Source: Opitutaceae bacterium TAV5 (GTDB lineage Bacteria > Verrucomicrobiota > Verrucomicrobiia > Opitutales > Opitutaceae). From it: DNA of 64,000 nucleotides. Where the stretch lies: positions 806,001 to 870,000 of the forward strand of contig CP007053.1 of the NCBI GenBank assembly GCA_000242935.3, given 5' to 3'. Made by a program: the position numbers and the translations under genes. The notes beneath the pieces are model-generated. The model saw only the letters and a list, made by a program, of their open reading frames with translations. It was not told the DNA's origin and searched no databases. The first letter of the stretch is position 1. Each line of letters opens with the position of its first letter. Positions 1 through 64,000 of this stretch are shown piece by piece.

Positions 1-13
1 GCTCCTCACGGTC

Positions 14-39
14 TGATCTTTGGCCGCGGCCAAGGATCA
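14..39. terminator. 26-bp near-perfect palindrome
   Basis: TGATC-TTGGCC-GCGG-CCAA-GATCA palindrome with one mismatch pair, upstream of proB. It can form a strong hairpin. No T-tract follows, so it may be the terminator of a gene left of the window or a protein-binding site. Confidence 0.4.
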
Positions 40-40
40 G

Positions 41-125
41 CAGTTCAGGGTTTGGAGTCCGGAGTTCCTGCAAAGCCGCGTTTGAGAAACCCCGGACTCT
101 GAACCCTGAACACTGAACTCCAGAC
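41..125. repeat. Inverted pair of GTTCAGGGTTxxGAGT-type words upstream of proB
   Basis: The left arm (41-62) and right arm (92-114) are near reverse complements built on the word CCTGAACCCT. The right arm runs on with a further degenerate copy (CACTGAACTCC). It ends about 27 bases before the proB ATG. A single arm with the same word lies at 16697-16727, in front of a shell gene. Confidence 0.7.
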
Positions 126-151
126 CCGGCCAGCGGCAACGCCGCCTCACC

Positions 152-1267
152 ATGCCCACCCGCTCCCTCCTCTCCTCCCCTCCCCGCCGCATCGTCGTCA
201 AGCTCGGCACCGGTGTCCTCACCACCGGTATCGGCCAACTGGATACGGCCCGCGTCGCCGCCATCGCCGACGAGATCGCCGCGTTGCGCACCGCCGGCAC
301 CGAGGTCATCGTCGTTTCCTCCGGCGCGGTCGGGCTCGGCATGGGACGGCTCGCGCTCACGCGCAAACCCGCCGAGGTGGCCCGCAAACAGGCCTGCGCC
401 GCCATCGGCCAGTCGCTGCTCATGCAGACGTGGCAGGACGGCTTCGATCCTCACAATCTCGCGGCGGCGCAGGTTCTCCTCACGCATGAAGATCTCCGCA
501 GCCGCCACCGCTATCTCGGCGTCAAGGCCTGCATCGAGGAACTCATCGGGTACGGCACGATCCCCGTCATCAACGAAAACGACACCGTCAGCGCGGCCGA
601 GATCAAGTTTGGCGACAACGACACGCTTTCCGCGATGGTCGCCGCCCTCGTCGGCGCACAGTACCTCGTCATCCTCTCCACCGCGCCCGGCCTCATCGAC
701 ATGAAGGGCTCCGGCCTGATCGTGCCGGTTGTGGAAAAAATCACGCCCGAGATCGAGTCCATGGCGGGCGGCACCACGAGCATCACCGCCACCGGCGGCA
801 TGATCTCGAAAATCTCCGCCGCCAGGCTGGCGACCAAGGCCGGCTGCGGCGTCTTCATCGCCAGCGGCGCCGAACCCGAAGTCCTCGCCCGCATTTTCGG
901 CGGACGCAATCCCGGCACCTTTTTTGTTCCGTCCGGCCTGCGTCTCGAATCGCGCAAACACTGGATCGCCTATTTCCAGCGTCCGCAGGCCGCGATCGCA
1001 ATCAATGCCCGCGCCGTGCCGGTAATTCGCGAACAAAACCGCAGCCTCCTCGCGGTCGGCGTGACGGGCTCGCGCGGCCATTTCGAAAAAGGCGACATCG
1101 TGGACATCACCGGCCCGGACGGCACGGTCATCGCCCGCGGTGTCACCACCTGGTCCGACGACGAAATCGCCGCCATCGCAGGCAAAACCAGCGAGGAACT
1201 GAAACCGCTCTTCCCCGGCCGCAAGCACCTCGAAGTCATCCATCGCGACAATCTCGTGGTGCTGTAA
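152..1267 (+). CDS. proB: Glutamate 5-kinase
   Basis: Phosphorylates L-glutamate to L-glutamyl 5-phosphate, the first step of proline synthesis, in the cytosol. The 371-aa product has the amino-acid kinase fold: the KLGTGVLT phosphate loop near residue 17, VVSSGAVGLGM near 54, and the INENDTVS and FGDNDTLSAMVA motifs near 140-165. A C-terminal PUA domain follows from about residue 275 to the end. Length and domain order are those of the full-length PUA-containing form. The ATG at 152 fits the usual N-terminus; there is no Shine-Dalgarno sequence, only CCTCACC before it. No proA is seen beside it. Confidence 0.96.
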   Translation: MPTRSLLSSPPRRIVVKLGTGVLTTGIGQLDTARVAAIADEIAALRTAGTEVIVVSSGAVGLGMGRLALTRKPAEVARKQACAAIGQSLLMQTWQDGFDPHNLAAAQVLLTHEDLRSRHRYLGVKACIEELIGYGTIPVINENDTVSAAEIKFGDNDTLSAMVAALVGAQYLVILSTAPGLIDMKGSGLIVPVVEKITPEIESMAGGTTSITATGGMISKISAARLATKAGCGVFIASGAEPEVLARIFGGRNPGTFFVPSGLRLESRKHWIAYFQRPQAAIAINARAVPVIREQNRSLLAVGVTGSRGHFEKGDIVDITGPDGTVIARGVTTWSDDEIAAIAGKTSEELKPLFPGRKHLEVIHRDNLVVL

Positions 1268-1309
1268 ATACGCCTGTCCGTGTCGCGAAGCATCCAGGTG
1301 GTACGCGAG

Positions 1310-1345
1310 TTGCGCCCGGCGAGATAGTCAGCAAGCCGGGTGCAA
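1310..1345. terminator. Hairpin between convergent proB and pseudopilin gene
   Basis: TTGCGCCCGGC and GCCGGGTGCAA form an 11-bp stem with one mismatch and a 14-nt loop. It lies between the ends of two convergent genes. No T-run follows on either strand, so its role as a terminator is inferred from position. Confidence 0.45.
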
Positions 1346-1387
1346 AGCAAGGTGATGTTATGGGGAGGAGGGAGCGGAGGGATGGCG

Positions 1388-2092
1388 TCACAATCCCTTT
1401 TGTTGACGGGAGGTCTGATCCTTCTCCTGTTCGGCGTTCAGCAGGCGGACGGCGCCACTAAAGTAGAGGTAGTTTCTTCCTTTTTTGTGAGACGGTTTTT
1501 TTATGCGGCCTGACTGGCCGGTCTCGCTGTCGCAGTCGCGGATTGCCCAAGTGATTTTCGGGTTGCGGGTTTCGAGGTAGGTCGTGAGGCGGTAGGGTTT
1601 GTTGGTGCCGCCGGGGTAGCCGAAGGGATAATCGGCGCGCGTCTCCGGCCTGCCTTGGTAGTCGGCAGGGAGTTCGTAGCTGCGTTCGTCGATGGTGGTG
1701 TCGTGAGCGTTGGTCATACGGGCCAGGTGCGCGGGGCATCGCATGAAGGGCAGCAGTTGTTGTTCGCTGGTTGGCGTCTGGCCCATGTAGGGAGCGATAT
1801 AACGGGAAAGTTGTTGCTGGGTGTTGTCCCGGTAAAAGGGTGACTGAGGCGTCTGGAGCGGACCGGGCAGCATGCCCTTGTTGTCGTCAACAAACATCAT
1901 GAGCGCGAGGTGGACTTGCCGGAGGTTGCTCTGACAACGGGTGCTCCATGCCTGTTCGCGCACCATGCCGACAGTGGGGATAAGAATGCCCGCAAGAATT
2001 CCAATGATGGCGATGACGGTGAGGAGTTCGATGAGCGTGAAACCGTGCTTTTTCGCGAGGCAGGAGTGCTGAGGACGGGGGGAACGTTTCAT
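1388..2092 (-). CDS. Prepilin-type N-terminal cleavage/methylation protein
   Basis: A 234-aa secreted protein. After a short basic leader it has the type IV prepilin signature [19 protein letters not shown]: cleavage before F, Glu at +5 and a hydrophobic helix. The rest resembles the verrucomicrobial/planctomycete pseudopilin-like families (CQSNLRQVHLALMMF follows the helix). The ATG at 2092 is chosen because an upstream in-frame start (2149) would lie inside the glycosidase gene and lengthen the leader. It follows the glycosidase at 2115-4475 on the same strand with a 22-base gap, so the two are probably co-transcribed. Exact role unknown; surface or envelope protein. Confidence 0.85.
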   Translation of the reverse strand: MKRSPRPQHSCLAKKHGFTLIELLTVIAIIGILAGILIPTVGMVREQAWSTRCQSNLRQVHLALMMFVDDNKGMLPGPLQTPQSPFYRDNTQQQLSRYIAPYMGQTPTSEQQLLPFMRCPAHLARMTNAHDTTIDERSYELPADYQGRPETRADYPFGYPGGTNKPYRLTTYLETRNPKITWAIRDCDSETGQSGRIKKPSHKKGRNYLYFSGAVRLLNAEQEKDQTSRQQKGL

Positions 2093-2114
2093 GATGTTGG
2101 AGTGGTTAACAAGT

Positions 2115-4475
2115 TCAGTTGCGGGAAAGTTCGTAGGCGAGGGTGACACCGCCGGGCGTCACGGTGTCGGCGATGAGAATGAGGGCGGCGCGATCGGGCG
2201 AGCGTTTGAGCGGGACGCTGTGCTGGCGGCGTCCGGTGGCATCAACGGCCCATGCCTGCCAGTGGGTGGATGAGGGCGAGGGGAGTTTGAGCGTGAGGGT
2301 GGTGGTGCCACGGCGGATGAGATGCGGGAGAGTGCCAAGGTCCTCAACAACGCGGCGGGTGGCATCGGAGTATCGCATGTCGGTGTTGAGACTGTCGGTG
2401 AGGTGAAGGACAAGGAGGCGGCGGGTGCTGGCGAGCGGTTGCTGGTCGACGGCGAGGATCCAAGTGGTGGCGAAGGTGTCGCCGTTGACGACGGCAACGC
2501 GGTCGCCTGCGAGGCTGGCGTTGGCAGGTGTGACAAAGCATTCGGCGCGGTCGGTGACGAGGCGGGCGGTGCCGAGGGTGCGGTTGATTTCCATCTGGCC
2601 GGTGGTGGCGCGAATGGTGTCAGCGGCGGCGGAGGGGAGGAGCGCGGCGGTTTGGAGACTTTTTTCAAGTCCGTTGGCGATGCGGGTGCCGTCGGGAGCA
2701 TGCGGCGTCAGTGGAAAGACGGGGCGTCCGGGATTGAAGTTTTTGGGAAAATCGGAGCGCGTGTTTGTGATAAAAGCTTTGATACTCGTTTGCGAAGCGA
2801 TGACGGGGAGGGTTTTTGCAGAGTCGTCATTGTCGGACGGGAGGGAGCCGATGCGGGTCTGGAGACCGAGCCAGGAAAACTTTTCGGGGAATTTGGACGG
2901 CGCACCTTTGGGGCCGTCGAAGGCGGCGTCGCGGGTAACGAGGTAGGCGAGGGCGTCGGGCGCGGGGCGGATGTTGCCGTGGAGGAAGAGGAAGGCGGCG
3001 GCACGGTCGGAGAGCATTCCGATGGGGTCGGTAACAACGCTGAAGACGTAACCGGTGCCGGGTTTGTGCGTGGTGGCGGGGATGAACATGGCGGCGTTGT
3101 CGCGGGAGCGGGAGGAGTAGTCGAAGAGGTAAATCGCGTCCCAGTCCTGGAGCGCAGACCAAGCGGGCATGAGGACGCCGCCTTCGGAGCGGGCAGGGCT
3201 GGGGAAGCAATAGTTGTATTCGGTGACGATGTAGGGTTTGCCAAAGATGCGGGCGGGCATCAGTTCACGCGGTAACCAGAGACTGGATACGATAGCGCTG
3301 CGCGGATTGACGCCGATGTGCGGACCTTTGCGAACGGGGTGGTTCCAGTATTCGTGGTTGTCCACGAGGTCGTAGTGCTGGCGGATGTAGGTCTGGGCTT
3401 GGGTGTGGATGTTGTTGTCGCCCGCGATGAGGGCGCGGACGCCGAGTTCGTCGCGGAGGCAGGCGGCCATGCGGGCGTCGCTGGCGATTTTGAGTTCGAC
3501 GAGGAAGCGGTTAAAGGCGGCATCCGCGGAGCGGTCGGCGTGCGTGGTGGCTGAGGGATGAGCGAGCGCGGGAAGCTGGTGGTCGGGGGTGACGTCGTCG
3601 GGCGAGATGGCGGGGCGGGCGGGATCGTGGAGCGAGGCGGTGAGCGCGGGGGGCTTGGGGTCGGGCTGGCGCTCACGCCATGCGGCATAGGCTTTTTCGT
3701 AGAGGGCGAGGATGTCGGGTTTGCGTTTGGAGATGCCGCCAAAGAAGAAGGATTCTTCGTTGAGCATGTTGACGTTGATGAGCGCGGGGTCTGCGGCCCA
3801 GGTGAGGCCGGTGTGGGGGTTTTGGTGGGTGAGGAGTTTTTTGGCGAATTCACGCCAGAGGTTGTATGCGTTTTCGGAGACGGGGATGAGATGCCGGATT
3901 TCGCCTTGCACGGGGCGTCCGATTTCGGGGAGTTCGCGGGCGGGGAAATGACGCGAGGTGTAGAGGTCGATGGTGATGTAGATGCCGCGGTTTTTGAACG
4001 CGGCGAAGAGGTATTCAAGCTGGTCGAGTTTTTGCGGGTCGATGTCGTGCGAGCCGTCAAGACCGCGGTTTTTTACGAGGACTTGATCGAAGTGGTGAAA
4101 GCGGACGGTGTTGTAGCCGGCACGGGCGAAACGGTCGGCGATCTGGTCGGCTTTTTCGCGGTCGAGGAAGAGGGAGTCGAAACAGAGGTTGACGCCCCAG
4201 AAACGGGCGCGGCGGGAGGGGTGTTTTTCAAAGGCGAAGTGGCCGTCGGGAGTCGTGATGATGCGTCCGTATTTGCCTGCGGGGGCGTCGGCAAGGACGA
4301 GTGCGGAGCGGTCAAACACGCCGCCCGCCGCGATGTCGAGCGGGTGGTCGTAGGGTGCCCAGTCGGGGCCTGCTTGAATGATCTCGGGGGCACAAACACC
4401 GGGCAACGCGGAGAGGGCAAAAAACAGCGCGGTCACGATTTTCGTCTGGAGACAAAACAGGGATGAAAAGCTCAT
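2115..4475 (-). CDS. Secreted clan GH-A glycoside hydrolase (GH5-like)
   Basis: A 786-aa exported enzyme. The ATG at 4475 gives a signal peptide with a hydrophobic core (IVTALFFALSALPGVCA). The catalytic TIM barrel starts near residue 75 (RARFWGVNLCFDSLF, GYNTVRFHHFDQ). The likely acid/base is Glu in NMLNEESFFF (about residue 240), and the likely nucleophile is Glu in PYIVTEYNYCF (about residue 430), as in clan GH-A. A C-terminal beta-rich part of about 250 residues follows. The substrate cannot be read from sequence. Upstream in-frame codons to 4718 lack a leader-like sequence and overlap the PEP-CTERM gene, so the downstream start is preferred. Confidence 0.75.
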   Translation of the reverse strand: MSFSSLFCLQTKIVTALFFALSALPGVCAPEIIQAGPDWAPYDHPLDIAAGGVFDRSALVLADAPAGKYGRIITTPDGHFAFEKHPSRRARFWGVNLCFDSLFLDREKADQIADRFARAGYNTVRFHHFDQVLVKNRGLDGSHDIDPQKLDQLEYLFAAFKNRGIYITIDLYTSRHFPARELPEIGRPVQGEIRHLIPVSENAYNLWREFAKKLLTHQNPHTGLTWAADPALINVNMLNEESFFFGGISKRKPDILALYEKAYAAWRERQPDPKPPALTASLHDPARPAISPDDVTPDHQLPALAHPSATTHADRSADAAFNRFLVELKIASDARMAACLRDELGVRALIAGDNNIHTQAQTYIRQHYDLVDNHEYWNHPVRKGPHIGVNPRSAIVSSLWLPRELMPARIFGKPYIVTEYNYCFPSPARSEGGVLMPAWSALQDWDAIYLFDYSSRSRDNAAMFIPATTHKPGTGYVFSVVTDPIGMLSDRAAAFLFLHGNIRPAPDALAYLVTRDAAFDGPKGAPSKFPEKFSWLGLQTRIGSLPSDNDDSAKTLPVIASQTSIKAFITNTRSDFPKNFNPGRPVFPLTPHAPDGTRIANGLEKSLQTAALLPSAAADTIRATTGQMEINRTLGTARLVTDRAECFVTPANASLAGDRVAVVNGDTFATTWILAVDQQPLASTRRLLVLHLTDSLNTDMRYSDATRRVVEDLGTLPHLIRRGTTTLTLKLPSPSSTHWQAWAVDATGRRQHSVPLKRSPDRAALILIADTVTPGGVTLAYELSRN

Positions 4476-4548
4476 AGTGTATGTCACAGGGGAGGAGGAC
4501 GCTGGCGGGAGTTTTGGGGAACGCGGACAAGCGCAGAGCGCGGAGCGT

Positions 4549-5478
4549 TTACCGGCGGCGTGCGCGGCGAAGTGCGAACGTGGCAAGGAGAACGAGCGTG
4601 CCGCCGAACAGCGCCCATGTTCCGGGTTCGGGAACGGCGGCGGGAATGACAGCGATGACGTTGAGCTTGGTGAAAGTGAGGACGGAGTCGTCCGAGCCTG
4701 CAAATCCGGCGATGCCAAAGGTGTCGAAGTTTTCGATGAGGCTGGAACTGACGATGGTAGAGACTTCCGTGTCGTTATTCACTTTTGAGGTGATGCGGAT
4801 TTCGGTGTCGGAGATGCGTTCAAGTTTAAAAATGCCGGTGAAGTCTGTCACGCCCGCAGAGGTGCCAAGGCGTCCCGTGGAATAATTGCTGCCGATATTC
4901 GTCATGCCGCCGAAAAGGTTGCTGTCGGTATTGGCAGGGCGGATCTTGAGCGGATTGTAGGTCGTCTTTTCGGCCCGCCCGGCATAGGTGGCGGAGTAAC
5001 CCGTGTAGTTCTGGAAACCCGACCAAGTCATGTATTGGTTGTTGCCGGTGATGTGAGTGCTGGCGGAGGAATCAAAGAGGCCGACGCGAAAGGGTGTGTT
5101 TTGGTCCTCTCTGAAAAGAAAATGGGTGCTTGAATTGGAACTGACCGTGATGGCGTAATCCAACGTGATGGACGCTCCGATTTGCTTGAGCGACACCGCG
5201 TCGAAATGAGCGGCCATCAGACCGTAATTGTAAGTGCCGGGGTTGTTGACATTGAGGGTGAACGCAAGGTTGTCGCCGCTCTTGGCGAGCGAGGCCCCGC
5301 CAATAGCGCCGGTGTAAAAAACATAGGTGTTTGCTCCGGAGGTGCCAACGAGTTTGGCGGTGTCGAGGCTGTAGCGAGTCTCGGTGGTTTGCGCTACGAT
5401 AGAGGAGGCCGCCAGGGCGGCCACGCTGACAAGGGCGAGCAGGATTCGGGATTGGATGCGTGAGGTCTTCGTTTTCAT
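4549..5478 (-). CDS. PEP-CTERM sorting domain protein
   Basis: A 309-aa exported protein with an N-terminal signal peptide (ILLALVSVAALAASSIVAQ). The C-terminal exosortase signal is VPEPGTWALFGG, a hydrophobic stretch (TLVLLATFALRR) and a final arginine-rich tail. The middle is rich in Asn/Thr/Ser/Gly and looks like a beta-sandwich surface domain; no catalytic motif was seen. The ATG at 5478 places the signal peptide at the very N-terminus. It is upstream of the GH-A enzyme on the same strand, 73 bases away. No exosortase gene is in the window, so the sorting enzyme must be elsewhere. Confidence 0.88.
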   Translation of the reverse strand: MKTKTSRIQSRILLALVSVAALAASSIVAQTTETRYSLDTAKLVGTSGANTYVFYTGAIGGASLAKSGDNLAFTLNVNNPGTYNYGLMAAHFDAVSLKQIGASITLDYAITVSSNSSTHFLFREDQNTPFRVGLFDSSASTHITGNNQYMTWSGFQNYTGYSATYAGRAEKTTYNPLKIRPANTDSNLFGGMTNIGSNYSTGRLGTSAGVTDFTGIFKLERISDTEIRITSKVNNDTEVSTIVSSSLIENFDTFGIAGFAGSDDSVLTFTKLNVIAVIPAAVPEPGTWALFGGTLVLLATFALRRARRR

Positions 5479-5648
5479 GGGTGGAAATGGCAGGTCGGTC
5501 AGGGGACAAAATCGGGATGGGATGATATATCGGACTCGAAACAATGCGCTTGCCGTGATGTCCGCAATGGTGCCGAAATTTTCCTGTAAACTAAATAGAC
5601 ACATAAAAACGATCCAGTTGCTGCAGATTCCTTTCATTCTCTCCCGTC

Positions 5649-7097
5649 ATGCGTCCCCCAAAAAAATTTCACGAGGGAACAAGCAACCGGCTCGCCGCTT
5701 TGCTGGAGCAGGCCGTGGACCTGGCCGAATACCGGCGAATTCAGTCGGTTTTGATGCGATCAAGAAACAACATGGACGCCGCCAGCATTGCCGCCCTCAC
5801 CGGACTCGGGGTCAACACGGTGCGCATTTTGCATTCGCGCTTCTTACGTGAAGGCGAGGCGTGCCTGCTTTCACGCCGTGGGAAAAGAAAACAGGATGTG
5901 GAGTCGCAGCCCAAGAGCGGTGCGACGGCGAAAGACGAGCGTAGTCCGGCGCGGGTTGAAGCTCTGCCCCCTGATGCGAATGAAAACATCCGGACAGGCC
6001 CAGAGTGTAATAAAACCAAAACTACGGTCGGAATGACTGTCACCTTGCGCGACGTGGCGGCACGCGCAGGCGTTTCTCACACGACGGTTTCACTCGCGTT
6101 GCGCAACTCGCCGACGCTTCCGGCAAAGACATGCGACCGGATACGGCGGCACGCCGAGGCACTTGGTTACCGGCCCGATCCCCGGATGCACGAACTCATG
6201 GACGCGATGCGTGCACGTCGCATCAACCGCCGTCCGGATACGCTGGCATACCTCATCGCCTACCCGGACAGGGAGACGTGGAAAAAAGACCAGTCACTGT
6301 TTCGTTACTACGAGGGTGTTCGCGCCCAAGCCAATGCGTGCGGCTACCAGCTGGAGATTTTCTGGCTGTACGAACCCGGCATGACGGATCGCCGCCTTGG
6401 CGAGATCATCCGCAATCGTGGCATCGACGGCGTGATCATCGCCCCCCTCCCCCGGTCGCAACTCTTGTTTCAGGATTTTCCCTGGCATTATTTTTCCGCC
6501 GTCGAGCTGGGTTATTCGCTGGCAAAACCGCGACTCTGCCGCGCGTGCCACAACCATTTCCTGTCCATGCAACGGCTCGTGAACCGGCTCCACGCGCGCG
6601 GTTACCGGAACATCGGTTTAGCGATGGAGGAAGGCCAGGACACCCGCGTGCTGCACCTCTGGCGCGGAGCGTTTTCAGCGGCTGCGGACCTGCTTCCTGG
6701 CAAACGCCGCATCCCCATGCTTGTTCCTGAAACCTGGAAGCGGGAGTATCTGGAAGCGTGGCTGAAAAAATACCGGCCCGATGTTGTCATCTCGGTTGGC
6801 ATGGAGGTTTGCCGGTGGTTGGCGGCCGATCGTATTCATAAAAAAGATACTCCGGACTTTGCCACCGCCGATCTCCTGTCGGCGATGGGTGACACGACCG
6901 GGATCGACCAGAATTCGCAACAGATCGGCGTGGCGGCGGTCGATCTGCTGATCTCGCTCATGCGCACGAATGCGCGCGGCATCCCCGCCGTTCCGAGGAT
7001 CGTGATGGTCGAGGGCGAGTTTGTTCAGGGTACCACCATGCACGTGGAAAAATTGACGCCGTTCAACCATCCAGCCGCGGCGCGTGCTGTGCGCTGA
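5649..7097 (+). CDS. LacI-type regulator with an extra N-terminal transposase-like winged helix
   Basis: A 482-aa protein. Residues about 10-80 (LLEQAVDLAEYRRIQ, MDAASIAALTGLGVNTVRIL, SRFLREGEACLLSRRGKRK) match the helix-turn-helix/winged-helix start typical of IS630-like transposases. A charged linker follows, then a standard LacI HTH from residue 129 (VTLRDVAARAGVSHTTVS) and a periplasmic-binding-protein-like effector domain. An ATG at 6033 would give LacI alone, so both a fused and a short product are possible. Divergent from the PEP-CTERM/glycosidase genes, convergent with the next regulator. It may control the GH-A gene cluster. Confidence 0.8.
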   Translation: MRPPKKFHEGTSNRLAALLEQAVDLAEYRRIQSVLMRSRNNMDAASIAALTGLGVNTVRILHSRFLREGEACLLSRRGKRKQDVESQPKSGATAKDERSPARVEALPPDANENIRTGPECNKTKTTVGMTVTLRDVAARAGVSHTTVSLALRNSPTLPAKTCDRIRRHAEALGYRPDPRMHELMDAMRARRINRRPDTLAYLIAYPDRETWKKDQSLFRYYEGVRAQANACGYQLEIFWLYEPGMTDRRLGEIIRNRGIDGVIIAPLPRSQLLFQDFPWHYFSAVELGYSLAKPRLCRACHNHFLSMQRLVNRLHARGYRNIGLAMEEGQDTRVLHLWRGAFSAAADLLPGKRRIPMLVPETWKREYLEAWLKKYRPDVVISVGMEVCRWLAADRIHKKDTPDFATADLLSAMGDTTGIDQNSQQIGVAAVDLLISLMRTNARGIPAVPRIVMVEGEFVQGTTMHVEKLTPFNHPAAARAVR

Positions 7098-7102
7098 TGC
7101 CT

Positions 7103-7126
7103 CCGATAGTGCGTTGGCACTACCGG
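7103..7126. terminator. Hairpin between two convergent regulator genes
   Basis: CCGATAGTGC and GCACTACCGG form a 10-bp stem with one mismatch and a GTTG loop. It spans the gap between the stop codons of the two LacI-type genes and overlaps the second one's stop (7120). Likely bidirectional transcription end; no long T-run. Confidence 0.5.
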
Positions 7127-8322
7127 ATGGCGGCGCCACGTTTCCTCCGCAGCGTCCGCCCCTCTTGCCAGCGCCCTTCCACCAGCACCACGCGCGGATC
7201 GGCGGGCAGGCCGAGCTCGCCGCGCGCGAGCTGGCCGGCGAGCAGCTCCGCCGCCGCCACGCCCAGCCGGTCGTAGCCGGGCAACACGCCCGCCGTGCCT
7301 TCCTCCGCATCCCAGAGCAGCAGCTTGACCAGTTGCACATCCCTCGGCACCCGCAGGCCCGCCGCAGCGAAATCTTCCACGCCGATCCCCGTGGAAAGGA
7401 CCACGTCCGGCCGGTGCTCTACCCACCATCCGCGCAATGCCTCCGGCGCGAGGCTCGCGCCAAACCCCAGCGGGGGCACCCGGTCGGCCGGCGGCGCCGC
7501 TTCCAGATAGCGCCCGAACGCCGCCAGGTGCAGTTCCTCCATCGCTTCCTCCGCCTCGCGTTTGGCCACCAGGCCGATGCGCCGCGCGCCGCGCGCCCTC
7601 ACCTGTTCGAGCGCCAGCCGCGTGTTTCTGTAATGATGCGTCACGACGCGATGCAACGCCGGCTGCACAACGGAATACCCTACCGTCACCGCGGCAAAGT
7701 TTTCCCACGGAAAATCGACCGTGGAGCCATGCCGCGCCGTCGAGCCCAGCACCACGCCCTCGATGCCCCGCGCCATCAACATCTGCGCCAGCCGCTGCGG
7801 GGACAACCCGGGCTCCCCCAGCCAGAATTCCTCCGTTTCGTAACCAAGCTCCCGCGCCCGCACGCTCACGCTGCGGAAAAAATCCGCCACCGCACCGGTG
7901 TTGCGTGCGAAATCTTTTTCCTGATGAGGATTCAGCAACGCCAGCTTCCCGACGAACCGCGCCCCCCCCTCCCCCCCGTCCTTGTTCGCGCGAGCCAGCC
8001 GCCCCGCGTGCAACCGGGCCATCAGCCGCGTCAGTTCGGGATCGGGGCGATAACCCAGCTCCTTCGCAATCTCCCGGATCCGTTCCCGCGTACCGGCCGA
8101 CGTGCCCGTTCCGCCGCGCAACGCATAAGACACCGCCGCGCGCGAGACGCCGGCCCGGCGGGCGATGTCGGCAAGTGTCACCCGGACCGGACCCGCCGCA
8201 GCATTCGCCGCCGGGGCCGACGCCAGCACAGGCAGCGCGTCTTCCGCTGCCCGTTCCCGTTTTTTCCTCCCGCCGCCGCTGTTGCCGCGGGCCGTTCGCT
8301 TTTCGGTTCTTGCTGGTTTCAC
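7120..8322 (-). CDS. LacI-family transcriptional regulator
   Basis: A 400-aa regulator. A basic, Gly/Ala-rich N-terminal extension of about 45 residues precedes the HTH (VTLADIARRAGVSRAAVSYAL). The effector-binding domain then runs to the C-terminus (GIEGVVLGST, VVLVEGRWQEGRTL). The only start that fits is GTG at 8322; no in-frame ATG lies before the HTH. It is divergent from the FAD oxidoreductase gene at 8399 with 76 bases between, the usual arrangement for a LacI repressor and its target. Ligand unknown, probably a sugar or sugar derivative. Confidence 0.88.
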   Translation of the reverse strand: MKPARTEKRTARGNSGGGRKKRERAAEDALPVLASAPAANAAAGPVRVTLADIARRAGVSRAAVSYALRGGTGTSAGTRERIREIAKELGYRPDPELTRLMARLHAGRLARANKDGGEGGARFVGKLALLNPHQEKDFARNTGAVADFFRSVSVRARELGYETEEFWLGEPGLSPQRLAQMLMARGIEGVVLGSTARHGSTVDFPWENFAAVTVGYSVVQPALHRVVTHHYRNTRLALEQVRARGARRIGLVAKREAEEAMEELHLAAFGRYLEAAPPADRVPPLGFGASLAPEALRGWWVEHRPDVVLSTGIGVEDFAAAGLRVPRDVQLVKLLLWDAEEGTAGVLPGYDRLGVAAAELLAGQLARGELGLPADPRVVLVEGRWQEGRTLRRKRGAAIR

Positions 8323-8398
8323 TTTACGGTTAAGTTACCTGCGCATTGCCAAATCCGTCACGCTGTAAAAACCGGTGGACTGATTTTTCACATTTGCC

Positions 8399-10015
8399 AT
8401 GAGCACCACTGCCAACACCCGTATCAATTCCACCCGCGCCTCTTATTACCGCCCGGCTCCGGCCGTGCCCGCCGACCAGCCCGCACACGAGGCCGACCTC
8501 GTCATTTATTCGGCCAATGCCGCCGGTTGCGCCGCCGCCATTCAGGCGCGCCGCCTCGGCCTCACCGTGGCGATCTTCAACCCGCATACCCACGTCGGCG
8601 GCCTCACCACCGGCGGTCTCGGTTTCACGGATTTCGGCAACAAGGATGCCATTGGCGGCCTCGCCCTCGAATTTTACCAACGCCTCGGCCAGCACTACGG
8701 CTGCGAGGCCGAGTGGCGCTTCGAACCCTCCGCCGCCGAAAAAACCCTCAACGCCTGGCTCGCCGAAGCCGGCGTCACCGTCCACCACGGCCACTACCTG
8801 AAAAGCGCCGCGGCTTTCGAAGGCCGTGTCACCGAAATCGCTTTCACCAATGGCGCCCGCGCCCGCGCGCCGTACTTCATCGACTGCTCCTACGAAGGCG
8901 ACCTCATGGCCGCCGCCGGAGTCACGTTCACGGTCGGCCGCGAGGGCAATTCGACTTACGGCGAGACGCTCAACGGCCAGATTGTCCACCCCAAGCACCA
9001 GTTCGACAATCCCGTCGATCCGTACATCGTCCCCGGCGACCCGAAGAGCGGCTTCCTCCCCGGCATCGAGCCCGGCCTCCCCGAGATCGGCGCCGGCGAC
9101 CACCGCGTGCAGGCCTACAATTTCCGCATCTGCATGACGCAGGAAAAAGACAATCTCGTGCCCTTCCCGAAACCCGAAGGCTACGACCGCCAGGCCTATG
9201 AGCTGCTTGCCCGTTACCTGGCCACCGGCTGGAACCAGGTCTTCCACAAACACGACAGGATCCGCGGCCTCAAGACCGACACCAACAACCATGGCGCCGT
9301 CTCCAGCGACTTCATCGGCGGCAACTACGCCTGGCCCACCGCCTCGCACGAGGAACGCGAAAAACTCTTCCAGGCGCACGTCACCTGGGTGCAGGGCCTC
9401 TGGTGGTTCTATGCCCACGATCCCGCGGTGCCCGCCGGTATTCAGGCGCAGGTCAACACCTGGGGGCTGGCGAAGGACGAGTTCACCGACAGCGGCAACT
9501 GGCCCAACCAGCTCTACATCCGCGAAGGCCGCCGCATGGTCGGCGATCTCGTCATGACCGAGCTTCACTGCCTTTCGAAACAGAAGGTGGATGACGCCAT
9601 CGGCATGGCCGCCTACACGATGGATTCGCACAACTGCCGCCGCTTCGTGGACGAAAACGGCCACGTCAGGAACGAAGGCGACGTCCAGGTCAAGCTCCCC
9701 AAGCCCTACCCGATCGGTTACCGCTCCATCATCCCGCCCCGGGCGGATCGTGTGAAAAACCTGCTCGTCCCCGTGGCGCTCTCGGCATCGCACATCGCCT
9801 TCGGATCGATCCGCATGGAGCCCGTTTTCATGATCCTGGCGCAGAGCGCCGCCATTGCTGTCGCTACGGCGCGCCGCGCCGGCGACATCGCGGTGCAGGA
9901 CGTAGCGTATTCCGAACTACGCCCGCAGCTCGACGCCGCGAAGCAGGTGCTCGCCTGGGACGACTCGAAGACGCACGCCGGCGATGGCAACGACAGCAGC
10001 CCGATCGGGCGCTGA
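8399..10015 (+). CDS. FAD-dependent oxidoreductase (FAD_oxidored family)
   Basis: A 538-aa flavoprotein. The FAD-binding Rossmann start is slightly degenerate (ADLVIYSANAAGCAAAIQARRLG, residues about 34-56), followed by HVGGLTTGGLGFTDFGN, which is characteristic of the FAD_oxidored group in planctomycetes and Verrucomicrobia. Near the C-terminus, HIAFGSIRMEPVFMILAQSAAIAVA closes the flavin site. No signal peptide. Substrate unknown; such proteins usually accompany carbohydrate loci. Divergently transcribed from the LacI regulator at 7120-8322. A second, more distant member is at 59988-61325. Confidence 0.85.
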   Translation: MSTTANTRINSTRASYYRPAPAVPADQPAHEADLVIYSANAAGCAAAIQARRLGLTVAIFNPHTHVGGLTTGGLGFTDFGNKDAIGGLALEFYQRLGQHYGCEAEWRFEPSAAEKTLNAWLAEAGVTVHHGHYLKSAAAFEGRVTEIAFTNGARARAPYFIDCSYEGDLMAAAGVTFTVGREGNSTYGETLNGQIVHPKHQFDNPVDPYIVPGDPKSGFLPGIEPGLPEIGAGDHRVQAYNFRICMTQEKDNLVPFPKPEGYDRQAYELLARYLATGWNQVFHKHDRIRGLKTDTNNHGAVSSDFIGGNYAWPTASHEEREKLFQAHVTWVQGLWWFYAHDPAVPAGIQAQVNTWGLAKDEFTDSGNWPNQLYIREGRRMVGDLVMTELHCLSKQKVDDAIGMAAYTMDSHNCRRFVDENGHVRNEGDVQVKLPKPYPIGYRSIIPPRADRVKNLLVPVALSASHIAFGSIRMEPVFMILAQSAAIAVATARRAGDIAVQDVAYSELRPQLDAAKQVLAWDDSKTHAGDGNDSSPIGR

Positions 10016-10032
10016 TCTCCGGCGTCGTGGCG

Positions 10033-10487
10033 CGGGCGTCCCGCCCGCAACCACTCCTTCTCATTCTCGTTCTCTTACTCGTTCTCCGGATCGTACTCTT
10101 TCTCGTACTCCTTCTCTTTCTCGTACTCGTGCTGCGGCGCGTCGTGCGAATGCCGGAGCAGGAGAATGATCGATCAGGAGAACGATCAAGAGAAGGAGAA
10201 GGAGAACGAACCCGGACCGGAGAAAGAGTACGAGAAAGAGTACGAGAACGATTCCGGAGTGTCGCGGGCGTCCCGCCCGCTTCCGTTGCCTCTCCGCTCC
10301 GTCCGGAAAACAACCGGCGGCGCTCCACGCCGTCCACGGCCAGGATGGCCGTGCCACACCGGAGCGGCGGCATTCCTGCCGCTGCGACGAGGCGCGTCAG
10401 CGCCTCGCCCGGTGCCTCGCTGTTCTGCCTGACTGTCCTGACCTGACCGGCGACGCTCCGCGTCGTCTGCAGCGGCAGGAATGCCGC
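10033..10487. repeat. Cluster of seven covarying small hairpins
   Basis: The gap between convergent genes (10016-10560) holds no credible gene. It has short stem-loops at 10033-10047 and 10265-10279 (CGGGCG-TCC-CGCCCG), 10336-10352 (ACGGCCA-GGA-TGGCCGT), 10367-10382 (GCGGCA-TTCC-TGCCGC), 10389-10406 (GAGGCGC-GTCA-GCGCCTC), 10451-10465 (CGACGC-TCC-GCGTCG) and 10472-10487 (GCGGCA-GGAA-TGCCGC). The stems differ but stay paired, and the loop is usually TCC or its complement GGA. They resemble extragenic palindromes. Confidence 0.75.
10053..10252. repeat. Inverted pair of degenerate CTCGTTCTC-word tracts
   Basis: A pyrimidine-only tract (10053-10129) made of words such as CTCGTTCTC, CTCGTACTC and CTTTCTCGTACTC is mirrored by a purine-only tract (10152-10252) of GAGAACGA, GAGTACGAG and AGAAGGAG words. 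About 20 bases separate them. The arms are reverse complements in word content, though not base for base. Open frames here code only low-complexity Arg/Glu or Leu/Val peptides and are rejected as genes. Confidence 0.7.
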
Positions 10488-10560
10488 CGCTCCGTCCAGA
10501 CCGTCTGCGTAGCTTCAGCCACCGCAAACGTCGAAGAGCCCCAAAAAACTCCGGGCCCGC

Positions 10561-12054
10561 TCAGCCGATCCACTGCACGCCGCGCATGTCGCCGGTCTCC
10601 AGGAAGCGCTGGTGCATGAGGAAGGCGTTGGCGAGCGTCTGCGGGGTGTGGCCTTTTTTCGCCATCTCGCAGTAACGCAGGAGCTGGTCCCTGAACTCGG
10701 GATGCGCGCACTTTTCGACGATGAGGCGGGCGCGTTCGTTCGGGTCCTTGCCGCGGAGGTCGGCGATGCCGTTCTCCGTGATGACGACCTGCACCGAGTG
10801 CTCGCTGTGGTCCATGTGCGAGACGAGCGGCACGATGGTGCTGATCTTGCCTCCCTTGGCGGACGACGGACAGGTGAAGATCGAGATGTAGGCGTTGCGC
10901 GTGAAATCGCCCGACCCGCCGATGCCGTTCATGAGGCTGCTGCCCATGACGTGCGTGGAGTTCACGTTGCCGAAAATATCCACCTCGATCGCCGTATTGA
11001 TGGTGATGATACCGAGGCGGCGCACCATTTCCGGGTTGTTGGTGATTTCCTGCGGACGGAGCAGGAGGCGCGGGCGGAAGAACTCGAGATCCTCGTAAAT
11101 GCTCTTCAGCAGGTCCGGAGCGATGGTGAGCGAGGTGCCGGTGGCGAACTTGCACTTGCCGGAGCGGATGAGGCCGATAACGGAGTCCTGGATGACTTCG
11201 GAGAACATCTCGAACGCCGGGATGTCGGGATTGGCGCCGAGCGCGCCGAGGACGGCGTTGGCGATGTTGCCCACACCGGACTGGAGCGGGAGAAATTCTT
11301 TCGGGATGCGGCCGACGCGGATTTCGTTGGCGATGAACTCGGCCACGTTGGCGCCGATCTTGTTGGTCAGTTCGTCAGCCGGATCGAAGCCGCCGACTTC
11401 GTCGGCCTTGTTGCTCTCGACGATGCCGACGATCTTTTTCGGGTCCACTTTCACCACCGCGTTGCCGATGCGGTCGGAACAGTTTTCCAAGGGGATGACT
11501 TTCCGGTGCGGGGGATCGAGCGGTTCGTAGATGTCGTGGAAACCGCGCAGCTTCGGCGAGTGGTAACGGTTGAGCTCGATGATGACTTTTTCGGCGGTGC
11601 GCAGGAAGGTGGGCGAGGCGCCGACCGAGGTGCTGAGCACGATCTCGCCGTCGGCGGTCACGTCGCTGGCCTCGACGATGGCCCAGTCGAATTTGCCGAG
11701 GAAGCCGCAACGCACCTGCTGCTGGAGGTGCGAGAGGTGCATGTCGAAAAAGCGGGTCTTGCCGCTGTTGATGCTTTCGCGGAGCGACTTGTTGCTCTGG
11801 TAGGGCGTGCGCCAGGAGATGGCGTCGGCGCGGGCAAGTTCACCGTCGAGCGAGTCGCCGGTGGAGGCGCCGGAGACGATGGCGACCTTGAAGGGGCGGC
11901 CGGCTTCGTGTTCCGCACGGGCCCGGGCGGCGAGCGCCTTCGGCACGACCTTGGCGGCGCCGGCGGGCGTGAAACCACTGACGCCAATCGTATTGCCGTG
12001 GTTGATAAGGGAAGCGGCCTCCTCGGCCGTAAGGGTGCGGAATGGAAGACTCAT
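10561..12054 (-). CDS. Acetyl-CoA hydrolase/transferase family protein (succinyl-CoA:acetate CoA-transferase-like)
   Basis: A 497-aa cytosolic enzyme. It has the family's two-domain layout: NTIGVSGFTPAGAAKVVP near the N-terminus, VSGASTGDSLDGELA near residue 65, and a C-terminal half with LQSGVGNIANAVLGAL (the glycine-rich CoA-binding loop), FEMFSEVIQDSVIGLI (the Glu-containing motif expected to carry the acyl intermediate) and GIGGSGDFTRNAYIS. It moves CoA between acetate and succinate or hydrolyses acetyl-CoA, and may work in acetate handling. The ATG at 12054 is chosen over an upstream in-frame ATG at 12114 because the family starts just before the FRTLTAEEAA segment. Confidence 0.88.
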   Translation of the reverse strand: MSLPFRTLTAEEAASLINHGNTIGVSGFTPAGAAKVVPKALAARARAEHEAGRPFKVAIVSGASTGDSLDGELARADAISWRTPYQSNKSLRESINSGKTRFFDMHLSHLQQQVRCGFLGKFDWAIVEASDVTADGEIVLSTSVGASPTFLRTAEKVIIELNRYHSPKLRGFHDIYEPLDPPHRKVIPLENCSDRIGNAVVKVDPKKIVGIVESNKADEVGGFDPADELTNKIGANVAEFIANEIRVGRIPKEFLPLQSGVGNIANAVLGALGANPDIPAFEMFSEVIQDSVIGLIRSGKCKFATGTSLTIAPDLLKSIYEDLEFFRPRLLLRPQEITNNPEMVRRLGIITINTAIEVDIFGNVNSTHVMGSSLMNGIGGSGDFTRNAYISIFTCPSSAKGGKISTIVPLVSHMDHSEHSVQVVITENGIADLRGKDPNERARLIVEKCAHPEFRDQLLRYCEMAKKGHTPQTLANAFLMHQRFLETGDMRGVQWIG

Positions 12055-12204
12055 GGTGAGAATTGCGAAGAACGGATAGCTCCGTTTCCTGAAGGCCCCG
12101 GGCGAACGGGGCAACTGGCTGATAGGCGGGGCACAAAGATTCGCAAGAAATGCGTGAAAATCCGGTTTTTTCGGTAAAAAAAGCCCAAAAACGGGGAAAA
12201 ATCA

Positions 12205-12227
12205 GGGCGTTTCGGACAAAAACGCCC
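12205..12227 (-). terminator. Rho-independent terminator downstream of argJ
   Basis: Read on the minus strand, GGGCGTTT pairs with AAACGCCC (8 bp, 7-nt loop). TGATTTTTCC and further T-rich sequence follow. It lies 75 bases past the argJ stop, in the 247-base gap before the CoA-transferase gene. Confidence 0.65.
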
Positions 12228-12301
12228 GAAACCGGCCTCTGCAAGACTGAATCGGAAAGCAGGCCCCTCGCCCCCGCACACCCCGCGCCCCGGCCGGCGG
12301 G

Positions 12302-13687
12302 TCAGCTCCGGTAATCGGCGTTTTCGCTCACGTATTCGTGCGTGAGGTCGGCGCCGAAGACCGTGGCGGTTTCCGCACCGTTGCCGAGGTCCACGACGAT
12401 CTCCACGCAGCGCTCGTGCGGCGGGTAGTCCACCGGCGGCGTGAACACGCCTTCGGCGGTCGGCCGGCTCGCGTAGAGCTCCGCCGCCTTCAGGTGCGCC
12501 ACGAGTGCGAGTTCCTTCTGCGGATCGAGCTGGAACGCTCCGCGCGCAAAAATCTCGATGCCGCCGATCTCCGCGCGCATCCGCGAAAGATCGATGCCGG
12601 GAGCGTGCGCGCCCACGTGCTTGCCGATCGCCTGCACGAGACGGCCGACGTTGGGGTCGTTGCCCGCGACGGCGCACTTGAAGAGCGGGGCGTTGACGAT
12701 GGCCTTGCCCAGCGCGCAGGCGAGCGCGGCCGTGGCGGCGTTTTTCACCTCCACGCGGATCACGTGGCGCACGCCTTCGCCGTTGCGGACAACGTCCTCG
12801 GCGAGATCGCGGCACACCTGCGTCAGCGCGGCCTCGAACTCCGCGAGCGCGGCTGCCTGCGCGGCCGCGCCGCCGGAAGAGGAAAGCGACACCGCGCCGG
12901 AGGAGACGAGCACCACGGTGTCGGAGGTGCTCGTGTCGCTGTCCACGCTCATGCGGTTGAACGACACCTCCACGGCGCGTTGCAGCATGGCGCGCAGTGC
13001 GTCGCGCGGCACGGCCACGTCGGTCAGGATATAGACCAGCATCGTCGCCATGTTGGGCTCGATCATGCCGGCGCCCTTGGCGATGCCGACGATGCGGCCG
13101 GCGTTCGCGGCGCCCCCTTCCCCGCCCGCACCGACGGTCGCGCTGCGCACTTTCGGATAAAGATCGGTCGTCACGATGCCTTCGGCGGCGGGCAGCACGG
13201 AGTCGCCGCTGCCGTCGGCGGCGAGCGCGGCGGCGGCCTGCGGCAGGTTTTGCAGCATCGCCTCGACGGGCAGCGTCCAGCCGATGACGCCCGTCGAACT
13301 CGGCAACACCGCCGAAGCCGGGATGCCGAGCAGGCGGCCGGTCTCCGCGCAGATGCGCTCTGCCGTCTCCACGCCGCCGGGCGCGCAGACGTTGGAAATC
13401 TTGTTGTTGACGATGATCGCTCCGAGCGCCGGCTCCGCCAGCCGCCGCCGCCCGACGATCACGGGCGCGCCGGGAAAGGCGTTTTTCGTGAACATGGCGG
13501 CAAAGCTCTCCGCCGGCCGGTCGAGTGCGATGAGCGTGAGCGTCATCCGGGCCGGTTTCGGCGCCTCCGCCGGCGTGAAATCGAAGCGCGCCGTGCCGAC
13601 GCGAAAGCCGCGCGGCAACGCAGCGCGGGAGGCGAGCCATGCGCGGTGTTCCGCGCGGGAAGAAAACGTGAGAGCGGTGCTGGGCAC
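12302..13687 (-). CDS. argJ: Glutamate N-acetyltransferase / amino-acid acetyltransferase
   Basis: Moves the acetyl group from N-acetylornithine to glutamate (arginine synthesis) in the cytosol. The 461-aa precursor has the ArgJ autoproteolysis site at KGAGMIEPNMATML; cleavage is expected between Ala214 and Thr215, with Thr as nucleophile of the beta chain. Also visible are VCAPGGVETAERIC and LPSSTGVIGW in the alpha part, and SFNRMSVDSDTSTSDT and GNDPNVGRLVQAIGKH in the beta part. It is longer than the usual ~400 aa because of Ala-rich inserts. The start is GTG at 13687; no better in-frame ATG was found. Confidence 0.94.
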   Translation of the reverse strand: MPSTALTFSSRAEHRAWLASRAALPRGFRVGTARFDFTPAEAPKPARMTLTLIALDRPAESFAAMFTKNAFPGAPVIVGRRRLAEPALGAIIVNNKISNVCAPGGVETAERICAETGRLLGIPASAVLPSSTGVIGWTLPVEAMLQNLPQAAAALAADGSGDSVLPAAEGIVTTDLYPKVRSATVGAGGEGGAANAGRIVGIAKGAGMIEPNMATMLVYILTDVAVPRDALRAMLQRAVEVSFNRMSVDSDTSTSDTVVLVSSGAVSLSSSGGAAAQAAALAEFEAALTQVCRDLAEDVVRNGEGVRHVIRVEVKNAATAALACALGKAIVNAPLFKCAVAGNDPNVGRLVQAIGKHVGAHAPGIDLSRMRAEIGGIEIFARGAFQLDPQKELALVAHLKAAELYASRPTAEGVFTPPVDYPPHERCVEIVVDLGNGAETATVFGADLTHEYVSENADYRS

Positions 13688-13812
13688 GCGCCTGAAGCTG
13701 GCGGCGCGCCGCCCGGAGTGAAGCGGAAAAATGCGAAAGCGCCGCCTCCGGAGGCCGGCGCTCCGGCCGTGTCAACAGGCGTCAACCGTTGTCATACCAA
13801 GGTCCCGAATGT

Positions 13813-13896
13813 TTTTGATTTTACACAAAGGCCGCAAAGGACGCGAAGAAGGTAACTGGCAATCCTTTGCGCTCTTTGCGGCCTTGGTGTAAAAAT
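13813..13896. repeat. Inverted pair of ACACAAAGGCCGCAAAGG words upstream of dapF-like gene
   Basis: Arms at about 13813-13848 and 13863-13896: TTTTACACAAAGGCCGCAAAGG against its near reverse complement ending GGCCTTGGTGTAAAAAT, with a spacer of about 14 bases. This is the main content of the 380-base gap 13688-14067. The rest shows no gene; its open frames only mirror the repeat. Confidence 0.7.
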
Positions 13897-14067
13897 CTGA
13901 AGGCTTTGGGGCTTTGGCATCAGCAGTCCGGGCTTCCGTTCTGCCCGGTTTGTGTGCTTGCGTATCCGGCTGCGATATCCGGCCCGTTCTCCGCACCCGT
14001 CGGCGGCGGCCCGCTTCCGCACATTCCGCACCGCACACTCTCTCACGACCACCGCACTACTTCACAC

Positions 14068-14922
14068 ATGCGCTTCCACAAATACCACGCTCTCGGCAAC
14101 GACTACATCGTCCTCGACCCCGCGGACTTCCCGGCCTGGCAACCCGCTCCGTCGGTGGAGCAGATCCGCGTCGTCTGCCATCGCAATTTCGGTGTCGGCT
14201 CCGACGGCATTCTCTGGGGTCCCCTGCCCTCCTCGCAGAGCGAATTCGGGCTGCGCATCTTCAATCCCGACGGTTCCGAAGCCGAAAAATCCGGCAACGG
14301 CCTGCGCATCTTTTCGCGTTATCTGTGGGACGCCGGGCTGGTCAAAAATCCCGTGTTCACCATCGAGACCCCCGGCGGCCATGTCCGCTCCGAAATCAAG
14401 GAAGCCGGTCGCCTCATCACCGTGGACATGGGCCGCGTGAGCTTCGACAGCGCCCGCATCCCCGTTGCCGGTGCCGCCCGCGAGGTGATCAACGAAAAGA
14501 TCACGGTCCTCGATCGCGAGTTCACCTTCTGCGCCGCCACCATCGGCAACCCGCACTGCGTGCTCCCGCTCCCCGAAGTCTCCGCCGAACTCGCCCACAA
14601 ATACGGACCCCACCTGGAGACGCACGCCCACTTCCCGCGCAAGACCAACGTGCAATTCCTGCAAGTCCTCGACCGCGCCAACATCCGCATCGAGATCTGG
14701 GAGCGCGGCGCCGGCTACACGCTCGCCTCCGGCAGCAGCTCCAGCGCTGCGGCGGCCGTGGCGCACAAGCTCGGCCTCGTGGACGGCAACGTCACTGTGC
14801 ACATGCCCGGCGGACAGATCGGCATCGAGATCGCCGACGACTTCGCCATCCGCATGACCGGCACCGTCAACAAGGTCGCCGACGGCGTCATGCACGAGGA
14901 ACTCTTCGCCGTCAAAGTCTGA
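14068..14922 (+). CDS. Diaminopimelate epimerase-like protein lacking both catalytic cysteines
   Basis: A 284-aa DapF-fold protein: MRFHKYHALGNDYIVLD at the start, GVGSDGILWG, FNPDGSEAEKSGNG, IGNPHCVLP and IEIWERGAGYTLASGSSSS are all in family order and spacing. In true epimerases the GNGxR motif is followed by Cys and the late motif reads ACG. Here they are Ile81 and Ser221. Without these two thiols the usual two-base racemisation cannot occur, so the activity may differ. The ATG at 14068 matches the DapF start exactly. Upstream open frame to 13867 only reads through a repeat. Confidence 0.8.
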   Translation: MRFHKYHALGNDYIVLDPADFPAWQPAPSVEQIRVVCHRNFGVGSDGILWGPLPSSQSEFGLRIFNPDGSEAEKSGNGLRIFSRYLWDAGLVKNPVFTIETPGGHVRSEIKEAGRLITVDMGRVSFDSARIPVAGAAREVINEKITVLDREFTFCAATIGNPHCVLPLPEVSAELAHKYGPHLETHAHFPRKTNVQFLQVLDRANIRIEIWERGAGYTLASGSSSSAAAAVAHKLGLVDGNVTVHMPGGQIGIEIADDFAIRMTGTVNKVADGVMHEELFAVKV

Positions 14923-14976
14923 CGGCCCACCAGGTGCCAGCGAAAGCGTGAGCCGCCGGCCTCACGGTCTCACGCC

Positions 14977-15651
14977 TCACACCCATTCCACCGGGGGTTT
15001 TTCGTCCCCGGCCGGGCGGGACGGCGCCTTGCCGCCCCCGTCCGGTTCCTCGCCGGCATCTCCCTCCTTCTCCGGCTTGCCCGGTTTTTCCGACTCCCCG
15101 CCGCTTCCGCCTTCCGCCTCGCCGAACGCCTTCCGCAGCTTTTCCCAGGACTCGGTCACTTTCGTCTTCGCCGCACCCCACCCGGACGCTCCAGCCTTGC
15201 CGAGTTCCCGGACCGCCTCGCGGAAATCCGCCAGCGCCTTGTCCAGCTTCGCCTTCATCTCGGGCGTGAGTTCCTTCGCCCCGGCCTTCCAGTCCGCGAT
15301 TTTCTCGCCCGCCTTGTCCGCCAGCCTGTCGAGCTTCGCCGCCGCGGCGGTCCGCGCGTCATACGTCGTTTCGTCGAGCCAGGCGACGCCCCCGCGGGCA
15401 GCCACCTTCGCATCCTCGTAGAGTTCCCGGGATTTTTTCTTCGTCGCGTCCCACGCCTCCTCCGCTGCCTTCCCCGCCTTTTCGGAGAACGTCGCATCCT
15501 CCGGCCTGCCGGTCGCCTCTTCGCCCGCCGGAGCGCGATCCCGGTCCTGCTCCGGCTGCGGCGCGGAAGATCCGGCCGCAAGCCCCGCCATACCGAAGGC
15601 ACCCGCCAGCACCCAACAAAGCAGGCAACGGAAAAGGACTGTCGTTTTCAT
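14977..15651 (-). CDS. Secreted Lys/Glu/Ala-rich helical protein of unknown function
   Basis: A 224-aa protein with a clear signal peptide (MKTTVLFRCLLCWVLAGAFGM, probable cut near AAGSSA). The rest is rich in Ala, Glu and Lys and predicted to be largely helical: EEAWDATKKKSRELYEDAKVA, LDRLADKAGEKIADW, LDKALADFREAVRELGKAG. This resembles apolipoprotein/LEA-like amphipathic repeats. The C-terminus is Gly/Pro/Glu-rich and disordered. No family was recognised. It lies between the dapF-like gene (convergent) and the microcompartment operon (divergent). Confidence 0.7.
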   Translation of the reverse strand: MKTTVLFRCLLCWVLAGAFGMAGLAAGSSAPQPEQDRDRAPAGEEATGRPEDATFSEKAGKAAEEAWDATKKKSRELYEDAKVAARGGVAWLDETTYDARTAAAAKLDRLADKAGEKIADWKAGAKELTPEMKAKLDKALADFREAVRELGKAGASGWGAAKTKVTESWEKLRKAFGEAEGGSGGESEKPGKPEKEGDAGEEPDGGGKAPSRPAGDEKPPVEWV

Positions 15652-15975
15652 CGTGCCGCCAATCTAGCCGGTCATCCCCGCCACACAAGCAGCCAACGGC
15701 AACCAGCCGGCGGCCTTTTGGCCAACCACCCGTCCTGCAATATTCTGCCATAATCTGGAGCAAAACTCGCAAAATCTCTCAAAATCTACCAACCCGGGCT
15801 TGCCTTTGCGGCCGTCCTCGCTCTTGCTCTCCCCATTATCCGACCTGTTTCACCCTGACCAAAACCTCCTGCCGATCCACCCGCTTCCTCTTCCGGGAGC
15901 ACCGCTGTCTTCTCTTCCGACTCTTCACTCTCTCCACCGTTTTCCACCTTTCCTTCCCGATCGCCACTCTCCCCC
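15652..15975. promoter_or_regulatory. 324-base divergent upstream region of the microcompartment operon
   Basis: No gene is seen here. It separates the minus-strand secreted protein from pduL and must hold the operon promoter. A short direct repeat (CAAAATCT at about 15769 and 15780) is the only structure noticed. No confident -35/-10 pair or operator could be assigned. Confidence 0.4.
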
Positions 15976-16653
15976 ATGTTGCCTCCGCCCGCACCGCATC
16001 GCGCTGAAATCGAACACCTCGTCCGCCGCGCCCTCTATGCCCGCGCCGGTCGTCCCGCGCCGCGCCAGGTCCAGGCGCCCAATCCGCTTCTCGTCAACGT
16101 CAGCGCCCGCCACTGCCACCTCACTCCGGAGGCCGTCGAGACGCTTTTCGGCAAGGGCCGCACACTCACCCCGATGAAGTGGCTGTACCAGAAAGACCAG
16201 TACGCCGCGAAGGAGACCGTCACCCTCATCGGCCCGCGCAGCCGCGTCATTTCCAATCTCCGCATCCTCGGCCCCTGCCGCGACCTCAACCAGATCGAGC
16301 TCGCCCTCACCGATTCCATCGCCCTCGGCTTCGACATCCCCGTCCGCGCCTCCGGCAACATCAAGGGCACGCCCGGCTGCATGCTGATGGGCCCCGCCGG
16401 TTTTCTCAGACTCGAGGAAGGCGTCATCCGCGCCGCGCCGCACGTGCACATGCACCCCGAGGACGCCGCCTTCTACAAGGTGAAACCCGGCGAATTCATG
16501 AAGCTGCGCATCGGCGGCGAATGCGCGCTGACCTTCGATCGCATCCTTGCGCGCGTCCACGAAGACTTCAAGCTGGAGGTCCACATCGACACCGACGAGG
16601 CCAACGCCTGCGCCCTCACACCCAACACCCCCGTCACCCTCCTCAAGGCCTGA
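15976..16653 (+). CDS. pduL: Phosphate propanoyltransferase (PduL-type acyltransferase) of the microcompartment
   Basis: Converts lactyl/propionyl-CoA plus phosphate to acyl phosphate and recycles CoA inside the shell. The 225-aa product has the two PduL domains. Zn-binding histidine motifs are VSARHCHLT (residues about 41-49) and APHVHMHPEDA (about 154-164), with GNIKGTPGCML between. The first 25 residues hold an amphipathic helix (AEIEHLVRRALYAR) like known encapsulation peptides that direct cargo into the shell. First gene of the operon. The ATG at 15976 is preceded by CTCTCCCCC, not a Shine-Dalgarno. Confidence 0.93.
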   Translation: MLPPPAPHRAEIEHLVRRALYARAGRPAPRQVQAPNPLLVNVSARHCHLTPEAVETLFGKGRTLTPMKWLYQKDQYAAKETVTLIGPRSRVISNLRILGPCRDLNQIELALTDSIALGFDIPVRASGNIKGTPGCMLMGPAGFLRLEEGVIRAAPHVHMHPEDAAFYKVKPGEFMKLRIGGECALTFDRILARVHEDFKLEVHIDTDEANACALTPNTPVTLLKA

Positions 16654-16736
16654 ACCCTTCCCGCTCCCGCACTCTCCCGATTCTCCGTCTGCGCAAACTC
16701 TGAACCCTGAACACCAAACTCTAAACCGTATCCATC

Positions 16737-17009
16737 ATGAGTGAATCCATCGGACTAGTTGAAACCCGCGGCTTTGTCGGCTCTGTTGAAGCCAGCGATG
16801 CCATGGTCAAGGCCGCGAGCGTCACGCTCGTGCGCACCGTACAAATCGGCGGCGGCCTCGTGGCCGTGGTCATCAAGGGCGACGTCGGCTCCGTGAAAGC
16901 GGCCGTCGATGCCGGCGCCGAAGCCGCCAAGCGCGTCGGCGAGCTCGTCAGCTCCCACGTCATCGCCCGTCCCCACGCCGACCTGCTCAAGGCCGTCGGC
17001 CTCGCCTGA
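16737..17009 (+). CDS. BMC-H hexameric shell protein 1
   Basis: A 90-aa single-domain BMC shell protein that tiles the facets as hexamers. Family features: IGLVETRGFVGSVEASDAMVKAA at the start, VTLVRTVQIGGGLVAVVIKG with a GGG pore loop, GDVGSVKAAVDAGAEAA, and the HVIARPHADL end. The pore-lining loop (QIGGGL) differs from those of the other two BMC-H proteins. It follows pduL by 83 bases. That gap holds one arm of the CTGAACCCTGAAC word repeat also found upstream of proB. Confidence 0.95.
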   Translation: MSESIGLVETRGFVGSVEASDAMVKAASVTLVRTVQIGGGLVAVVIKGDVGSVKAAVDAGAEAAKRVGELVSSHVIARPHADLLKAVGLA

Positions 17010-17064
17010 GCGCGGCCTTTCCCGATTCTTAATTGTTCATTATTAATTCCTGATTTTTTCCACC

Positions 17065-17343
17065 ATGTCACAACTCGCTCTCGGTATCGTTGAAGTCAAA
17101 GGCTTCACCACCCTGCTGGAATCCTGCGACGCCGCGCTCAAGTCCGCGAACGTCACCCTCACCGGCTACGAAGCCATCGGCAGCGCCTACGTTTCCGCCT
17201 TCTTCCGTGGCGACGTCGCCGCCGTCAAGGCCGCCGTCGAGGCCGCCGCCGAAGCCGGCAAACGCGTCGGTGAAGTCATCAGTGTCCAGGTCCTCCCCCG
17301 TCCGCACGACGACCTCGCCGGTCTCGGCAAGTGGGTCGCCTGA
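17065..17343 (+). CDS. BMC-H hexameric shell protein 2
   Basis: A 92-aa BMC-domain protein ([58 protein letters not shown]). The pore loop reads AIGSAY instead of GGG, and a bulkier FF follows (VSAFFRGDV), so the hexamer pore probably has different size and charge from shell protein 1. It lies 55 bases after the first BMC-H gene. The gap carries a single AT-rich word arm (TTCTTAATTGTTCATTATTAA). Confidence 0.94.
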   Translation: MSQLALGIVEVKGFTTLLESCDAALKSANVTLTGYEAIGSAYVSAFFRGDVAAVKAAVEAAAEAGKRVGEVISVQVLPRPHDDLAGLGKWVA

Positions 17344-17381
17344 CACTCCGCCCGCCACCGCGTATCCGGAAACCACTTACC

Positions 17382-17461
17382 CCTCTTCACCATCCCGCAT
17401 CCACGGCATCACCCCGGCTCCGCTCACCCGGACCGGCGGGTGGATGCGGGAGGTAAAGAGG
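17382..17461. repeat. Long inverted repeat in the 195-base gap before ackA
   Basis: Left arm 17382-17404 and right arm 17440-17461 pair over about 22 bases (CCTCTTxACCxTCCCGCATCCAC and complement) with a 35-nt loop. No T-run follows, so it is unlikely to be a simple terminator. It could act as an RNA hairpin or processing site between shell genes and ackA. A run of TTTCAGC words (about 17505-17536) then leads up to the ackA ATG. Confidence 0.7.
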
Positions 17462-17538
17462 AACCACCTTCCCGCCAGCCGCTCGTCCCCGCTGCTTCTG
17501 ATTTCAGCTTTCAGCTTTTCAGTATTTCAGCTTTTCCC

Positions 17539-18744
17539 ATGAAAATCCTCGTCGCCAACATCGGCTCCACCTCCTTCAAGTACCGCCTCTTCCGCTTCGC
17601 CGCGGAAGCGGACGGCGCGGAAGAGGCGTCGTTGCTGGCCAAGGGCGGTTTCGAGCGCGTCACCGATTACGGCCAGGCCATCGATTCCTGTCTCGCCGAG
17701 CTCAAGGCCGCCGGCCACCTCGCCGCCGCCACCGATCTCGCCGGCGTCGGCTTCAAGACCGTTCTCGGCAAAAACCTCACCGGCTGCGTGCCCGCCGACG
17801 AGAAAACCGAGGCCGCGCTCACCGCCGCCACCGACCTCGCCCCCGCGCACAATCCCCCCTACGCTGCCGGCATCCGCCGCTTCCGCGAAAAACTCCCCGG
17901 CCTGCCGCTCGTCGCCCTCTTCGAGACCGCCTTTTACCAGTGGGTCCCCGAACCGGCCACCCGCTACGCCGTCCCGCAATCCTGGTACGACGCCGGCGTC
18001 CGCCGCTACGGTTTCCACGGCGCCAGCCACAAATACGTCGCCGAACGCTCCGCCGAGCTCCTCGGCCGCGACGACATCGCCGACAACGCCCGCAACCTCT
18101 ACCTCCGCGGCCCCGCCCCGCTTTCCGACGCCGCCGTTCCCCTCCGCGTCATTTCCTGCCACCTCGGCGGCTCCAGTTCCGTCACCGGCATCCGCAACGG
18201 TGTGGCCATCGGCACCAGCATGGGCCTCAGCCCCCAGTCCGGCCTGCCGCAAAACAACCGCGTCGGCGACCTCGACTCCGCCGCCATCCCCTACATCCAC
18301 AAACAGCTCGGCCTCCCCGTCGCCGACATCGAGAAACAGCTCACCAGGGAAAGCGGGCTGCTCGCCCTTTCCGGCGTCAGCAACGACCTGCGCGACATCC
18401 ACGAAGCCGCCAAAAAAGGCGACGCCCGCGCCCGGCTCGCCATCGACGTATTTGTCCATTCGATACGCCACTGGATCGGCGCCTTCTGGCTGGAGCTCGG
18501 CGGCTGCGACGCGCTCGTCTTCACCGCCGGCATCGGCGAAAACAACGCCTGGCTCCGCGAAGACGTCTGCGCCGGCCTCGCCGCCCTCGGCCTCACGCTC
18601 GACCCGGCGCGCAACACGACCGCCGCCGCCGAACACAACCTCGCCACGCCCGATTCCCGCACGCAGGTCCTCGTCATCCCGGCCAACGAGGAACTCGTCG
18701 TCGCCCGCGAAACCCGCCGCCTCCTGAAAAACCTCCACCCATAA
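17539..18744 (+). CDS. ackA: Acetate/propionate kinase family protein
   Basis: Transfers phosphate from an acyl phosphate to ADP, giving ATP from the acyl phosphate made by PduL. The 401-aa product has the ASKHA kinase signature: [16 protein letters not shown] at the N-terminus, [46 protein letters not shown], and [14 protein letters not shown] near the end. In the N-terminal signature, NIGSTS replaces the usual NxGSSS. The ATG at 17539 matches the family start; upstream in-frame codons only read through repeat sequence. No encapsulation peptide, so it probably works outside the shell. Confidence 0.93.
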
Positions 18745-18821
18745 CTCCCAGCCCTCGCCTCCACCACCCGCCACCACCTTTCCCGCTCCCGACCACATCA
18801 ACCTTTAACCACCCAACCTAT

Positions 18822-19127
18822 ATGTCCAAAGCACTCGGTCTCCTCGAAACCCGCGGTCTCACCGCTCTCGTCACTGGCGTCGATGCCATGCTCAAGTCCG
18901 CCAACGTCACCCTGGCCGGTCCGATGAAGCAGGTCGGCAACGCCCTCGTCACGGCCATCGTCATCGGCGACGTCGCCGCGGTCAAGGCCGCCACCGACGC
19001 CGGCGCCCAGGCCGCCCGCCAGGTCGGCGAAGTCATCAGCGTCCAGGTCATCGCCCGCCCGCACGACGACGTCGCCAGCATCCTCCCGAAAGCCGCTCCC
19101 GCGCCCGCCGCCGCCGGCAAGAAATAA
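18822..19127 (+). CDS. BMC-H hexameric shell protein 3
   Basis: A 101-aa BMC-domain protein ([60 protein letters not shown]). The pore loop reads QVGNAL, a third variant among the three BMC-H proteins. An Ala/Pro-rich tail ending in Lys-Lys extends past the domain. It follows ackA by 77 bases. The ATG at 18822 sits just after CCTATAT. Confidence 0.94.
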
Positions 19128-19136
19128 CCCGTGGCG

Positions 19137-19213
19137 CGGGCGTCCCGCCCGCAACGCGTGTGGCACGGGCATCCTGCCCGTGATGATCGACGGTGGCATG
19201 GGCTTCCAGCCCA
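19137..19213. repeat. Three TCC-loop hairpins between shell genes
   Basis: Stem-loops at 19137-19151 (CGGGCG-TCC-CGCCCG), 19166-19180 (CGGGCA-TCC-TGCCCG) and 19199-19213 (TGGGCT-TCC-AGCCCA), each preceded by GTGGC. The stems change in a paired way while TCC stays fixed. They fill the 140-base gap between BMC-H 3 and the first BMC-P gene, and belong to the family clustered at 10033-10487. Confidence 0.8.
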
Positions 19214-19267
19214 TGTCCCATTCACCCGCGACTACCGCTCACCTTCCGCCATCCGGCACTCACCACC

Positions 19268-19573
19268 ATGTTTCTCGCCCGCGTCATCGGCTCAATCGTC
19301 GCCACCAAGAAGGATGCGGCCATGACCGGCCGCAAGCTCCTCGTCCTTCGCCCGCTCCTGATCGACGAGGCCGATCCGACCCGGTTCCGTCCCGGCACCA
19401 ACACCATCGTTGCGGTCGACGCGCTCGGAGCCGGCACCGGCGAGACTGTCCTTTTCTGCCAGGGCAGCTCCGCCCGCGGCACCGAAGGCATGAAAAACCT
19501 CCCCGTCGACGCCGCCGTCATCGGCATCGTGGACACCGTCGATGTCCTCGGCAAACGCATCGTAATTAATTAA
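19268..19573 (+). CDS. BMC-P pentameric vertex protein 1 (EutN/CcmL family)
   Basis: A 101-aa vertex protein that caps the polyhedral shell as a pentamer. Family pattern: MFLARVIGSIVATKKDAAMTG, LLVLRPLLID, VAVDALGAGTGETVLFCQGSSAR, and DAAVIGIVDTVDV near the C-terminus. The ATG at 19268 is chosen because the family starts with this MxLxRVxG motif. Upstream in-frame codons only run through the hairpin repeats. The first of three BMC-P genes in the operon. Confidence 0.95.
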   Translation: MFLARVIGSIVATKKDAAMTGRKLLVLRPLLIDEADPTRFRPGTNTIVAVDALGAGTGETVLFCQGSSARGTEGMKNLPVDAAVIGIVDTVDVLGKRIVIN

Positions 19574-19692
19574 TAATTAAAAATTAAAAGTTAAGAATTA
19601 CGATCCGGTAAAACCACCTGCCAGACATCCCCCCCTGCCTCCTTTTTCACGCCCTCTCCAATTTTTAATTCTTAATTATTAATTTTTAATTT
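19563..19692. repeat. AT-rich inverted word repeat before the aldehyde dehydrogenase gene
   Basis: Left arm 19563-19600 and right arm 19660-19692 are built from AATTAATAATTAAAAATTAA words and are near reverse complements, with about 60 bases of C-rich spacer. The right arm ends only 3 bases before the ATG at 19696. The left arm overlaps the end of the preceding BMC-P gene. The same word recurs at 21177-21290 and, as single arms, at 17028-17050 and 21883-21905. Confidence 0.8.
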
Positions 19693-19695
19693 CCC

Positions 19696-21171
19696 ATGTC
19701 AGCCTTCACCCTCGACGAAACCGCCCTCCGCACCGTAGTTGAAGAAGTCCTCCGCGGACTCGGCCGCAATGGCGCCGCCTCCTCCAACGGTTCCGCGCCC
19801 GCCGCCGCCCCGGCCGTCGTCGCCCCCCGTGTCCCCCAAGGCCGCTTCGGTGTGTTCAACGACGTCGCCGCCGCCGCCAGCGCCGCCCAGGGAGCCTTTC
19901 TTCAGCTCCAGCAAGCCGGCCTCGCCGGACGCGCCAAGGTCATCGAAATCGTCAAGGATCTCGCCACCCGCAACGCCGTCGAGTGGGGCCGTATCGAGTT
20001 CGAGGAGACAAAAATCGGGCGCCTCGCCCACAAGGTCGAGAAGCTGCAAATCGTAAAACTCGTCCCCGGCCTCGAATGGCTTCGCCCCTACGCTCTCAGC
20101 GGCGACCACGGCATCACCCTCGAAGAGTGCGTCCCCTTCGGCGTCATCGGCGCCATCACGCCCGTCACCCACTCCGTCCCGACCATCTGCGGCAACATCG
20201 TCGCCATGGTCGCCGCCGGCAACGCCATCGTCGTCAACCCGCATCCCGGAGGCGCCCGCTGCGCCGCCATCGCGATCCGCGCGATCAACGAGGCCATCCA
20301 CGCCGCCACCGGCATCGAGCATCTCGTCTGCGTCATCGCCGAGCCCTCGCTCGAAACCTTCGACGCTCTCTGCAAGAACGCCACCGTCCGCCTCCTCTGC
20401 GTCACCGGCGGCCCCGGCGTCGTCGCCGCCGCCATGAAGTCCGGCAAACGCGCCATCTGCGCCGGCCCCGGCAACCCCCCCGTGGTCGTTGACGGCACCG
20501 GCTCCCTCGCCAAGGCCGCCGCCGACACCCTCGCCGGCGCCGCCTACGACAACAACCTCCTCTGCGTCGGCGAAAAGCAGGTCTTCGTCCTCGAACACAT
20601 CGCCGACCGCTTCATGACCGAGCTCGCCGCCGCCGGCGCCGCCAAGCTCAACAGCAGCCAGCTCGCCGCCCTCACCGCCGCCGCCTTCACCACCGCGAAA
20701 GATGCCGGCGGCTGCTCGCACCCCGTGCTCAACCGCAAGCTCGTCGGCGTCGATGCCGCCGTCCTCGCCCGCCACGCCGGCGCCACCGTCTCCGCCGACA
20801 CCCCGCTCCTCTTCGCCGAGACCGACGCCAACCATCCCTTCGTCGTCGAGGAACAGATGATGCCCATGATCCCGGTCGTGCGCGTCAAGACCTTCGACGA
20901 GGCCGTCACCCAGGCCACCAGGAGCGAACACGGCTACAAGCACTCCTCGATCATCCATTCGCTCAACGTCGAGCACATGACGCAGATGGCCCGCGCGCTC
21001 GACACCACGCTGTTCGTGAAGAACGGCCCCTCCACCGCCGGCCTCGGCCTCGGCGGCGAAGGTTACCTGAACTACTCCATCGCCACGACCACCGGCGAAG
21101 GCATCGCCACGCCGCGCACCTTCACCCGCACCCGCCGTTGCGTCATGGTCGACAACCTCCGCATCTATTGA
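19696..21171 (+). CDS. CoA-acylating aldehyde dehydrogenase of the microcompartment
   Basis: Oxidises lactaldehyde/propionaldehyde with NAD and CoA to acyl-CoA in the compartment lumen (PduP/EutE type). In the 491-aa product the first 20 residues (LDETALRTVVEEVLRGLGR) form an amphipathic helix typical of encapsulation peptides, then an Ala/Pro linker leads to the ALDH domain. Visible features are GVIGAITPVTHSVPT (nucleotide-binding part), GGPGVVAAAMKSGK, and the catalytic Cys in YDNNLLCVGEKQ (about residue 296). The ATG at 19696 abuts the AT-rich repeat arm. Confidence 0.94.
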   Translation: MSAFTLDETALRTVVEEVLRGLGRNGAASSNGSAPAAAPAVVAPRVPQGRFGVFNDVAAAASAAQGAFLQLQQAGLAGRAKVIEIVKDLATRNAVEWGRIEFEETKIGRLAHKVEKLQIVKLVPGLEWLRPYALSGDHGITLEECVPFGVIGAITPVTHSVPTICGNIVAMVAAGNAIVVNPHPGGARCAAIAIRAINEAIHAATGIEHLVCVIAEPSLETFDALCKNATVRLLCVTGGPGVVAAAMKSGKRAICAGPGNPPVVVDGTGSLAKAAADTLAGAAYDNNLLCVGEKQVFVLEHIADRFMTELAAAGAAKLNSSQLAALTAAAFTTAKDAGGCSHPVLNRKLVGVDAAVLARHAGATVSADTPLLFAETDANHPFVVEEQMMPMIPVVRVKTFDEAVTQATRSEHGYKHSSIIHSLNVEHMTQMARALDTTLFVKNGPSTAGLGLGGEGYLNYSIATTTGEGIATPRTFTRTRRCVMVDNLRIY

Positions 21172-21176
21172 TGCGC

Positions 21177-21290
21177 GAATTAAGAATTAATAATTAAGAA
21201 TTAAAAATTCCAAGCCCGCTGCCTTCTGTATCCACATACCTGATTCATACTCTCCCGATTCTTAATTTTTAATTATTAATTCTTAATTTT
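21177..21290. repeat. AT-rich inverted word repeat before the second BMC-P gene
   Basis: Left arm 21177-21211 and right arm 21257-21290 are near reverse complements built from the AATTAAGAATTAATAATTAA word, with about 45 bases of spacer. The right arm ends 5 bases before the ATG at 21296. Same word family and layout as 19563-19692. Confidence 0.8.
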
Positions 21291-21295
21291 CTTCC

Positions 21296-21562
21296 ATGCA
21301 ACTCGCCCGAATCGACGGCACGATCACTGCGACCACCGCGCATCCCAGCATGCGCGGCCACCGCACGGTCATTTGCCAGCCGCTCGACGAGAACAATCGA
21401 CCCGTCGGCGACCCGGTCCTCGCCACCGATCCGCTCAACGCCGGCCTGCACCAGCGCGTCCTCTTCCACACCGACGGCTCCGCCACCCGCGACCTCGTCA
21501 AGGATTCGCACTCCCCTCTCCGCAATCTCGTCTTCGCCATCGTCGACGAACCGAAGAAATAA
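21296..21562 (+). CDS. BMC-P pentameric vertex protein 2
   Basis: An 88-aa EutN/CcmL-type vertex protein (MQLARIDGTITATTAHPSMRG, VICQPLDENNRP, LVFAIVDEPKK). It is more divergent than the first BMC-P: there is no GTGETVLF loop, and HQRVLFHTDGSATR fills that position. It is separated from the third BMC-P gene by only 11 bases, so translation of the two is probably linked. Confidence 0.9.
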   Translation: MQLARIDGTITATTAHPSMRGHRTVICQPLDENNRPVGDPVLATDPLNAGLHQRVLFHTDGSATRDLVKDSHSPLRNLVFAIVDEPKK

Positions 21563-21573
21563 AAACCAAAACC

Positions 21574-21888
21574 ATGCGCCTCGCTCACGTCATCGGCAAA
21601 GTCACGCTCAGCGTAGCAGATCCCTCGCTACGCGGCGGACGCCTCGTGATCGCGCAGCCCCTCAACCGCGAGAAATTCGCGACTCCCGGCCACCCCATGC
21701 TCCCTCTGGCCAAGGGCAACAGCACCGTCGTTTACGAAGCTCTCGGCGCCGCCGAAGGCCAGATCATCGGTTTCACCGAAGGCGCCGAAGCCTCCGCTCC
21801 CTTCGACAAACCCACGCCCGTCGATGCCTACGCCGCCGCCATCATCGACACCATTTCCTACACCCCGCCCGTCACTCCCGATTCTTAA
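21574..21888 (+). CDS. BMC-P pentameric vertex protein 3
   Basis: A 104-aa EutN/CcmL-type protein (MRLAHVIGKVTLSVADPSLRGG, LVIAQPLNRE, AAIIDTISY near the end). The central loop carries EGAEASAPFDKPTPVDA. The ATG at 21574 follows the stop of BMC-P 2 after AAAACCAAAACC. Three distinct vertex proteins per locus is the usual count for PV-type microcompartments. Confidence 0.9.
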   Translation: MRLAHVIGKVTLSVADPSLRGGRLVIAQPLNREKFATPGHPMLPLAKGNSTVVYEALGAAEGQIIGFTEGAEASAPFDKPTPVDAYAAAIIDTISYTPPVTPDS

Positions 21889-21929
21889 TTTTTAATTATC
21901 AATTCCTGATTCCTGATTCCTCACCCGCC

Positions 21930-23012
21930 ATGTCCCAACTGCTCACCGCCCGCGACATCGAAGATCTCCTCAAGACCGGAGCTCCCATTCCCGCCACTGC
22001 GCGCCTCACGCCCGCCGCCCGCGACACGCTCCGCGACAAGGCCTCGATCCTGCCTTCCTCCGGCGCCCTGCGTCCCGCTGCGTCCGCCGCCGCGAGCGCC
22101 ACGCCGACCGAGCCGATCGTTCCGGATTACGAATACAAGTGGACGCCCGGCAGCGACCCGAAGACGCCCGCCGAAATCGCCGCCTTCTTCGCCTCCCCCG
22201 CCATCGAGACCCTCAAGCACCGCATCGTGGACATCGGCCGCCGCATGTGGGAAAAGGACTACACCGACGGCAACGGCGGCAACATCACCGTCCGCGTCGG
22301 CGACAACCTCGTCCTCTGCACCCCCACGCTCATCTCCAAAGGCTTCATGAAGCCCGAGGACGTCGCGCTCATCGACATGGATGGCAAGCAGCTCGCCGGC
22401 GCCCGCAAGCGTACCAGCGAAGCCATGACGCACCTCGCGATCATGAAGCGCCAGCCCCTCTGCAAATCCTGCGTCCACGCCCACCCGCCCCACGCCACCG
22501 CCTTTGCCGTCGCCCGCGTGCAGCCCCCCACCTGCCTCATCCCCGAAGCCGACATTTTCCTCGGCAAGATCGCTCTCGCCAAATACGAGACTCCCGGCTC
22601 CCCCGAGATGGCCAACACGGTCGGCGAAGTCGGCAAGGACAACCAATCCGTCCTCCTGCTCAACCACGGCGTCATCACCTGGGGCAAGGACGTCGAGGAC
22701 GCCTACTGGAAAATGGAAAACACCGATGCCTACTGCAAAACCATCTGGATCGCCTCCCAGCTCGGCGGCGAGATCGGCGAAGGCGTGGGCGGAGCCAAGG
22801 CGAAGGAATTTATAAAAATCCGCAAGGCGCTCGGCATGCCCGACAACCGCGACGGCCTCAAGGAGTGCGAACTCTGCGACAACAGCGACTTCCGCCCCGG
22901 CGTCGTCTGTTATCCCGAGACTGCGCCCGCCTCCGCACCCGAGGCCCAGCCCGATCCCGGCATCGAGGCCCTCGTCAAACAGATCACCGAACAAATCCTG
23001 AAAAAACTCTGA
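21930..23012 (+). CDS. Class II aldolase (L-fuculose/L-rhamnulose 1-phosphate aldolase type) with C-terminal encapsulation peptide
   Basis: Splits a deoxy-ketose 1-phosphate into dihydroxyacetone phosphate and L-lactaldehyde, the likely entry reaction of the compartment. The 360-aa product has the class II aldolase/adducin fold: GNGGNITVRVGDN, a Zn-binding HAHPPHATAFAVA, and LLNHGVITWGKDVEDAY. Residues 1-70 are an extra N-terminal extension. The last 18 residues (IEALVKQITEQILKKL) form an amphipathic helix after a Pro/Ala linker, the classic C-terminal cargo tag. The preceding gap (21889-21929) carries a single AT-rich word arm. Confidence 0.93.
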   Translation: MSQLLTARDIEDLLKTGAPIPATARLTPAARDTLRDKASILPSSGALRPAASAAASATPTEPIVPDYEYKWTPGSDPKTPAEIAAFFASPAIETLKHRIVDIGRRMWEKDYTDGNGGNITVRVGDNLVLCTPTLISKGFMKPEDVALIDMDGKQLAGARKRTSEAMTHLAIMKRQPLCKSCVHAHPPHATAFAVARVQPPTCLIPEADIFLGKIALAKYETPGSPEMANTVGEVGKDNQSVLLLNHGVITWGKDVEDAYWKMENTDAYCKTIWIASQLGGEIGEGVGGAKAKEFIKIRKALGMPDNRDGLKECELCDNSDFRPGVVCYPETAPASAPEAQPDPGIEALVKQITEQILKKL

Positions 23013-23020
23013 CGAACCCG

Positions 23021-23122
23021 GAAGTTGGCAGTTGGAAGTTGGAAATTTGTTCCTGACTCCGGCTTCCCGCCAAACCCGACAGGTGCTGCCTGACCAATTT
23101 CAAACTTCAAACTGCCAACTGC
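23021..23122. repeat. Inverted word repeat (AGTTGGCAGTTGGAAG) before the dehydrogenase gene
   Basis: Left arm 23021-23048 and right arm 23095-23122 are near reverse complements (about 23 of 28 positions) with about 46 bases between. The right arm ends 11 bases before the ATG at 23134. Same layout as the AT-rich pairs in this operon but with an unrelated word. Confidence 0.75.
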
Positions 23123-23133
23123 ACTCTCCAAAC

Positions 23134-24063
23134 ATGAAAGCCACAATCATCGGCGGCGGCGGCCGCGTCGGTTCCAATGCAGCCTTTGCCCTCCAGTGCG
23201 CGGGCATTGTCTCCGAAATCCAGATACTTGACGCCAATGCCGACCTCGCCGCCGGCGAGGCGCTCGACCTCCTCCACGGCACCGCCACCATCGGCGGCCA
23301 GCGCATCTACGCCGGCGACTACGCCCGCGCCACCGACAGCGACATCTTCATCATCACCGCCGGCCTCCGCCGCAAACCCGACGAATCGCGCCTCGACCTC
23401 ATCAACCGCAACGTCGCCCTCTTCCTGCAAATCCTCGCCAGCATCCAGCAGGCCGGCTACCGCAAGGACGCGCTTTTCTTCGTTGTTTCCAATCCCGTCG
23501 ACATCCTCACCCAGCTCGCCGCCGCCAGGCTCGGCCTCCCCTGGCAACAGGTCATCGGCCTCGGCACGATGCTCGACACCTCCCGTTTCCGCTCGCTCAT
23601 CGCCGCCGAGCTCAAGCTCAACCCCGCCCAGATCACCGCCCTCATCCTCGGTGAACACGGTGACACCATGATCCCCGTCTGGTCGAGCGCCGCCTATGCC
23701 GGCCTCCCGCTCGACAAGGTCCCCGGCTGCACCAGCGCCTTCCAGAACCAGATTTTCGAGCGCACCAAGACCAGCGGCGCCGAAGTCATCCGCCGCAAGG
23801 GCGGCGCCGGCTGGGCCGTCGGCCTGACCATCGCCGAAGTCGTCCACGCCATCGCCCTGGACAAACACGCGGTCCTTCCCGTCTCGACGATCCAGCAAGG
23901 TGCCTACGGCCTGCGCAACGTCTCCATCAGCGTCCCGACTCTCGTCGGTCGCAAGGGCGCCCTCGCCCACCTCGAAGTCGAGCTCTGGCCCAAGGAACTG
24001 CAAGGCCTCCAGTCCAGCGCCCGCGCCCTCCAGGAAACTTACGCCAAGGTCGCCAAGGCCTGA
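23134..24063 (+). CDS. Lactate/malate dehydrogenase family enzyme of the microcompartment operon
   Basis: A 309-aa NAD-dependent 2-hydroxyacid dehydrogenase. Features: IIGGGGRVGSNAAFAL Rossmann start, catalytic His175 in LGEHGDTMIP, the Asp148/Arg151 pair in GTMLDTSRFR, and the substrate loop GLRRKPDESRLDL. In the loop, Arg80 stands where lactate dehydrogenases have Gln and malate dehydrogenases have Arg. The real substrate may thus be a dicarboxylate, or the enzyme recycles NADH in another way. No encapsulation peptide is obvious. Last gene of the operon. The ATG at 23134 matches the family start. Confidence 0.88.
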   Translation: MKATIIGGGGRVGSNAAFALQCAGIVSEIQILDANADLAAGEALDLLHGTATIGGQRIYAGDYARATDSDIFIITAGLRRKPDESRLDLINRNVALFLQILASIQQAGYRKDALFFVVSNPVDILTQLAAARLGLPWQQVIGLGTMLDTSRFRSLIAAELKLNPAQITALILGEHGDTMIPVWSSAAYAGLPLDKVPGCTSAFQNQIFERTKTSGAEVIRRKGGAGWAVGLTIAEVVHAIALDKHAVLPVSTIQQGAYGLRNVSISVPTLVGRKGALAHLEVELWPKELQGLQSSARALQETYAKVAKA

Positions 24064-24093
24064 TTCGTTCCCGAGTCACCGTCCTCTCTCCGC

Positions 24094-24132
24094 AAAGCCG
24101 AAGCCCTCACGCTTCGGCTTTGTTTGTTTTTC
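24094..24132 (+). terminator. Rho-independent terminator of the microcompartment operon
   Basis: Perfect 11-bp stem AAAGCCGAAGC / GCTTCGGCTTT with a 6-nt loop, followed by GTTTGTTTTT. It lies 30 bases after the dehydrogenase stop and marks the operon end. Confidence 0.92.
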
Positions 24133-24213
24133 TGCCGGCAGCACTTGAGTGTGGAGTGTTGCCAATTTGTCATCGTTGGCTTTTTGTCAACAGATACGAT
24201 TCAACACCATCCG

Positions 24214-24411
24214 ATGCGCACCACTACTCATAAGCAATTGTTTGCCAAACGTTCTGCCACGAAGGTGCGGCAGCGGCAGGAGACGCTGGCTTGGTTGGCG
24301 TCCGGGAAATTGACCCCGGAACAGGCGCAAGAACGCAATGCGCCGATTCATTCCCCGGTCCATGTAATCGATCTCTGGAAAGACGTCCGTCGATTTGCCC
24401 AAAAACGATAA
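24214..24411 (+). CDS. Small basic protein, possible antitoxin partner of the nucleotidyltransferase
   Basis: A 65-aa protein (MRTTTHKQLFAKRSATKVRQ at the start, then ETLAWLASGKLTPEQAQERN), strongly basic at the N-terminus and likely helical. It ends 23 bases before the nucleotidyltransferase-like gene on the same strand, a layout typical of toxin-antitoxin pairs. No family was recognised. The ATG at 24214 is chosen; the in-frame region above it is Cys/Phe-rich and not protein-like. Confidence 0.5.
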   Translation: MRTTTHKQLFAKRSATKVRQRQETLAWLASGKLTPEQAQERNAPIHSPVHVIDLWKDVRRFAQKR

Positions 24412-24434
24412 CGTCTGCCCCCCTGCTCCTCATC

Positions 24435-25181
24435 ATGTCCCGCACCGAACGCAGACCGGTTGAGGATTTCGAGGCAGTCTTTCAGGCAATCGCCCATCAG
24501 GCGCCCGGTTCGGTCATCCTTGTCGGCGGCCACGCTGTAAATGTCTGGGCGTTGACCTATGTTGATCGCATCGGAGACCAACTCCGCCCGCATCGTCCGC
24601 TTACCAGTGCCGACATGGACCTGGTCGCAACCCGGAATGCCCTGATCGCACTTCACAAGGAACTCGGTGGCACGCTTCATCTGAGCCAGAGTCGGGAAAT
24701 TACTCATGGTACTCTGGTCCTCGGCGTCGAGCCGGACACACGAGAAATTGACGTGTTGCGCAGTCTCAACGGAGTTCCCCGTATTGAAACCCAGGATACT
24801 GTCACCCTGGCTGTCTGCGGCCATCCGGTCCCCGTGCTGTTCCCGCACCTGCTTCTCCAGGGAAAACTCAAGAATGCCCGTCATCTGGATCAGGGAGGGC
24901 GCCAGGATGACAAACACGTAAAAATCATGTTGCTCGTGTTGCGCGAATTCCTGACCGACGTCGTCAGTTCAGCTTCTCCGGAAAACGAAAGGCCTGCTCT
25001 CGCACTGCTTCAACATGCTCTTGGAGTTGTGATTTCCGAGGATGCACACGAATTCGTTCGACGACACAAAGACGTACTGCCGACCGATGCCCTGCCGGTA
25101 AAACTCATCGTATCCTCTCCACTGAAAAAGTTGTCGGCATTCGGGCAGCAGGAACTTCCTCGCATCCTTGCTTCATCGTAG
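24435..25181 (+). CDS. Nucleotidyltransferase-fold protein (AbiEii/MNT-like)
   Basis: A 248-aa protein. Near the N-terminus it has VILVGGHAVNVWA, then after about 20 residues SADMDLVATRNAL: the GG...DxD pattern of the minimal nucleotidyltransferase fold, with the Asp pair for metal binding. PDTREIDVLRSL supplies a plausible third Asp. PVPVLFPHLLLQGKLKNARH follows, resembling the K-rich segment after the fold in AbiEii-type proteins. With the small upstream gene it may form a type IV-like toxin-antitoxin or phage-defence module. It is assigned by motif only. Confidence 0.6.
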   Translation: MSRTERRPVEDFEAVFQAIAHQAPGSVILVGGHAVNVWALTYVDRIGDQLRPHRPLTSADMDLVATRNALIALHKELGGTLHLSQSREITHGTLVLGVEPDTREIDVLRSLNGVPRIETQDTVTLAVCGHPVPVLFPHLLLQGKLKNARHLDQGGRQDDKHVKIMLLVLREFLTDVVSSASPENERPALALLQHALGVVISEDAHEFVRRHKDVLPTDALPVKLIVSSPLKKLSAFGQQELPRILASS

Positions 25182-25205
25182 GATTCCAACGTCATCGGCA
25201 GGCGC

Positions 25206-25219
25206 GAGTTGATCAACTC
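25206..25219. promoter_or_regulatory. 14-bp perfect palindrome
   Basis: GAGTTGATCAACTC, 25 bases after the nucleotidyltransferase stop. It lies in the 163-base gap before the convergent LuxR gene, where no other gene is seen. Could be a protein site; function unknown. Confidence 0.3.
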
Positions 25220-25344
25220 TCACATCATCCTTCCGGGACAACTCTGCAACAGGCACCTGCGCCATGGAGAGAGATTTATCCCGGTCCTGGGCGCGCCAGC
25301 TCCATCAGTGGTTCGGAAGCGAGCCCCGTTGATTTCTGCCCCCG

Positions 25345-26154
25345 CTATGGCCGGAGCCTCCCGCAGGTGGCCGCGACCGCCGCGAGGCGGTTCTCCACAC
25401 CGAGTTTCCCGTAAATGTTTTCCAGGTGCCGCTTCACCGTCCCTTGGCTGATGCCGAGGATGAGCGCGATCTCCTGGTTCGTCTTGCCCTCGGCCAGCCA
25501 GGAAAGCACCTCCTGCTCCCGACCGCTCAGCCGCAGCCCCCGCCCTCCGGCCTGCCGCGCCTGCAGCGTCCGCCGCACCTGGCCAGGGGAAACCGGTTCC
25601 GCCGGGCCGGAGCCGATGGCCCGCGCCGCGAACTCCGCCGCGTGCGCCTCACTCCCCTGCCCCCGCCCCAGCATCAGGCGGAGCAGGATCGGCAGGTGCT
25701 CGGCCAGCAGATCGAACAGCATCCGGTCCTCGGCGCAAAAACTGCGCCGGTCCCGGATCACGCAAACGCTGAAGGTGTTCCCCGGCATCCATTCGCAGTC
25801 GCAGCCGAGGTCGTCCTCGATGCGCACCACCGGCCGCGCTTCCTGATACAGCGCGCGCCGGTGCCATTCGCCCGGGCTCAAAAAATCCGAGATACACGAG
25901 GCTTGCCGGTCCCGCCGCCCCATGGACGGATGCGACGCCATCCCCTCCGCCGAAAACCCCGGCAGCCCGCCCGCCGTAAACACATCCCGCTCCTCCCTCG
26001 CCGCGCCCCGCAGGCTTCCGGTCGCCAACTCGCCATCGACGATGCACGGCAGCAGGCCGACCACCCGCGCCAACGGGTCCGGCAGCAGCACCGCCCGGTA
26101 CATGGCAGCCATCACCGTGTTAAATCGACGTATTCGCCAGTGGCCGGGATTCAT
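25345..26154 (-). CDS. LuxR-family transcriptional regulator
   Basis: A 269-aa regulator. The C-terminal 65 residues are a LuxR/GerE helix-turn-helix: LSGREQEVLSWLAEGKTNQE, then IALILGISQGTVKRHLENIYGK. The N-terminal ~180 residues look like a GAF/sensor-like domain (CDCEWMPGNTFSVCVIRDRR, LLAEHLPILLRLML) and lack a receiver Asp pocket, so this is not an obvious response regulator. The ATG at 26154 is preferred; internal ATGs at 26112 and 26103 are possible. Divergent from the HAF-repeat gene across a strong palindrome. Confidence 0.85.
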   Translation of the reverse strand: MNPGHWRIRRFNTVMAAMYRAVLLPDPLARVVGLLPCIVDGELATGSLRGAAREERDVFTAGGLPGFSAEGMASHPSMGRRDRQASCISDFLSPGEWHRRALYQEARPVVRIEDDLGCDCEWMPGNTFSVCVIRDRRSFCAEDRMLFDLLAEHLPILLRLMLGRGQGSEAHAAEFAARAIGSGPAEPVSPGQVRRTLQARQAGGRGLRLSGREQEVLSWLAEGKTNQEIALILGISQGTVKRHLENIYGKLGVENRLAAVAATCGRLRP

Positions 26155-26217
26155 TCTTGCCGTATGCTTGCAACAACTGCGCCACCTTTCCCGAACGAGC
26201 GCGTTTAGCCAGCGGAA

Positions 26218-26237
26218 AATGTGCCGGACGGCACATT
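26218..26237. promoter_or_regulatory. 20-bp palindrome in the LuxR/HAF divergent promoter region
   Basis: AATGTGCC-GGAC-GGCACATT, a perfect 8-bp inverted repeat with a 4-base centre. It sits between the divergent LuxR regulator and the HAF-repeat protein, 35 bases before the latter's ATG. Length and symmetry fit a lux-box-like operator, so it is the best candidate site for the adjacent regulator. Confidence 0.6.
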
Positions 26238-26271
26238 GTCCGCACCCGGCCGCTGTGCGACACTCGTCACC

Positions 26272-28062
26272 ATGACGCTGCTCCCTGCCGCTGCCCGTGC
26301 GAACCGTCCCGATCACCGGCTTTTCCCGCGCCGCCGGCCTTGCCTCCTCGCCCGCGGCGCCGGGCTGGCCACCCTGCTGGCCGGGTTCCCGTTCGCGATG
26401 GCACGGGCGGCCGACGCCCCCCGCTACACCTATACCGTGCTCGCGACTCCCGGCACGGACAGCTACGGCTACTCCATCAACAACGCCGGCCAGATCGCCG
26501 GCGCGGCCATCACCGACAACGAAACCAGGGCCTTCCTCTACTCCACCGCGGATGACACTTTCCTGTGGCTCGGATCGTCCGTCTCCTCCGGGGAGAGCCG
26601 GGCCTACGGACTCAACGAGGCCGGGCAGGTGGCCGGCGCGGCCTGGCTGAGTCCGGGATCGGAAGGCTACCCCGCACTCCGGGAAACCGGCTTCATCCAC
26701 AACCCCGTTGGTTCCGGAGAACGGACCGGCACGCTCGGCGGCCAACGCTCGAAGGTTTTTGCCATCAACGCCTCGGACCACGCCGTCGGCTGGTCCGAAA
26801 CCGTCCCGCCTCCCGCGGCCGGCCAGCTCGGCGCTCCGCACGCCATTCTTTACGCCAACGGCACCCTCCACGATCTCGGCGTCCTCACGGGCAAAACCGT
26901 CAGCGTCGCCTACGGCATCAACGACGCCGGCCAGGTCGTCGGCTACTCCGGCACGGGCATCGGCGCCGGCGAGCGCGCCTTTGTCTATCAGAACGGCGTC
27001 ATGACCGAACTCGGCACGCTCTCCGCCGACGCGAACGCCACCAGCAGCGCCCACGACATCAACAACCAGGGCCAGATCGTCGGCCATGCCAGCACCTCCG
27101 GCGGCAACACTCACGCCTTTCTCTACACCGATGGCGCCATGCAGGACCTCGGCACGCTCTCGAACCAGGGCGACAGCTTTGCCCACGCCATCAACGCCTC
27201 GGGCTGGATCGTGGGCGTCTCCGATCAATACCAGCCGCAGACCTTTTCGACAGCCCGGCGCGCCTTTCTTTACAAGGACGGCCAGATGTACGCCCTCAAC
27301 TCCCTGATCGACGGCTTCGGCGTGAGCGACAATGTCCTTTTTGCCAGCGACATCAATTCCCTCAGCGCCACCGGTCAGGTCGGCAAACCCATTAACGACT
27401 GGGGCCAGATCGTGGTCGGCAAACGCATTGCCGGCCAGGATCGCGTGCTGCTGCTCAACCCCGTGGACATCCTGCAAACCACCCTCGCCGGCGGCGCGGC
27501 GCACAACGCCAAGGTCATCGCCGGCTACGACTACCGGCACGTCGCCCCCTTCACCTCGATCGAAACCCTCGGCACCACCGCCACCCTGCTCGACGGCATT
27601 GCCGGAGCCAACCGCGACGTCGATCTCGGCTTCAGCGCCGCACCCTCCGGCCGGTTCGTCAGCGACGTGCTCGAAGTCAGCGGTACCGGCGCGGACATCT
27701 TCATGCTGCAGCTCACCTACGATGAAGCCCTCGCCACCGCCCTCTTCGGCGACGAGAGCCTCGCCTTCCTCGCCTGGCTCGACCCGCTGGATGACCAATG
27801 GAAAAACGCCGTGCTCGGCAACAGCACCAGCTTCATGAACTTCGTCGCCGGAGCCTACGACCCCGAAACCAATTTTATTCTCGGCACCTACGGGATCGAC
27901 ACCGATACAAACACCGTCTGGGCGGTACTCGACCACAACAGCCGCTTCGCCGTCACGGCCGCCATTCCCGAACCCGCCGCCCTCGCCGCGCTCCTCGGCG
28001 CCCTCGCCGCGGCGCTGGCCGCCCTGCGGGGAGTGAGCCGTATCCGTAACCACAAGACTTGA
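26272..28062 (+). CDS. HAF-repeat surface protein with PEP-CTERM anchor
   Basis: A 596-aa exported protein. After a long basic leader and hydrophobic segment (GAGLATLLAGFPFAMARA) come about seven HAF-type repeats of 40-60 residues with the core I/L-N-x-x-G-x-x-x-G: YSINNAGQIAGAA, YGLNEAGQVAGAA, YGINDAGQVVGYS, HDINNQGQIVGHAS, HAINASGWIVGVS. This repeat forms beta-propeller-like extracellular domains. A separate domain of about 180 residues follows, ending in IPEPAALAALLGALAAALAAL plus basic residues, an exosortase signal. The ATG at 26272 is preferred over 26221, which would include the palindrome region. Confidence 0.85.
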   Translation: MTLLPAAARANRPDHRLFPRRRPCLLARGAGLATLLAGFPFAMARAADAPRYTYTVLATPGTDSYGYSINNAGQIAGAAITDNETRAFLYSTADDTFLWLGSSVSSGESRAYGLNEAGQVAGAAWLSPGSEGYPALRETGFIHNPVGSGERTGTLGGQRSKVFAINASDHAVGWSETVPPPAAGQLGAPHAILYANGTLHDLGVLTGKTVSVAYGINDAGQVVGYSGTGIGAGERAFVYQNGVMTELGTLSADANATSSAHDINNQGQIVGHASTSGGNTHAFLYTDGAMQDLGTLSNQGDSFAHAINASGWIVGVSDQYQPQTFSTARRAFLYKDGQMYALNSLIDGFGVSDNVLFASDINSLSATGQVGKPINDWGQIVVGKRIAGQDRVLLLNPVDILQTTLAGGAAHNAKVIAGYDYRHVAPFTSIETLGTTATLLDGIAGANRDVDLGFSAAPSGRFVSDVLEVSGTGADIFMLQLTYDEALATALFGDESLAFLAWLDPLDDQWKNAVLGNSTSFMNFVAGAYDPETNFILGTYGIDTDTNTVWAVLDHNSRFAVTAAIPEPAALAALLGALAAALAALRGVSRIRNHKT

Positions 28063-28089
28063 CCTTTCCCTGCGGAAAAGGGCCTGTGC

Positions 28090-28166
28090 TGATGCTGCGC
28101 AGCATCACCGGGTTTGGGGCGAGGCGCGTCGCGCCTCGTCCGGCAGGCAGCAGAGACGCCTGCCGC
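28090..28166. terminator. Three palindromes between convergent genes
   Basis: 28090-28107 is an 18-bp perfect palindrome (TGATGCTGC-GCAGCATCA). 28121-28137 pairs GAGGCGCG with CGCGCCTC around one base. 28141-28148 (CGGCAGGC) pairs with GCCTGCCG at about 28159-28166. They fill the 116 bases between the HAF gene and the convergent alcohol dehydrogenase gene. Possible bidirectional terminator and part of the genome's small-hairpin family. Confidence 0.55.
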
Positions 28167-28178
28167 TGCTTTTACCGG

Positions 28179-29438
28179 CTACGACTTTTCCTGAACCGCT
28201 CCGGGCAGCACCACGACTTTCAGGCCCTCCTGGCGGATGTTCAGCTCCATCGCCTCGGTGATCTTTTCCAGCGGGAAACGGTGGGTGATGAGTTCCTCGA
28301 CCGGCAGGCCGATGCCCTGCGCGCGGCGCAGGAAATTGTAGGCGATCGGGTATTCATCGACCGAGTACACCCAGGAACCGACCAGCGAAATCTCCTTGGC
28401 GCAGAAATCCTGATGCGGGTTGACCGTGCAGGTACCGTTGTCGACGAAGAAGCCGACCTCGCACACCCCGCCTCCGCGTTGCACGAAATGGAAAATGTTG
28501 GACGCGGCGGCGGGCACGCCGGTGCACTGGAAGGCGAAGTGGCAGCCGCGCCCCTTGGTCGCGCCCTTCACCGCATCGATCAGGTCGGGCAGGCCGGGGT
28601 AGTTGCGGTAGTTGATCACGGTCTCGGCTCCCATGCGCTTCGCCATGGCGAGGCGGCTGTCCGATCCGTCGAGCGCGACAATGTGCTCGGTGCCGGCGGC
28701 GCGCACCACCGCCAGCATCAACAGGCCGATCGGCCCGCATCCCTGCACGAGCACGCGGCTGCGGAAATTGAGCAGGCCGGTGCTCTTGGCGCGCTCGAGC
28801 GCATGCACCACCACGGCGGCGGGCTCGATCAGCATGCGCAGCTCGAGGCCGAGATCGTTGACGACAAAAAACGAAGCGCCGGCCCGCACGATCATGTACT
28901 CGGCGAAGTAGCCGTTGAGATGGGTGTCGTCATCGGGGAAAAGACCCTGCACGCCGAGGTTTTCGCAGAGGTTGAGCCGGCCCGGAAGATAGAGGCAGGG
29001 ATCGCATTTGCCGCAGGTGGTGACGCTGGTGACGATCTTGTCGCCCACCTTCACCGGCTTGCCGGAATTGTCGCGCGTCACATTTTTGCCGAGCCGGACG
29101 ATCTCCCCCGTGCCCTCGTGCCCGAGCACCAGCGGGGCGAGCTTCATCGGGTCGCCCTTGTATTCGTGAACGTCGGTGCCGCAAATGCCGCAGCCCTCCA
29201 CCCGGACGAGAATCTCGTCATCGGTGATCGCGCGGATAGGAAACTCGCGCAGTTCGATGTGCTTGGGACCGGTGAGCAAGGCAGCTTTGCAGGACGCCGG
29301 GACGGCAACGGTCGCCGCCTCCGGCGGTGCGGCGACCGGACGGGAAGAGACCACGGCCGAGCACGCGGGACGGAGCAGATTGCCCTGTTGTTCTTCGATC
29401 ACTTGCCGGACGATCCGGCTGATGTCTTCAATTTGCAT
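28179..29438 (-). CDS. Zn-dependent alcohol dehydrogenase with encapsulation-peptide-like N-terminus
   Basis: A 419-aa medium-chain dehydrogenase. Catalytic Zn ligands are in GICGTDVHEY (Cys86) and GHEGTGEI (His107/Glu108). Structural Zn cysteines are at 142, 145, 148 and 158. The NAD-binding region holds VLVQGCGPIGLLMLAVVRAAG. Residues 1-20 (MQIEDISRIVRQVIEEQQGN) form an amphipathic helix followed by an Ala/Pro linker of about 30 residues before the enzyme proper. That matches the layout of microcompartment cargo tags. It may reduce lactaldehyde to 1,2-propanediol with NADH and so recycle NAD within the shell. A short inverted repeat (29452-29473) precedes the start. Confidence 0.88.
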   Translation of the reverse strand: MQIEDISRIVRQVIEEQQGNLLRPACSAVVSSRPVAAPPEAATVAVPASCKAALLTGPKHIELREFPIRAITDDEILVRVEGCGICGTDVHEYKGDPMKLAPLVLGHEGTGEIVRLGKNVTRDNSGKPVKVGDKIVTSVTTCGKCDPCLYLPGRLNLCENLGVQGLFPDDDTHLNGYFAEYMIVRAGASFFVVNDLGLELRMLIEPAAVVVHALERAKSTGLLNFRSRVLVQGCGPIGLLMLAVVRAAGTEHIVALDGSDSRLAMAKRMGAETVINYRNYPGLPDLIDAVKGATKGRGCHFAFQCTGVPAAASNIFHFVQRGGGVCEVGFFVDNGTCTVNPHQDFCAKEISLVGSWVYSVDEYPIAYNFLRRAQGIGLPVEELITHRFPLEKITEAMELNIRQEGLKVVVLPGAVQEKS

Positions 29439-29622
29439 GGCTTGGCTTTTTCAGGGTGTTCAGGACCACCCTGTTGAGGGAAAAAGGCAGCATCACTGCG
29501 CCGGTTCCCTGGCGTCAACGAGAGGATGGAGCCGGGCCGACGTTCTTCACGCAGCTTTTAGCACCTATTAACCGGCATGTTTCATACGTTTTGTATCCGG
29601 AAACGTGATCGCTTGCAAGTAG

Positions 29623-29695
29623 GGGCGTCGCTTGCGACGCCCGCGAACGGGAGAGGAGCCTCATCCGCCTGGCGCGGGCCTCGCAAGCGAGGCCC
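29623..29695. repeat. Two 9-bp-stem hairpins in the 310-base gap upstream of the alcohol dehydrogenase
   Basis: 29623-29642 is GGGCGTCGC-TT-GCGACGCCC; 29676-29695 is GGGCCTCGC-AA-GCGAGGCCC. Stems are perfect and the two sequences covary. The rest of 29439-29748 holds no credible gene, only the short CAGGGTG/CACCCTG hairpin at 29452-29473. Confidence 0.65.
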
Positions 29696-29748
29696 CTGCA
29701 TCGGCATACGCCTCAGGCTGGCAAAGCGTATGGCCCAAAACACGCCCC

Positions 29749-30105
29749 TCAAAACGGCACGTCGTCGTCATTGATCGTCTCGCCGGGCTCTTCGGGGAGG
29801 GGGGCGCCGTCGTCTTCCGGGGGCGGCGCGTCAGGCGATGCGTCAACGGGTTCGATTTTCCATGCGTTGAGATTCACGTAGTAATTTTCCTTCCATTCGC
29901 GGCCCCGCAGATCGAAGGAGACCTTGGCCTTGTCGCCCGGATTGAGGGAGGCGAGGAGGCTGACCTTGTCCTTCACGCACTCGAACTTGATGTCCTGTGG
30001 GAAGCGGCCGTCCTCGATAGTGAGGACAAATTCACGCTTGTTGAAGCCGCTGCCGAACGTCTGCTCGTCGAAGATTTTTTTGATGGTGCCGGTGATCTCG
30101 AACAT
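29749..30105 (-). CDS. DUF3127-type OB-fold protein with SSB-like acidic tail
   Basis: A 118-aa protein. [20 protein letters not shown] and [20 protein letters not shown], then [15 protein letters not shown], match the DUF3127 OB-fold pattern known mostly from Bacteroidetes. The C-terminus is Pro/Glu-rich and ends in NDDDVPF, almost the same as the DDDIPF tip by which single-stranded-DNA-binding proteins recruit partners. It probably binds single-stranded nucleic acid. Last gene of the minus-strand defence run, 97 bases after RhuM. The ATG at 30105 is chosen because the domain starts there. Confidence 0.75.
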
Positions 30106-30202
30106 GCCGCCCACGATGAACGCAGTCCGCGACCAGTTGCCAGTCTTCGTTGACGCACAGGGCAGATTTCGGGCGAGACACCCTTTTCTCACTTCAAAAT
30201 TC

Positions 30203-31207
30203 TCACTTCATCTTCCTGCGTTTCAGTTTCGCCTCAATGGACTTCAACTCGGCCTCGTCGGCTTGGTCGGCGGCGAGGGCTTCCTGTTTTTTGCGGCGGT
30301 CATCGAAATCGAGATAGAGCGCGGTGGTGGACGCTTCCATTTGCTCGTGGCTGACGTCGCCGTTGCCTTCGAGGAGCGGGAAGCCGTTGGAAGCGATGAT
30401 CTGGTCGATGTTTTCTTTCCAGAAGCTCATGCGCGTCTCCTTGCGGTTTTTGGCGCGGAGCTCGGCGGTTTCGAGGAAGATGACGACGAGGCGGTTGAGG
30501 GTGTCGATTTCGTCCTCCGTGAGGTAGTTTTTGGCGACGAGGATGTCGGTCTTTCGCACCTTGTCGCCCTTCCACGCGAGCAGGCCGAAATGGGGATCGT
30601 CGGGATTGGCCCGTGCGGTGACGAGTCCGGCGGCGGTCTTTTGGCTGACGGCAAAGAGCAGGGAGTTCTGGACGGTGGCGAAAAATTGCTGGGTGGCGCG
30701 GTCGGTCTTGTCGTAATCGGTGCTGAGAGCGAAGAGGTCGCGGACTTTTTGATAAAACCGTTTTTCTGAGGCGCGGATGTCGCGGATGCGCGCCAGCATC
30801 TCGTCGAAATGGTCCGGGCGGCCATCGGGGTTTTTGAGCCGCTCGTCATCCATGGCGAAGCCCTTGAGCAGGTATTCCTTGAGGACGGTGGAGGCCCAGC
30901 GCCGAAACTGAACGCCGCGCGGCGAACGCACCCGGTAGCCGACAGCGAGGATGGCATCGAGGTTGTAGAGGGTGACCGGGCGCCGCACCTCGCGGCCACC
31001 TTCGGTTTGAACTACCGAGGATTCCTCGATAGTTGCTTCGCGGCTCAGTTCTCCGTCCTCGTATATGTTCTTGAGGTGCAGGCTGATGTTGTCGGTGCTG
31101 ACATCAAAAAGCTGGGCCATTTCCCGTTGGGTGAGCCAGACGGTCTGGTCCTTGGCCCGGAGCTGGATGCGGCTCTGGCCATCTTCGGTGGTGTAAAGGA
31201 TCAGCAT
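30203..31207 (-). CDS. rhuM: RhuM family protein
   Basis: A 334-aa RhuM-family protein, a type often found inside type I restriction loci. The N-terminal part is HTH-like ([23 protein letters not shown]). [22 protein letters not shown] then matches the conserved RhuM core, and a helical Lys/Glu-rich C-terminus follows. Its molecular activity is not established. The ATG at 31207 lies 13 bases past the anticodon nuclease stop, so the two are co-transcribed. Upstream in-frame codons only read the other gene's DNA. Confidence 0.85.
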
Positions 31208-31220
31208 CGGCGAAGGCGGT

Positions 31221-32354
31221 TTAGGGTTGAGCTGCGGGGATTGGCGCGGCGGCGGGCGGGGGCGCTTCGTTGACCAGCGCGGGCAGGTCGAAGGCGTGTT
31301 TGTTGAGGAAGGCCGCGAGGATGTCGCGGAAGAGTTGTTTGTCGGCCTCCGACATCTCGACCGGCGCGTAGAGCGAATATTTTTCGTGGCTACGGAGATT
31401 GAGCGCGCGGGCATACAGGGCTTCGTCCTTCACGCCTTCGAGGCATTCTGAGAAATCCTTCTTGCCAAAAAAAACGGCGGTTTTTTCCATGATCCCACGC
31501 AGCATGTTGAAATGGTGGAAAAAGAGCGTGCCGGAGTGGGAATCAGCGGCCTTGCGCAGCTCGGCCAACATGGCGACGTGGTGGAAAAAAGGCGTGTCGT
31601 CGGTGGCGCGCAGGGTGTAGTCGCCGCTGCCGCCGGGGCGGTGCAGGAAGTAGCGTTTGCACTTCCCGGCCTTAAGCTCGTTGCAGACGACGTTGAAGAA
31701 CAGGGCGTGGTGCGAGGAAACAACTGTTTGCAGTCTTTTATGTCTCTTTTTGGCCTTCTGGAGTATCCTAGCGAGGTCGCTGGCGACTGCGATGGCGTTG
31801 TTGTCGTCGAGCGATGAAACGGGGTCGTCGATGTAGAGATACTCGACCCAAGCGTAGGACCAGTGACCGGCGATCACCCGTTCACAGATGGTCATGAAGA
31901 GACACCAAATGAATAGACGTTCTTCGCCGCGGGAAATTTTGATATGAGTGGCGCCCTGCTTACGAAAGGAGACTGTCCAGTTGGTAAATTCAAAGGTGAG
32001 ATCGGTGTAACGGCCGAGGTAAGACTGAATGTCTTTGTTTAAGTCCAACTCATCGAGGCCGCCGAAAAATTGAGAGTCTGAATTGAGTCTAAGGAAACGC
32101 TTGCTGTCCGTCGCGAGGTCATTTTCCCACGAAAACAGGTCCTCGGTGAAGGCGTTGAAATAAAGAGTATCGGGGGTGCCAGAGTTTTTGCGTTTGCCTG
32201 CGTCCTTGAACTCCATCGAGAGGCGGGTCTTGCCGGTGCCGTTGTAGGCGTAGAGGAGCACGAAGTCGTGGCCTCCGTTGACGAAGTCGTCGCGCAGCCG
32301 CGCGACCAAACGGTCGAGGGATGGGAATCGAATGATCTTGGGTTTGTCGCTCAT
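31221..32354 (-). CDS. PrrC/RloC-like anticodon nuclease (ABC-type ATPase)
   Basis: A 377-aa protein. The ATPase part shows a Walker A AYNGTGKT (36-43), an ABC-signature-like ISRGEERLF (140-148) and a Walker B LYIDDPVSSLD (173-183), as in PrrC-type ATPases. The C-terminal part has Arg286-x3-Glu290 and His323, matching in order and spacing the R-x3-E-x(~31)-H tRNA-cleaving triad of PrrC. Length is close to PrrC (about 396 aa). Such enzymes cut host tRNA anticodon loops when a linked type I restriction enzyme is blocked by a phage. Here no restriction enzyme remains, only hsdS relics. Its ATG overlaps the stop of one relic. Confidence 0.7.
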   Translation of the reverse strand: MSDKPKIIRFPSLDRLVARLRDDFVNGGHDFVLLYAYNGTGKTRLSMEFKDAGKRKNSGTPDTLYFNAFTEDLFSWENDLATDSKRFLRLNSDSQFFGGLDELDLNKDIQSYLGRYTDLTFEFTNWTVSFRKQGATHIKISRGEERLFIWCLFMTICERVIAGHWSYAWVEYLYIDDPVSSLDDNNAIAVASDLARILQKAKKRHKRLQTVVSSHHALFFNVVCNELKAGKCKRYFLHRPGGSGDYTLRATDDTPFFHHVAMLAELRKAADSHSGTLFFHHFNMLRGIMEKTAVFFGKKDFSECLEGVKDEALYARALNLRSHEKYSLYAPVEMSEADKQLFRDILAAFLNKHAFDLPALVNEAPPPAAAPIPAAQP

Positions 32355-32389
32355 GCCTCGGCCTCCGCTGGGGACGGGAAGAAATGCAG
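32351..32389 (-). pseudogene. Relic of a type I hsdS 3' end (copy 1)
   Basis: Reads LHFFPSPAEAEA-stop, the usual last residues of a type I specificity subunit. The TGA overlaps the anticodon nuclease ATG. It is about 75% identical in DNA to the same stretch at 36459-36495. No hsdS sequence continues upstream; the 42 bases before it lead to the helicase stop. Confidence 0.65.
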
Positions 32390-32431
32390 TATGCGCACCC
32401 GTGTCCGGAAATGGTGTCGAGACTTCATGTC

Positions 32432-35400
32432 TTATTCCGCTCCGTCGATGATTCGCCATGCCTTGCGATAGGCGCTGCCGGCAGTTCCCACGGCTGCGTT
32501 CCAATCTTGATCCGATAGCGCGGCGAGACGCTGGCGGATCGAGGGCAACGACTCGCCTGTGCGCATATTCAAATTTCGTGCGAGACTGGTGGCGGCTCGG
32601 CGCGGAACCCCGAGCAACCGCAGCGTGACCGCCTCGTCGGTGGCGACCCCATAGAACACCTGTGACGGGAGATTGGCCAAGCGGCTATGTGCTTCGTCCG
32701 AGAGTTCGGACCCGGTGATAGCCAGCAGGGCATTGAGCCCCCAAGACGAGGTTTGGGCGAGTTTACCGAAGAGGTTTTGACCGCATTTGGTCAGCGCGGT
32801 TATGCCATCTGTGTCTTCGTCGGCGAAATGACGCGCGGCTATAGTCGTGAGTTCTTCGCCGTTTACCCAATCTTTTAGAATGAGCGCGAGTTTGTCGCCA
32901 TCTGGAGCTCTACCGCCAAGAACAGCATTCAGATTCTGACGCAGCTCGGGAACTCGCAGCAGCACTCCCATCATATCCTGCAAGGTTCTGTCTCCATCGC
33001 GAAACAGGCGGTCACGGTCCCATGACGCCGGGCCGATATTGCCACGATTTGCCATGACCGTGCGGATGCTCTGAAGCGAAAATCCAGTGCTGTCCACGAG
33101 CTTGAGCGGTTGCCTTGGCCGAGTCATGTCGGTAATATAGGCTTCGATGCCGGTGAGAAGCTGACGAGCGACTTGACTATTTGATGCACGGAGCTTCTCG
33201 AATCCAAGCGTTCCACGAAGCACCTGTTCGATTTGATCCGCGAAATTAGCCGGCTCTCCCATCTGGCGGTAGGTGTGGACGAGATATTGGAGGAAGCTAG
33301 ACCATTCCGGGCGGGAGTAGACGATCCTGCCAAGGTCGGACATCAAGTTACCCGCCGCTTGCGCGAGAAGGATCAGCGCAGAATTCAAATCCCCCGTATT
33401 GCGACAAATAAACGCCTTTCTCTCAGCAGCCTCGGCCTCATCCTTGGCCACCAAGGCAACCACGCCAAGCTGGCCTTGAGATACGCGACCGGCACGGCCT
33501 GCAATATTCCAAAAATCCTCCGACGGCATGGGAACCGCATATCCGGTCGAAAGATAGTGTGTGGCCGCCATGACCACACCGCTGACTGGGAAATTTACGC
33601 CTTGGGCGATGGTGGTGGTGGCGGCTAAAACATCGAGCTGCCCTTTCTCGAAGAGCCACTCCATCAGCATGCGGATCTCTTCCGGCAAACCGCCGTGATG
33701 CACGCCGATGCGATGGGAGAGCAAATCGACCAAGGGAAACTGCGCGCCCATCTCCGCAGCCACGTATTCCTGAACAAACCGCACATCGTCCGACAATGTC
33801 TCGGCTTGTTCGGCTTTGATGTTTTCGGCGAGCTTCCAGACGAAGTCCGGCCGGCTGTGCATGGCGATGACCGGACCGCGCGCCATGAGCTTCCGCGCCG
33901 CCATGGCGGCCAAGGTGCCTACATCCCGCGCCTTGGAAAGCGTGGAAGCCAACGACTCCTCCTTCCCCAGCGAGAAGGCGTCATCAATCACGATGGTGTG
34001 GCGCGAGGTGTGAACCGACTCAAAATTCAGCCGGTAGTCACGACTGCGCCCATTTTTCGGGCCATTATCCACCGGGCTGACAATGCCGATGGCCCGGTCG
34101 TTGGGCTGCCAGTCCACGCCAAGACTGATGTCGTCGGAGTTCGGACCGCCGAGCCAACGGGCGACTTCGCGTGCGTTTTGAATAAACGGCGTGAGCAACA
34201 GGAACTGCGCCTCGCGGCATTCGCGGTTGATCGTGGCGAGCAGTAACTCCAGCCGCAGACCGCGCTCCTTGTCCTGAATGGTGTGGGCCTCGTCTACCAC
34301 GACCAAAGTCAGTGGGCGGCCGATCTTCTCCTCCCAGCCTTGCCGCAGCATCAGGTCGAATTTTTCGGGCGTGGCTACGAGGATGCGGAAACGTGCCTCG
34401 TCACGCGACTCGGTGAGCACGCCGGCTTCGACGCCATCGACTTCCATGGCTGGACTCACGCGCTCCACGACAAGACCGAGCGGGGAAAGATCGCGGCGCA
34501 GCTGACGTGTGACCTGATTCACCAGTGCGCGGCTGGGCGCGAGGTAGGCCACCCAGCCTTTCCTGTCTTCAAACTGGTTGAGCGCCTGAAGCATTCGGAA
34601 CTGGGCGATGAGGGTCTTACCGCTGGAAGTCGGCAAGCTCACGACCACCGCGCGACGACTGGAGCCGAGCAGACCGCGCTCAGCGAGGGTGCGGCGTTGC
34701 GGGGGCAAAACATCAAACAGAGCCCGGTCGCCGCGTCCCCGGCTCACCAGTTCGCGGACAAAGTCCGTCACCCGCGAATTCACCGCCCGGGTGACCGTCC
34801 AAATGGAATTCTCGACCATCTGCGCGGCAGCGCGGGCGAGCAGCCTTGTCATCGGTTCCAGTTCCACCAAGCGGGCGGTTTCGCACGCGGCGAGGGCACG
34901 ATCGAAATGCGAATCGAGCAGGAGCTGAACTTGATGGTTTCCGTCCACCACGCCGTCGGTGATGAAGTGCGCGAGCACGTCAGCAGCCTTTGCCAAGTGG
35001 TAGATAGCAATCAGTTCCAAGGCCGAGCGTTTGGCTGCGAGCGGTGTAAAGGTATGCAGGTAGTCTCGCTCAAAGTCCTGCTGCGCGGTGCGCAAAGCCG
35101 CCACGCGTTCCAAAACCATGTCGCGGTCGCTCCAGCCCTTTTTGCGCACGAGCCGCAGCCACGTGTCGGTCAGCGTGGCCCGGCAACGTTCGCCCCAGTT
35201 CTGCGAGTCGAGCGGCAGCGCCGGCCAAGCGCGCTCGGTTTCCAAGGCCCGCAGCCAGCGAGCGGCATCCGCGCCGCGATCACCGAGGACGGCGAGGGCA
35301 GAGGCGCGCAGCAGGTGCGCCCCAGCCTCCATCGGAACTTCGGGCACGGGGAGCACACGCAAGAGGCGGAAGGCATCGGCGGCGGCCCCGCATCCGAGGG

Positions 35401-35602
35401 CGCGGCGTTCGGGATCGTCGGCTAGGCGATTAATCTCCAAGTCGAGCACAGCGATTTCCAAGGCGGAGGCGAGTTCCCCAAGTATCTCTTGATCGAACTC
35501 CGGGACTTCCCGTGCCATCTCGCGGTAAAACTGGACGCGGTCGGCCTCGCGCAGCGCACGGGCCCGCTTGTTTGAAATCGCATCGAGTAGCCAGTGATTC
35601 AT
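32432..35602 (-). CDS. DEAH-box superfamily 2 helicase (HamB-like)
   Basis: A 1056-aa helicase: Walker A SLPTSSGKTL (322-331), DEAH in LVVVDEAHTIQ (433-443), HHGGLP (635-640), TIAQGVNFPVSG (664-675) and AGRAGR motif VI (701-706), a Ski2-like core. A helical ~300-residue N-terminal extension and ~350-residue C-terminal part flank it. Paired with the DUF1837-like nuclease by a 4-base ATGA overlap, it fits a Hachiman/AbpAB-type defence helicase. A perfect Shine-Dalgarno AAGGAGGT (35608-35615) stands 5 bases before the ATG. That is unlike most genes here and suggests foreign origin. Confidence 0.85.
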   Translation of the reverse strand: MNHWLLDAISNKRARALREADRVQFYREMAREVPEFDQEILGELASALEIAVLDLEINRLADDPERRALGCGAAADAFRLLRVLPVPEVPMEAGAHLLRASALAVLGDRGADAARWLRALETERAWPALPLDSQNWGERCRATLTDTWLRLVRKKGWSDRDMVLERVAALRTAQQDFERDYLHTFTPLAAKRSALELIAIYHLAKAADVLAHFITDGVVDGNHQVQLLLDSHFDRALAACETARLVELEPMTRLLARAAAQMVENSIWTVTRAVNSRVTDFVRELVSRGRGDRALFDVLPPQRRTLAERGLLGSSRRAVVVSLPTSSGKTLIAQFRMLQALNQFEDRKGWVAYLAPSRALVNQVTRQLRRDLSPLGLVVERVSPAMEVDGVEAGVLTESRDEARFRILVATPEKFDLMLRQGWEEKIGRPLTLVVVDEAHTIQDKERGLRLELLLATINRECREAQFLLLTPFIQNAREVARWLGGPNSDDISLGVDWQPNDRAIGIVSPVDNGPKNGRSRDYRLNFESVHTSRHTIVIDDAFSLGKEESLASTLSKARDVGTLAAMAARKLMARGPVIAMHSRPDFVWKLAENIKAEQAETLSDDVRFVQEYVAAEMGAQFPLVDLLSHRIGVHHGGLPEEIRMLMEWLFEKGQLDVLAATTTIAQGVNFPVSGVVMAATHYLSTGYAVPMPSEDFWNIAGRAGRVSQGQLGVVALVAKDEAEAAERKAFICRNTGDLNSALILLAQAAGNLMSDLGRIVYSRPEWSSFLQYLVHTYRQMGEPANFADQIEQVLRGTLGFEKLRASNSQVARQLLTGIEAYITDMTRPRQPLKLVDSTGFSLQSIRTVMANRGNIGPASWDRDRLFRDGDRTLQDMMGVLLRVPELRQNLNAVLGGRAPDGDKLALILKDWVNGEELTTIAARHFADEDTDGITALTKCGQNLFGKLAQTSSWGLNALLAITGSELSDEAHSRLANLPSQVFYGVATDEAVTLRLLGVPRRAATSLARNLNMRTGESLPSIRQRLAALSDQDWNAAVGTAGSAYRKAWRIIDGAE

Positions 35603-36393
35603 GCCGCACCTCCTTGCCGGATAAACTCAGGCAACCGGCTGATAGGCCACGGTAGATAAAGGGCGAGGAGACTGCAACGCGTCGGGTTTTGCAGCCGACC
35701 ACCCAGGCTGCGCCCGCGAGTCTGAAGGTCGGCCTCACGGGCCTCCTGGTCGCGCACGAGGATTCCAAAGAGCGCCAGATCGCGACGCCCGGAGTTGAAA
35801 TAGCGGGTGCAGGCTTGGTTGAATGTAACCTCGTGCGGGGTGCTTCTTACACGAGGCAAGAGCCATTTGAGGAGCTGACAGATGGTCCCGAGATTGTTGG
35901 CCAAGGTGTCGAGTTGGTGGCCCAATCCGCCGCTACGTCCGCTCATAACCTGCGGAGGCCACTGCGCCTCGGACGAGCATTTGACCTCTCCCAAGGCGAG
36001 ACGGTGGGAATCGCCGTCGCGTTGGAACCCCACAATGTCCGCGCCGGGCAGCGAGGCGAAGGGGTTGCGCTTGTCGCGCTCCGTGTTCCACGGCAGCACG
36101 ACGTCGTGTTGATCTTCCAGCACGGCTTCGGCGAGGGCTTCGCCTGCCGCCCAATCGCGCTCTTCCGGCACCTCGGCGGCGAGCACTTCCTCCAGCGCAT
36201 CCTGTCCCATACCGGTCAAGCTGAGTCCGCGGAGGTGGCTGCTTAATTCTTCGCTGCCTTCCGCATCATTGAGGCGGGCCGCCACCGGACCTGCCAAAAA
36301 TGCGCCTAGATCGTCTCCGTCCTGCGCATGCAAGCCATTGCACGACACGCAGCCATAAGAGGATTGATAGGCGATTTGGGACGGGAATGGCAT
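35599..36393 (-). CDS. DUF1837/HamA-like PD-(D/E)xK nuclease
   Basis: A 264-aa protein. Residues 80-93 (DWAAGEALAEAVLE) precede the nuclease core: Asp119 in PGADIVGF and GEVKCSSE with Glu136 and Lys138, the D...ExK pattern of PD-(D/E)xK enzymes and of the HamA/AbpA (DUF1837) family. Four cysteines are scattered (15, 18, 172, about 195); CVSCNG near the N-terminus could be half a zinc site. It partners the helicase: stop and next start share ATGA. Family membership is by motif and pairing only. Confidence 0.65.
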   Translation of the reverse strand: MPFPSQIAYQSSYGCVSCNGLHAQDGDDLGAFLAGPVAARLNDAEGSEELSSHLRGLSLTGMGQDALEEVLAAEVPEERDWAAGEALAEAVLEDQHDVVLPWNTERDKRNPFASLPGADIVGFQRDGDSHRLALGEVKCSSEAQWPPQVMSGRSGGLGHQLDTLANNLGTICQLLKWLLPRVRSTPHEVTFNQACTRYFNSGRRDLALFGILVRDQEAREADLQTRGRSLGGRLQNPTRCSLLALYLPWPISRLPEFIRQGGAA

Positions 36394-36458
36394 CGATTAA
36401 ACCAAAGGGGAATACTCTGAAGCAAGGTGCTCACAGGCAGCGATTCCGATTTTAGGCT

Positions 36459-36563
36459 TCATGCCACGGCCTCCAAGGGGGACGGAAAGAACTGTTGCAC
36501 GAGCCCTTTCTTGTGGGTCTGGAGGGCTTCGAGCTTGTTGCTTTGGGCAGCGATCAGGTCGGT
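36459..36563 (-). pseudogene. Relic of a type I hsdS 3' end (copy 2)
   Basis: Reads TDLIAAQSNKLEALQTHKKG then LVQQFFPSPLEAVA and a stop, the C-terminal helix and tail of a type I restriction specificity subunit. The in-frame sequence above residue 35 (to 36665) is unlike HsdS, so the gene is cut there. Its TGA overlaps an ATG that opens a 21-codon frame (36397-36462) beginning MKPKIG. The anticodon nuclease, which follows the other relic, begins MSDKPKI. Confidence 0.75.
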
Positions 36564-36841
36564 GGGAACGAAAAAATAAGTGGTGTGCATGAGAATTCCG
36601 ACCTTTTTGGCAGAAGTTACGCGTAAGAGAGGGTCATGAGGGAGAAGCAGATACGAGTGAGGCAACTTTAACGCAGGGGCTCAACCTTCAAGTTGTGGGT
36701 TCGGCTTGATGCAAAGGATGTTCCTCAACGACTGATTTTCGCCACGGGCATCAGTACGGGCCGGGATCGGTTCGTATGACCGGATTCCTCTCCGCCACGG
36801 TCTGAATCATCCCTGCGTTGGATTGAGGATGCTTCTGTCGC
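36564..36841. other. Gap between hsdS relic and HTH gene
   Basis: About 280 bases with no recognisable gene. One open frame continues the relic to 36665 but is not HsdS-like. No repeat or attachment site was identified. Confidence 0.4.
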
Positions 36842-37126
36842 CTACGATTCCAAAAACTCGTTGGCTTGATCGTCGTGAGGGAACAGCGAGTGTTTATCTA
36901 CGCCCAAAGCTCGGGCAAGGATCACCACCTCGTAATCGCTCACCTTTCTTTTTCCGTTCTCAATCCGGGTGATCGTGTCGCGAGCGATACTCCAGCCCGA
37001 GCGCTGGCAGATGTCGGCCAACTCGCGTTGCGAAATAGCTTTCTCGTCGCGAATCCGTGAAAGAACCCTCCCGATCAAATTTTTACGGGTTCTTTTCTTT
37101 CGGGGCGGGCGCGCGCTTGAGCACAT
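36842..37126 (-). CDS. XRE-family helix-turn-helix protein
   Basis: A 94-aa DNA-binding protein. HTH of the Cro/CI type at residues about 20-75: LIGRVLSRIRDEKAISQREL, then SIARDTITRIENGKRKVSDYE and ILARALGVDKHSLF. A basic N-terminus (PPRKKRTRKN) precedes it. The ATG at 37126 is chosen over a GTG two codons earlier. Probable regulator of the downstream defence genes; the 119-base gap upstream shows no other gene. Confidence 0.8.
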   Translation of the reverse strand: MCSSARPPRKKRTRKNLIGRVLSRIRDEKAISQRELADICQRSGWSIARDTITRIENGKRKVSDYEVVILARALGVDKHSLFPHDDQANEFLES

Positions 37127-37245
37127 AATCACAGATTATCGTGGGCGGATTTGTGTCCGCGATCAAACCCAACCTCTCCCAAACCAACCGTCTCTGTGCA
37201 CAAGAGCTGCGCAAGCCGGCCTGATTACCACAGTGCCGCCCTGAT

Positions 37246-37509
37246 TCAGTAGCCGATCTCAGCAATCAGGACGGATGCGGTAGTGCCGAGTCCGGAGGCG
37301 ATCTTGATCAACGCAACGATACCCGCCTCCTGCTCTCCACGCTTAATGTTGCCGATGTAGTTTTTCGACAGATTTGCCCGTTCAGCCAACTTCTCTTGCG
37401 TCAGGCCCAAGGCTTCACGCTTTTCCCGCACCCATGTTCCCAAATGGGACAGGAGTGGGTTTCGTTTTGGTGAAAACCTTTTCCGGCCGGGCGTGATCCG
37501 ATTCTTCAT
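37246..37509 (-). CDS. XRE-family helix-turn-helix protein
   Basis: An 87-aa Cro/CI-type protein: LGTWVREKREALGLTQEKLA, then ERANLSKNYIGNIKRGEQE and LIKIASGLGTTASVLI. The ATG at 37509 is used; a GTG at 37524 would add five residues. It is followed on the same strand by a second HTH gene (36842-37126). It overlaps no other gene but abuts the relic of a similar HTH gene (37511-37639), suggesting tandem duplication or replacement. Confidence 0.8.
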   Translation of the reverse strand: MKNRITPGRKRFSPKRNPLLSHLGTWVREKREALGLTQEKLAERANLSKNYIGNIKRGEQEAGIVALIKIASGLGTTASVLIAEIGY

Positions 37510-37510
37510 T

Positions 37511-37639
37511 TTAGAATCCGCCACTTTTCAGCAGTTCCGCTCCCGTCAAGCCCAGCGCTTTCGCCACGTGCAAAACGACATCGAGGGGCAGCATTTTCTC
37601 TCCGCGTTCGATTTCACCCATGCAGGTCGTGTTGATGGC
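37511..37639 (-). pseudogene. Truncated XRE-family HTH relic
   Basis: Reads INTTCMGEIERGEKM then LPLDVVLHVAKALGLTGAEL and a stop, the second half of a Cro/CI HTH domain. The recognition helix and everything before it are missing. The frame is closed upstream by the TAA of the ribbon-helix-helix gene. A 36-aa product from the internal ATG at 37621 is possible but would not fold as an HTH. Confidence 0.7.
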
Positions 37640-37855
37640 TTACTTGGTGGAAGATTTTCGGGCAGGCTTTATTGCGTTGGCTGCTTCTCGCAAACGAGAC
37701 TCTTCCGGGGTCACCGGAGGACAGCCATCCGCATACCACTTGCGGACGATCAAGCCGGCATACTCGGTCGGGTTACTGCTGAGCGGTGCACTGTAGCGCT
37801 CAAGCTCTTGGGCAATGTGTTCCGGGAGAGAGAGGTTGAAGCGTCGTTTTTCCAT
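37640..37855 (-). CDS. Small ribbon-helix-helix-like DNA-binding protein
   Basis: A 71-aa protein. MEKRRFNLSLPEHIAQELER resembles the strand and first helix of Arc/CopG-type proteins, then NPTEYAGLIVRKWYADG supplies the second helix. Basic C-terminus (IKPARKSSTK). It may be an antitoxin or autoregulator, but no toxin partner is beside it. The ATG at 37855 is chosen because the domain begins there. A 7-bp inverted repeat upstream (37906-37929) could be its operator. Confidence 0.65.
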   Translation of the reverse strand: MEKRRFNLSLPEHIAQELERYSAPLSSNPTEYAGLIVRKWYADGCPPVTPEESRLREAANAIKPARKSSTK

Positions 37856-37905
37856 TACGGAACAATGGGATGCAACTTTCTCAGGAAAATCACTTGTGTT
37901 ATTAC

Positions 37906-37929
37906 GAATCTTTTGATTCCATAAGATTC
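37906..37929. promoter_or_regulatory. Inverted repeat in divergent promoter region
   Basis: GAATCTT and AAGATTC separated by 10 bases, between the ribbon-helix-helix gene (minus) and the PEP-CTERM gene (plus, ATG at 37950). Candidate operator. Confidence 0.4.
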
Positions 37930-37949
37930 CGATTAAGGATTTCTTTCCC

Positions 37950-38660
37950 ATGAAACATCCAACCCTCCCTCCCCCATCACCGGCGCTTCGTGCCGTGGCC
38001 TGTCTCGCCCTCGCCGTCTCGGCGCAGGCTTTTGTCGCCCTGCCGTCCGCTGTCGCCAGCGAATACACCTACAATGCCTCCGTGGCGGACTGGTTCACCG
38101 CCTCGGAGACTCTGCCCGCTTTCACCAAATACGTTGTCAGGGGGACTGGTTCTCCGTCCCAAACGTTTTATGTGACCGATGACCTGAACAAGATCGAGGT
38201 CAGGAGCGAGCAGACCAACGCCAACGCAAATGCTCCAGGCACGTATGCCGGCGCCACGTGGGCAGCGCCGGAAGGTGAACAGATCACGAGCATCACCTTC
38301 ACCTACCAGTCCGTGCTCAGCCCCAACCTGCAACTTTCCGTGTATGTCGGGGAGGGGAATTTCGACACGAAGCTGGAGAGCGTCATCCCGTCAGGCACCA
38401 TAGACAATCGCAGTACCGGAACCTCCCTGACCTGGACCGTGCCGGATGGCGTGGTGGCCACCGGTTTCCAGTTCCGCAACTGGGACTTGATCGCTGCGGC
38501 CGGAGTATCGAATGCGTGGCGCTCCACCATCGTCGCCGTCACCATCACCACCCGGCCCTATGTTCCCAATGTCCCCGAGCCGGCCTCCTGGACGATTCTT
38601 GCCGGAGCCGGTGCTTTTGTAGCCACATATATACTACGCAACCGGCGAAAGCTGGACTGA
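37950..38660 (+). CDS. PEP-CTERM sorting domain protein
   Basis: A 236-aa exported protein: signal peptide (LRAVACLALAVSAQAFVALP), a beta-rich central domain with no known motif, and a C-terminal VPEPASWTILAGAGAFVATY followed by RNRRKLD. That is the exosortase recognition motif, membrane span and basic tail. It begins the plus-strand block that continues with a pseudopilin and a large secreted protein. Ligand or enzymatic role unknown. Confidence 0.88.
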   Translation: MKHPTLPPPSPALRAVACLALAVSAQAFVALPSAVASEYTYNASVADWFTASETLPAFTKYVVRGTGSPSQTFYVTDDLNKIEVRSEQTNANANAPGTYAGATWAAPEGEQITSITFTYQSVLSPNLQLSVYVGEGNFDTKLESVIPSGTIDNRSTGTSLTWTVPDGVVATGFQFRNWDLIAAAGVSNAWRSTIVAVTITTRPYVPNVPEPASWTILAGAGAFVATYILRNRRKLD

Positions 38661-38761
38661 ACTTTCCTCGCTTTGCCCTCCGGTTCGTGTGCCGCGGAGA
38701 ACGCGACACATGAACCGCAGGCACCCGGAATCCACCCCTTTCCCCACCGCCTTTCCTGCCC

Positions 38762-39451
38762 ATGAAACTTCAAAATTCTTCCCCTTTTACGCGTGCCTTC
38801 ACCTTGGTCGAACTCCTCACCGTCATCGCTATCATCGGTGTCCTCGCGGCCATCCTCATCCCGGTGGTCGGCAAGGCCCGCTCGGCGGCGCATGCGGCCT
38901 CCTGCCTCAGCAACATGCGGCAACTGGCCACTTCGCTCCTCATCTGGAGTGAGGCCAATCGCGGCAAGCTCCCCAACTCCACCAATCCGGGCTGGGATGA
39001 AGCCGCACTCTCCATTCTCTCCGATGCCACCCCGACTCCGTGGAATCCCCTGCTCCGGTGCGCCGCCGACAAGCTGGAGCGAACCACCAACAACCCGGAG
39101 GAGCCGCGCTCGTATTCGATCAATCCGGTGCTGTTCAACCAGAACGGCCAATACGATCATTCCGGCTGGAATCCCGCCAATCCGGGCACCCGGAAAGGCG
39201 GCGAAGGCATGCTGATCCGCAATATCGGCAATCCCGCCCGCATGGTGATGTTGTCCGAGAAACATGATGCCGTGAACAGTTACAAGGCCGCCGGCTGGTT
39301 CGGCAGCGCCTCCCTGACGGATTCCCACAACGGCGGCATGAACGCGGCCTTCTGCGACGGCCACGCCCGCCGCATCCCGCGAACCGCCGACCTGCTTGTC
39401 ATGGATGGCAACTACTCCGTTTACCAGACCACCTACATCAGAAACAACTGA
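38762..39451 (+). CDS. Prepilin-type N-terminal cleavage/methylation protein
   Basis: A 229-aa protein. The leader MKLQNSSPFTRA is followed by [20 protein letters not shown], a type IV prepilin processing site and helix. ASCLSNMRQLATSLL comes next. Near the C-terminus, SHNGGMNAAFCDGHARRI is the H-x9-DG motif of the DUF1559-like/verrucomicrobial pseudopilin families. It lies 101 bases after the PEP-CTERM gene and 124 before the large secreted protein. One of four such genes here, each beside a carbohydrate gene. Confidence 0.88.
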   Translation: MKLQNSSPFTRAFTLVELLTVIAIIGVLAAILIPVVGKARSAAHAASCLSNMRQLATSLLIWSEANRGKLPNSTNPGWDEAALSILSDATPTPWNPLLRCAADKLERTTNNPEEPRSYSINPVLFNQNGQYDHSGWNPANPGTRKGGEGMLIRNIGNPARMVMLSEKHDAVNSYKAAGWFGSASLTDSHNGGMNAAFCDGHARRIPRTADLLVMDGNYSVYQTTYIRNN

Positions 39452-39575
39452 GCCTCCGTTTCCGGCACCTCCCTCTCCTTCCTTCATCGCCAGAAAAACG
39501 GAGGAGCTTACCGCATTCTCCATCGTCCTCCTGTTCCGTAAACCGTATTTTCCCGAACGTCTCATTTTCCGTCTC

Positions 39576-42383
39576 ATGTCCCCATCCAGACATTTGTCAT
39601 TTTCCACATCCCTCCCCGGCATCCTCGCTTTTGTCACCGGCATCCTTGCCGTTGCCGTGACGACATCCGGCCTGCCCACCGCCAAGGCGGCTCCGCTCGA
39701 TTCCGTAGTTGTCCAGCCGAAAGCATTCCCGCACGGCCTGATCGAACTGCGCTCGGTCGGCGGGACATATCGTCCGCTGGATGGCTTTGGCCCTGTCGTC
39801 ATCGACGGCCCGGCAACCCGCCTGCCCGGAGAGTATGGCACGCGCCTGCTCACCGAAACGCACAGCGCCGACGACCGGGAAACCCGCCTCGTCTATCAGG
39901 TAACCGGTCTATCCCCTGCGCCGGAGTTTGCGGTGACGATCAGCCGCGACCCCGGCACGGGGAAAATCGTGCTGACGCTCGAAGGTCTCGCCGGCGAGTT
40001 CGCCGGCGCACATCCCGGCCGCCTCGCGGCCGACGCCTCGCTCGTCGGTTTCAATGTCCCCACCCGCTACACGGAAGACTATGCGCAGCACGGACGTTTC
40101 CCCGATCTGTTTTACCATCGCCGGCTCGGCCTCTGGTTTCGCGGATGCTGGGATCTCGATTCCAGCAATGCGGCGACCAGCGATTCCCTGTATCCGAAAA
40201 ACAGAAACACGCTTCAGGGCGAGGATGCCGTTTTCTTCCCGGGGCTTGCCGACGAGGGCGATACGGCCGACAGCCCGGACGCCAACAACAAAAACGCCGC
40301 CGCCGGCTACTTTCTCGCCAGCCGCCTGACCTACCTGCCGCTGCGCGACGGATCGCGTCGCCTCTTGCGCGAGCGTTTCGAACTCTCCCTCGCCGACAAC
40401 CTCTGGGGCGCCGTCGCGATCCCCGCCAACCGGTCGAGCCCGTATCGCGAGACGATGAAGGACCTCATGTATGTCGACCTCTGGGCCGGCTTCTATCCTG
40501 ACCGCTCGGCGTTCACCGCGTGGATGCAGGAGACGGTGGGCCGCTACATCGGCGGACTCTGCATCGTGCAAAACTGGCAGGGCGGCGGCTTCGATTCCAA
40601 CCTGCCGCTCGCCATCGCCGACGAGCTCCCGCCCAGCCCGCGCATGGTCGGCACTCCCGAACAACTGAAGGCGTGGATGGAGCAGATGAAAAGCTGGGGG
40701 TCGGCCGGACTGCGCACCAACTACCAGCTTTACCGCAGCAAGGAAAAACCGCTTCCGCAGACCGTGCGCCGCGCACTCGACGCTCACGGGAAACCCAAGT
40801 GGCACACCCAACCGCAGGACATCCTGCCGGTCATCGAACGGCAGGAGCATTACATCCAGTCCTTGCTCGGCACGACGGCCACGTTCTCCGACCAGATCAC
40901 GTCGGGCGGCCCCGCCTGGGCCTATGTCGATTTCACGCCCGGCAATCCCGACGCCGGCACGATCCGCGGCGCTCGCTCCGCGCTCCGCGCCGAAGCCCGC
41001 CTCATCAAGAGCATCGTCGGAGGTCCGCTCCTCTCCGAAACGCTCAACAGCGAATTCCTCATCGGCGAATTTGTCGACTCGGGCGATTACGGGATTTTCG
41101 AGGGTTTCCGTCGCATGATCACGCCCGAATACAAACTGCGCCGCCTGCATGCGCTCACCGTCACGCATGGCATGGGCCTCGGCTACCGCTATTTCTTCGG
41201 TCCGCCCTATGGCGGCACCGGACGTCAGGGACAGGGCAGCCGGATGTATCGTAACGACATTTACGGCGCGGGCTCCGACGATTACCGGGCCATGACCATC
41301 GCCTGGGGCAACGCCGCCTACCTCGACTACGCGCCCGATCCCGCCGTCTTTGACAAAGCGCTGACCGAAGCAATGACCGTGGGCATCCTGCAACGCCATT
41401 ACCTGCTCCAGCCGGTGCGCGAAATCACTTACGAGGTCCCCGCTTCGACGGATTCGCCGGCGGACTGGCAAACGTTGGAAGCCTTGCTTCTCGCCGGGAA
41501 AAATCCGCTCCCGTATTTCGCCCGCATCAAGGTGGTTTATGGAAACGGACTCACGGTTGTCATCAACCGCAAGGACGATCCGCTGGCCTTGAAACTTCCT
41601 GTATTCGGAAACGTGCTACTTCCGAAACATGCCTGGGCGGTGTGGTCTCCGGATGGAGCCGTGGAAGGTTTTTCCGGCATTCCGGACAATCCCGACAACT
41701 CCGGGGCGACCGGCGACGCCGCCGCAAACAGGCAGGCCCTCCGCATCGACTACACACGCGACGACCATCGCAAGCTGCTGTTCATCAATCCCCGCACCAC
41801 CGGGTTTCACGGACTGGCGGCGCCGGCGATTTTCGAGAGCGGCGAGAAGGTTTACGAACTGCCCGAGGATCGCCGTTATCGCGAAGCGGTTCCCGGACGC
41901 TTCGAGGATCATTTCACCGACACGCTCAGATGGTCGGGACGAGGCCGGGCGTCCCTTCTCACCGAGGGCGAAGGGGCGGAGCGCATGTCGTTTGTGCGCA
42001 TCGAATCGGAAGGCCGCCCGGAGCGCATCGACAAACCGGTGGGGCTGACGCTCGCGGGCGTCGTTACGCTGCGCTATCGCACCGGTTCGACAGGCGCCAC
42101 CGTTCGCGGTGGCGAAACGGGCAAGGCCCCGTTCGCCAATGTCGCCCTGATGCGTTTTGGCGAAAAGGAGGGCAAAAACCGGGAATTGCCCGGACGCCGG
42201 TGGCTGGTTTTGCCGGACACGGCGGGCGAGTGGCGTGAGGCGACGCTTCCCTTCCGTCTCGATGCGGAGGGAACCCGGCATGTCGTCCTCCGTCTTGCCG
42301 TTTCCGATACCGAAATCAGCGGAGTGAAACCCGCTTCCGGATTTCTGGATGTCGATTCCATCCGCGTCGAATCCAGCCAATGA
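39576..42383 (+). CDS. Large secreted protein, probable glycoside hydrolase of unrecognised family
   Basis: A 935-aa exported protein. The ATG at 39576 gives a signal peptide (LPGILAFVTGILAVAVTTSG). The first ~300 residues look like a beta-sandwich. The middle (about 300-640) has alternating features of a TIM barrel, with WAYVDFTPGNPDAG, LLSETLNSEFLIGEFVDSGD and GMGLGYRYFFGPPYGGTGR; the Asp and Glu there are candidate catalytic residues. The C-terminal ~180 residues resemble a carbohydrate-binding beta-sandwich ending in GFLDVDSIRVE. I could not place it in a named family. It overlaps the CBM9 gene by ATGA, so the two are translationally coupled. Confidence 0.6.
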   Translation: MSPSRHLSFSTSLPGILAFVTGILAVAVTTSGLPTAKAAPLDSVVVQPKAFPHGLIELRSVGGTYRPLDGFGPVVIDGPATRLPGEYGTRLLTETHSADDRETRLVYQVTGLSPAPEFAVTISRDPGTGKIVLTLEGLAGEFAGAHPGRLAADASLVGFNVPTRYTEDYAQHGRFPDLFYHRRLGLWFRGCWDLDSSNAATSDSLYPKNRNTLQGEDAVFFPGLADEGDTADSPDANNKNAAAGYFLASRLTYLPLRDGSRRLLRERFELSLADNLWGAVAIPANRSSPYRETMKDLMYVDLWAGFYPDRSAFTAWMQETVGRYIGGLCIVQNWQGGGFDSNLPLAIADELPPSPRMVGTPEQLKAWMEQMKSWGSAGLRTNYQLYRSKEKPLPQTVRRALDAHGKPKWHTQPQDILPVIERQEHYIQSLLGTTATFSDQITSGGPAWAYVDFTPGNPDAGTIRGARSALRAEARLIKSIVGGPLLSETLNSEFLIGEFVDSGDYGIFEGFRRMITPEYKLRRLHALTVTHGMGLGYRYFFGPPYGGTGRQGQGSRMYRNDIYGAGSDDYRAMTIAWGNAAYLDYAPDPAVFDKALTEAMTVGILQRHYLLQPVREITYEVPASTDSPADWQTLEALLLAGKNPLPYFARIKVVYGNGLTVVINRKDDPLALKLPVFGNVLLPKHAWAVWSPDGAVEGFSGIPDNPDNSGATGDAAANRQALRIDYTRDDHRKLLFINPRTTGFHGLAAPAIFESGEKVYELPEDRRYREAVPGRFEDHFTDTLRWSGRGRASLLTEGEGAERMSFVRIESEGRPERIDKPVGLTLAGVVTLRYRTGSTGATVRGGETGKAPFANVALMRFGEKEGKNRELPGRRWLVLPDTAGEWREATLPFRLDAEGTRHVVLRLAVSDTEISGVKPASGFLDVDSIRVESSQ

Positions 42384-43183
42384 CCGCGCGATTTTTGGGC
42401 CTGCCCGGTGTTCTTGCCGCGAGCCTGCTCGCCATCGCAGCGCCCGAAGCGCGCGCATCATCATCAGTCCCTGACCCCTCAGAAAACATGCTTCCCGAAA
42501 TACGCGTGCCCAAAGTGCATCTCCCGGTGCGGCTGGACGGCCGGGCGGGAGACCCGGTCTGGTCGCGGGCGGCAAGCATTACGCTGCACGACTTCTGGAA
42601 AAAACCGGAGGCGGCGCCGGCCCGGCGCACCCGCGTGCTGTTGTTGCACGACAACGAAAAACTTTACCTGGCATTCGATTGTGAGGACCACGACGTCCTC
42701 GCGGCGCGCACCGCGAAGAATGACCAGACCTTCCGGGATGACTGCGTCGAGATCATGCTGGGGGCGCCCATCGAGCGGCTGGCCGATGCCGCCTGCCTGG
42801 AGATCAACGCCCTGGGCACGCTGGCCGCTTTCTACTACCGGCACGCCGACTGGATAAACTACCGTTTCGATCCGAAAGTGGAAATCGCGGTTTCGCGCGC
42901 GCCGGTCACATGGGGACCGGGTGTGCCAGGGTATCGGGTGGAGGTGGCGATCCCTCTGGCTCCGCTGTATCCGGTCGTCGGCCTGTTCACCGGTGAAGGC
43001 GCGACCGAAGTGCCGGACACGTTTCCGGAGAAACTGCGGGCCAATTTCGCCCGCTGGGACAGGAACAGGAACGCGGGAGGGGGCGACCGGTTTACGATCT
43101 GGTCCAACCCGCAGTTTCCGTTTCCGCATCCGCACCGTCCCGAGCGTTACGGCTGGTTGCTGCTGGACCGGGACAGCGACTGA
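42380..43183 (+). CDS. Secreted CBM9-like carbohydrate-binding protein
   Basis: A 267-aa protein with a signal peptide (FLGLPGVLAASLLAIAAPEA). PVRLDGRAGDPVWSRA, KLYLAFDCEDHD, FRDDCVEIMLG and PGYRVEVAIPLAPL follow the family 9 carbohydrate-binding/DOMON-like pattern of sugar-binding domains. No catalytic domain is attached. Its ATG overlaps the stop of the large secreted protein, so the pair probably act together on the same polysaccharide. It ends 3 bases from the convergent LacI gene. Confidence 0.82.
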   Translation: MTARFLGLPGVLAASLLAIAAPEARASSSVPDPSENMLPEIRVPKVHLPVRLDGRAGDPVWSRAASITLHDFWKKPEAAPARRTRVLLLHDNEKLYLAFDCEDHDVLAARTAKNDQTFRDDCVEIMLGAPIERLADAACLEINALGTLAAFYYRHADWINYRFDPKVEIAVSRAPVTWGPGVPGYRVEVAIPLAPLYPVVGLFTGEGATEVPDTFPEKLRANFARWDRNRNAGGGDRFTIWSNPQFPFPHPHRPERYGWLLLDRDSD

Positions 43184-43186
43184 TCA

Positions 43187-44293
43187 CTACGCCGATTCGC
43201 GGGCCAGCAGCCGGACGGGCAGGGAGATCCGGCGCGGGGGTTGTTCGCCGTTCATCAACGCCGTGAGTGTGGCCACCGCGTGGTTGGCGGTCTCGGCCAG
43301 CGGTTCCTCGATCGTCGTCATCGGCGGGGTCAGGAATTCCGAGACACCGTGCATCTCGCCGCCGATCAGCGCCACGTCCTTCGGTATTTGCAGGCGCAAT
43401 ACGTTGGAAAGCACATTCAGCCCCTCCAGCCCCTCGTAGTTGGAGCCGGGGATGAAGATCGCATCCGCGCCGAGGCGGATCACGCGGCTGACGGCGCCGT
43501 AAAACGTCACCTCCTGGTTGCGCATCACGAACAGCTCCTCCACGCAGTCGAGCCCGGCCCGGGCCATGCCTTCCTTGTATCCGGCGAGGATGACACGTTC
43601 CTGCGATCCCCACGACCCGACAAACCCCAGCCGCTTGCGGCCCGACTTGATGAACTGCTCCGCCGCGAGGCGCCCGGCGAGCAACTGGTCGCTGCGCACC
43701 ACCCAGTGGTGGTCGGCAGTCTCCGAAAAGTCGTCGGTCAGCACGACCGGCGTGTGTTTCTGCAGCTCGGCCAGCACCGGCCGGATGGGCGGGTATTCGC
43801 CCACCACGATGATGCCGTCCACATGCCGTTGCCTCAGTTCCTCGGGCGTATCCGGAAGCACCATGGTCATGTTGTGCTTGTAGAGCGCAAAGGCGATGTG
43901 CGCCCAGACGACCTGGTAATAACCCCAGTTGCGCATCGACTCCCACATGTTGTCGGAAACCACCGCCACCTGCTTGGTCCGTACCTGGACCTGCGGCCGG
44001 AAGCCCAGCGCCCGCGCCGCGTCGAAGACCCGTTTGCGCGTGTCGATGTGCACACGCCCACGGTTGTTCAGCACGCGGCTGACCGTCCCCGGCGACACGC
44101 CCGCCCGCTCGGCCACCTGATAGACGTTCACGCGCCCCTCGGCCTGTTCTCCCGCCACAGGCACGGCCTCCGCCCCGACCGGGAGAACGGGCAGCCGGGG
44201 TGTTTTTTTGCCGCCCGCTTTTTTGACAGGCGGAACGTCGGTCGAAGAAGCAGGCAGGGCGGTGGAAACAGGCCGGGGAGTCGTCGTGGGCAT
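43187..44293 (-). CDS. LacI-family transcriptional regulator
   Basis: A 368-aa regulator. A Pro/Thr-rich N-terminal tail of about 50 residues precedes the HTH (VNVYQVAERAGVSPGTVSRV, LNNRGRVHIDTRKRV). The effector domain contains VDGIIVVGEYPP, GSWGSQERVILAGYKEGM and GADAIFIPGSNYEGL. Divergent from the GH50-like gene; a strong 27-bp inverted repeat lies between. The ATG at 44293 removes a hydrophobic upstream stretch unlikely to belong to a regulator. Confidence 0.9.
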   Translation of the reverse strand: MPTTTPRPVSTALPASSTDVPPVKKAGGKKTPRLPVLPVGAEAVPVAGEQAEGRVNVYQVAERAGVSPGTVSRVLNNRGRVHIDTRKRVFDAARALGFRPQVQVRTKQVAVVSDNMWESMRNWGYYQVVWAHIAFALYKHNMTMVLPDTPEELRQRHVDGIIVVGEYPPIRPVLAELQKHTPVVLTDDFSETADHHWVVRSDQLLAGRLAAEQFIKSGRKRLGFVGSWGSQERVILAGYKEGMARAGLDCVEELFVMRNQEVTFYGAVSRVIRLGADAIFIPGSNYEGLEGLNVLSNVLRLQIPKDVALIGGEMHGVSEFLTPPMTTIEEPLAETANHAVATLTALMNGEQPPRRISLPVRLLARESA

Positions 44294-44323
44294 GAAAGGA
44301 AATAGTTCGGGAAGCGCGCTTCT

Positions 44324-44350
44324 CCTGAAGAGTTGAGAGAACTTTTCAGG
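44324..44350. promoter_or_regulatory. 27-bp inverted repeat, candidate LacI-type operator
   Basis: CCTGAAGAGTT-GAGAG-AACTTTTCAGG: 11-bp arms with one mismatch and a 5-base centre, 31 bases upstream of the LacI start and 130 upstream of the GH50-like start. Could be an operator or an RNA hairpin. Confidence 0.5.
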
Positions 44351-44479
44351 AAAGACTGCAAAAAAGAAGATCAAAAACCTTGACCAATGGAAACTCTTTC
44401 GCAATTTCTGATCACAGTTTTACTCTGTGTTTCACCCATCGCCCTGTTGCCCGCCTGTCCGATGACGTTTTACAACCGC

Positions 44480-46558
44480 ATGTCTTTCAGCATGATTTTC
44501 AAAACCTCCCTTGCCCTGTTCGCCGTCGCGGCCACCACCGCAGGCGCGGCTTCGTTGCCGGTAAGCGAAAAGCAGCTCCAGCAACGGGGTGCGGCCACGG
44601 TGCAGTGGCGCGACGGTGCGATCGGGCTGCGCTTCGACAATCCCCGGGGCGATTCCGGCCTCCGCCTGCTCCCGCCGGCCGGTAAGCCGTACTGGGACCT
44701 TTCCGGTGGCAAGGTCCTCGCGGTGGACGTGGAAAACCTCTCCGCCGACCGGCAGCTCCGCCTCACCCTGCACATCACCAGCGGCAAGTGGGGAGAAAAG
44801 TCGTTTGCCGCCCTCAACGCCGGCATCGCGCTCAACCCCGGCGAGAAGCGCACCATGAACCTCCCCCTCCCGCATCGCTCGACGTGGGAAACGCCGGAGG
44901 GCGTGCCCGGTCCCAAGGTGCTCGATACCGACAGGATCAACTGGCTCGAATTCGACATGCAGTGGCCCTACGAGGGCGAGCAGCCCGGCCTCGTCGATTG
45001 CCGCATCTCCAATCTCCGTCTCGACAACCCGCCCGCCGGCAGCCCGCTGGCCGTCTCGTCCCTCGCGCCCGTGCCGCCCGCCAACCGGTTTTTCCCCTTC
45101 ATCGACATCTACGGCCAGTACAAGCACACCGACTGGCCCGAAAAAATCCGCACCGACGCCGACCTGAAAAAAGCGCACCAGGCCGAGCTCGCCCAACTGG
45201 CCGCGTCCACCCGTCCGGCCGAATGGAATCGCTACGGCGGCTGGGCCAACGGCCCCCGGCTCGAGGCCACCGGCAACTTCCGCACCGAAAAATACGAGGG
45301 CAAGTGGTGGCTCGTGGATCCCGAAGGCCGCCTCTTTTTCTCGCAAGGCATCGACGTCCTCATCGCCCACACCGACGCCACCAAATCGACCCAACACGAG
45401 AAGTGGTTCGATTTCCCCGTGAAGACCGCCGACCTCCCCTTCACCGACTGGAATCTCCGCAAGAAGTATGGCCAGGACGACTACGAGTCCGCCTGGTACG
45501 AGACCCTGGCCCGCCGCCTCGAGGCCTGGGGCATCAACACGATCGGCGACTGGGGCAAGGCCGACCTCATGCTCCTCGGCACGACACCCTACACCCTGCA
45601 GCTCACCGACTACAACTGGAGCTTCCCCCGCATCGCCGGCAGCAAGCTCAAATTCTACGACGTCTTCGACCCGGCCTACGCGCACGCCATGAAGATGCTC
45701 ATCGCCGACAACGCCGCCAAACGCCCCGAAGTGATGAAGTCTCTCACCGACCCGATGTGCATCGGCTACTTCATCGACAACGAGCTCAACTTCGGCAACC
45801 GCGGCGGCCGCCAGACGTTTACGGACGACGTCCTCAGGAGCCCGGCCAAGCAGGCCGCGAAGCGGGAGTTCGTGGATGACCTGCGCGTCAAGTACATCAC
45901 CATCGACCGCCTCAACGCGTCCTGGGAAACCGACTACCCCGACTGGGCCGCGCTGCTCAACCGCACCGTCGTTCCGAAGTCCGGCGGCTACCGGACCGAC
46001 GCCGGCGTCTTTTTCGAAAAAGCGGTCAACCAGTACTTCCGCCTCTGCCAGTTGGCCGTCAAGGGCTCCGCCCCCCACCGCCTCTATCTCGGCACCCGCT
46101 TCGTCTCGACCGACGCCACCCGCCGCGTCCTTTTCGAAGCCAGCCAGAAGTATTGCGACATCCTCACCCTCAACGTGTATGCCCACAGCACCGCCAACCT
46201 CCGGACGGAAGGGTTTCCCGACATGCCTGTGCTCATCGGCGAGTTCCACTTCGGTATCCTCGACCGCGGCCTGTTCTCCGCCAGCCTGGCACCTGCCGGC
46301 ATCACGCAGCAGGAACGCGCCCTCGCCTACACCCGTTTCCTCCAGGGGGCGCTCGCGCACCCGAACATCGTCGGCACGCACTGGTTCCAGTTCCGCGACC
46401 AGCCTCTCACCGGCCGCTGGGACGGCGAAGGCTACGCCATCGGTTTTGTGGACGTCGCCGACACGCCTTATCCGGAAATGACCCGCGCCGCCCGCGAGGT
46501 GGGCGAGGGCATGTACCCGTACCGCCTGCGCGGGAAACTGCTCAATCCCATGAAGTAA
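44480..46558 (+). CDS. GH50-like secreted glycoside hydrolase (copy 1)
   Basis: A 692-aa exported enzyme, clan GH-A. Signal peptide IFKTSLALFAVAATTAGAAS; the ATG at 44480 (or 44492) matches the start of copy 2, whereas 44387 adds a second hydrophobic stretch. An N-terminal ~190-residue beta domain is followed by KWWLVDPEGRLFFSQGIDV, LEAWGINTIGDWG, the acid/base candidate Glu in IGYFIDNELNFG and the nucleophile candidate Glu in VLIGEFHFG. The pattern resembles GH50 beta-agarases. Substrate is not certain. Followed by a pseudopilin gene, the same order as copy 2 at 57829-59901. Confidence 0.75.
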   Translation: MSFSMIFKTSLALFAVAATTAGAASLPVSEKQLQQRGAATVQWRDGAIGLRFDNPRGDSGLRLLPPAGKPYWDLSGGKVLAVDVENLSADRQLRLTLHITSGKWGEKSFAALNAGIALNPGEKRTMNLPLPHRSTWETPEGVPGPKVLDTDRINWLEFDMQWPYEGEQPGLVDCRISNLRLDNPPAGSPLAVSSLAPVPPANRFFPFIDIYGQYKHTDWPEKIRTDADLKKAHQAELAQLAASTRPAEWNRYGGWANGPRLEATGNFRTEKYEGKWWLVDPEGRLFFSQGIDVLIAHTDATKSTQHEKWFDFPVKTADLPFTDWNLRKKYGQDDYESAWYETLARRLEAWGINTIGDWGKADLMLLGTTPYTLQLTDYNWSFPRIAGSKLKFYDVFDPAYAHAMKMLIADNAAKRPEVMKSLTDPMCIGYFIDNELNFGNRGGRQTFTDDVLRSPAKQAAKREFVDDLRVKYITIDRLNASWETDYPDWAALLNRTVVPKSGGYRTDAGVFFEKAVNQYFRLCQLAVKGSAPHRLYLGTRFVSTDATRRVLFEASQKYCDILTLNVYAHSTANLRTEGFPDMPVLIGEFHFGILDRGLFSASLAPAGITQQERALAYTRFLQGALAHPNIVGTHWFQFRDQPLTGRWDGEGYAIGFVDVADTPYPEMTRAAREVGEGMYPYRLRGKLLNPMK

Positions 46559-46639
46559 CATTCTCTCTGCCGGTCCTTCATGCCTTCAGTCGAAATCACC
46601 ACATCTATAGTAAAAGAGTTTTACACAAAGAAAAACTAT

Positions 46640-46669
46640 TTGACCAAGGCCTCCTGTTCACTGCATTAT
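46640..46669 (+). promoter_or_regulatory. Candidate sigma-70-like promoter of the pseudopilin gene
   Basis: TTGACC (46640-46645), 18-base spacer, CATTAT (46664-46669), 21 bases before the ATG at 46691. Sequence match only. Confidence 0.35.
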
Positions 46670-46690
46670 TAACCGTAACCCGCACTCATC

Positions 46691-47494
46691 ATGCATACCT
46701 CAAAGTCCAGTCCACTCCCCTGCGTCCGAAATTCTCCGCACCGCGCCTCCCGGCATCCCGGCCGCTGCGCCACTCCGCCTTCCCCGGCGGCTTTCACCCT
46801 GATCGAACTTCTCACCGTCATCGCCATCATCGGCATCCTGGCGGCGATTATCATCCCCACCGTTGGCAAAGTCCGCCAGGTCGCCAACCGCGCCGCCTGT
46901 GCCTCCAACCTGCGCCAGATCGGCATCGCGACTTTCAACTACGCGACGGACAACAAGGACTGGCTCCCCGGCTGGGAATTACGTTCCGAAGGCTACTACG
47001 GATTAGAGAGCACTGCGAGTCCCAAGGGATGGACCGGCGGCGGCCAACTCCTGGCCTACCTCCATACCTATCTCGGCGGCCAAGGGCCGAGCCCGGTTGT
47101 TAACAAAATATTCGTCTGCCCGGGCAACAACGAGGTGAAGCGCGACTACGAGGCCAAGCTTGGCGACAGCGGCGCCACCCTGCTCGCCGCGTATTACATC
47201 GGAGCCAAAGCGCACGTGACGACCACCACCGAGTGGAGGAGGCCCATAGCTTATGATGGGAAACGGTCGGTAAAAATCACCCAGATCGAGAATCCCAAAG
47301 CCGCCGTTTATCTTTTCGATCAGGACGTCGAAATGGGAAACCTCGGGATGACCAATTACAAAGGCGGAGCTATCGTTCCTTCAGCGACATCAGGATTACC
47401 TCTCACTGCCGTTCACGGCAGCACGCGCAATGTCCTGTATTATGACGGGCATGTGCAAACCATAGCCAAGAATATCGATCCTCACGAAAAATGA
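46691..47494 (+). CDS. Prepilin-type N-terminal cleavage/methylation protein (copy 1)
   Basis: A 267-aa pseudopilin. A long Pro/Ser/Arg leader of about 36 residues precedes [60 protein letters not shown] and a C-terminal [15 protein letters not shown] (H-x-G...DGH) follow. It is closely similar over its whole mature length to the protein at 56952-57719. It follows the GH50-like gene by 132 bases. Probably exported and processed by a prepilin peptidase; function unknown. Confidence 0.88.
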
Positions 47495-47684
47495 GGCTGC
47501 ATGTGATCAAAAATCTTCCGTAGTTGAAACTTTGCTACGCGATAACAATCTTCGAATAATAAAGTTCGCCAGTAGTCCCGCAAAAATTCCTTAACGACAA
47601 AATCGGAGACGCATTTCTCGCAGTGCGGCAGGCCGCCATACCTGTCGCAACGGGCCTTGCATGCCTTCGCAACTCAATCCTCCC

Positions 47685-49328
47685 ATGAATACCCGCAACA
47701 TCACCCGTCCGAAATTCACACCCGCCCTGCCCATGATCCTGTGTGGCATGGCTCTGTCCGCTATCTCGCTCCATGCCGACAACGGCACGTGGAGCAACGT
47801 CACCACGAGTGGTGACTGGAATACCGCCGCGAACTGGAACGGCGGGACGATCGCCGGAGGCGTGGATGCCGTCGCCACCCTTCAGGCCCCTTTGCCCGCC
47901 GCCCTGTTGAACATCAATCTTGATGTCGATGTGACCCTGGGAGGGATCACCTTCGAATCCCCCGGAGCATCGACGGCCACGGGCTGGACCATCGGCTCGA
48001 CCGGTGGTCATACGCTGACCCTCGCCACCAGCACCGCCAACGCCCCGATTCTCAACGTGCGCGGCACGCAGACGATATCGGCGCAGATTCTCGGCACCCA
48101 GGGCTTCAGGAAGACCAGTGGTGGCAAACTCACGCTCAGCGGCAACAACCTCTACACGGGTGTCACCACGCTGTCCGATGGCAACATGACGATCACTTCC
48201 GACAACGCCCTGGGCGCGACCGGCGCCGGCAACGGCACCGTGGTCAGTCAGGTCAGCGGACAATATCCTCAGCTCCACTTCTCCAACAACGTGACCACCT
48301 CCGAGGACATCACGCTGAGCATGAACTGGTACACCACGACCGCGGGTAGCACGGTCGGCGGAAACCTTATTTATAACGACAGCGGCACCACGACATTGAA
48401 TGGCACGCTCACCCTCAATCGCGAGGCCGGCTCCAATGCCAACATCATCCATGTGATGGGTCTGCAATCCGGCACGGGCACCCTCAACATCAACGGTGCG
48501 GTCAGCGGCTCGGCCACGGGTGGCCAGGCGAGCGGCGCCTACGTCGATCCCACCCGGTTGCAGTTCCGCACCACGACGACCAGCGCCAACATCAATGTCT
48601 CCGGTGCGATCTCCGACGGCACGCTGACCACCGGCGGTCTCTCCGTCTATACCGCAGCAGACAGTTCCGGCATCGTCCGTCTTTCCGGCGCCAATACCTA
48701 CACCGGTTCCACGGTGCACCAGAAAGGCACCTTGCTCATCAACAACACGACCGGCTCGGGCACCGGCGCCGGCGCGGTTTCGATCAAGGCCGGCGCCATT
48801 CTCGGCGGCACCGGCATCATCGCCCCGAGCGGCAGCAACAGCGTGGTGATCGAAAGCAACGCCATCGTCGCTCCGGGCAATCTCAATGCCTCCGGCGCGA
48901 TCACCGGCGCGGGCGAGAAGCTCACCTTCAACCTCCGTGACACCTCCGGCAATGCCACCTTCCAGAGCGGCGCGCAGATCAACCTCGATGCGACCTCCGC
49001 CGGACTCATCGACAGCCTCGCCTTCACCGGACTCACCGAGTCCCAAGCCACGATTTTCTTTAACGACAACACCGTGAACCTCTCCGTTACCGGCGGGATC
49101 CTGGCTGACGGCCTCTACACGCTCGTGACCTTCGACGCCAACAACGCCTACTCCGGAAATCTCGTTCTCGGCAACGGATTCGACGGCCTCGCCGCCTCGC
49201 TCATCCACAACGCCAACAGCATCCAGCTTCAGATCGGAGCCATCCCCGAACCCGCCACCATCGGCATGATGCTCGGCCTCTCCACACTTGCCGTCGTCGC
49301 CATCCGGCGCCGCCGGCGCAACCGCTAA
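47685..49328 (+). CDS. Autotransporter-type beta-strand repeat protein with PEP-CTERM anchor
   Basis: A 547-aa surface protein. Signal region FTPALPMILCGMALSAISLH; then DNGTWSNVTTSGDWNTAANW, the dockerin-free start typical of this family. Right-handed beta-helix repeats follow (KLTLSGNNLYTGVTTLSDGN, GIVRLSGANTYTGSTVHQKG), matching the autotransporter-associated beta-strand repeat (TGxT). The C-terminus is IPEPATIGMMLGLSTLAVVA plus RRRRRNR, an exosortase signal. An alternative ATG at 47661 adds eight residues. The 190-base gap before it has no gene. Confidence 0.88.
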   Translation: MNTRNITRPKFTPALPMILCGMALSAISLHADNGTWSNVTTSGDWNTAANWNGGTIAGGVDAVATLQAPLPAALLNINLDVDVTLGGITFESPGASTATGWTIGSTGGHTLTLATSTANAPILNVRGTQTISAQILGTQGFRKTSGGKLTLSGNNLYTGVTTLSDGNMTITSDNALGATGAGNGTVVSQVSGQYPQLHFSNNVTTSEDITLSMNWYTTTAGSTVGGNLIYNDSGTTTLNGTLTLNREAGSNANIIHVMGLQSGTGTLNINGAVSGSATGGQASGAYVDPTRLQFRTTTTSANINVSGAISDGTLTTGGLSVYTAADSSGIVRLSGANTYTGSTVHQKGTLLINNTTGSGTGAGAVSIKAGAILGGTGIIAPSGSNSVVIESNAIVAPGNLNASGAITGAGEKLTFNLRDTSGNATFQSGAQINLDATSAGLIDSLAFTGLTESQATIFFNDNTVNLSVTGGILADGLYTLVTFDANNAYSGNLVLGNGFDGLAASLIHNANSIQLQIGAIPEPATIGMMLGLSTLAVVAIRRRRRNR

Positions 49329-49407
49329 TCCCCTGTCGTTCGCTCATGCCCTCCCGGCCCGCCCGGGAGGGCATGCTTCTCCGGATACATTGTCACCACC
49401 TCGACTC

Positions 49408-50904
49408 GTGAAAAAACTCGGCATCCTCTCCCTCGCCGCTCTCGGCCTCCAGTCCTTCGGCCTTCCCGGCGTCGCCACCGCCGCCGTCGATGGCGAATGG
49501 ACCAATGGCAAAGGCGGCAACTGGACCACTCCCGGCAACTGGAAAGACGGTCAAATTGCCGACGGCCCCGGCGCCACCGCCACCTTCGGCCAGACGCGCA
49601 TCGCCAGCGACCGCGGAGTGATCAACGTCGGCGACCGCACCGTCGGGCATATCGTGTTCGACAACGACAAGCAGTGGAACCTCTCCGGCGGCACCCTCAC
49701 GCTCGCCACCGACACCCCCTCGAAACAACCCACCCTCACCGTCAAGGGCAAGGGCCAGCACTTCATCGCCGCCACCCTCGAAGGCACCCGGGGCTTCTCC
49801 AAAAGCGGCGCTGGCAGAGTCATCCTGTCAGGAAAAAACACCTACACCGGCCCCACGCTGATCCGCGCCGGCCAGCTCGTTCTCCGCTCCGACAACGGCT
49901 TCGGCGCCGCCGGTCCCGAGAATCCCACCGTCATCCGCCACGACAATTCCTGGCCCCAGCTCCACATCTACGGCGGCATCACCAGCCCCGAGTCCATCAC
50001 CCTGAGCCACCTCTCGCCCGGCGACTCCACCGGACTCTACAACGATAACAATGACAACACCCTCACCGGCCCGCTCACGCTCGAGCGTCTCGGCAGGCAT
50101 GGCAAACCCGTGACCTTCGGCGTGCAGGTGATCTCCGGCACGCTCACCCTCGCCGGACCCGTCAGCGGCAAACTTGGCGGCGGCGCCGCCAAGGCCGCCC
50201 TTACCGATGACAGCGTGGCCAACCGCTTCCGCGTGGGTGTTCGCGCCAAGGGCGCCGCTCTCGTCACCGGCGACATCTCCGACGGGTCCATCGGCGCCGG
50301 CGGCCTCGCGCTCGACAAAATCGATCCCGGCCTGCTGCACCTTGCCGCCGCCAACACCTACACCGGCGGCACGACAATCAACGCAGGCACGTTGCTCGTC
50401 ACCAACACCGCCGGCTCCGCGACCGGCACGGGGGCCGTCCTGATCGGCGAAGGGGCGACGCTTGCCGGCACCGGCATCCTCGCTCCCGCCGGCAGCAACG
50501 ACATCACCTTCGGCAGCAAGGCGGTCGTGTCTCCCGGCGAGCTCTCCCCGGACGGCACGACCCGGCCCGGCGGCAAACTCACCCTGGCTCTCGATGCGAC
50601 CACCGGCCACGTCACCTTCCACGCCGGAGCGAAACTCTCCATCGCACTCGGCAACGCTGCGAGCGGCGCCCTGGTCGTCACGGGCCTCGCCGGGGGAAAA
50701 GAGCGCGTCAATTTCAACGACACTGTCGTGGAGCTTTCCGTCACCGGCGACCGCCTGGCCGACGGTCTCCATACCCTCGTGACCTTCGACGCCGACCACG
50801 CTTACTCCGGTGAACTCTCGCTCGGCCCCGGCCTCGACGGCTACACCGCTTCGCTCATCCGCAACCCGGACAGCATCCAGCTCCGCATCGGACCGGCTCC
50901 CTGA
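49408..50904 (+). CDS. Autotransporter-type beta-strand repeat protein without PEP-CTERM anchor
   Basis: A 498-aa paralogue of the preceding gene, alignable through GEWTNGKGGNWTTPGNWKDG, RVILSGKNTYTGPTLIRAGQ, LHLAAANTYTGGTTINAGTL and the final ADGLHTLVTFDADHAYSGEL. It stops at RIGPAP, exactly where copy 1 goes on into its IPEPAT signal, so the exosortase anchor is missing. The start is probably GTG at 49408, giving VKKLGILSLAALGLQSFGLP as signal peptide; the ATG at 49288 overlaps the previous gene. It is expected to be secreted or bound to its anchored paralogue. Confidence 0.82.
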   Translation: MKKLGILSLAALGLQSFGLPGVATAAVDGEWTNGKGGNWTTPGNWKDGQIADGPGATATFGQTRIASDRGVINVGDRTVGHIVFDNDKQWNLSGGTLTLATDTPSKQPTLTVKGKGQHFIAATLEGTRGFSKSGAGRVILSGKNTYTGPTLIRAGQLVLRSDNGFGAAGPENPTVIRHDNSWPQLHIYGGITSPESITLSHLSPGDSTGLYNDNNDNTLTGPLTLERLGRHGKPVTFGVQVISGTLTLAGPVSGKLGGGAAKAALTDDSVANRFRVGVRAKGAALVTGDISDGSIGAGGLALDKIDPGLLHLAAANTYTGGTTINAGTLLVTNTAGSATGTGAVLIGEGATLAGTGILAPAGSNDITFGSKAVVSPGELSPDGTTRPGGKLTLALDATTGHVTFHAGAKLSIALGNAASGALVVTGLAGGKERVNFNDTVVELSVTGDRLADGLHTLVTFDADHAYSGELSLGPGLDGYTASLIRNPDSIQLRIGPAP

Positions 50905-51062
50905 AGCATCTTACGTTAATATCCGTTTTGCAAGGCCGCCGCTTGCCGGCGTGCCGCCGTTTTTTCCTCCGTGTATCCAAAGTGGTTCGACGCAAGGTCG
51001 GGCCCTGCACCCTCAACCGGTGGCCACAACTTTCCTTAAGCCACCTTAACCCTGACATCGCC

Positions 51063-54000
51063 GTGAACCCCGCCCCACTTCTCCCATCCCTGCCAGGATT
51101 CATCAAGCGGAGCTATGCCCTCCTTGCGGCCCTCGTCTCGCTCGCTTTCGCCGGAAACGCCGAGGCGGCGCGAGGCCGGCCCTACATCAACGCCGCGGGG
51201 ACCACGTTCGTCACCGACACCGGCACCCTGATTCGCGGCGCCATCATCAGCACCGAAACCGGCAACGTGCCCGCCTTGTCCGCCGTCCAGGGCATCAAGA
51301 CCCGCGGGCTCAACGCCATTCACTGCTACGCCGAGCGCGCCGACTACGGCTATGCCGCCGGCAGGCATTCCGCCGCTCTCGACCAGGTCGTGCAGATGAC
51401 GCGCGACAACGACCTCTATCTCGTCATCACCATCGGCGGCGGCGGGGTGAACGCCGCGTTCATCCAGGATTTCTGGACGTTTTACGCGCCTCGTTACGCG
51501 AACGAGACGCATGTGATCTACGAGATCCAGAACGAGCCCGTCGTCCGTCCTCCGGTATCCGCCAGCGTGATCGACATGGAGAAGGCCGCCTGGAACATCA
51601 TCCGCGCCGCCGCTCCCCACACCCCCGTGCTCCTGATGAGCTACACGATTTTTCAGAATGCCCCGGGCGTCCTGGCCGACATCGCCGCCCTCGGAAGCAC
51701 CATCGACTGGACCAACGCCGCGATCGCCTTCCATGGCTATGGCGAATATGGACCGGACGCCACCCGAACGTGTCTCCAGGCCGTCATGAACGCGGGCTAC
51801 GCCTGCTTCCAGACCGAGTTCTACCGCTGGCCCTGGGGCACGGGCGATTTCGCCCTCGTTGACCCTCCTTCGCTCTACCAAAGCGTGGACGAGACCGGCG
51901 ATCTCGAGCGCCTCGGCGTCTCCTGGCTGACGTTTCTTTCGCTCGGGAGGGTGATGGACGACACCCGTTTCAAGGACAGGCTGGACAACGGCGGCATCGT
52001 CTGGACGCCCGACTTCGGCGCCTGGCCTTCCGGCTCGCGCAGCGTGTATGGCAACGGCGGAGAACCGCGCGCGATCCGGTCGACGGTCACCACCCGCATC
52101 GAGGCGGAGGATTTCGACAACGGCGGCCCGGGCATAGCCTACCACGACACCACGTCCGGCAACTCGGGAAATCAGTATCGCCCGGGCGAGGACGTGGACA
52201 TTCAGGCCACTTCGGATACCGGCGGCGGCTACAACGTCGGCTGGATCGCCGCCGGCGAATGGCTCGGCTACACCGTCAACGTCAAGAACCCGGGCCGCTA
52301 CACCCTCAACGTCCGCGTGGCCGCGCCGACCGCGAGCGGCAGCCTGCGCCTGCGACTCGCGGGCGTGGACCTCACGGGCGCCTGGGCCGTGCCGGCCACC
52401 GGTGATTACCAGACCTGGACCACCCTCTCGAAAACCATCGATCTCGTCCCCGGCCAGCAAATCCTGCGTTTCGAAACGATCGCCTCGGGCTTTAATCTGA
52501 ACTGGATCGAGTTTGTCCCGGTTGCCTCCGGGCTGGTTGCCAACGGCACCTATAAAATCGTCAATCGCAACAGCGGCAAGGCAATGGATGTCGTGAACGC
52601 CTCGACTGCCAACGGCGCGAAAATCCAGCAGTGGGGCTACGCGGGCACCGGCAACCAGCAGTGGGTGTTCACGCACCGGGGCGCCAATCAATACACGATC
52701 ACCAGCGCCCAGACCGGCAAGGCCATCGACCAGGCCGCCGGCCTGGTGCTGAGCGGCGACCACATCCAGATGTATTCGCTGAACTCGTCTTCCGCGAACC
52801 AGCGCTGGATCCCCGTGCCGACGGACTCCGGCTACTACAAGCTCGTCTCGGCCAACACCGGCCTCGTCCTCGTGGTCGCCGACTCATCGACCGCGAACGG
52901 AGCCCGGATCATCCAGCAGGAATTCTCCGGCTTGCCCGGCCAGCAATGGCAGGTGGCGGCGCCCTCCGATCCGGCTCCGCAAGCCTGGAGGTTGCAATGG
53001 TTCGGCACCAGGGAAGACGCCGACGATGCAGCCAATCTGGCCGCGCCGGCCAGGGACGGAATCGCCAACCTGCTCAAGCTCGCGACCGGCGACGGCACGG
53101 CCGACCCGCGAGTGCCCGGCACCGAGCCCGGCGAGATCGCGCTGGATGAGCCGGGAGAGTTTCTTGAATTCACCTGGTCCCGCAACAAGGCGGCCTTCGC
53201 GGACGGCGTGGTTTTCACCGTGACCTGGAGCGACACCCTCGCGCCGGAAAGCTGGAGCGCCGCCGGCGTGGTCGTGACCCGCGTGGAGGACCAGGGCGCG
53301 ACCGAACGCGTCACCGTCGCCATTCCCCGCGGCGAAGGCGACCGCCGCTTCGCGCGGCTGGAAGTGACCGCCGACGGGCAGACCGCGGTCACCACGCCGC
53401 AGGGCGTCACCACCCTGCGCCTCCCCGGCGACGGAGCGACCGGCGTGATCGGAATCAACCTGATCGCGAAGCCGGCCTACACCGGCCCGGTCTCCGCGGT
53501 GGGCGCAAACACCGTGACCGTGGACACGGTGGACCTCGACCGGCGCATGGACGCCGGCCGCGCCTACGCGCTGCTCGTCACCGGGGGTTCGCATGCCGGA
53601 GCGCACACCCGCATCACCGGCCGCGACGGCTCCGTGCTGACCCTGGCCGACGACCTCGCGGGCCGGCTGGCGCCCGGCGAGGACACGATCCGGATCACGG
53701 AATTGCCCACTCTCCTCGACCTCTTCGGAGTGGGCGGCGAGGTGCTCACCGGAGGTCCCGCGGCCACGGCCGACCTTGTGATGGTGCGCGATTCCACCGG
53801 AAGCGACGAACCATTGAGCCTCTACTACGCCACCGGCGGCATCAACGGCACCGGCTGGCGGGCGGCGGGTAAAGGCTCGCAGGATTTTGGCAGCTACCCC
53901 ATCTATTTTACCGACGGGGTGAGCGTGCTGAAACGCAGTCCCGGCCCCGCCGGGATCGAGCTGACCGGCAGCGTGCAGGAAGCCCGCGTCCACCTGGTGG

Positions 54001-54317
54001 TCGAAGAGGGTTTTGTTGCGTATGCCACGGTGTTCGCCGCTGGCGTCACCTTGGGGACGAGCGACTTTTACCAGGCCGACCGGCCCGATCGCAGTATCCG
54101 CGCCGGCACGGCGGCGAGTGCGGACCACATCCACTTCGACGCCGATGGCGATGGCATCCTGGAAACCTGGTATTACGCCAACGGCGGTCTCAACGGCGTC
54201 GGCTGGCGACGCGTTGGCGGAGGTTCGGCGCCCTGCGATTCCGTCGAGGTGCCCTCCGGCTTCTTCATCCTCAGAAAAAGCCCTCCGGTCACCATCGACC
54301 GCGACCTTCCCTGGTGA
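51063..54317 (+). CDS. Multidomain secreted glycoside hydrolase: GH5-like + CBM6 + ricin-B lectin
   Basis: A 1084-aa exported enzyme. The GTG at 51063 gives a signal peptide ending GNAEA; the ATG at 50928 would add an Arg/Cys-rich stretch. The GH5-like barrel (about 40-340) has the acid/base in VIYEIQNEPVV and the nucleophile in CFQTEFYRWP. A CBM6 domain (about 345-485: RIEAEDFDNGGPGIAYHD, NWIEFVPV) follows. Next is a ricin-type trefoil (about 490-640: NRNSGKAMDVVNASTANGAK, repeated QQW). The last ~430 residues resemble the verrucomicrobial TIGR02597-type surface domain. The 158-base gap before it has no gene. Confidence 0.85.
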   Translation: MNPAPLLPSLPGFIKRSYALLAALVSLAFAGNAEAARGRPYINAAGTTFVTDTGTLIRGAIISTETGNVPALSAVQGIKTRGLNAIHCYAERADYGYAAGRHSAALDQVVQMTRDNDLYLVITIGGGGVNAAFIQDFWTFYAPRYANETHVIYEIQNEPVVRPPVSASVIDMEKAAWNIIRAAAPHTPVLLMSYTIFQNAPGVLADIAALGSTIDWTNAAIAFHGYGEYGPDATRTCLQAVMNAGYACFQTEFYRWPWGTGDFALVDPPSLYQSVDETGDLERLGVSWLTFLSLGRVMDDTRFKDRLDNGGIVWTPDFGAWPSGSRSVYGNGGEPRAIRSTVTTRIEAEDFDNGGPGIAYHDTTSGNSGNQYRPGEDVDIQATSDTGGGYNVGWIAAGEWLGYTVNVKNPGRYTLNVRVAAPTASGSLRLRLAGVDLTGAWAVPATGDYQTWTTLSKTIDLVPGQQILRFETIASGFNLNWIEFVPVASGLVANGTYKIVNRNSGKAMDVVNASTANGAKIQQWGYAGTGNQQWVFTHRGANQYTITSAQTGKAIDQAAGLVLSGDHIQMYSLNSSSANQRWIPVPTDSGYYKLVSANTGLVLVVADSSTANGARIIQQEFSGLPGQQWQVAAPSDPAPQAWRLQWFGTREDADDAANLAAPARDGIANLLKLATGDGTADPRVPGTEPGEIALDEPGEFLEFTWSRNKAAFADGVVFTVTWSDTLAPESWSAAGVVVTRVEDQGATERVTVAIPRGEGDRRFARLEVTADGQTAVTTPQGVTTLRLPGDGATGVIGINLIAKPAYTGPVSAVGANTVTVDTVDLDRRMDAGRAYALLVTGGSHAGAHTRITGRDGSVLTLADDLAGRLAPGEDTIRITELPTLLDLFGVGGEVLTGGPAATADLVMVRDSTGSDEPLSLYYATGGINGTGWRAAGKGSQDFGSYPIYFTDGVSVLKRSPGPAGIELTGSVQEARVHLVVEEGFVAYATVFAAGVTLGTSDFYQADRPDRSIRAGTAASADHIHFDADGDGILETWYYANGGLNGVGWRRVGGGSAPCDSVEVPSGFFILRKSPPVTIDRDLPW

Positions 54318-54344
54318 TCCGAAAAGTCTCACGAACAAATAAGG

Positions 54345-54520
54345 GAGGTTCTAAAAATTCATTTTTGAACAGAAGGAAACGAAGAGAACGAAGGAAAAAC
54401 AAAGAAGACCATGAATGACAAACTATTTATTCCAATTGAGTTAAGCAGAAGTGAGCAGTCTGTATCCTTGGTTGTTCTTCGTTCTCTTTGTTACCTTCTG
54501 TTCAATTTTTAGAAGTTCCC
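54345..54520. repeat. Long inverted word repeat (GAACAGAAGGxAACGAAGAGAA) before a PEP-CTERM gene
   Basis: Left arm about 54345-54407 and right arm about 54466-54520 are near reverse complements over about 50 bases (TTCTAAAAATT, GAACAGAAGG, AACxAAGAGAACGAAG), with an 8-base insertion in the left arm and a loop of about 58 bases. The right arm ends 5 bases before the ATG at 54526. It fills the 208-base gap 54318-54525. Confidence 0.85.
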
Positions 54521-54525
54521 ATAAC

Positions 54526-55206
54526 ATGAAGCTACTTGAATTCACCGCGGTCGGCCTGCTTGGCATCCTGTCCCTGCAGGCCCTGTCCCTGCAGGCCGGT
54601 CCCCTCCTTCTGCAAAACCTGACCACGGACGAAACGGCCGGCTATGGACTGTTCGATTCCGACGGCGGGCTGCTTTCCGGCGCAACCACCGGCAACCTTC
54701 GCCTCGGTTATTTCAGCCTGGACGACGCAGGGATCGCGGCGGCCTGGGCAGCAGGTGACCTTGGCTTGCTCAGTAACAGTTTTGTTCAATACGGAGCGCG
54801 GGGGGATATGCAAAACTGGGGTGGCGCCTACGACGGCCTCTTCCAGACCTCGATCAGCGCCACGTCCAATCCCTTTGCCGGCCAAAACGTGTATCTGTTT
54901 GTCAGTACAGGATCGGATTTCACGGATACGGGTGCGGAATACCTGATCTACAAGTTCGACGTGGTCTTTCAGCCGGAGTCCTTCGTCGCGCAGGCCCTGC
55001 TCGGGACCACTCCGGGCCAGCTGCTGGTCGGCGGCTACAATCATTTTTCCCACGACTACCAACTCGGCGGCGGCGCGCTGCCCGGCTTCAACATGGTGGC
55101 GGTCGTTCCCGAATCCGGCGCCTGGGCGCTGCTCTTTTCCGGTGTCTCGGTTCTGGCGTGCCTGCGCCGCCGTGTGGCAACGCGAGTCGTCGGCGCGGAA
55201 ACCTGA
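54526..55206 (+). CDS. Small PEP-CTERM-type surface protein
   Basis: A 226-aa exported protein: MKLLEFTAVGLLGILSLQAL signal peptide (with a SLQALSLQAG micro-repeat), LLLQNLTTDETAGYGLFDSD and a beta-rich middle. It ends with VPESGAWALLFSGVSVLACL and RRR, a variant exosortase signal with PES in place of PEP. The ATG at 54526 puts the signal peptide first; the upstream in-frame codons translate the inverted repeat. Function unknown. Confidence 0.82.
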   Translation: MKLLEFTAVGLLGILSLQALSLQAGPLLLQNLTTDETAGYGLFDSDGGLLSGATTGNLRLGYFSLDDAGIAAAWAAGDLGLLSNSFVQYGARGDMQNWGGAYDGLFQTSISATSNPFAGQNVYLFVSTGSDFTDTGAEYLIYKFDVVFQPESFVAQALLGTTPGQLLVGGYNHFSHDYQLGGGALPGFNMVAVVPESGAWALLFSGVSVLACLRRRVATRVVGAET

Positions 55207-55232
55207 ATCCGGACTCCCGGTGACGCTTTCCG

Positions 55233-56828
55233 TCAGCGACGATCGAGTTCGCTCTGGATCCAGGCGCGGGTGCCTTCCTGCTCGTTTTGGGCCTCGATGG
55301 TTTCGGCGATGCGGCGCTGGATGTCCTTGTTATCGGTGCCTGGGCGGGAGAGGAGTTCGTTGTTGGCGGCGAGGAAGAGATCCTGACGGCCGATGGCGAG
55401 ACGGGAGAGGTGAGCCTGGCGGGCGAGATCCTGGCGGATGGCGGCGAGGAGGCCGGGCTCGATGGCAGCCTTGAATTCCTCGACGGAGCCGGAGGGTTGC
55501 ACGAGGTGGGTGTTGGCGTTTTCGATGATGCGTTTGGTGTTGGCGCCGATGCTGCCGATGCCAAAGCCGTTCACATAGCCCTCGACGAGAGGGAGAAAGG
55601 GTTGGACAAAAGGCGGAGGCTTCACGTCAACGACGCCGGGGAGCCAGTCGCTGAGTTCGGTGAACCGGGTGTTGGCCGCCTTGGAGGTGATGAACCGGAG
55701 GAAGTCGATGGCGCGTTCGCGGTGGGAGGATTGGCGGGTGATCCCGAAGCTGAGGCCGACTTCGGTGGCGGCTTCGGAAGGAGGGCCATAGACGTTGGCG
55801 CCATACTTGAGGTGGGTACGCTCGGGTATCGGAATATTGAATACCTTCATTTCGAAAGGAGCCTGCTGGCGGAAGCTGGGGGCATCCCAGCTGCCGGCGA
55901 CGATCATGAGGGCGCGGCCTTGCACGAAGTAAAAGGTGGAGTCCTCGCGGGTGATGGACATGTAGCCGGGCTGGAGGCGCAGTCCGACGTCGCGCATGAT
56001 GGTGAAGGCGCTTTCGATGGCGGGGGTATCGAGGGTCCAGTCGCCGCGGAGATAACTGATGCCGATCTCGGCGGGGGATTGTTTCATGGTGTAGTTGCGC
56101 AGGACGGTACGGGCGAGGCGCTGGGTCTGGCTGGCGGCGAGACGGTCGACGAGAGGGGGGCCGTTGGCTTTGGAGCCGGCGACGGGGATGATTCTGGAGC
56201 CGGTGTTTTCGGCATAGTCGCGGACACGGTCGCAGATGGCGATAAACTGGTCGTAATCGCCGGGGACAGGCGTGTCGCCGAGGATGCGTTTCCAGAGGGA
56301 GACGTTGTAATAAACGCGGGTGGTGAACATGGACATGCCCACGCCGTAGTATTCGAGAAGGTTGGCGCGGTAGTTGAAACCGCCGGCGAGGCCATCGACA
56401 AAGGTGTTGCGCCAGGCGGTGTTTTCGAGGTCGGTGCCCTTGTTCCAGGGGTTGGGTTGCTCGACGAGATCGGAGAGGGGGAGAAAGAAGCGGGCGAGCA
56501 TCTCGTCTTCGCCGGCGCTGAGGCGGCCGAGTTGGAGGATGTCCGCGGCGGTGCCACCGATGAGCTGGGTCTGGATCCACTGGGCGTAGGTGCGCTCGGG
56601 GATGGCGAGCTGCTCGACCGTCACGCCAGGGTGGAGTTTTTCGTAATCGCGGGCGAGGACGTCGAAAGCCTTGCGCAGGCCGCCCTCGAGCTGCCAGTGG
56701 GCGAAGCGGATGACTTCGCCACCGGCGGCTTCGGCGCGGGTGCGTGAAAACACCTTGAAGAGCGCGAAGCTGAAGCAGCCGAGGAGGAGCAGAAGTCCGA
56801 TGAGGTTACCGATATTTTCGCGTTTCAT
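55233..56828 (-). CDS. Extracellular solute-binding protein (ABC sugar-transport type)
   Basis: A 531-aa family 1-like solute-binding protein. The N-terminal hydrophobic segment (IGNLIGLLLLLGCFSFALFK) anchors it; LLLGC may be a lipobox. VIRFAHWQLEGGLRKAFDVL, YEKLHPGVTVEQL and ADILQLGRLSAGEDEM are typical of the sugar-binding clade. The C-terminus is longer than usual, with a helical tail. No permease or ATPase gene is in the window, so it is an orphan here. Last gene of the minus-strand set with the GH50-like enzyme, so it probably binds released oligosaccharides. Confidence 0.85.
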   Translation of the reverse strand: MKRENIGNLIGLLLLLGCFSFALFKVFSRTRAEAAGGEVIRFAHWQLEGGLRKAFDVLARDYEKLHPGVTVEQLAIPERTYAQWIQTQLIGGTAADILQLGRLSAGEDEMLARFFLPLSDLVEQPNPWNKGTDLENTAWRNTFVDGLAGGFNYRANLLEYYGVGMSMFTTRVYYNVSLWKRILGDTPVPGDYDQFIAICDRVRDYAENTGSRIIPVAGSKANGPPLVDRLAASQTQRLARTVLRNYTMKQSPAEIGISYLRGDWTLDTPAIESAFTIMRDVGLRLQPGYMSITREDSTFYFVQGRALMIVAGSWDAPSFRQQAPFEMKVFNIPIPERTHLKYGANVYGPPSEAATEVGLSFGITRQSSHRERAIDFLRFITSKAANTRFTELSDWLPGVVDVKPPPFVQPFLPLVEGYVNGFGIGSIGANTKRIIENANTHLVQPSGSVEEFKAAIEPGLLAAIRQDLARQAHLSRLAIGRQDLFLAANNELLSRPGTDNKDIQRRIAETIEAQNEQEGTRAWIQSELDRR

Positions 56829-56951
56829 TCCAGGATTCGTTCCTCTCCCTCCGATCCGACACCGGTGGATACCAGGCATGCCTGTTCGGGAAAATGCCCG
56901 GGGCGGCTCCGCTGAAGAGGTCGAAGAACCGGAGGTCTGAACATAGCAAGC

Positions 56952-57719
56952 TTACAACTTCTCGTGCGGATCGGTATTCTTGTCCACCGCCCGCACATGT
57001 CCGTCAAAATACAGGACGTTGCGCGTGCTGCCATGCACGGCCGTGGCGGGCAGCTTGGGAAGCGATGCGGCAAGGGGAATGGTTGTTCCCTTCAGGTCTT
57101 TCATCCCGACATTCACCATCTCGGCATCCTGGTCGAAAAGGTAAACGGCCGTCCCGGGATTCTCCAGTTGGGTAATTTTTATCGATCGCGCTCCATCCCA
57201 GGCTATGGGCTTTTTCAGCGCGGTGCTGGTGGTCACCCGGGCTTTCAATCCGATATAATACGCCGCCACGGGAAGATCCGAAGCCGCTACTGTTTCAACC
57301 GAATCTTTTGCGATTTTGTTGCCGGGGCAGACAAATATCCGGTTGGTGACAGGACTGTCTCCCTTGCCTCCAAGATAGGTGTGCAGATAGGCCACGAGCT
57401 GGCCGCCGCCGGTCCATCCCTTGGCGCTGGCGGTGCGCTCAAAACCGTAATAACCTTCACTTCGCTTTTCATAGCCGGGCAGCCAGTCCTTGTTGTCCGC
57501 CGCGTAGTTGAAAGTCGCGACGCCGATCTGGCGCAGGTTGGAGACACAGGCTGCACGCTGGGCGGTCTGGCGAACTTTGCCAACGGTGGGGATGATGATC
57601 GCCGCCAGGATGCCGATGATGGCGATGACGGTGAGGAGTTCGACCAGGGTGAATGCTGTCTGGCCCGATCGGCCGGGTCGACGCAGATGCCGGGAGGGGC
57701 ATGGACTTGAGGTAGACAT
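56952..57719 (-). CDS. Prepilin-type N-terminal cleavage/methylation protein (copy 2)
   Basis: A 255-aa pseudopilin: a 22-residue leader, then [60 protein letters not shown] and [20 protein letters not shown]. Near-identical in layout to the gene at 46691-47494; the two differ most in the leader. It lies 109 bases after the second GH50-like gene on the same strand, repeating the gene order of copy 1. Confidence 0.88.
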
Positions 57720-57828
57720 GGTATGGGTGGGTTATAGTGGAGGCTCTTGATCCTTGAAATCGTCTTGCATGGCGTGAGGAAGGGTCGAGGTGATGAGATG
57801 AGATGGAAGTGCTGGGTCGGTGGGCGGT

Positions 57829-59901
57829 TTATTTCATGGGATTGAGCAGCTTGCCACGTTCACGGTAGTGGTACATGCCCTCGCCGACTTCGCGGGAGGC
57901 GCGGGTCATTTCCGGATACGGCGTATCGGCCACGTCCACAAAACCGATGGGGTAGCCTTCGCCGTCCCAGCGTCCGGTCAGGGGCTGGTCGCGGAACTGG
58001 AACCAGTGCGTGCCGACGATGTTCGGGTGGGCGAGCGCCCCTTGGAGAAAGCGGGTGTAGGCGAGGGCGCGTTCCTGCTGCGTGATGCCGGCGGGCGTCA
58101 GGCTGGCGGAGAACAGGCCGCGATCGAAGATGCCGAAGTGAAACTCGCCGATAAGGACGGGCATGTCGGGAAATCCTTCCGTCCGGAGGTTGGCGGTGCC
58201 AGGGGCGTAAATGTTGAGGGTGAGGATATCGCAGTGCTTCTGGCTGGCTTCGAAAAGCACCTTGCGGGTGGCATCGGTCGCGATGAAACGGGTGCCGAGA
58301 TAGAGACGGTGCGGAGCGGAGCCTTTGACGGCCAGTTGGCAAAGGCGGAAGTACTCGTTGACGGCTTTTTCGAAAAAGGCGTCGGCGTCGGTCCGGTAGC
58401 CGCCGGACTTCGGGACGACGGTGCGGTTGAACAGCGCGGCCCAGTCGGCGTAGTCCGTTTCCCAGGACTTGTTGAGATTGTCGATGGTGACGTATTTGAC
58501 GCGCAGGTCATCCACGAATTCGCGCTTCGCGGCCTGTTTGGCGGGGCTCTTGAGGACGTCGTCCGTAAACGTCTGGCGGCTGCCGCGATTGCCGAAGTTG
58601 AGCTCGTTGTCGATGAAGTAGCCGATGCACATGGGATCGGTGAGTGACTTCATCACCTCGGGACGGCTGGCGGCCCTGTCGGAAATGAGCGTCTTCATGG
58701 CTCTGGCGTAAGCGGGGTCGAAGACGTCGTAAAACTTGAGTTTGCTGCCGGCGACGCGTGGGAGATTCCGGTTATAGTCGGTGAGTTGCAGGGTGTAGGG
58801 CGTCTTGCCGAGGAGTATGAGGTCGGCCTTGCCCCAGTTGCCGATCGTGTTGATGCCCCAGGCTTCGAGACGGCGCGTCAGGGTCTCGTAAAAAGCGGCG
58901 GCGTAGTCTTCCTGACCATACTTCTTTTGGAGATTCCAGCCGGTGAAGGGGAGGTCGGCGGTCTTCACGGGGAAATCGAACCACTTCTCGTGCCCGGTCG
59001 ATTTGGTCGCGTCGGTGTGCGCGATGAGGACGTCGATGCCTTGCGAGAAAAAGAGCCGGCCTTCCGGATCCACCAGCCACCATTTGCCCTGATATTTTTC
59101 GGTGCGGAAGCTGCCGGTGGCCTCGAGCCGGGGGCCGTTGGCCCAGCCGCCGTAGCGATTCCATTCGGCCGGGCGGGTGGACGCGGCCAGTTGGGCGAGC
59201 TCGGCCTGGTGCGCCTTTTTCAGGTCGGCGTCGGTATGGATTTTTTCAGGCCAATCGGCGTGCTTGTACTGGCCGTAGATGTCGATGAAGGGGAAAAACT
59301 TGTCGCCGCGCGGCACGGGTGCGATGGACGAGACGGCCAGCGGACTGCCGGCGGGCGCATCGTCGAGGCGGAGGTTGGAGATGCGGCAATCGACGAGGCC
59401 CGGTTGCGGTCCTTCGAAGGGCCACTCCATGAAGAATTCGATCCAGTTGATTTTGTCGGTATCGAGCACCCTGGGGGTGCGGATACCTTCCGGTGTTTCC
59501 CAGGTGGCGCGGTGCAGGAGGGGGAGGTGCATGGTGCGCTTTTCGCCGGGATTGAGTGCGATGCCGGTCTTGGTCCGGCCAAAGGTTTTTTCCCCCCATT
59601 TGCCGCTGGAAATGTGCAGGGTGAGGCGGAGCTGTTTGTCGGCGGAGAGGTTTTCCACGTCCGCAGTGAGAATCTTGCCGCCGCTGAGATCCCAATACGC
59701 CTGCCCTTCGGGGGGACGCAGGCGGATGCCGGAATCGCCCCGGGGATTGTCGAAGCGCAGTCGTATCGCCCCCGATTCCAGACGTGCTTCGGCCGAGCCT
59801 CTCCTGGCCTCTTCGACCTGCTTTTCGGTCAATGACAGAGTGGCGGCGTGGGCCGTGACAAGGGAGGCGGCGAGCAGGAGGGCGGCGGGTTTCAGGAGCA
59901 T
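57829..59901 (-). CDS. GH50-like secreted glycoside hydrolase (copy 2)
   Basis: A 690-aa exported enzyme with signal peptide MLLKPAALLLAASLVTAHAA. It is closely similar to 44480-46558 along its whole length; conserved are KWWLVDPEGRLFFSQGIDV, IGYFIDNELNFG (acid/base) and VLIGEFHFG (nucleophile). Differences concentrate in the N-terminal 200 residues. The ATG at 59901 is selected by alignment to copy 1. It lies 86 bases after the FAD oxidoreductase gene on the same strand. Probably the same substrate class as copy 1 under another regulator. Confidence 0.75.
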   Translation of the reverse strand: MLLKPAALLLAASLVTAHAATLSLTEKQVEEARRGSAEARLESGAIRLRFDNPRGDSGIRLRPPEGQAYWDLSGGKILTADVENLSADKQLRLTLHISSGKWGEKTFGRTKTGIALNPGEKRTMHLPLLHRATWETPEGIRTPRVLDTDKINWIEFFMEWPFEGPQPGLVDCRISNLRLDDAPAGSPLAVSSIAPVPRGDKFFPFIDIYGQYKHADWPEKIHTDADLKKAHQAELAQLAASTRPAEWNRYGGWANGPRLEATGSFRTEKYQGKWWLVDPEGRLFFSQGIDVLIAHTDATKSTGHEKWFDFPVKTADLPFTGWNLQKKYGQEDYAAAFYETLTRRLEAWGINTIGNWGKADLILLGKTPYTLQLTDYNRNLPRVAGSKLKFYDVFDPAYARAMKTLISDRAASRPEVMKSLTDPMCIGYFIDNELNFGNRGSRQTFTDDVLKSPAKQAAKREFVDDLRVKYVTIDNLNKSWETDYADWAALFNRTVVPKSGGYRTDADAFFEKAVNEYFRLCQLAVKGSAPHRLYLGTRFIATDATRKVLFEASQKHCDILTLNIYAPGTANLRTEGFPDMPVLIGEFHFGIFDRGLFSASLTPAGITQQERALAYTRFLQGALAHPNIVGTHWFQFRDQPLTGRWDGEGYPIGFVDVADTPYPEMTRASREVGEGMYHYRERGKLLNPMK

Positions 59902-59987
59902 GACGGACTTCAGAGGATGGAGCGGATGTATAGGGGAGGAAAGGGAGAGGAGGGACGGATTTCTCGATGATGCCACAAGGTCCGGAT

Positions 59988-61325
59988 TCAACCAACGGCC
60001 GCGAGTGCAGCGGGTTCGCTGATGGGAAGAAAGGCGCCTTGTTCGCGAAGCACCGACCGGAGCAGCGCGGGATCGAGGTCCCGGGTGGATTTATGCCCGT
60101 GACGCACACAAAGGGCGGCCGCGGTGCCGGCGGCCTGACCGACGGCGACAATTTGCGCCGTGATGCGGATCGCGGCATGCGCTTCGTGCGTGCAGTCGAG
60201 GCAGCGCGAAGCCACAAGCAGGTTGTCCAGACCGCGCACGCGCAGGCTGCGCCAGGGGATGCCGTAGGATTTGCCGTCGGGCGGATAGAGACGCCGGGTG
60301 CCCTCCCCCGTGGGGCTGTGGATATCGATAAACCAGTTGCCGCGCGCAATGCAGTCCTCGAACTCGGGCACTTCAAGAATATCCTCCGCCGTGATTGTAT
60401 AATCGCAACGGATACGCCGGCTCTCGCGCACGCCGATGTGCGGGGCGGTCTCGATGAGGACGGCATCGCGGCATCCCGGTATGTGGCGGCGGAGAAAGGC
60501 CACGATCTCGGCCGCCTGCCGGCGCCCTTCGATCATGGCGTCGGTGACGTCGCTCACCCGGGTCGCGTCCTTGTTGACGATGCGGGTGCCGTTGATCGCC
60601 CAGGTGCCGGGGCGCGGGAGGGCAAACAGGAGGAGGTCTTCGCGCGGCACCGTGACTTCGCCGGCCGCCTTGGCGCGACGCCAGGCCTGTTCACAGGTGC
60701 GGTCGGTCTTCCGGTAGGCGTGAAGCGCATCATCGTCGATGCCGCCGATCTTGAAAATCAGGCTCATCGGCTGGCTGGCGCCGTCTTCATCGCGGCCGAT
60801 TGCATAGTCGGCGCCGGCGAGCACGGAGACATCACCGTCACCGGTTGCGTCAATGAATTGCCGGGCGGTGATAACCTGACGCCCCTCCTTGCTCTCGACA
60901 ATGACACCGGCAAGGCGCGATCCGTCCCGGATCACGGCCGCAGCCTGGGTGAAAAAATAAGGACGGATGCCCGCTTCCTTCACCATGCGGTCGAGCACGA
61001 GCTTGGCCGTCTCGGTGTCATATTGGCCGCCGGCGCCGTAATGATTGTTCCAGGAGCGCCAGGCTGCCTCCCGCTGGAGCCGGGCGGTGATTTCGGCAAA
61101 AATGCCCCTCACGTAGGGGAAAGGCATGATTGCACTCAGGATGCCGTTGGTCCAGGTGCCCCCGAAGCAGCCGAAGCGTTCGGCGAGGATGACTTTTGCC
61201 CCGTTTCGTGCCGCGGAGATGGCGGCGCCGATGCCGCCGGGGCCGGCGCCGAGGACGAGAACATCGGCGGTGTCGAGAAGCGAAAGCGTGCGCGCGGGTT
61301 CGGTGAAATGAAATGGCGTTGGCAT
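59988..61325 (-). CDS. FAD-dependent oxidoreductase (FAD_oxidored family)
   Basis: A 445-aa flavoprotein with a canonical dinucleotide-binding start (ADVLVLGAGPGGIGAAISAA, residues about 20-39), ERFGCFGGTWTNGILSAIMP, FIDATGDGDVSVLAGADY, and a C-terminal NLLVASRCLDCTHEAHAAIR, then VGQAAGTAAALC. The ATG at 61325 fits; the in-frame codons above are Pro/Ser-rich antisense of another gene. It sits between a PEP-CTERM gene and the GH50-like gene, all on the minus strand, so it likely acts on the same carbohydrate. Substrate unknown. Confidence 0.87.
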   Translation of the reverse strand: MPTPFHFTEPARTLSLLDTADVLVLGAGPGGIGAAISAARNGAKVILAERFGCFGGTWTNGILSAIMPFPYVRGIFAEITARLQREAAWRSWNNHYGAGGQYDTETAKLVLDRMVKEAGIRPYFFTQAAAVIRDGSRLAGVIVESKEGRQVITARQFIDATGDGDVSVLAGADYAIGRDEDGASQPMSLIFKIGGIDDDALHAYRKTDRTCEQAWRRAKAAGEVTVPREDLLLFALPRPGTWAINGTRIVNKDATRVSDVTDAMIEGRRQAAEIVAFLRRHIPGCRDAVLIETAPHIGVRESRRIRCDYTITAEDILEVPEFEDCIARGNWFIDIHSPTGEGTRRLYPPDGKSYGIPWRSLRVRGLDNLLVASRCLDCTHEAHAAIRITAQIVAVGQAAGTAAALCVRHGHKSTRDLDPALLRSVLREQGAFLPISEPAALAAVG

Positions 61326-61404
61326 GATGGGGGAAAAGAAAAGGGATGCCGCCCGGAAAATCGTCGGCATCTCCGGAACCGGGATGATTGAAACCCGGCG
61401 CTGT

Positions 61405-62256
61405 TTACCGGCGGCGGCGAAGCACGAAGGCTCCGGCCAGCACCGTGAGGCCGCAGAGGGTTGCCCAGGTCGAGGGCTCGGGAATCGCTCCGGTATAGAC
61501 GATCTGGACGGAGTTGAGGAACCCGCGTTCGTCAATGGTGCTGCCTCCGCCGGTGCTGCCGGCACCCGAGGTGGCGATGTTGAGCACCTGCCCCGACGTG
61601 AGGGTAACGCTGAGTTTGATGTAGTTTTCGCCTTCGATCCAGGAGGCGGTGGTGGTGCTGCCGGAAAAATTGTTCGCGCCCGAACTGTAGTCGGTGAAAT
61701 CAAAGTTGCCCGTGATGGAGGAAACGCCGACCCAGGCGGTGATCGTCTCCTGGGGGGAACTGCTGATCAGGCTGGTGTTGCGTCCGCTGATGTAGATGTC
61801 GTAGGTGCCGGCAGCGAGGCCGCCGACCTGGACGCCCACGCTGCCGACATTGCGAGCGGGACCGGTAAGCGCGTGGGTCATGAAGATGCCGTCGCGGCCA
61901 ACCGTATTGGCGGCGTAGATACCGCTGTTGCTGACAGAGCTGCCGCCGAGAGCACTGCTTGTGGGAGTCCGGGCCAGATCGATCACGTTCAGCGCGGAGG
62001 CACTGGCGCTGCCGCCGACACTGACGGTGACTCCGGTCGCCGCAGTGCCATCGGCGAAGTGCAAGCCGGAGCCGACGTCCACATTGGTGACCTGGTTCCA
62101 GGTCGTGGCGGTAAACCCGGTGTTGGCGGCGTGATAAGGGCTGTTACCCGGGTTGGCGATGGCGGCGGTGGCGCCGAAATCGAGCATCAGGACCTGAGCC
62201 TGTGCACAGGTTCCGGCAACGACAAGAAGAGCGAGGGCGAGTTGGGCTTTTTTCAT
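61405..62256 (-). CDS. PEP-CTERM sorting domain protein
   Basis: A 283-aa exported protein: signal peptide MKKAQLALALLVVAGTCAQA, a beta-rich Gly/Ser/Thr middle (GLAAGTYDIYISGRNTS, FLNSVQIVYTG) and IPEPSTWATLCGLTVLAGAF then VLRRRR, a textbook exosortase signal. The ATG at 62256 is used. It lies between the LacI gene and the FAD oxidoreductase on the same strand. Confidence 0.9.
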   Translation of the reverse strand: MKKAQLALALLVVAGTCAQAQVLMLDFGATAAIANPGNSPYHAANTGFTATTWNQVTNVDVGSGLHFADGTAATGVTVSVGGSASASALNVIDLARTPTSSALGGSSVSNSGIYAANTVGRDGIFMTHALTGPARNVGSVGVQVGGLAAGTYDIYISGRNTSLISSSPQETITAWVGVSSITGNFDFTDYSSGANNFSGSTTTASWIEGENYIKLSVTLTSGQVLNIATSGAGSTGGGSTIDERGFLNSVQIVYTGAIPEPSTWATLCGLTVLAGAFVLRRRR

Positions 62257-62382
62257 GGGAGGTGAAGGCTTGCGGGTCAGGCGTATCGCGCACGTTGCAG
62301 GGATCAATGACCTCGTCACGCACCAGGTGCGTAAATGCCTCCCGCTCGCCTCCCTCGTCCCGGTGGCAGACGTTCGACCGGG

Positions 62383-63474
62383 TCAAGGCTCCCGGACCGT
62401 GAGTTCGCGGGCGATGGCCGTGGCACCCGCTCTCCAGCAACTTTGCAGGGACATGATTTTGGGCGTGTCCGGCAGGCCGCATTCACGGCGGTGCAGGTGG
62501 GCGGTGACCATGTCGATGGCGGCGGAGCCCATTTGTTCGGGCATCAGATCGATGCCGCTGATTTCTTCCCGGGAAATCGTGTTGTCGAGTGAGACGTAGG
62601 CCACCTCTCCGGGGATTTGCAGGCCCGCCCGGCGCAACGCGGCGAGAGCCGGGCTGGAGTTGCAGATCAGGACGTCGGCACGGTGCTGGCGCAGCCAGGA
62701 AGCGACAGCAGCGGGATCGAGCGAGGCGTGCATGTCCAGCGACGCATCCGCGTGCAGGGAACGACGGCGCGGTTTGACTTCGGAGCCTGCCTGGGCCGAA
62801 CAAAAGACGGGGATGCGCTCCCGGGCGGGAAGATCGCGTTCGTAAAGGCCGTAGGCAGCCACATAGGCGTCGTCCGTGCGGACGCGGATGGCCGGGGTGA
62901 GTGCAAGCGCAATACGGCGGTAGCCGAGACGCTTCAGCTCCCGTAGTGCCAGAAGCATGTTCTCGTAGTAGCTGGGACTGATGCGATGCAGCGGCGGCGA
63001 AATGACCGAGTGGCCGATGGCGACGCCGGCGAAGTATTCCCACTTGAGATCGAGCCGGACGGGACCCTGTTTGAAGGGACAGACGATCACGCCCTCGATG
63101 CGTCGCGCATAGAGGATCGAGGAAAGGCGGGAGGCCGTCATGTCCTCGTCGAGCAGGGAGAACTCCTCCAGCCTGTAGCCAAGCTGGGCGGCGCGCTTTT
63201 CCATGCCTTGATAGATGAGGCTGTTGAAAGGAGAACGCCGCCGCCAGTCGGGCCAGCAGGTAATGGCGGCGAGCGCCGGACGGGGCAGCTGCCTTACCCG
63301 GGGCAGTTGCGTCATGAGCTGCGAGACGACCGGATGCGGCGCGTAACCGTGCTTCGTCGCCATTTTCTGGATACGAATGCAGGTCTCGCGAGGCAGGCTG
63401 GGGTGGTTGCGCAGCGCCCGGGAGACGGTGGTGTGGGCAACACCGGCGATTCTGGCGAGTTCACGAATGTTCAT
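62383..63474 (-). CDS. LacI-family transcriptional regulator
   Basis: A 363-aa regulator. HTH at the very N-terminus (MNIRELARIAGVAHTTVSRA, LRNHPSLPRETCIRI), effector domain with GVIVCPFKQGPV, LRELKRLGYRRIALAL and VAYVSLDNTISREEISGIDL. The effector part resembles that of the regulator at 5649-7097 (RPDxLAYL/ITCWPD start). It heads the minus-strand run PEP-CTERM, FAD oxidoreductase, GH50-like, pseudopilin, solute-binding protein and probably controls it. Confidence 0.9.
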   Translation of the reverse strand: MNIRELARIAGVAHTTVSRALRNHPSLPRETCIRIQKMATKHGYAPHPVVSQLMTQLPRVRQLPRPALAAITCWPDWRRRSPFNSLIYQGMEKRAAQLGYRLEEFSLLDEDMTASRLSSILYARRIEGVIVCPFKQGPVRLDLKWEYFAGVAIGHSVISPPLHRISPSYYENMLLALRELKRLGYRRIALALTPAIRVRTDDAYVAAYGLYERDLPARERIPVFCSAQAGSEVKPRRRSLHADASLDMHASLDPAAVASWLRQHRADVLICNSSPALAALRRAGLQIPGEVAYVSLDNTISREEISGIDLMPEQMGSAAIDMVTAHLHRRECGLPDTPKIMSLQSCWRAGATAIARELTVREP

Positions 63475-63610
63475 GCGGGGGAAGAGGACCAGGCCATGCC
63501 GGCATGGTAGCGAAAGCCGCTTCCGAAAACAAGCGTGCTACCCCTCCGGCAGCAAACGGCATCCATTTTGCCCGCGAAGCCAGCCTGGTCTCGTGCATCC
63601 GCGCCGGAAC

Positions 63611-63652
63611 CGGCATCCCGCCGATGCTCGCCGTCCATGGCGGCAGGGATGC
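63611..63652. repeat. Bulged stem-loop in the gap upstream of the LacI gene
   Basis: GGCATCCCGCCG pairs imperfectly with GGCGGCAGGGATGCC across about 15 bases. It lies in the 261-base gap 63475-63735, which otherwise shows no credible gene; a short plus-strand open frame there is low-quality. Confidence 0.4.
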
Positions 63653-63735
63653 CTTCGTACTCTTTGGTCAGGCGGGCGTGGACGCGGACAGATTGCCGCC
63701 TCGACCGGCACGTGGGCTTTTTTCCGGTCGTCGCC

Positions 63736-64000
63736 TCAGAAACCTGTCCCGAGCCGGTCGATGTCGTAACGGGTGGAGACTGGCGAAAACATCACGCTGT
63801 CCAGGCTGGCAGACGGCGGCAGCCGGTAATATTGTGCGCCGATCGCCGCCTTGGTGATCTTGTACAGGCGGCGTTCCGTCAGTTCCGGCGTATCGCGAGT
63901 GCCATAAAACGCATCGCGCAACCGCGCAAGCGAGACGACGGAGAGATGCTGTTGCGGAAAATGCGCCGAGTACACGTAACGCTGGCGGGCATCCCCCAGG
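63736..64000 (-). CDS. 3' end of a gene running past the window edge
   Basis: The last 88 codons of a frame that stays open to the window edge (GDARQRYVYSAHFPQQHLSV, then YKITKAAIGAQYYRLPPSAS, ending DIDRLGTGF). A GTG at 63975 is an internal codon rather than a convincing start. No family was recognised. Same strand as the LacI gene that follows. Confidence 0.55.
   Translation of the reverse strand, partial: LGDARQRYVYSAHFPQQHLSVVSLARLRDAFYGTRDTPELTERRLYKITKAAIGAQYYRLPPSASLDSVMFSPVSTRYDIDRLGTGF

Follow-up and report, generated by a model that had tools for sequence, protein, structure and literature searches.

Bacterial operons commonly have short overlaps between neighboring genes, and Shine-Dalgarno sites at the ends of genes. 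Type I restriction loci with duplicated hsdS genes occur as well, the duplicates reportedly serving specificity switching. Defence modules between hsd genes are already known, as is the idea of a hotspot: PMC12255303 places DarTG2 between hsdS and hsdR in EPEC and describes the stretch from hsdS to hsdR as a potential hotspot of recombination for defence systems. According to PMC3874168, the anticodon nuclease gene prrC invariably accompanies a type Ic hsd locus, which keeps it silent. Translational coupling is described for the overlapping hsdM and hsdS of EcoKI (PMC3510504, partial text), and the D-E(X)K nuclease motif of HamA for Hachiman (PMC12278908, partial text).

The locus analyzed here lies in the window, the whole stretch of 64,000 nucleotides from Opitutaceae bacterium TAV5, and is encoded on its minus strand. 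Like the specificity-switching loci, it holds more than one hsdS piece, but these are C-terminal tails only and they stand before other genes. Like the type I operons in the accessible text of PMC12255303, it has add-on defence genes in an hsd context, but the hsd core is gone and gene-end pieces only are found between the add-ons. We consider it slightly better than an even bet that the locus is a remnant type I operon, in which a nuclease-helicase pair (M23) inserted at the hsdS-prrC junction and left that junction on both sides, and which lost its core.

prrC, rhuM and the absent restriction system

The prrC gene (31221-32354, minus strand) has a frame that is open throughout. The PADLOC PrrC match (8.3e-128) spans residues 5-357 of the 377 in the product, as expected of a full-length family member, and the alignment agrees. 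R286, E290 and H323 are invariant in the 12 aligned PrrCs, a set that has the E. coli PrrC outside it, and their spacing is close to that of what we take to be the catalytic Arg/Glu/His triad of the E. coli protein. The product found no match among PDB sequences. The neighboring rhuM gene (PDC-S05; 30203-31207, minus strand; PADLOC 6.9e-148) encodes a protein 80-85% identical to the RhuM of two Opitutaceae hsd loci (L158 and L161).

Searches across both contigs of the complete genome (7,417,673 bases in all) gave no match to HsdS, no complete HsdM (HsdM_N matched over 45 residues only) and no complete HsdR (the HSDR_N match was below the cut-off). N6_Mtase gave one 26-bit match, which falls within a 714-aa frame. 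A type I restriction-modification system, taken as the joint presence of hsdR, hsdM and hsdS, was thus not found in the genome, and what lies near prrC is not a type Ic hsd locus but hsdS tail relics only. With HsdS missing from these search results and neither HsdM nor HsdR complete, the prrC of the window is an orphan. It is a full-length member of its family with conserved core residues, in a genome without a complete type I system, and as such an exception to the invariable linkage stated in the accessible part of PMC3874168. The preliminary description had placed prrC under new control. This is not supported at the level of the translation start, where the second copy of the hsdS end keeps GGAGG and an overlapping start like other prrC genes; what prrC has lost is its restriction partner. 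From the genes that are left, the core of the restriction operon appears to have been lost and the add-on antiviral genes kept. The locus is a natural case of PrrC without a restriction partner, and this makes its silencing, or its remaining activity, directly testable.

Two HTH genes lie upstream of the operon, and a promoter and terminator scan of the upstream region found neither element. A stretch of 65-72 nt in the window (36630-36725), also upstream of the operon, is found again in L163 of the sister genome G289, and a further time in the TAV5 genome itself, beside another HTH gene (L164); it is perhaps an operator or a repeat. The probable same place in G289, the one other genome of the genus concerned, is L163 3779-6203, between an HTH gene and a gene that we take to be DUF3127-like. 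A divergent rhuM (44%) occupies two frames of this interval, from which matches to prrC and M23 are absent.

The two copies of the hsdS end

That an hsdS end occurs twice on the minus strand, as first reported, was borne out by an ungapped local alignment. The two copies are identical at 30/36 nt with a score of 42, compared with control scores of at most 25 in sampled 300-nt minus-strand segments and at most 30 for 40 shuffled queries (both strands, whole window). Both copies encode FFPSPxEAxA, both contain GGAGG, and in both the TGA overlaps the next ATG (ATGA), in agreement with the preliminary description. The KPKI starts reported behind the copies were borne out as well: a methionine followed by KPKI within 0-3 residues occurs at 2 of the 1656 ATGs of the window, and these are exactly the frames behind copies 1 and 2.

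Copy 1 (36459-36561, minus strand) is assigned as a relic of the hsdS 3' end by the HsdS-tail profile, tblastn and DNA matches. It comprises 34 codons, running from DLIAAQ to FFPSPLEAVA and the stop, and its TGA (36461-36459) overlaps an ATG (36462-36460). Comparison with a profile of 75 HsdS C-termini drawn from PrrC loci, set beforehand as the result that could overturn the assignment, gave 55.8 bits (E 1.2e-14), and tblastn against full HsdS gave 66.7% over 33 aa. With the copy 1 region as query against 120 genomes of the family, an hsdS end was matched in seven (Opitutaceae). The assignment stands, and its extent had to be trimmed: because the best match in each of the seven genomes begins at window position 36561, the left edge of the relic is placed there and not at 36563. 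The relic forms the end of mini-ORF 1 (36459-36590, minus strand, 43 codons), in which, from sequence and translation, about 10 residues precede the HsdS tail; the codons between the ATG at 36590 and 36561 look foreign in origin. Behind copy 1 is a 21-codon ORF (36397-36462, minus strand) that begins MKPKI and has its stop 3 nt before the nuclease ATG. The five residues at its beginning look like those of a PrrC start. A strict KPK(I/V) start was found in only 15/90 PrrCs, however, and this makes it less convincing to read copy 1 as the start of a prrC.

Copy 2 (32351-32386, minus strand, about 11 codons, delimited by alignment to copy 1) is too short for the HsdS C-terminus profile. It lies at the end of mini-ORF 2 (32351-32428, minus strand, 25 codons), which carries GGAGG and whose TGA overlaps the prrC ATG. 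The copy 2 36-mer is identical at 29/36 positions to the hsdS/prrC junctions of L061 and L157, and copy 2 looks like the native start region of prrC. The nuclease and the helicase are both present between the copies as first described, yet they are not alone there, the interval also holding the 21-codon ORF (36462-36397) and the start of the 25-codon ORF (32428-32351). The repeat looks like a copied stop/start junction, which would allow the inserted antiviral pair to sit here without cutting off the gene behind.

The nuclease and helicase between the copies

The pair corresponds to the PADLOC candidate PDC-M23A/B. PDC-M23A (35599-36393, minus strand; PADLOC 1.3e-96) is a putative HamA-like nuclease with D119 and E136-x-K138, and PDC-M23B (32432-35602, minus strand) a putative HamB-like DEAH helicase, its start overlapping the nuclease stop (ATGA). 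The nuclease residues D119, E136 and K138 are invariant in five aligned sequences including that of the window, as in the D-E(X)K motif of HamA, and the best fold match of a low-confidence structure model is HamA 8vx9_A. Among PADLOC profiles, PDC-M23 matched the nuclease best and HamA1 only at E 0.0096; no Pfam family matched it, and the M23A profile gave one chance match only among PDB sequences. The helicase matched PDC-M23B (E 0) and HamB1 (3.7e-61) in PADLOC and HamB (1.5e-22) among PDB sequences, where eukaryotic Ski2-like helicases rank above; a HamB Ski2-like helicase is thus adjacent to the nuclease. These matches characterize the putative pair as Hachiman-like. It shares with Hachiman, as described in the accessible text of PMC12278908, a D-E(X)K nuclease motif and a Ski2-like helicase, HamA being also the best fold match of the low-confidence nuclease model, but differs in a nuclease that has no Pfam match and is closest in PADLOC to PDC-M23, not to HamA1.

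A relative of M23A was found in 6/288 genomes of the phylum, none was found in plasmids and none was confirmed in viral contigs; the literature searched contained no mention of PDC-M23 that we found. The view of the pair as an arriving cassette gained support from a sister cassette found in a second genome of the Opitutaceae (L007), where it is an independent unit with proteins 82% and 86% identical. DNA homology to L007 covers window positions 36398-32432, exactly the two genes and nothing further, and the profile found no HsdS tail beside the L007 cassette. Since the match is confined to the two genes, the hsdS pieces are probably a property of the host locus and not of the cassette. The limits of this homology, and the KPKI codons after copy 1, mildly favor hsdS-prrC as recipient and the M23 pair as intruder. 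A cassette bringing its own hsdS tail was also considered, and no short HsdS-tail frame was present in L007 to L010.

Two observations were made on relatives of the pair. Upstream of the sister cassette, L007 7303-8154 is a gene with a DUF1016 N-terminal domain only, perhaps a restriction-linked relic. Downstream of an hsdR-hsdS-prrC-hsdM operon, L140 (12843-16936) carries a helicase relative (49%) whose partner is a KwaB-like protein and not the HamA-like nuclease.

Gene order in relatives and the recurrence of duplicated gene ends

For the comparison set of PrrC loci, a scan of genome contigs contributed the best 80 of 538 relatives, and the set therefore leans to PrrCs close to that of the window. 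In 84/90 loci the end of an HsdS tail lies at the start of prrC, as counted with a tail profile itself built from 75 of those 90, and 61 have the 4-nt overlap; the 90 starts exclude contig-edge loci and include one identical pair (L050, L134). The tail is absent at the prrC start in the other six (L076, L095, L105, L106, L111, L122). HsdS and PrrC are adjacent in 89 cases and separated by an insert in two (111 loci, a few counted twice). Plasmid records have the order hsdR-hsdS-prrC-hsdM, with one further plasmid stretch without hsdR. The hsdS-prrC junction that the preliminary description had taken as ancestral is thus the usual unit elsewhere. Five or more nucleotides ahead of prrC match the Shine-Dalgarno sequence in 51/90 cases, compared with 49/1440 control windows; in operons of this type, the end of a gene often contains the ribosome-binding site for its successor.

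Duplicated hsdS ends that flank or precede other inserts were found in four other loci overall (L104, L105, L134, L162). In L104 the copy (137 nt, 96%) lies before rhuM and an HsdS-tail ORF has its own ATG. In L105 it is 31 nt long (87%), after a 300-nt repeat-rich insert and before prrC, and about 8 HsdS codons are left with GGAGG kept. The L134 copy (56 nt, 78.6%) precedes a DUF1016 gene; there the prrC frame crosses the tail out of phase with HsdS, and again GGAGG is kept. Three hsdS tails are present in L162, with a PD-(D/E)XK gene between two of them, and the locus also has repeats and a second hsdM-like start. L104, L105, L162 and L095 come from draft or metagenome assemblies, and short HsdS-tail frames at contig ends (L091, L099, L128) were left out of the counts. 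GGAGG is kept in 8/9 isolated tails examined, the one without being L095. This last locus (782-codon hsdR frame, DUF1016-like piece, FPEEIVG before prrC) is perhaps a further case; it was not counted because the tail is very short and lacks GGAGG and its score comes partly from the shared prrC start.

An earlier test of hsdS ends covered 104 ends from 110 loci, duplicates included (L012-L019 lie inside L039-L045; L050 equals L134). The gene-end test took distinct ends from 111 loci, identical ends removed, and called a copy within 6 kb downstream at E below 1e-5. A downstream copy was present for 3/99 hsdS ends (L104, L105, L134), 3/99 hsdR ends (L040, L066, L122), 0/94 prrC ends and 0/103 hsdM ends. 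In each of the three hsdR cases, hsdR is followed by a gene of 280-294 codons (DinD in L066 and L122) and then by an hsdR stub, which continues into the start of hsdS. As hsdR ends show the same rate, duplication is not special to hsdS. Of the inserts longer than 300 nt that lie between neighboring genes, 4/31 come with a stub of the gene upstream: 3/13 between hsdR and hsdS (L122 by the gene-end test only), 1/2 between hsdS and prrC, 0/7 between prrC and hsdM (two being one locus) and 0/9 elsewhere. Junction duplication is one route and no rule, since most inserts lack a duplicated junction.

The remnant-operon reading that we prefer would run as follows. The stretch would be what remains of a type I restriction operon with hsdS-prrC-rhuM, its other hsd genes supplied by analogy with relatives. 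Because neighbors in such an operon share a few bases, and the end of hsdS presumably also contains the start of prrC and its ribosome-binding site, an insert that damages neither gene has to end up with a copy of the junction at each flank. The Hachiman-like pair would have inserted at this junction, copy 1 ending hsdS and beginning a short ORF that leads into the nuclease gene, and copy 2 preserving the start region of prrC. Loss of hsdR, hsdM and most of hsdS would have spared the add-on defence genes together with the short pieces of junction, the latter probably because they carry ribosome-binding sites. We infer the order of events, the coupled translation and the selection on start regions that would keep the copies. 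The duplicated piece is best read as the shared stop/start junction that both neighbors need, because L134 and L105 kept the start region and not the HsdS frame. The proposal that the junction had been duplicated or used as a landing site fared unevenly. Duplicated ends do recur, but a single recent duplication is unsupported, the copies being about as close to each other (30/36) as copy 2 is to unrelated junctions (29/36), which leaves a single insertion event unproven; site-specific insertion at a fixed site is unlikely, as repeat lengths of 31, 56 and 137 nt differ.

The divergence of the copies at 6/36 nt, about as far as copy 2 stands from the junctions of other taxa, would also suit two tandem hsd operons (hsdS-M23AB and hsdS-prrC-rhuM) that both lost their hsdS bodies, the tails being separate scars. 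The second tail of L134 points the same way, being no close copy of the resident hsdS end and preceding the DUF1016 gene as if the module had brought it from another locus, and M23AB does occur between hsdS and hsdR in L008 and L010. However, in L008 hsdS and the cassette have a further gene between them, in L010 hsdS is 6.5 kb off, and no HsdS was found near the cassette in L007 and L009, so that hsdS directly precedes M23A in none of these relatives; moreover, the KPKI codons behind copy 1 resemble the starts of some prrC genes. We regard tandem operons as rather unlikely.

The hsdS 3' ends could instead be true landing sites, homologous exchange between conserved tails importing modules and leaving a tail on each side. 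The tails are conserved across taxa, and the modules behind hsdS or prrC are varied: in Opitutaceae, hsdS is followed by prrC (L157), a Y1 transposase gene and rhuM (L158), DUF1016 (L159), a small gene and a PIN toxin gene (L160), or rhuM and a pair similar by eye (L161). The hotspot that the preliminary description generalized from hsdS 3' ends was a fair suggestion, though one already in print for the hsdS-hsdR site in the accessible part of PMC12255303. The equal rate at hsdR ends and repeat lengths varying from 31 to 137 nt do not mark hsdS sequence as a special site, and we hold this explanation to be doubtful, more so than tandem operons. A function for the peptides of the mini-ORFs, such as that of a truncated HsdS binding and silencing PrrC, is very improbable despite the open 43-codon frame at copy 1 and the separate ATG of the L104 tail ORF, given that the prrC frame of L134 crosses its tail in another frame and L105 is down to a few HsdS codons, GGAGG being kept in both.

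As a wider and more tentative idea, which on balance we think may well not hold, gene-end stubs could be a general scar of insertion into overlapping operons. Viable insertions would carry or create a second junction copy, which would outlive the host operon as a ribosome-binding linker, and the prrC of the window might be restrained by a new partner, or be lost or latent. Such a readable scar would tell some inserted defence modules from native genes and let their stacking order be inferred. Among the literature matches listed (mostly phase-variable hsdS and strain genomes, with subscription journals and preprints largely outside), no title on gene-end stubs beside defence modules was found.

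Further observations concern the neighborhoods of these genes. A RhuM scan, used for orientation only, gave 28 loci with varied hsd orders, and a DUF1016 scan of viral contigs gave a Rheinheimera record only. The repeat-rich insert between hsdS and prrC in L105 (613-924, 300 nt) is open over 103 codons and joins both overlapping junctions. A REP-associated tyrosine transposase gene (L095 2911-3441) and a Y1 transposase gene (L158 5108-5845) lie beside or behind hsd genes, and the repeats of these transposase genes could drive module exchange.
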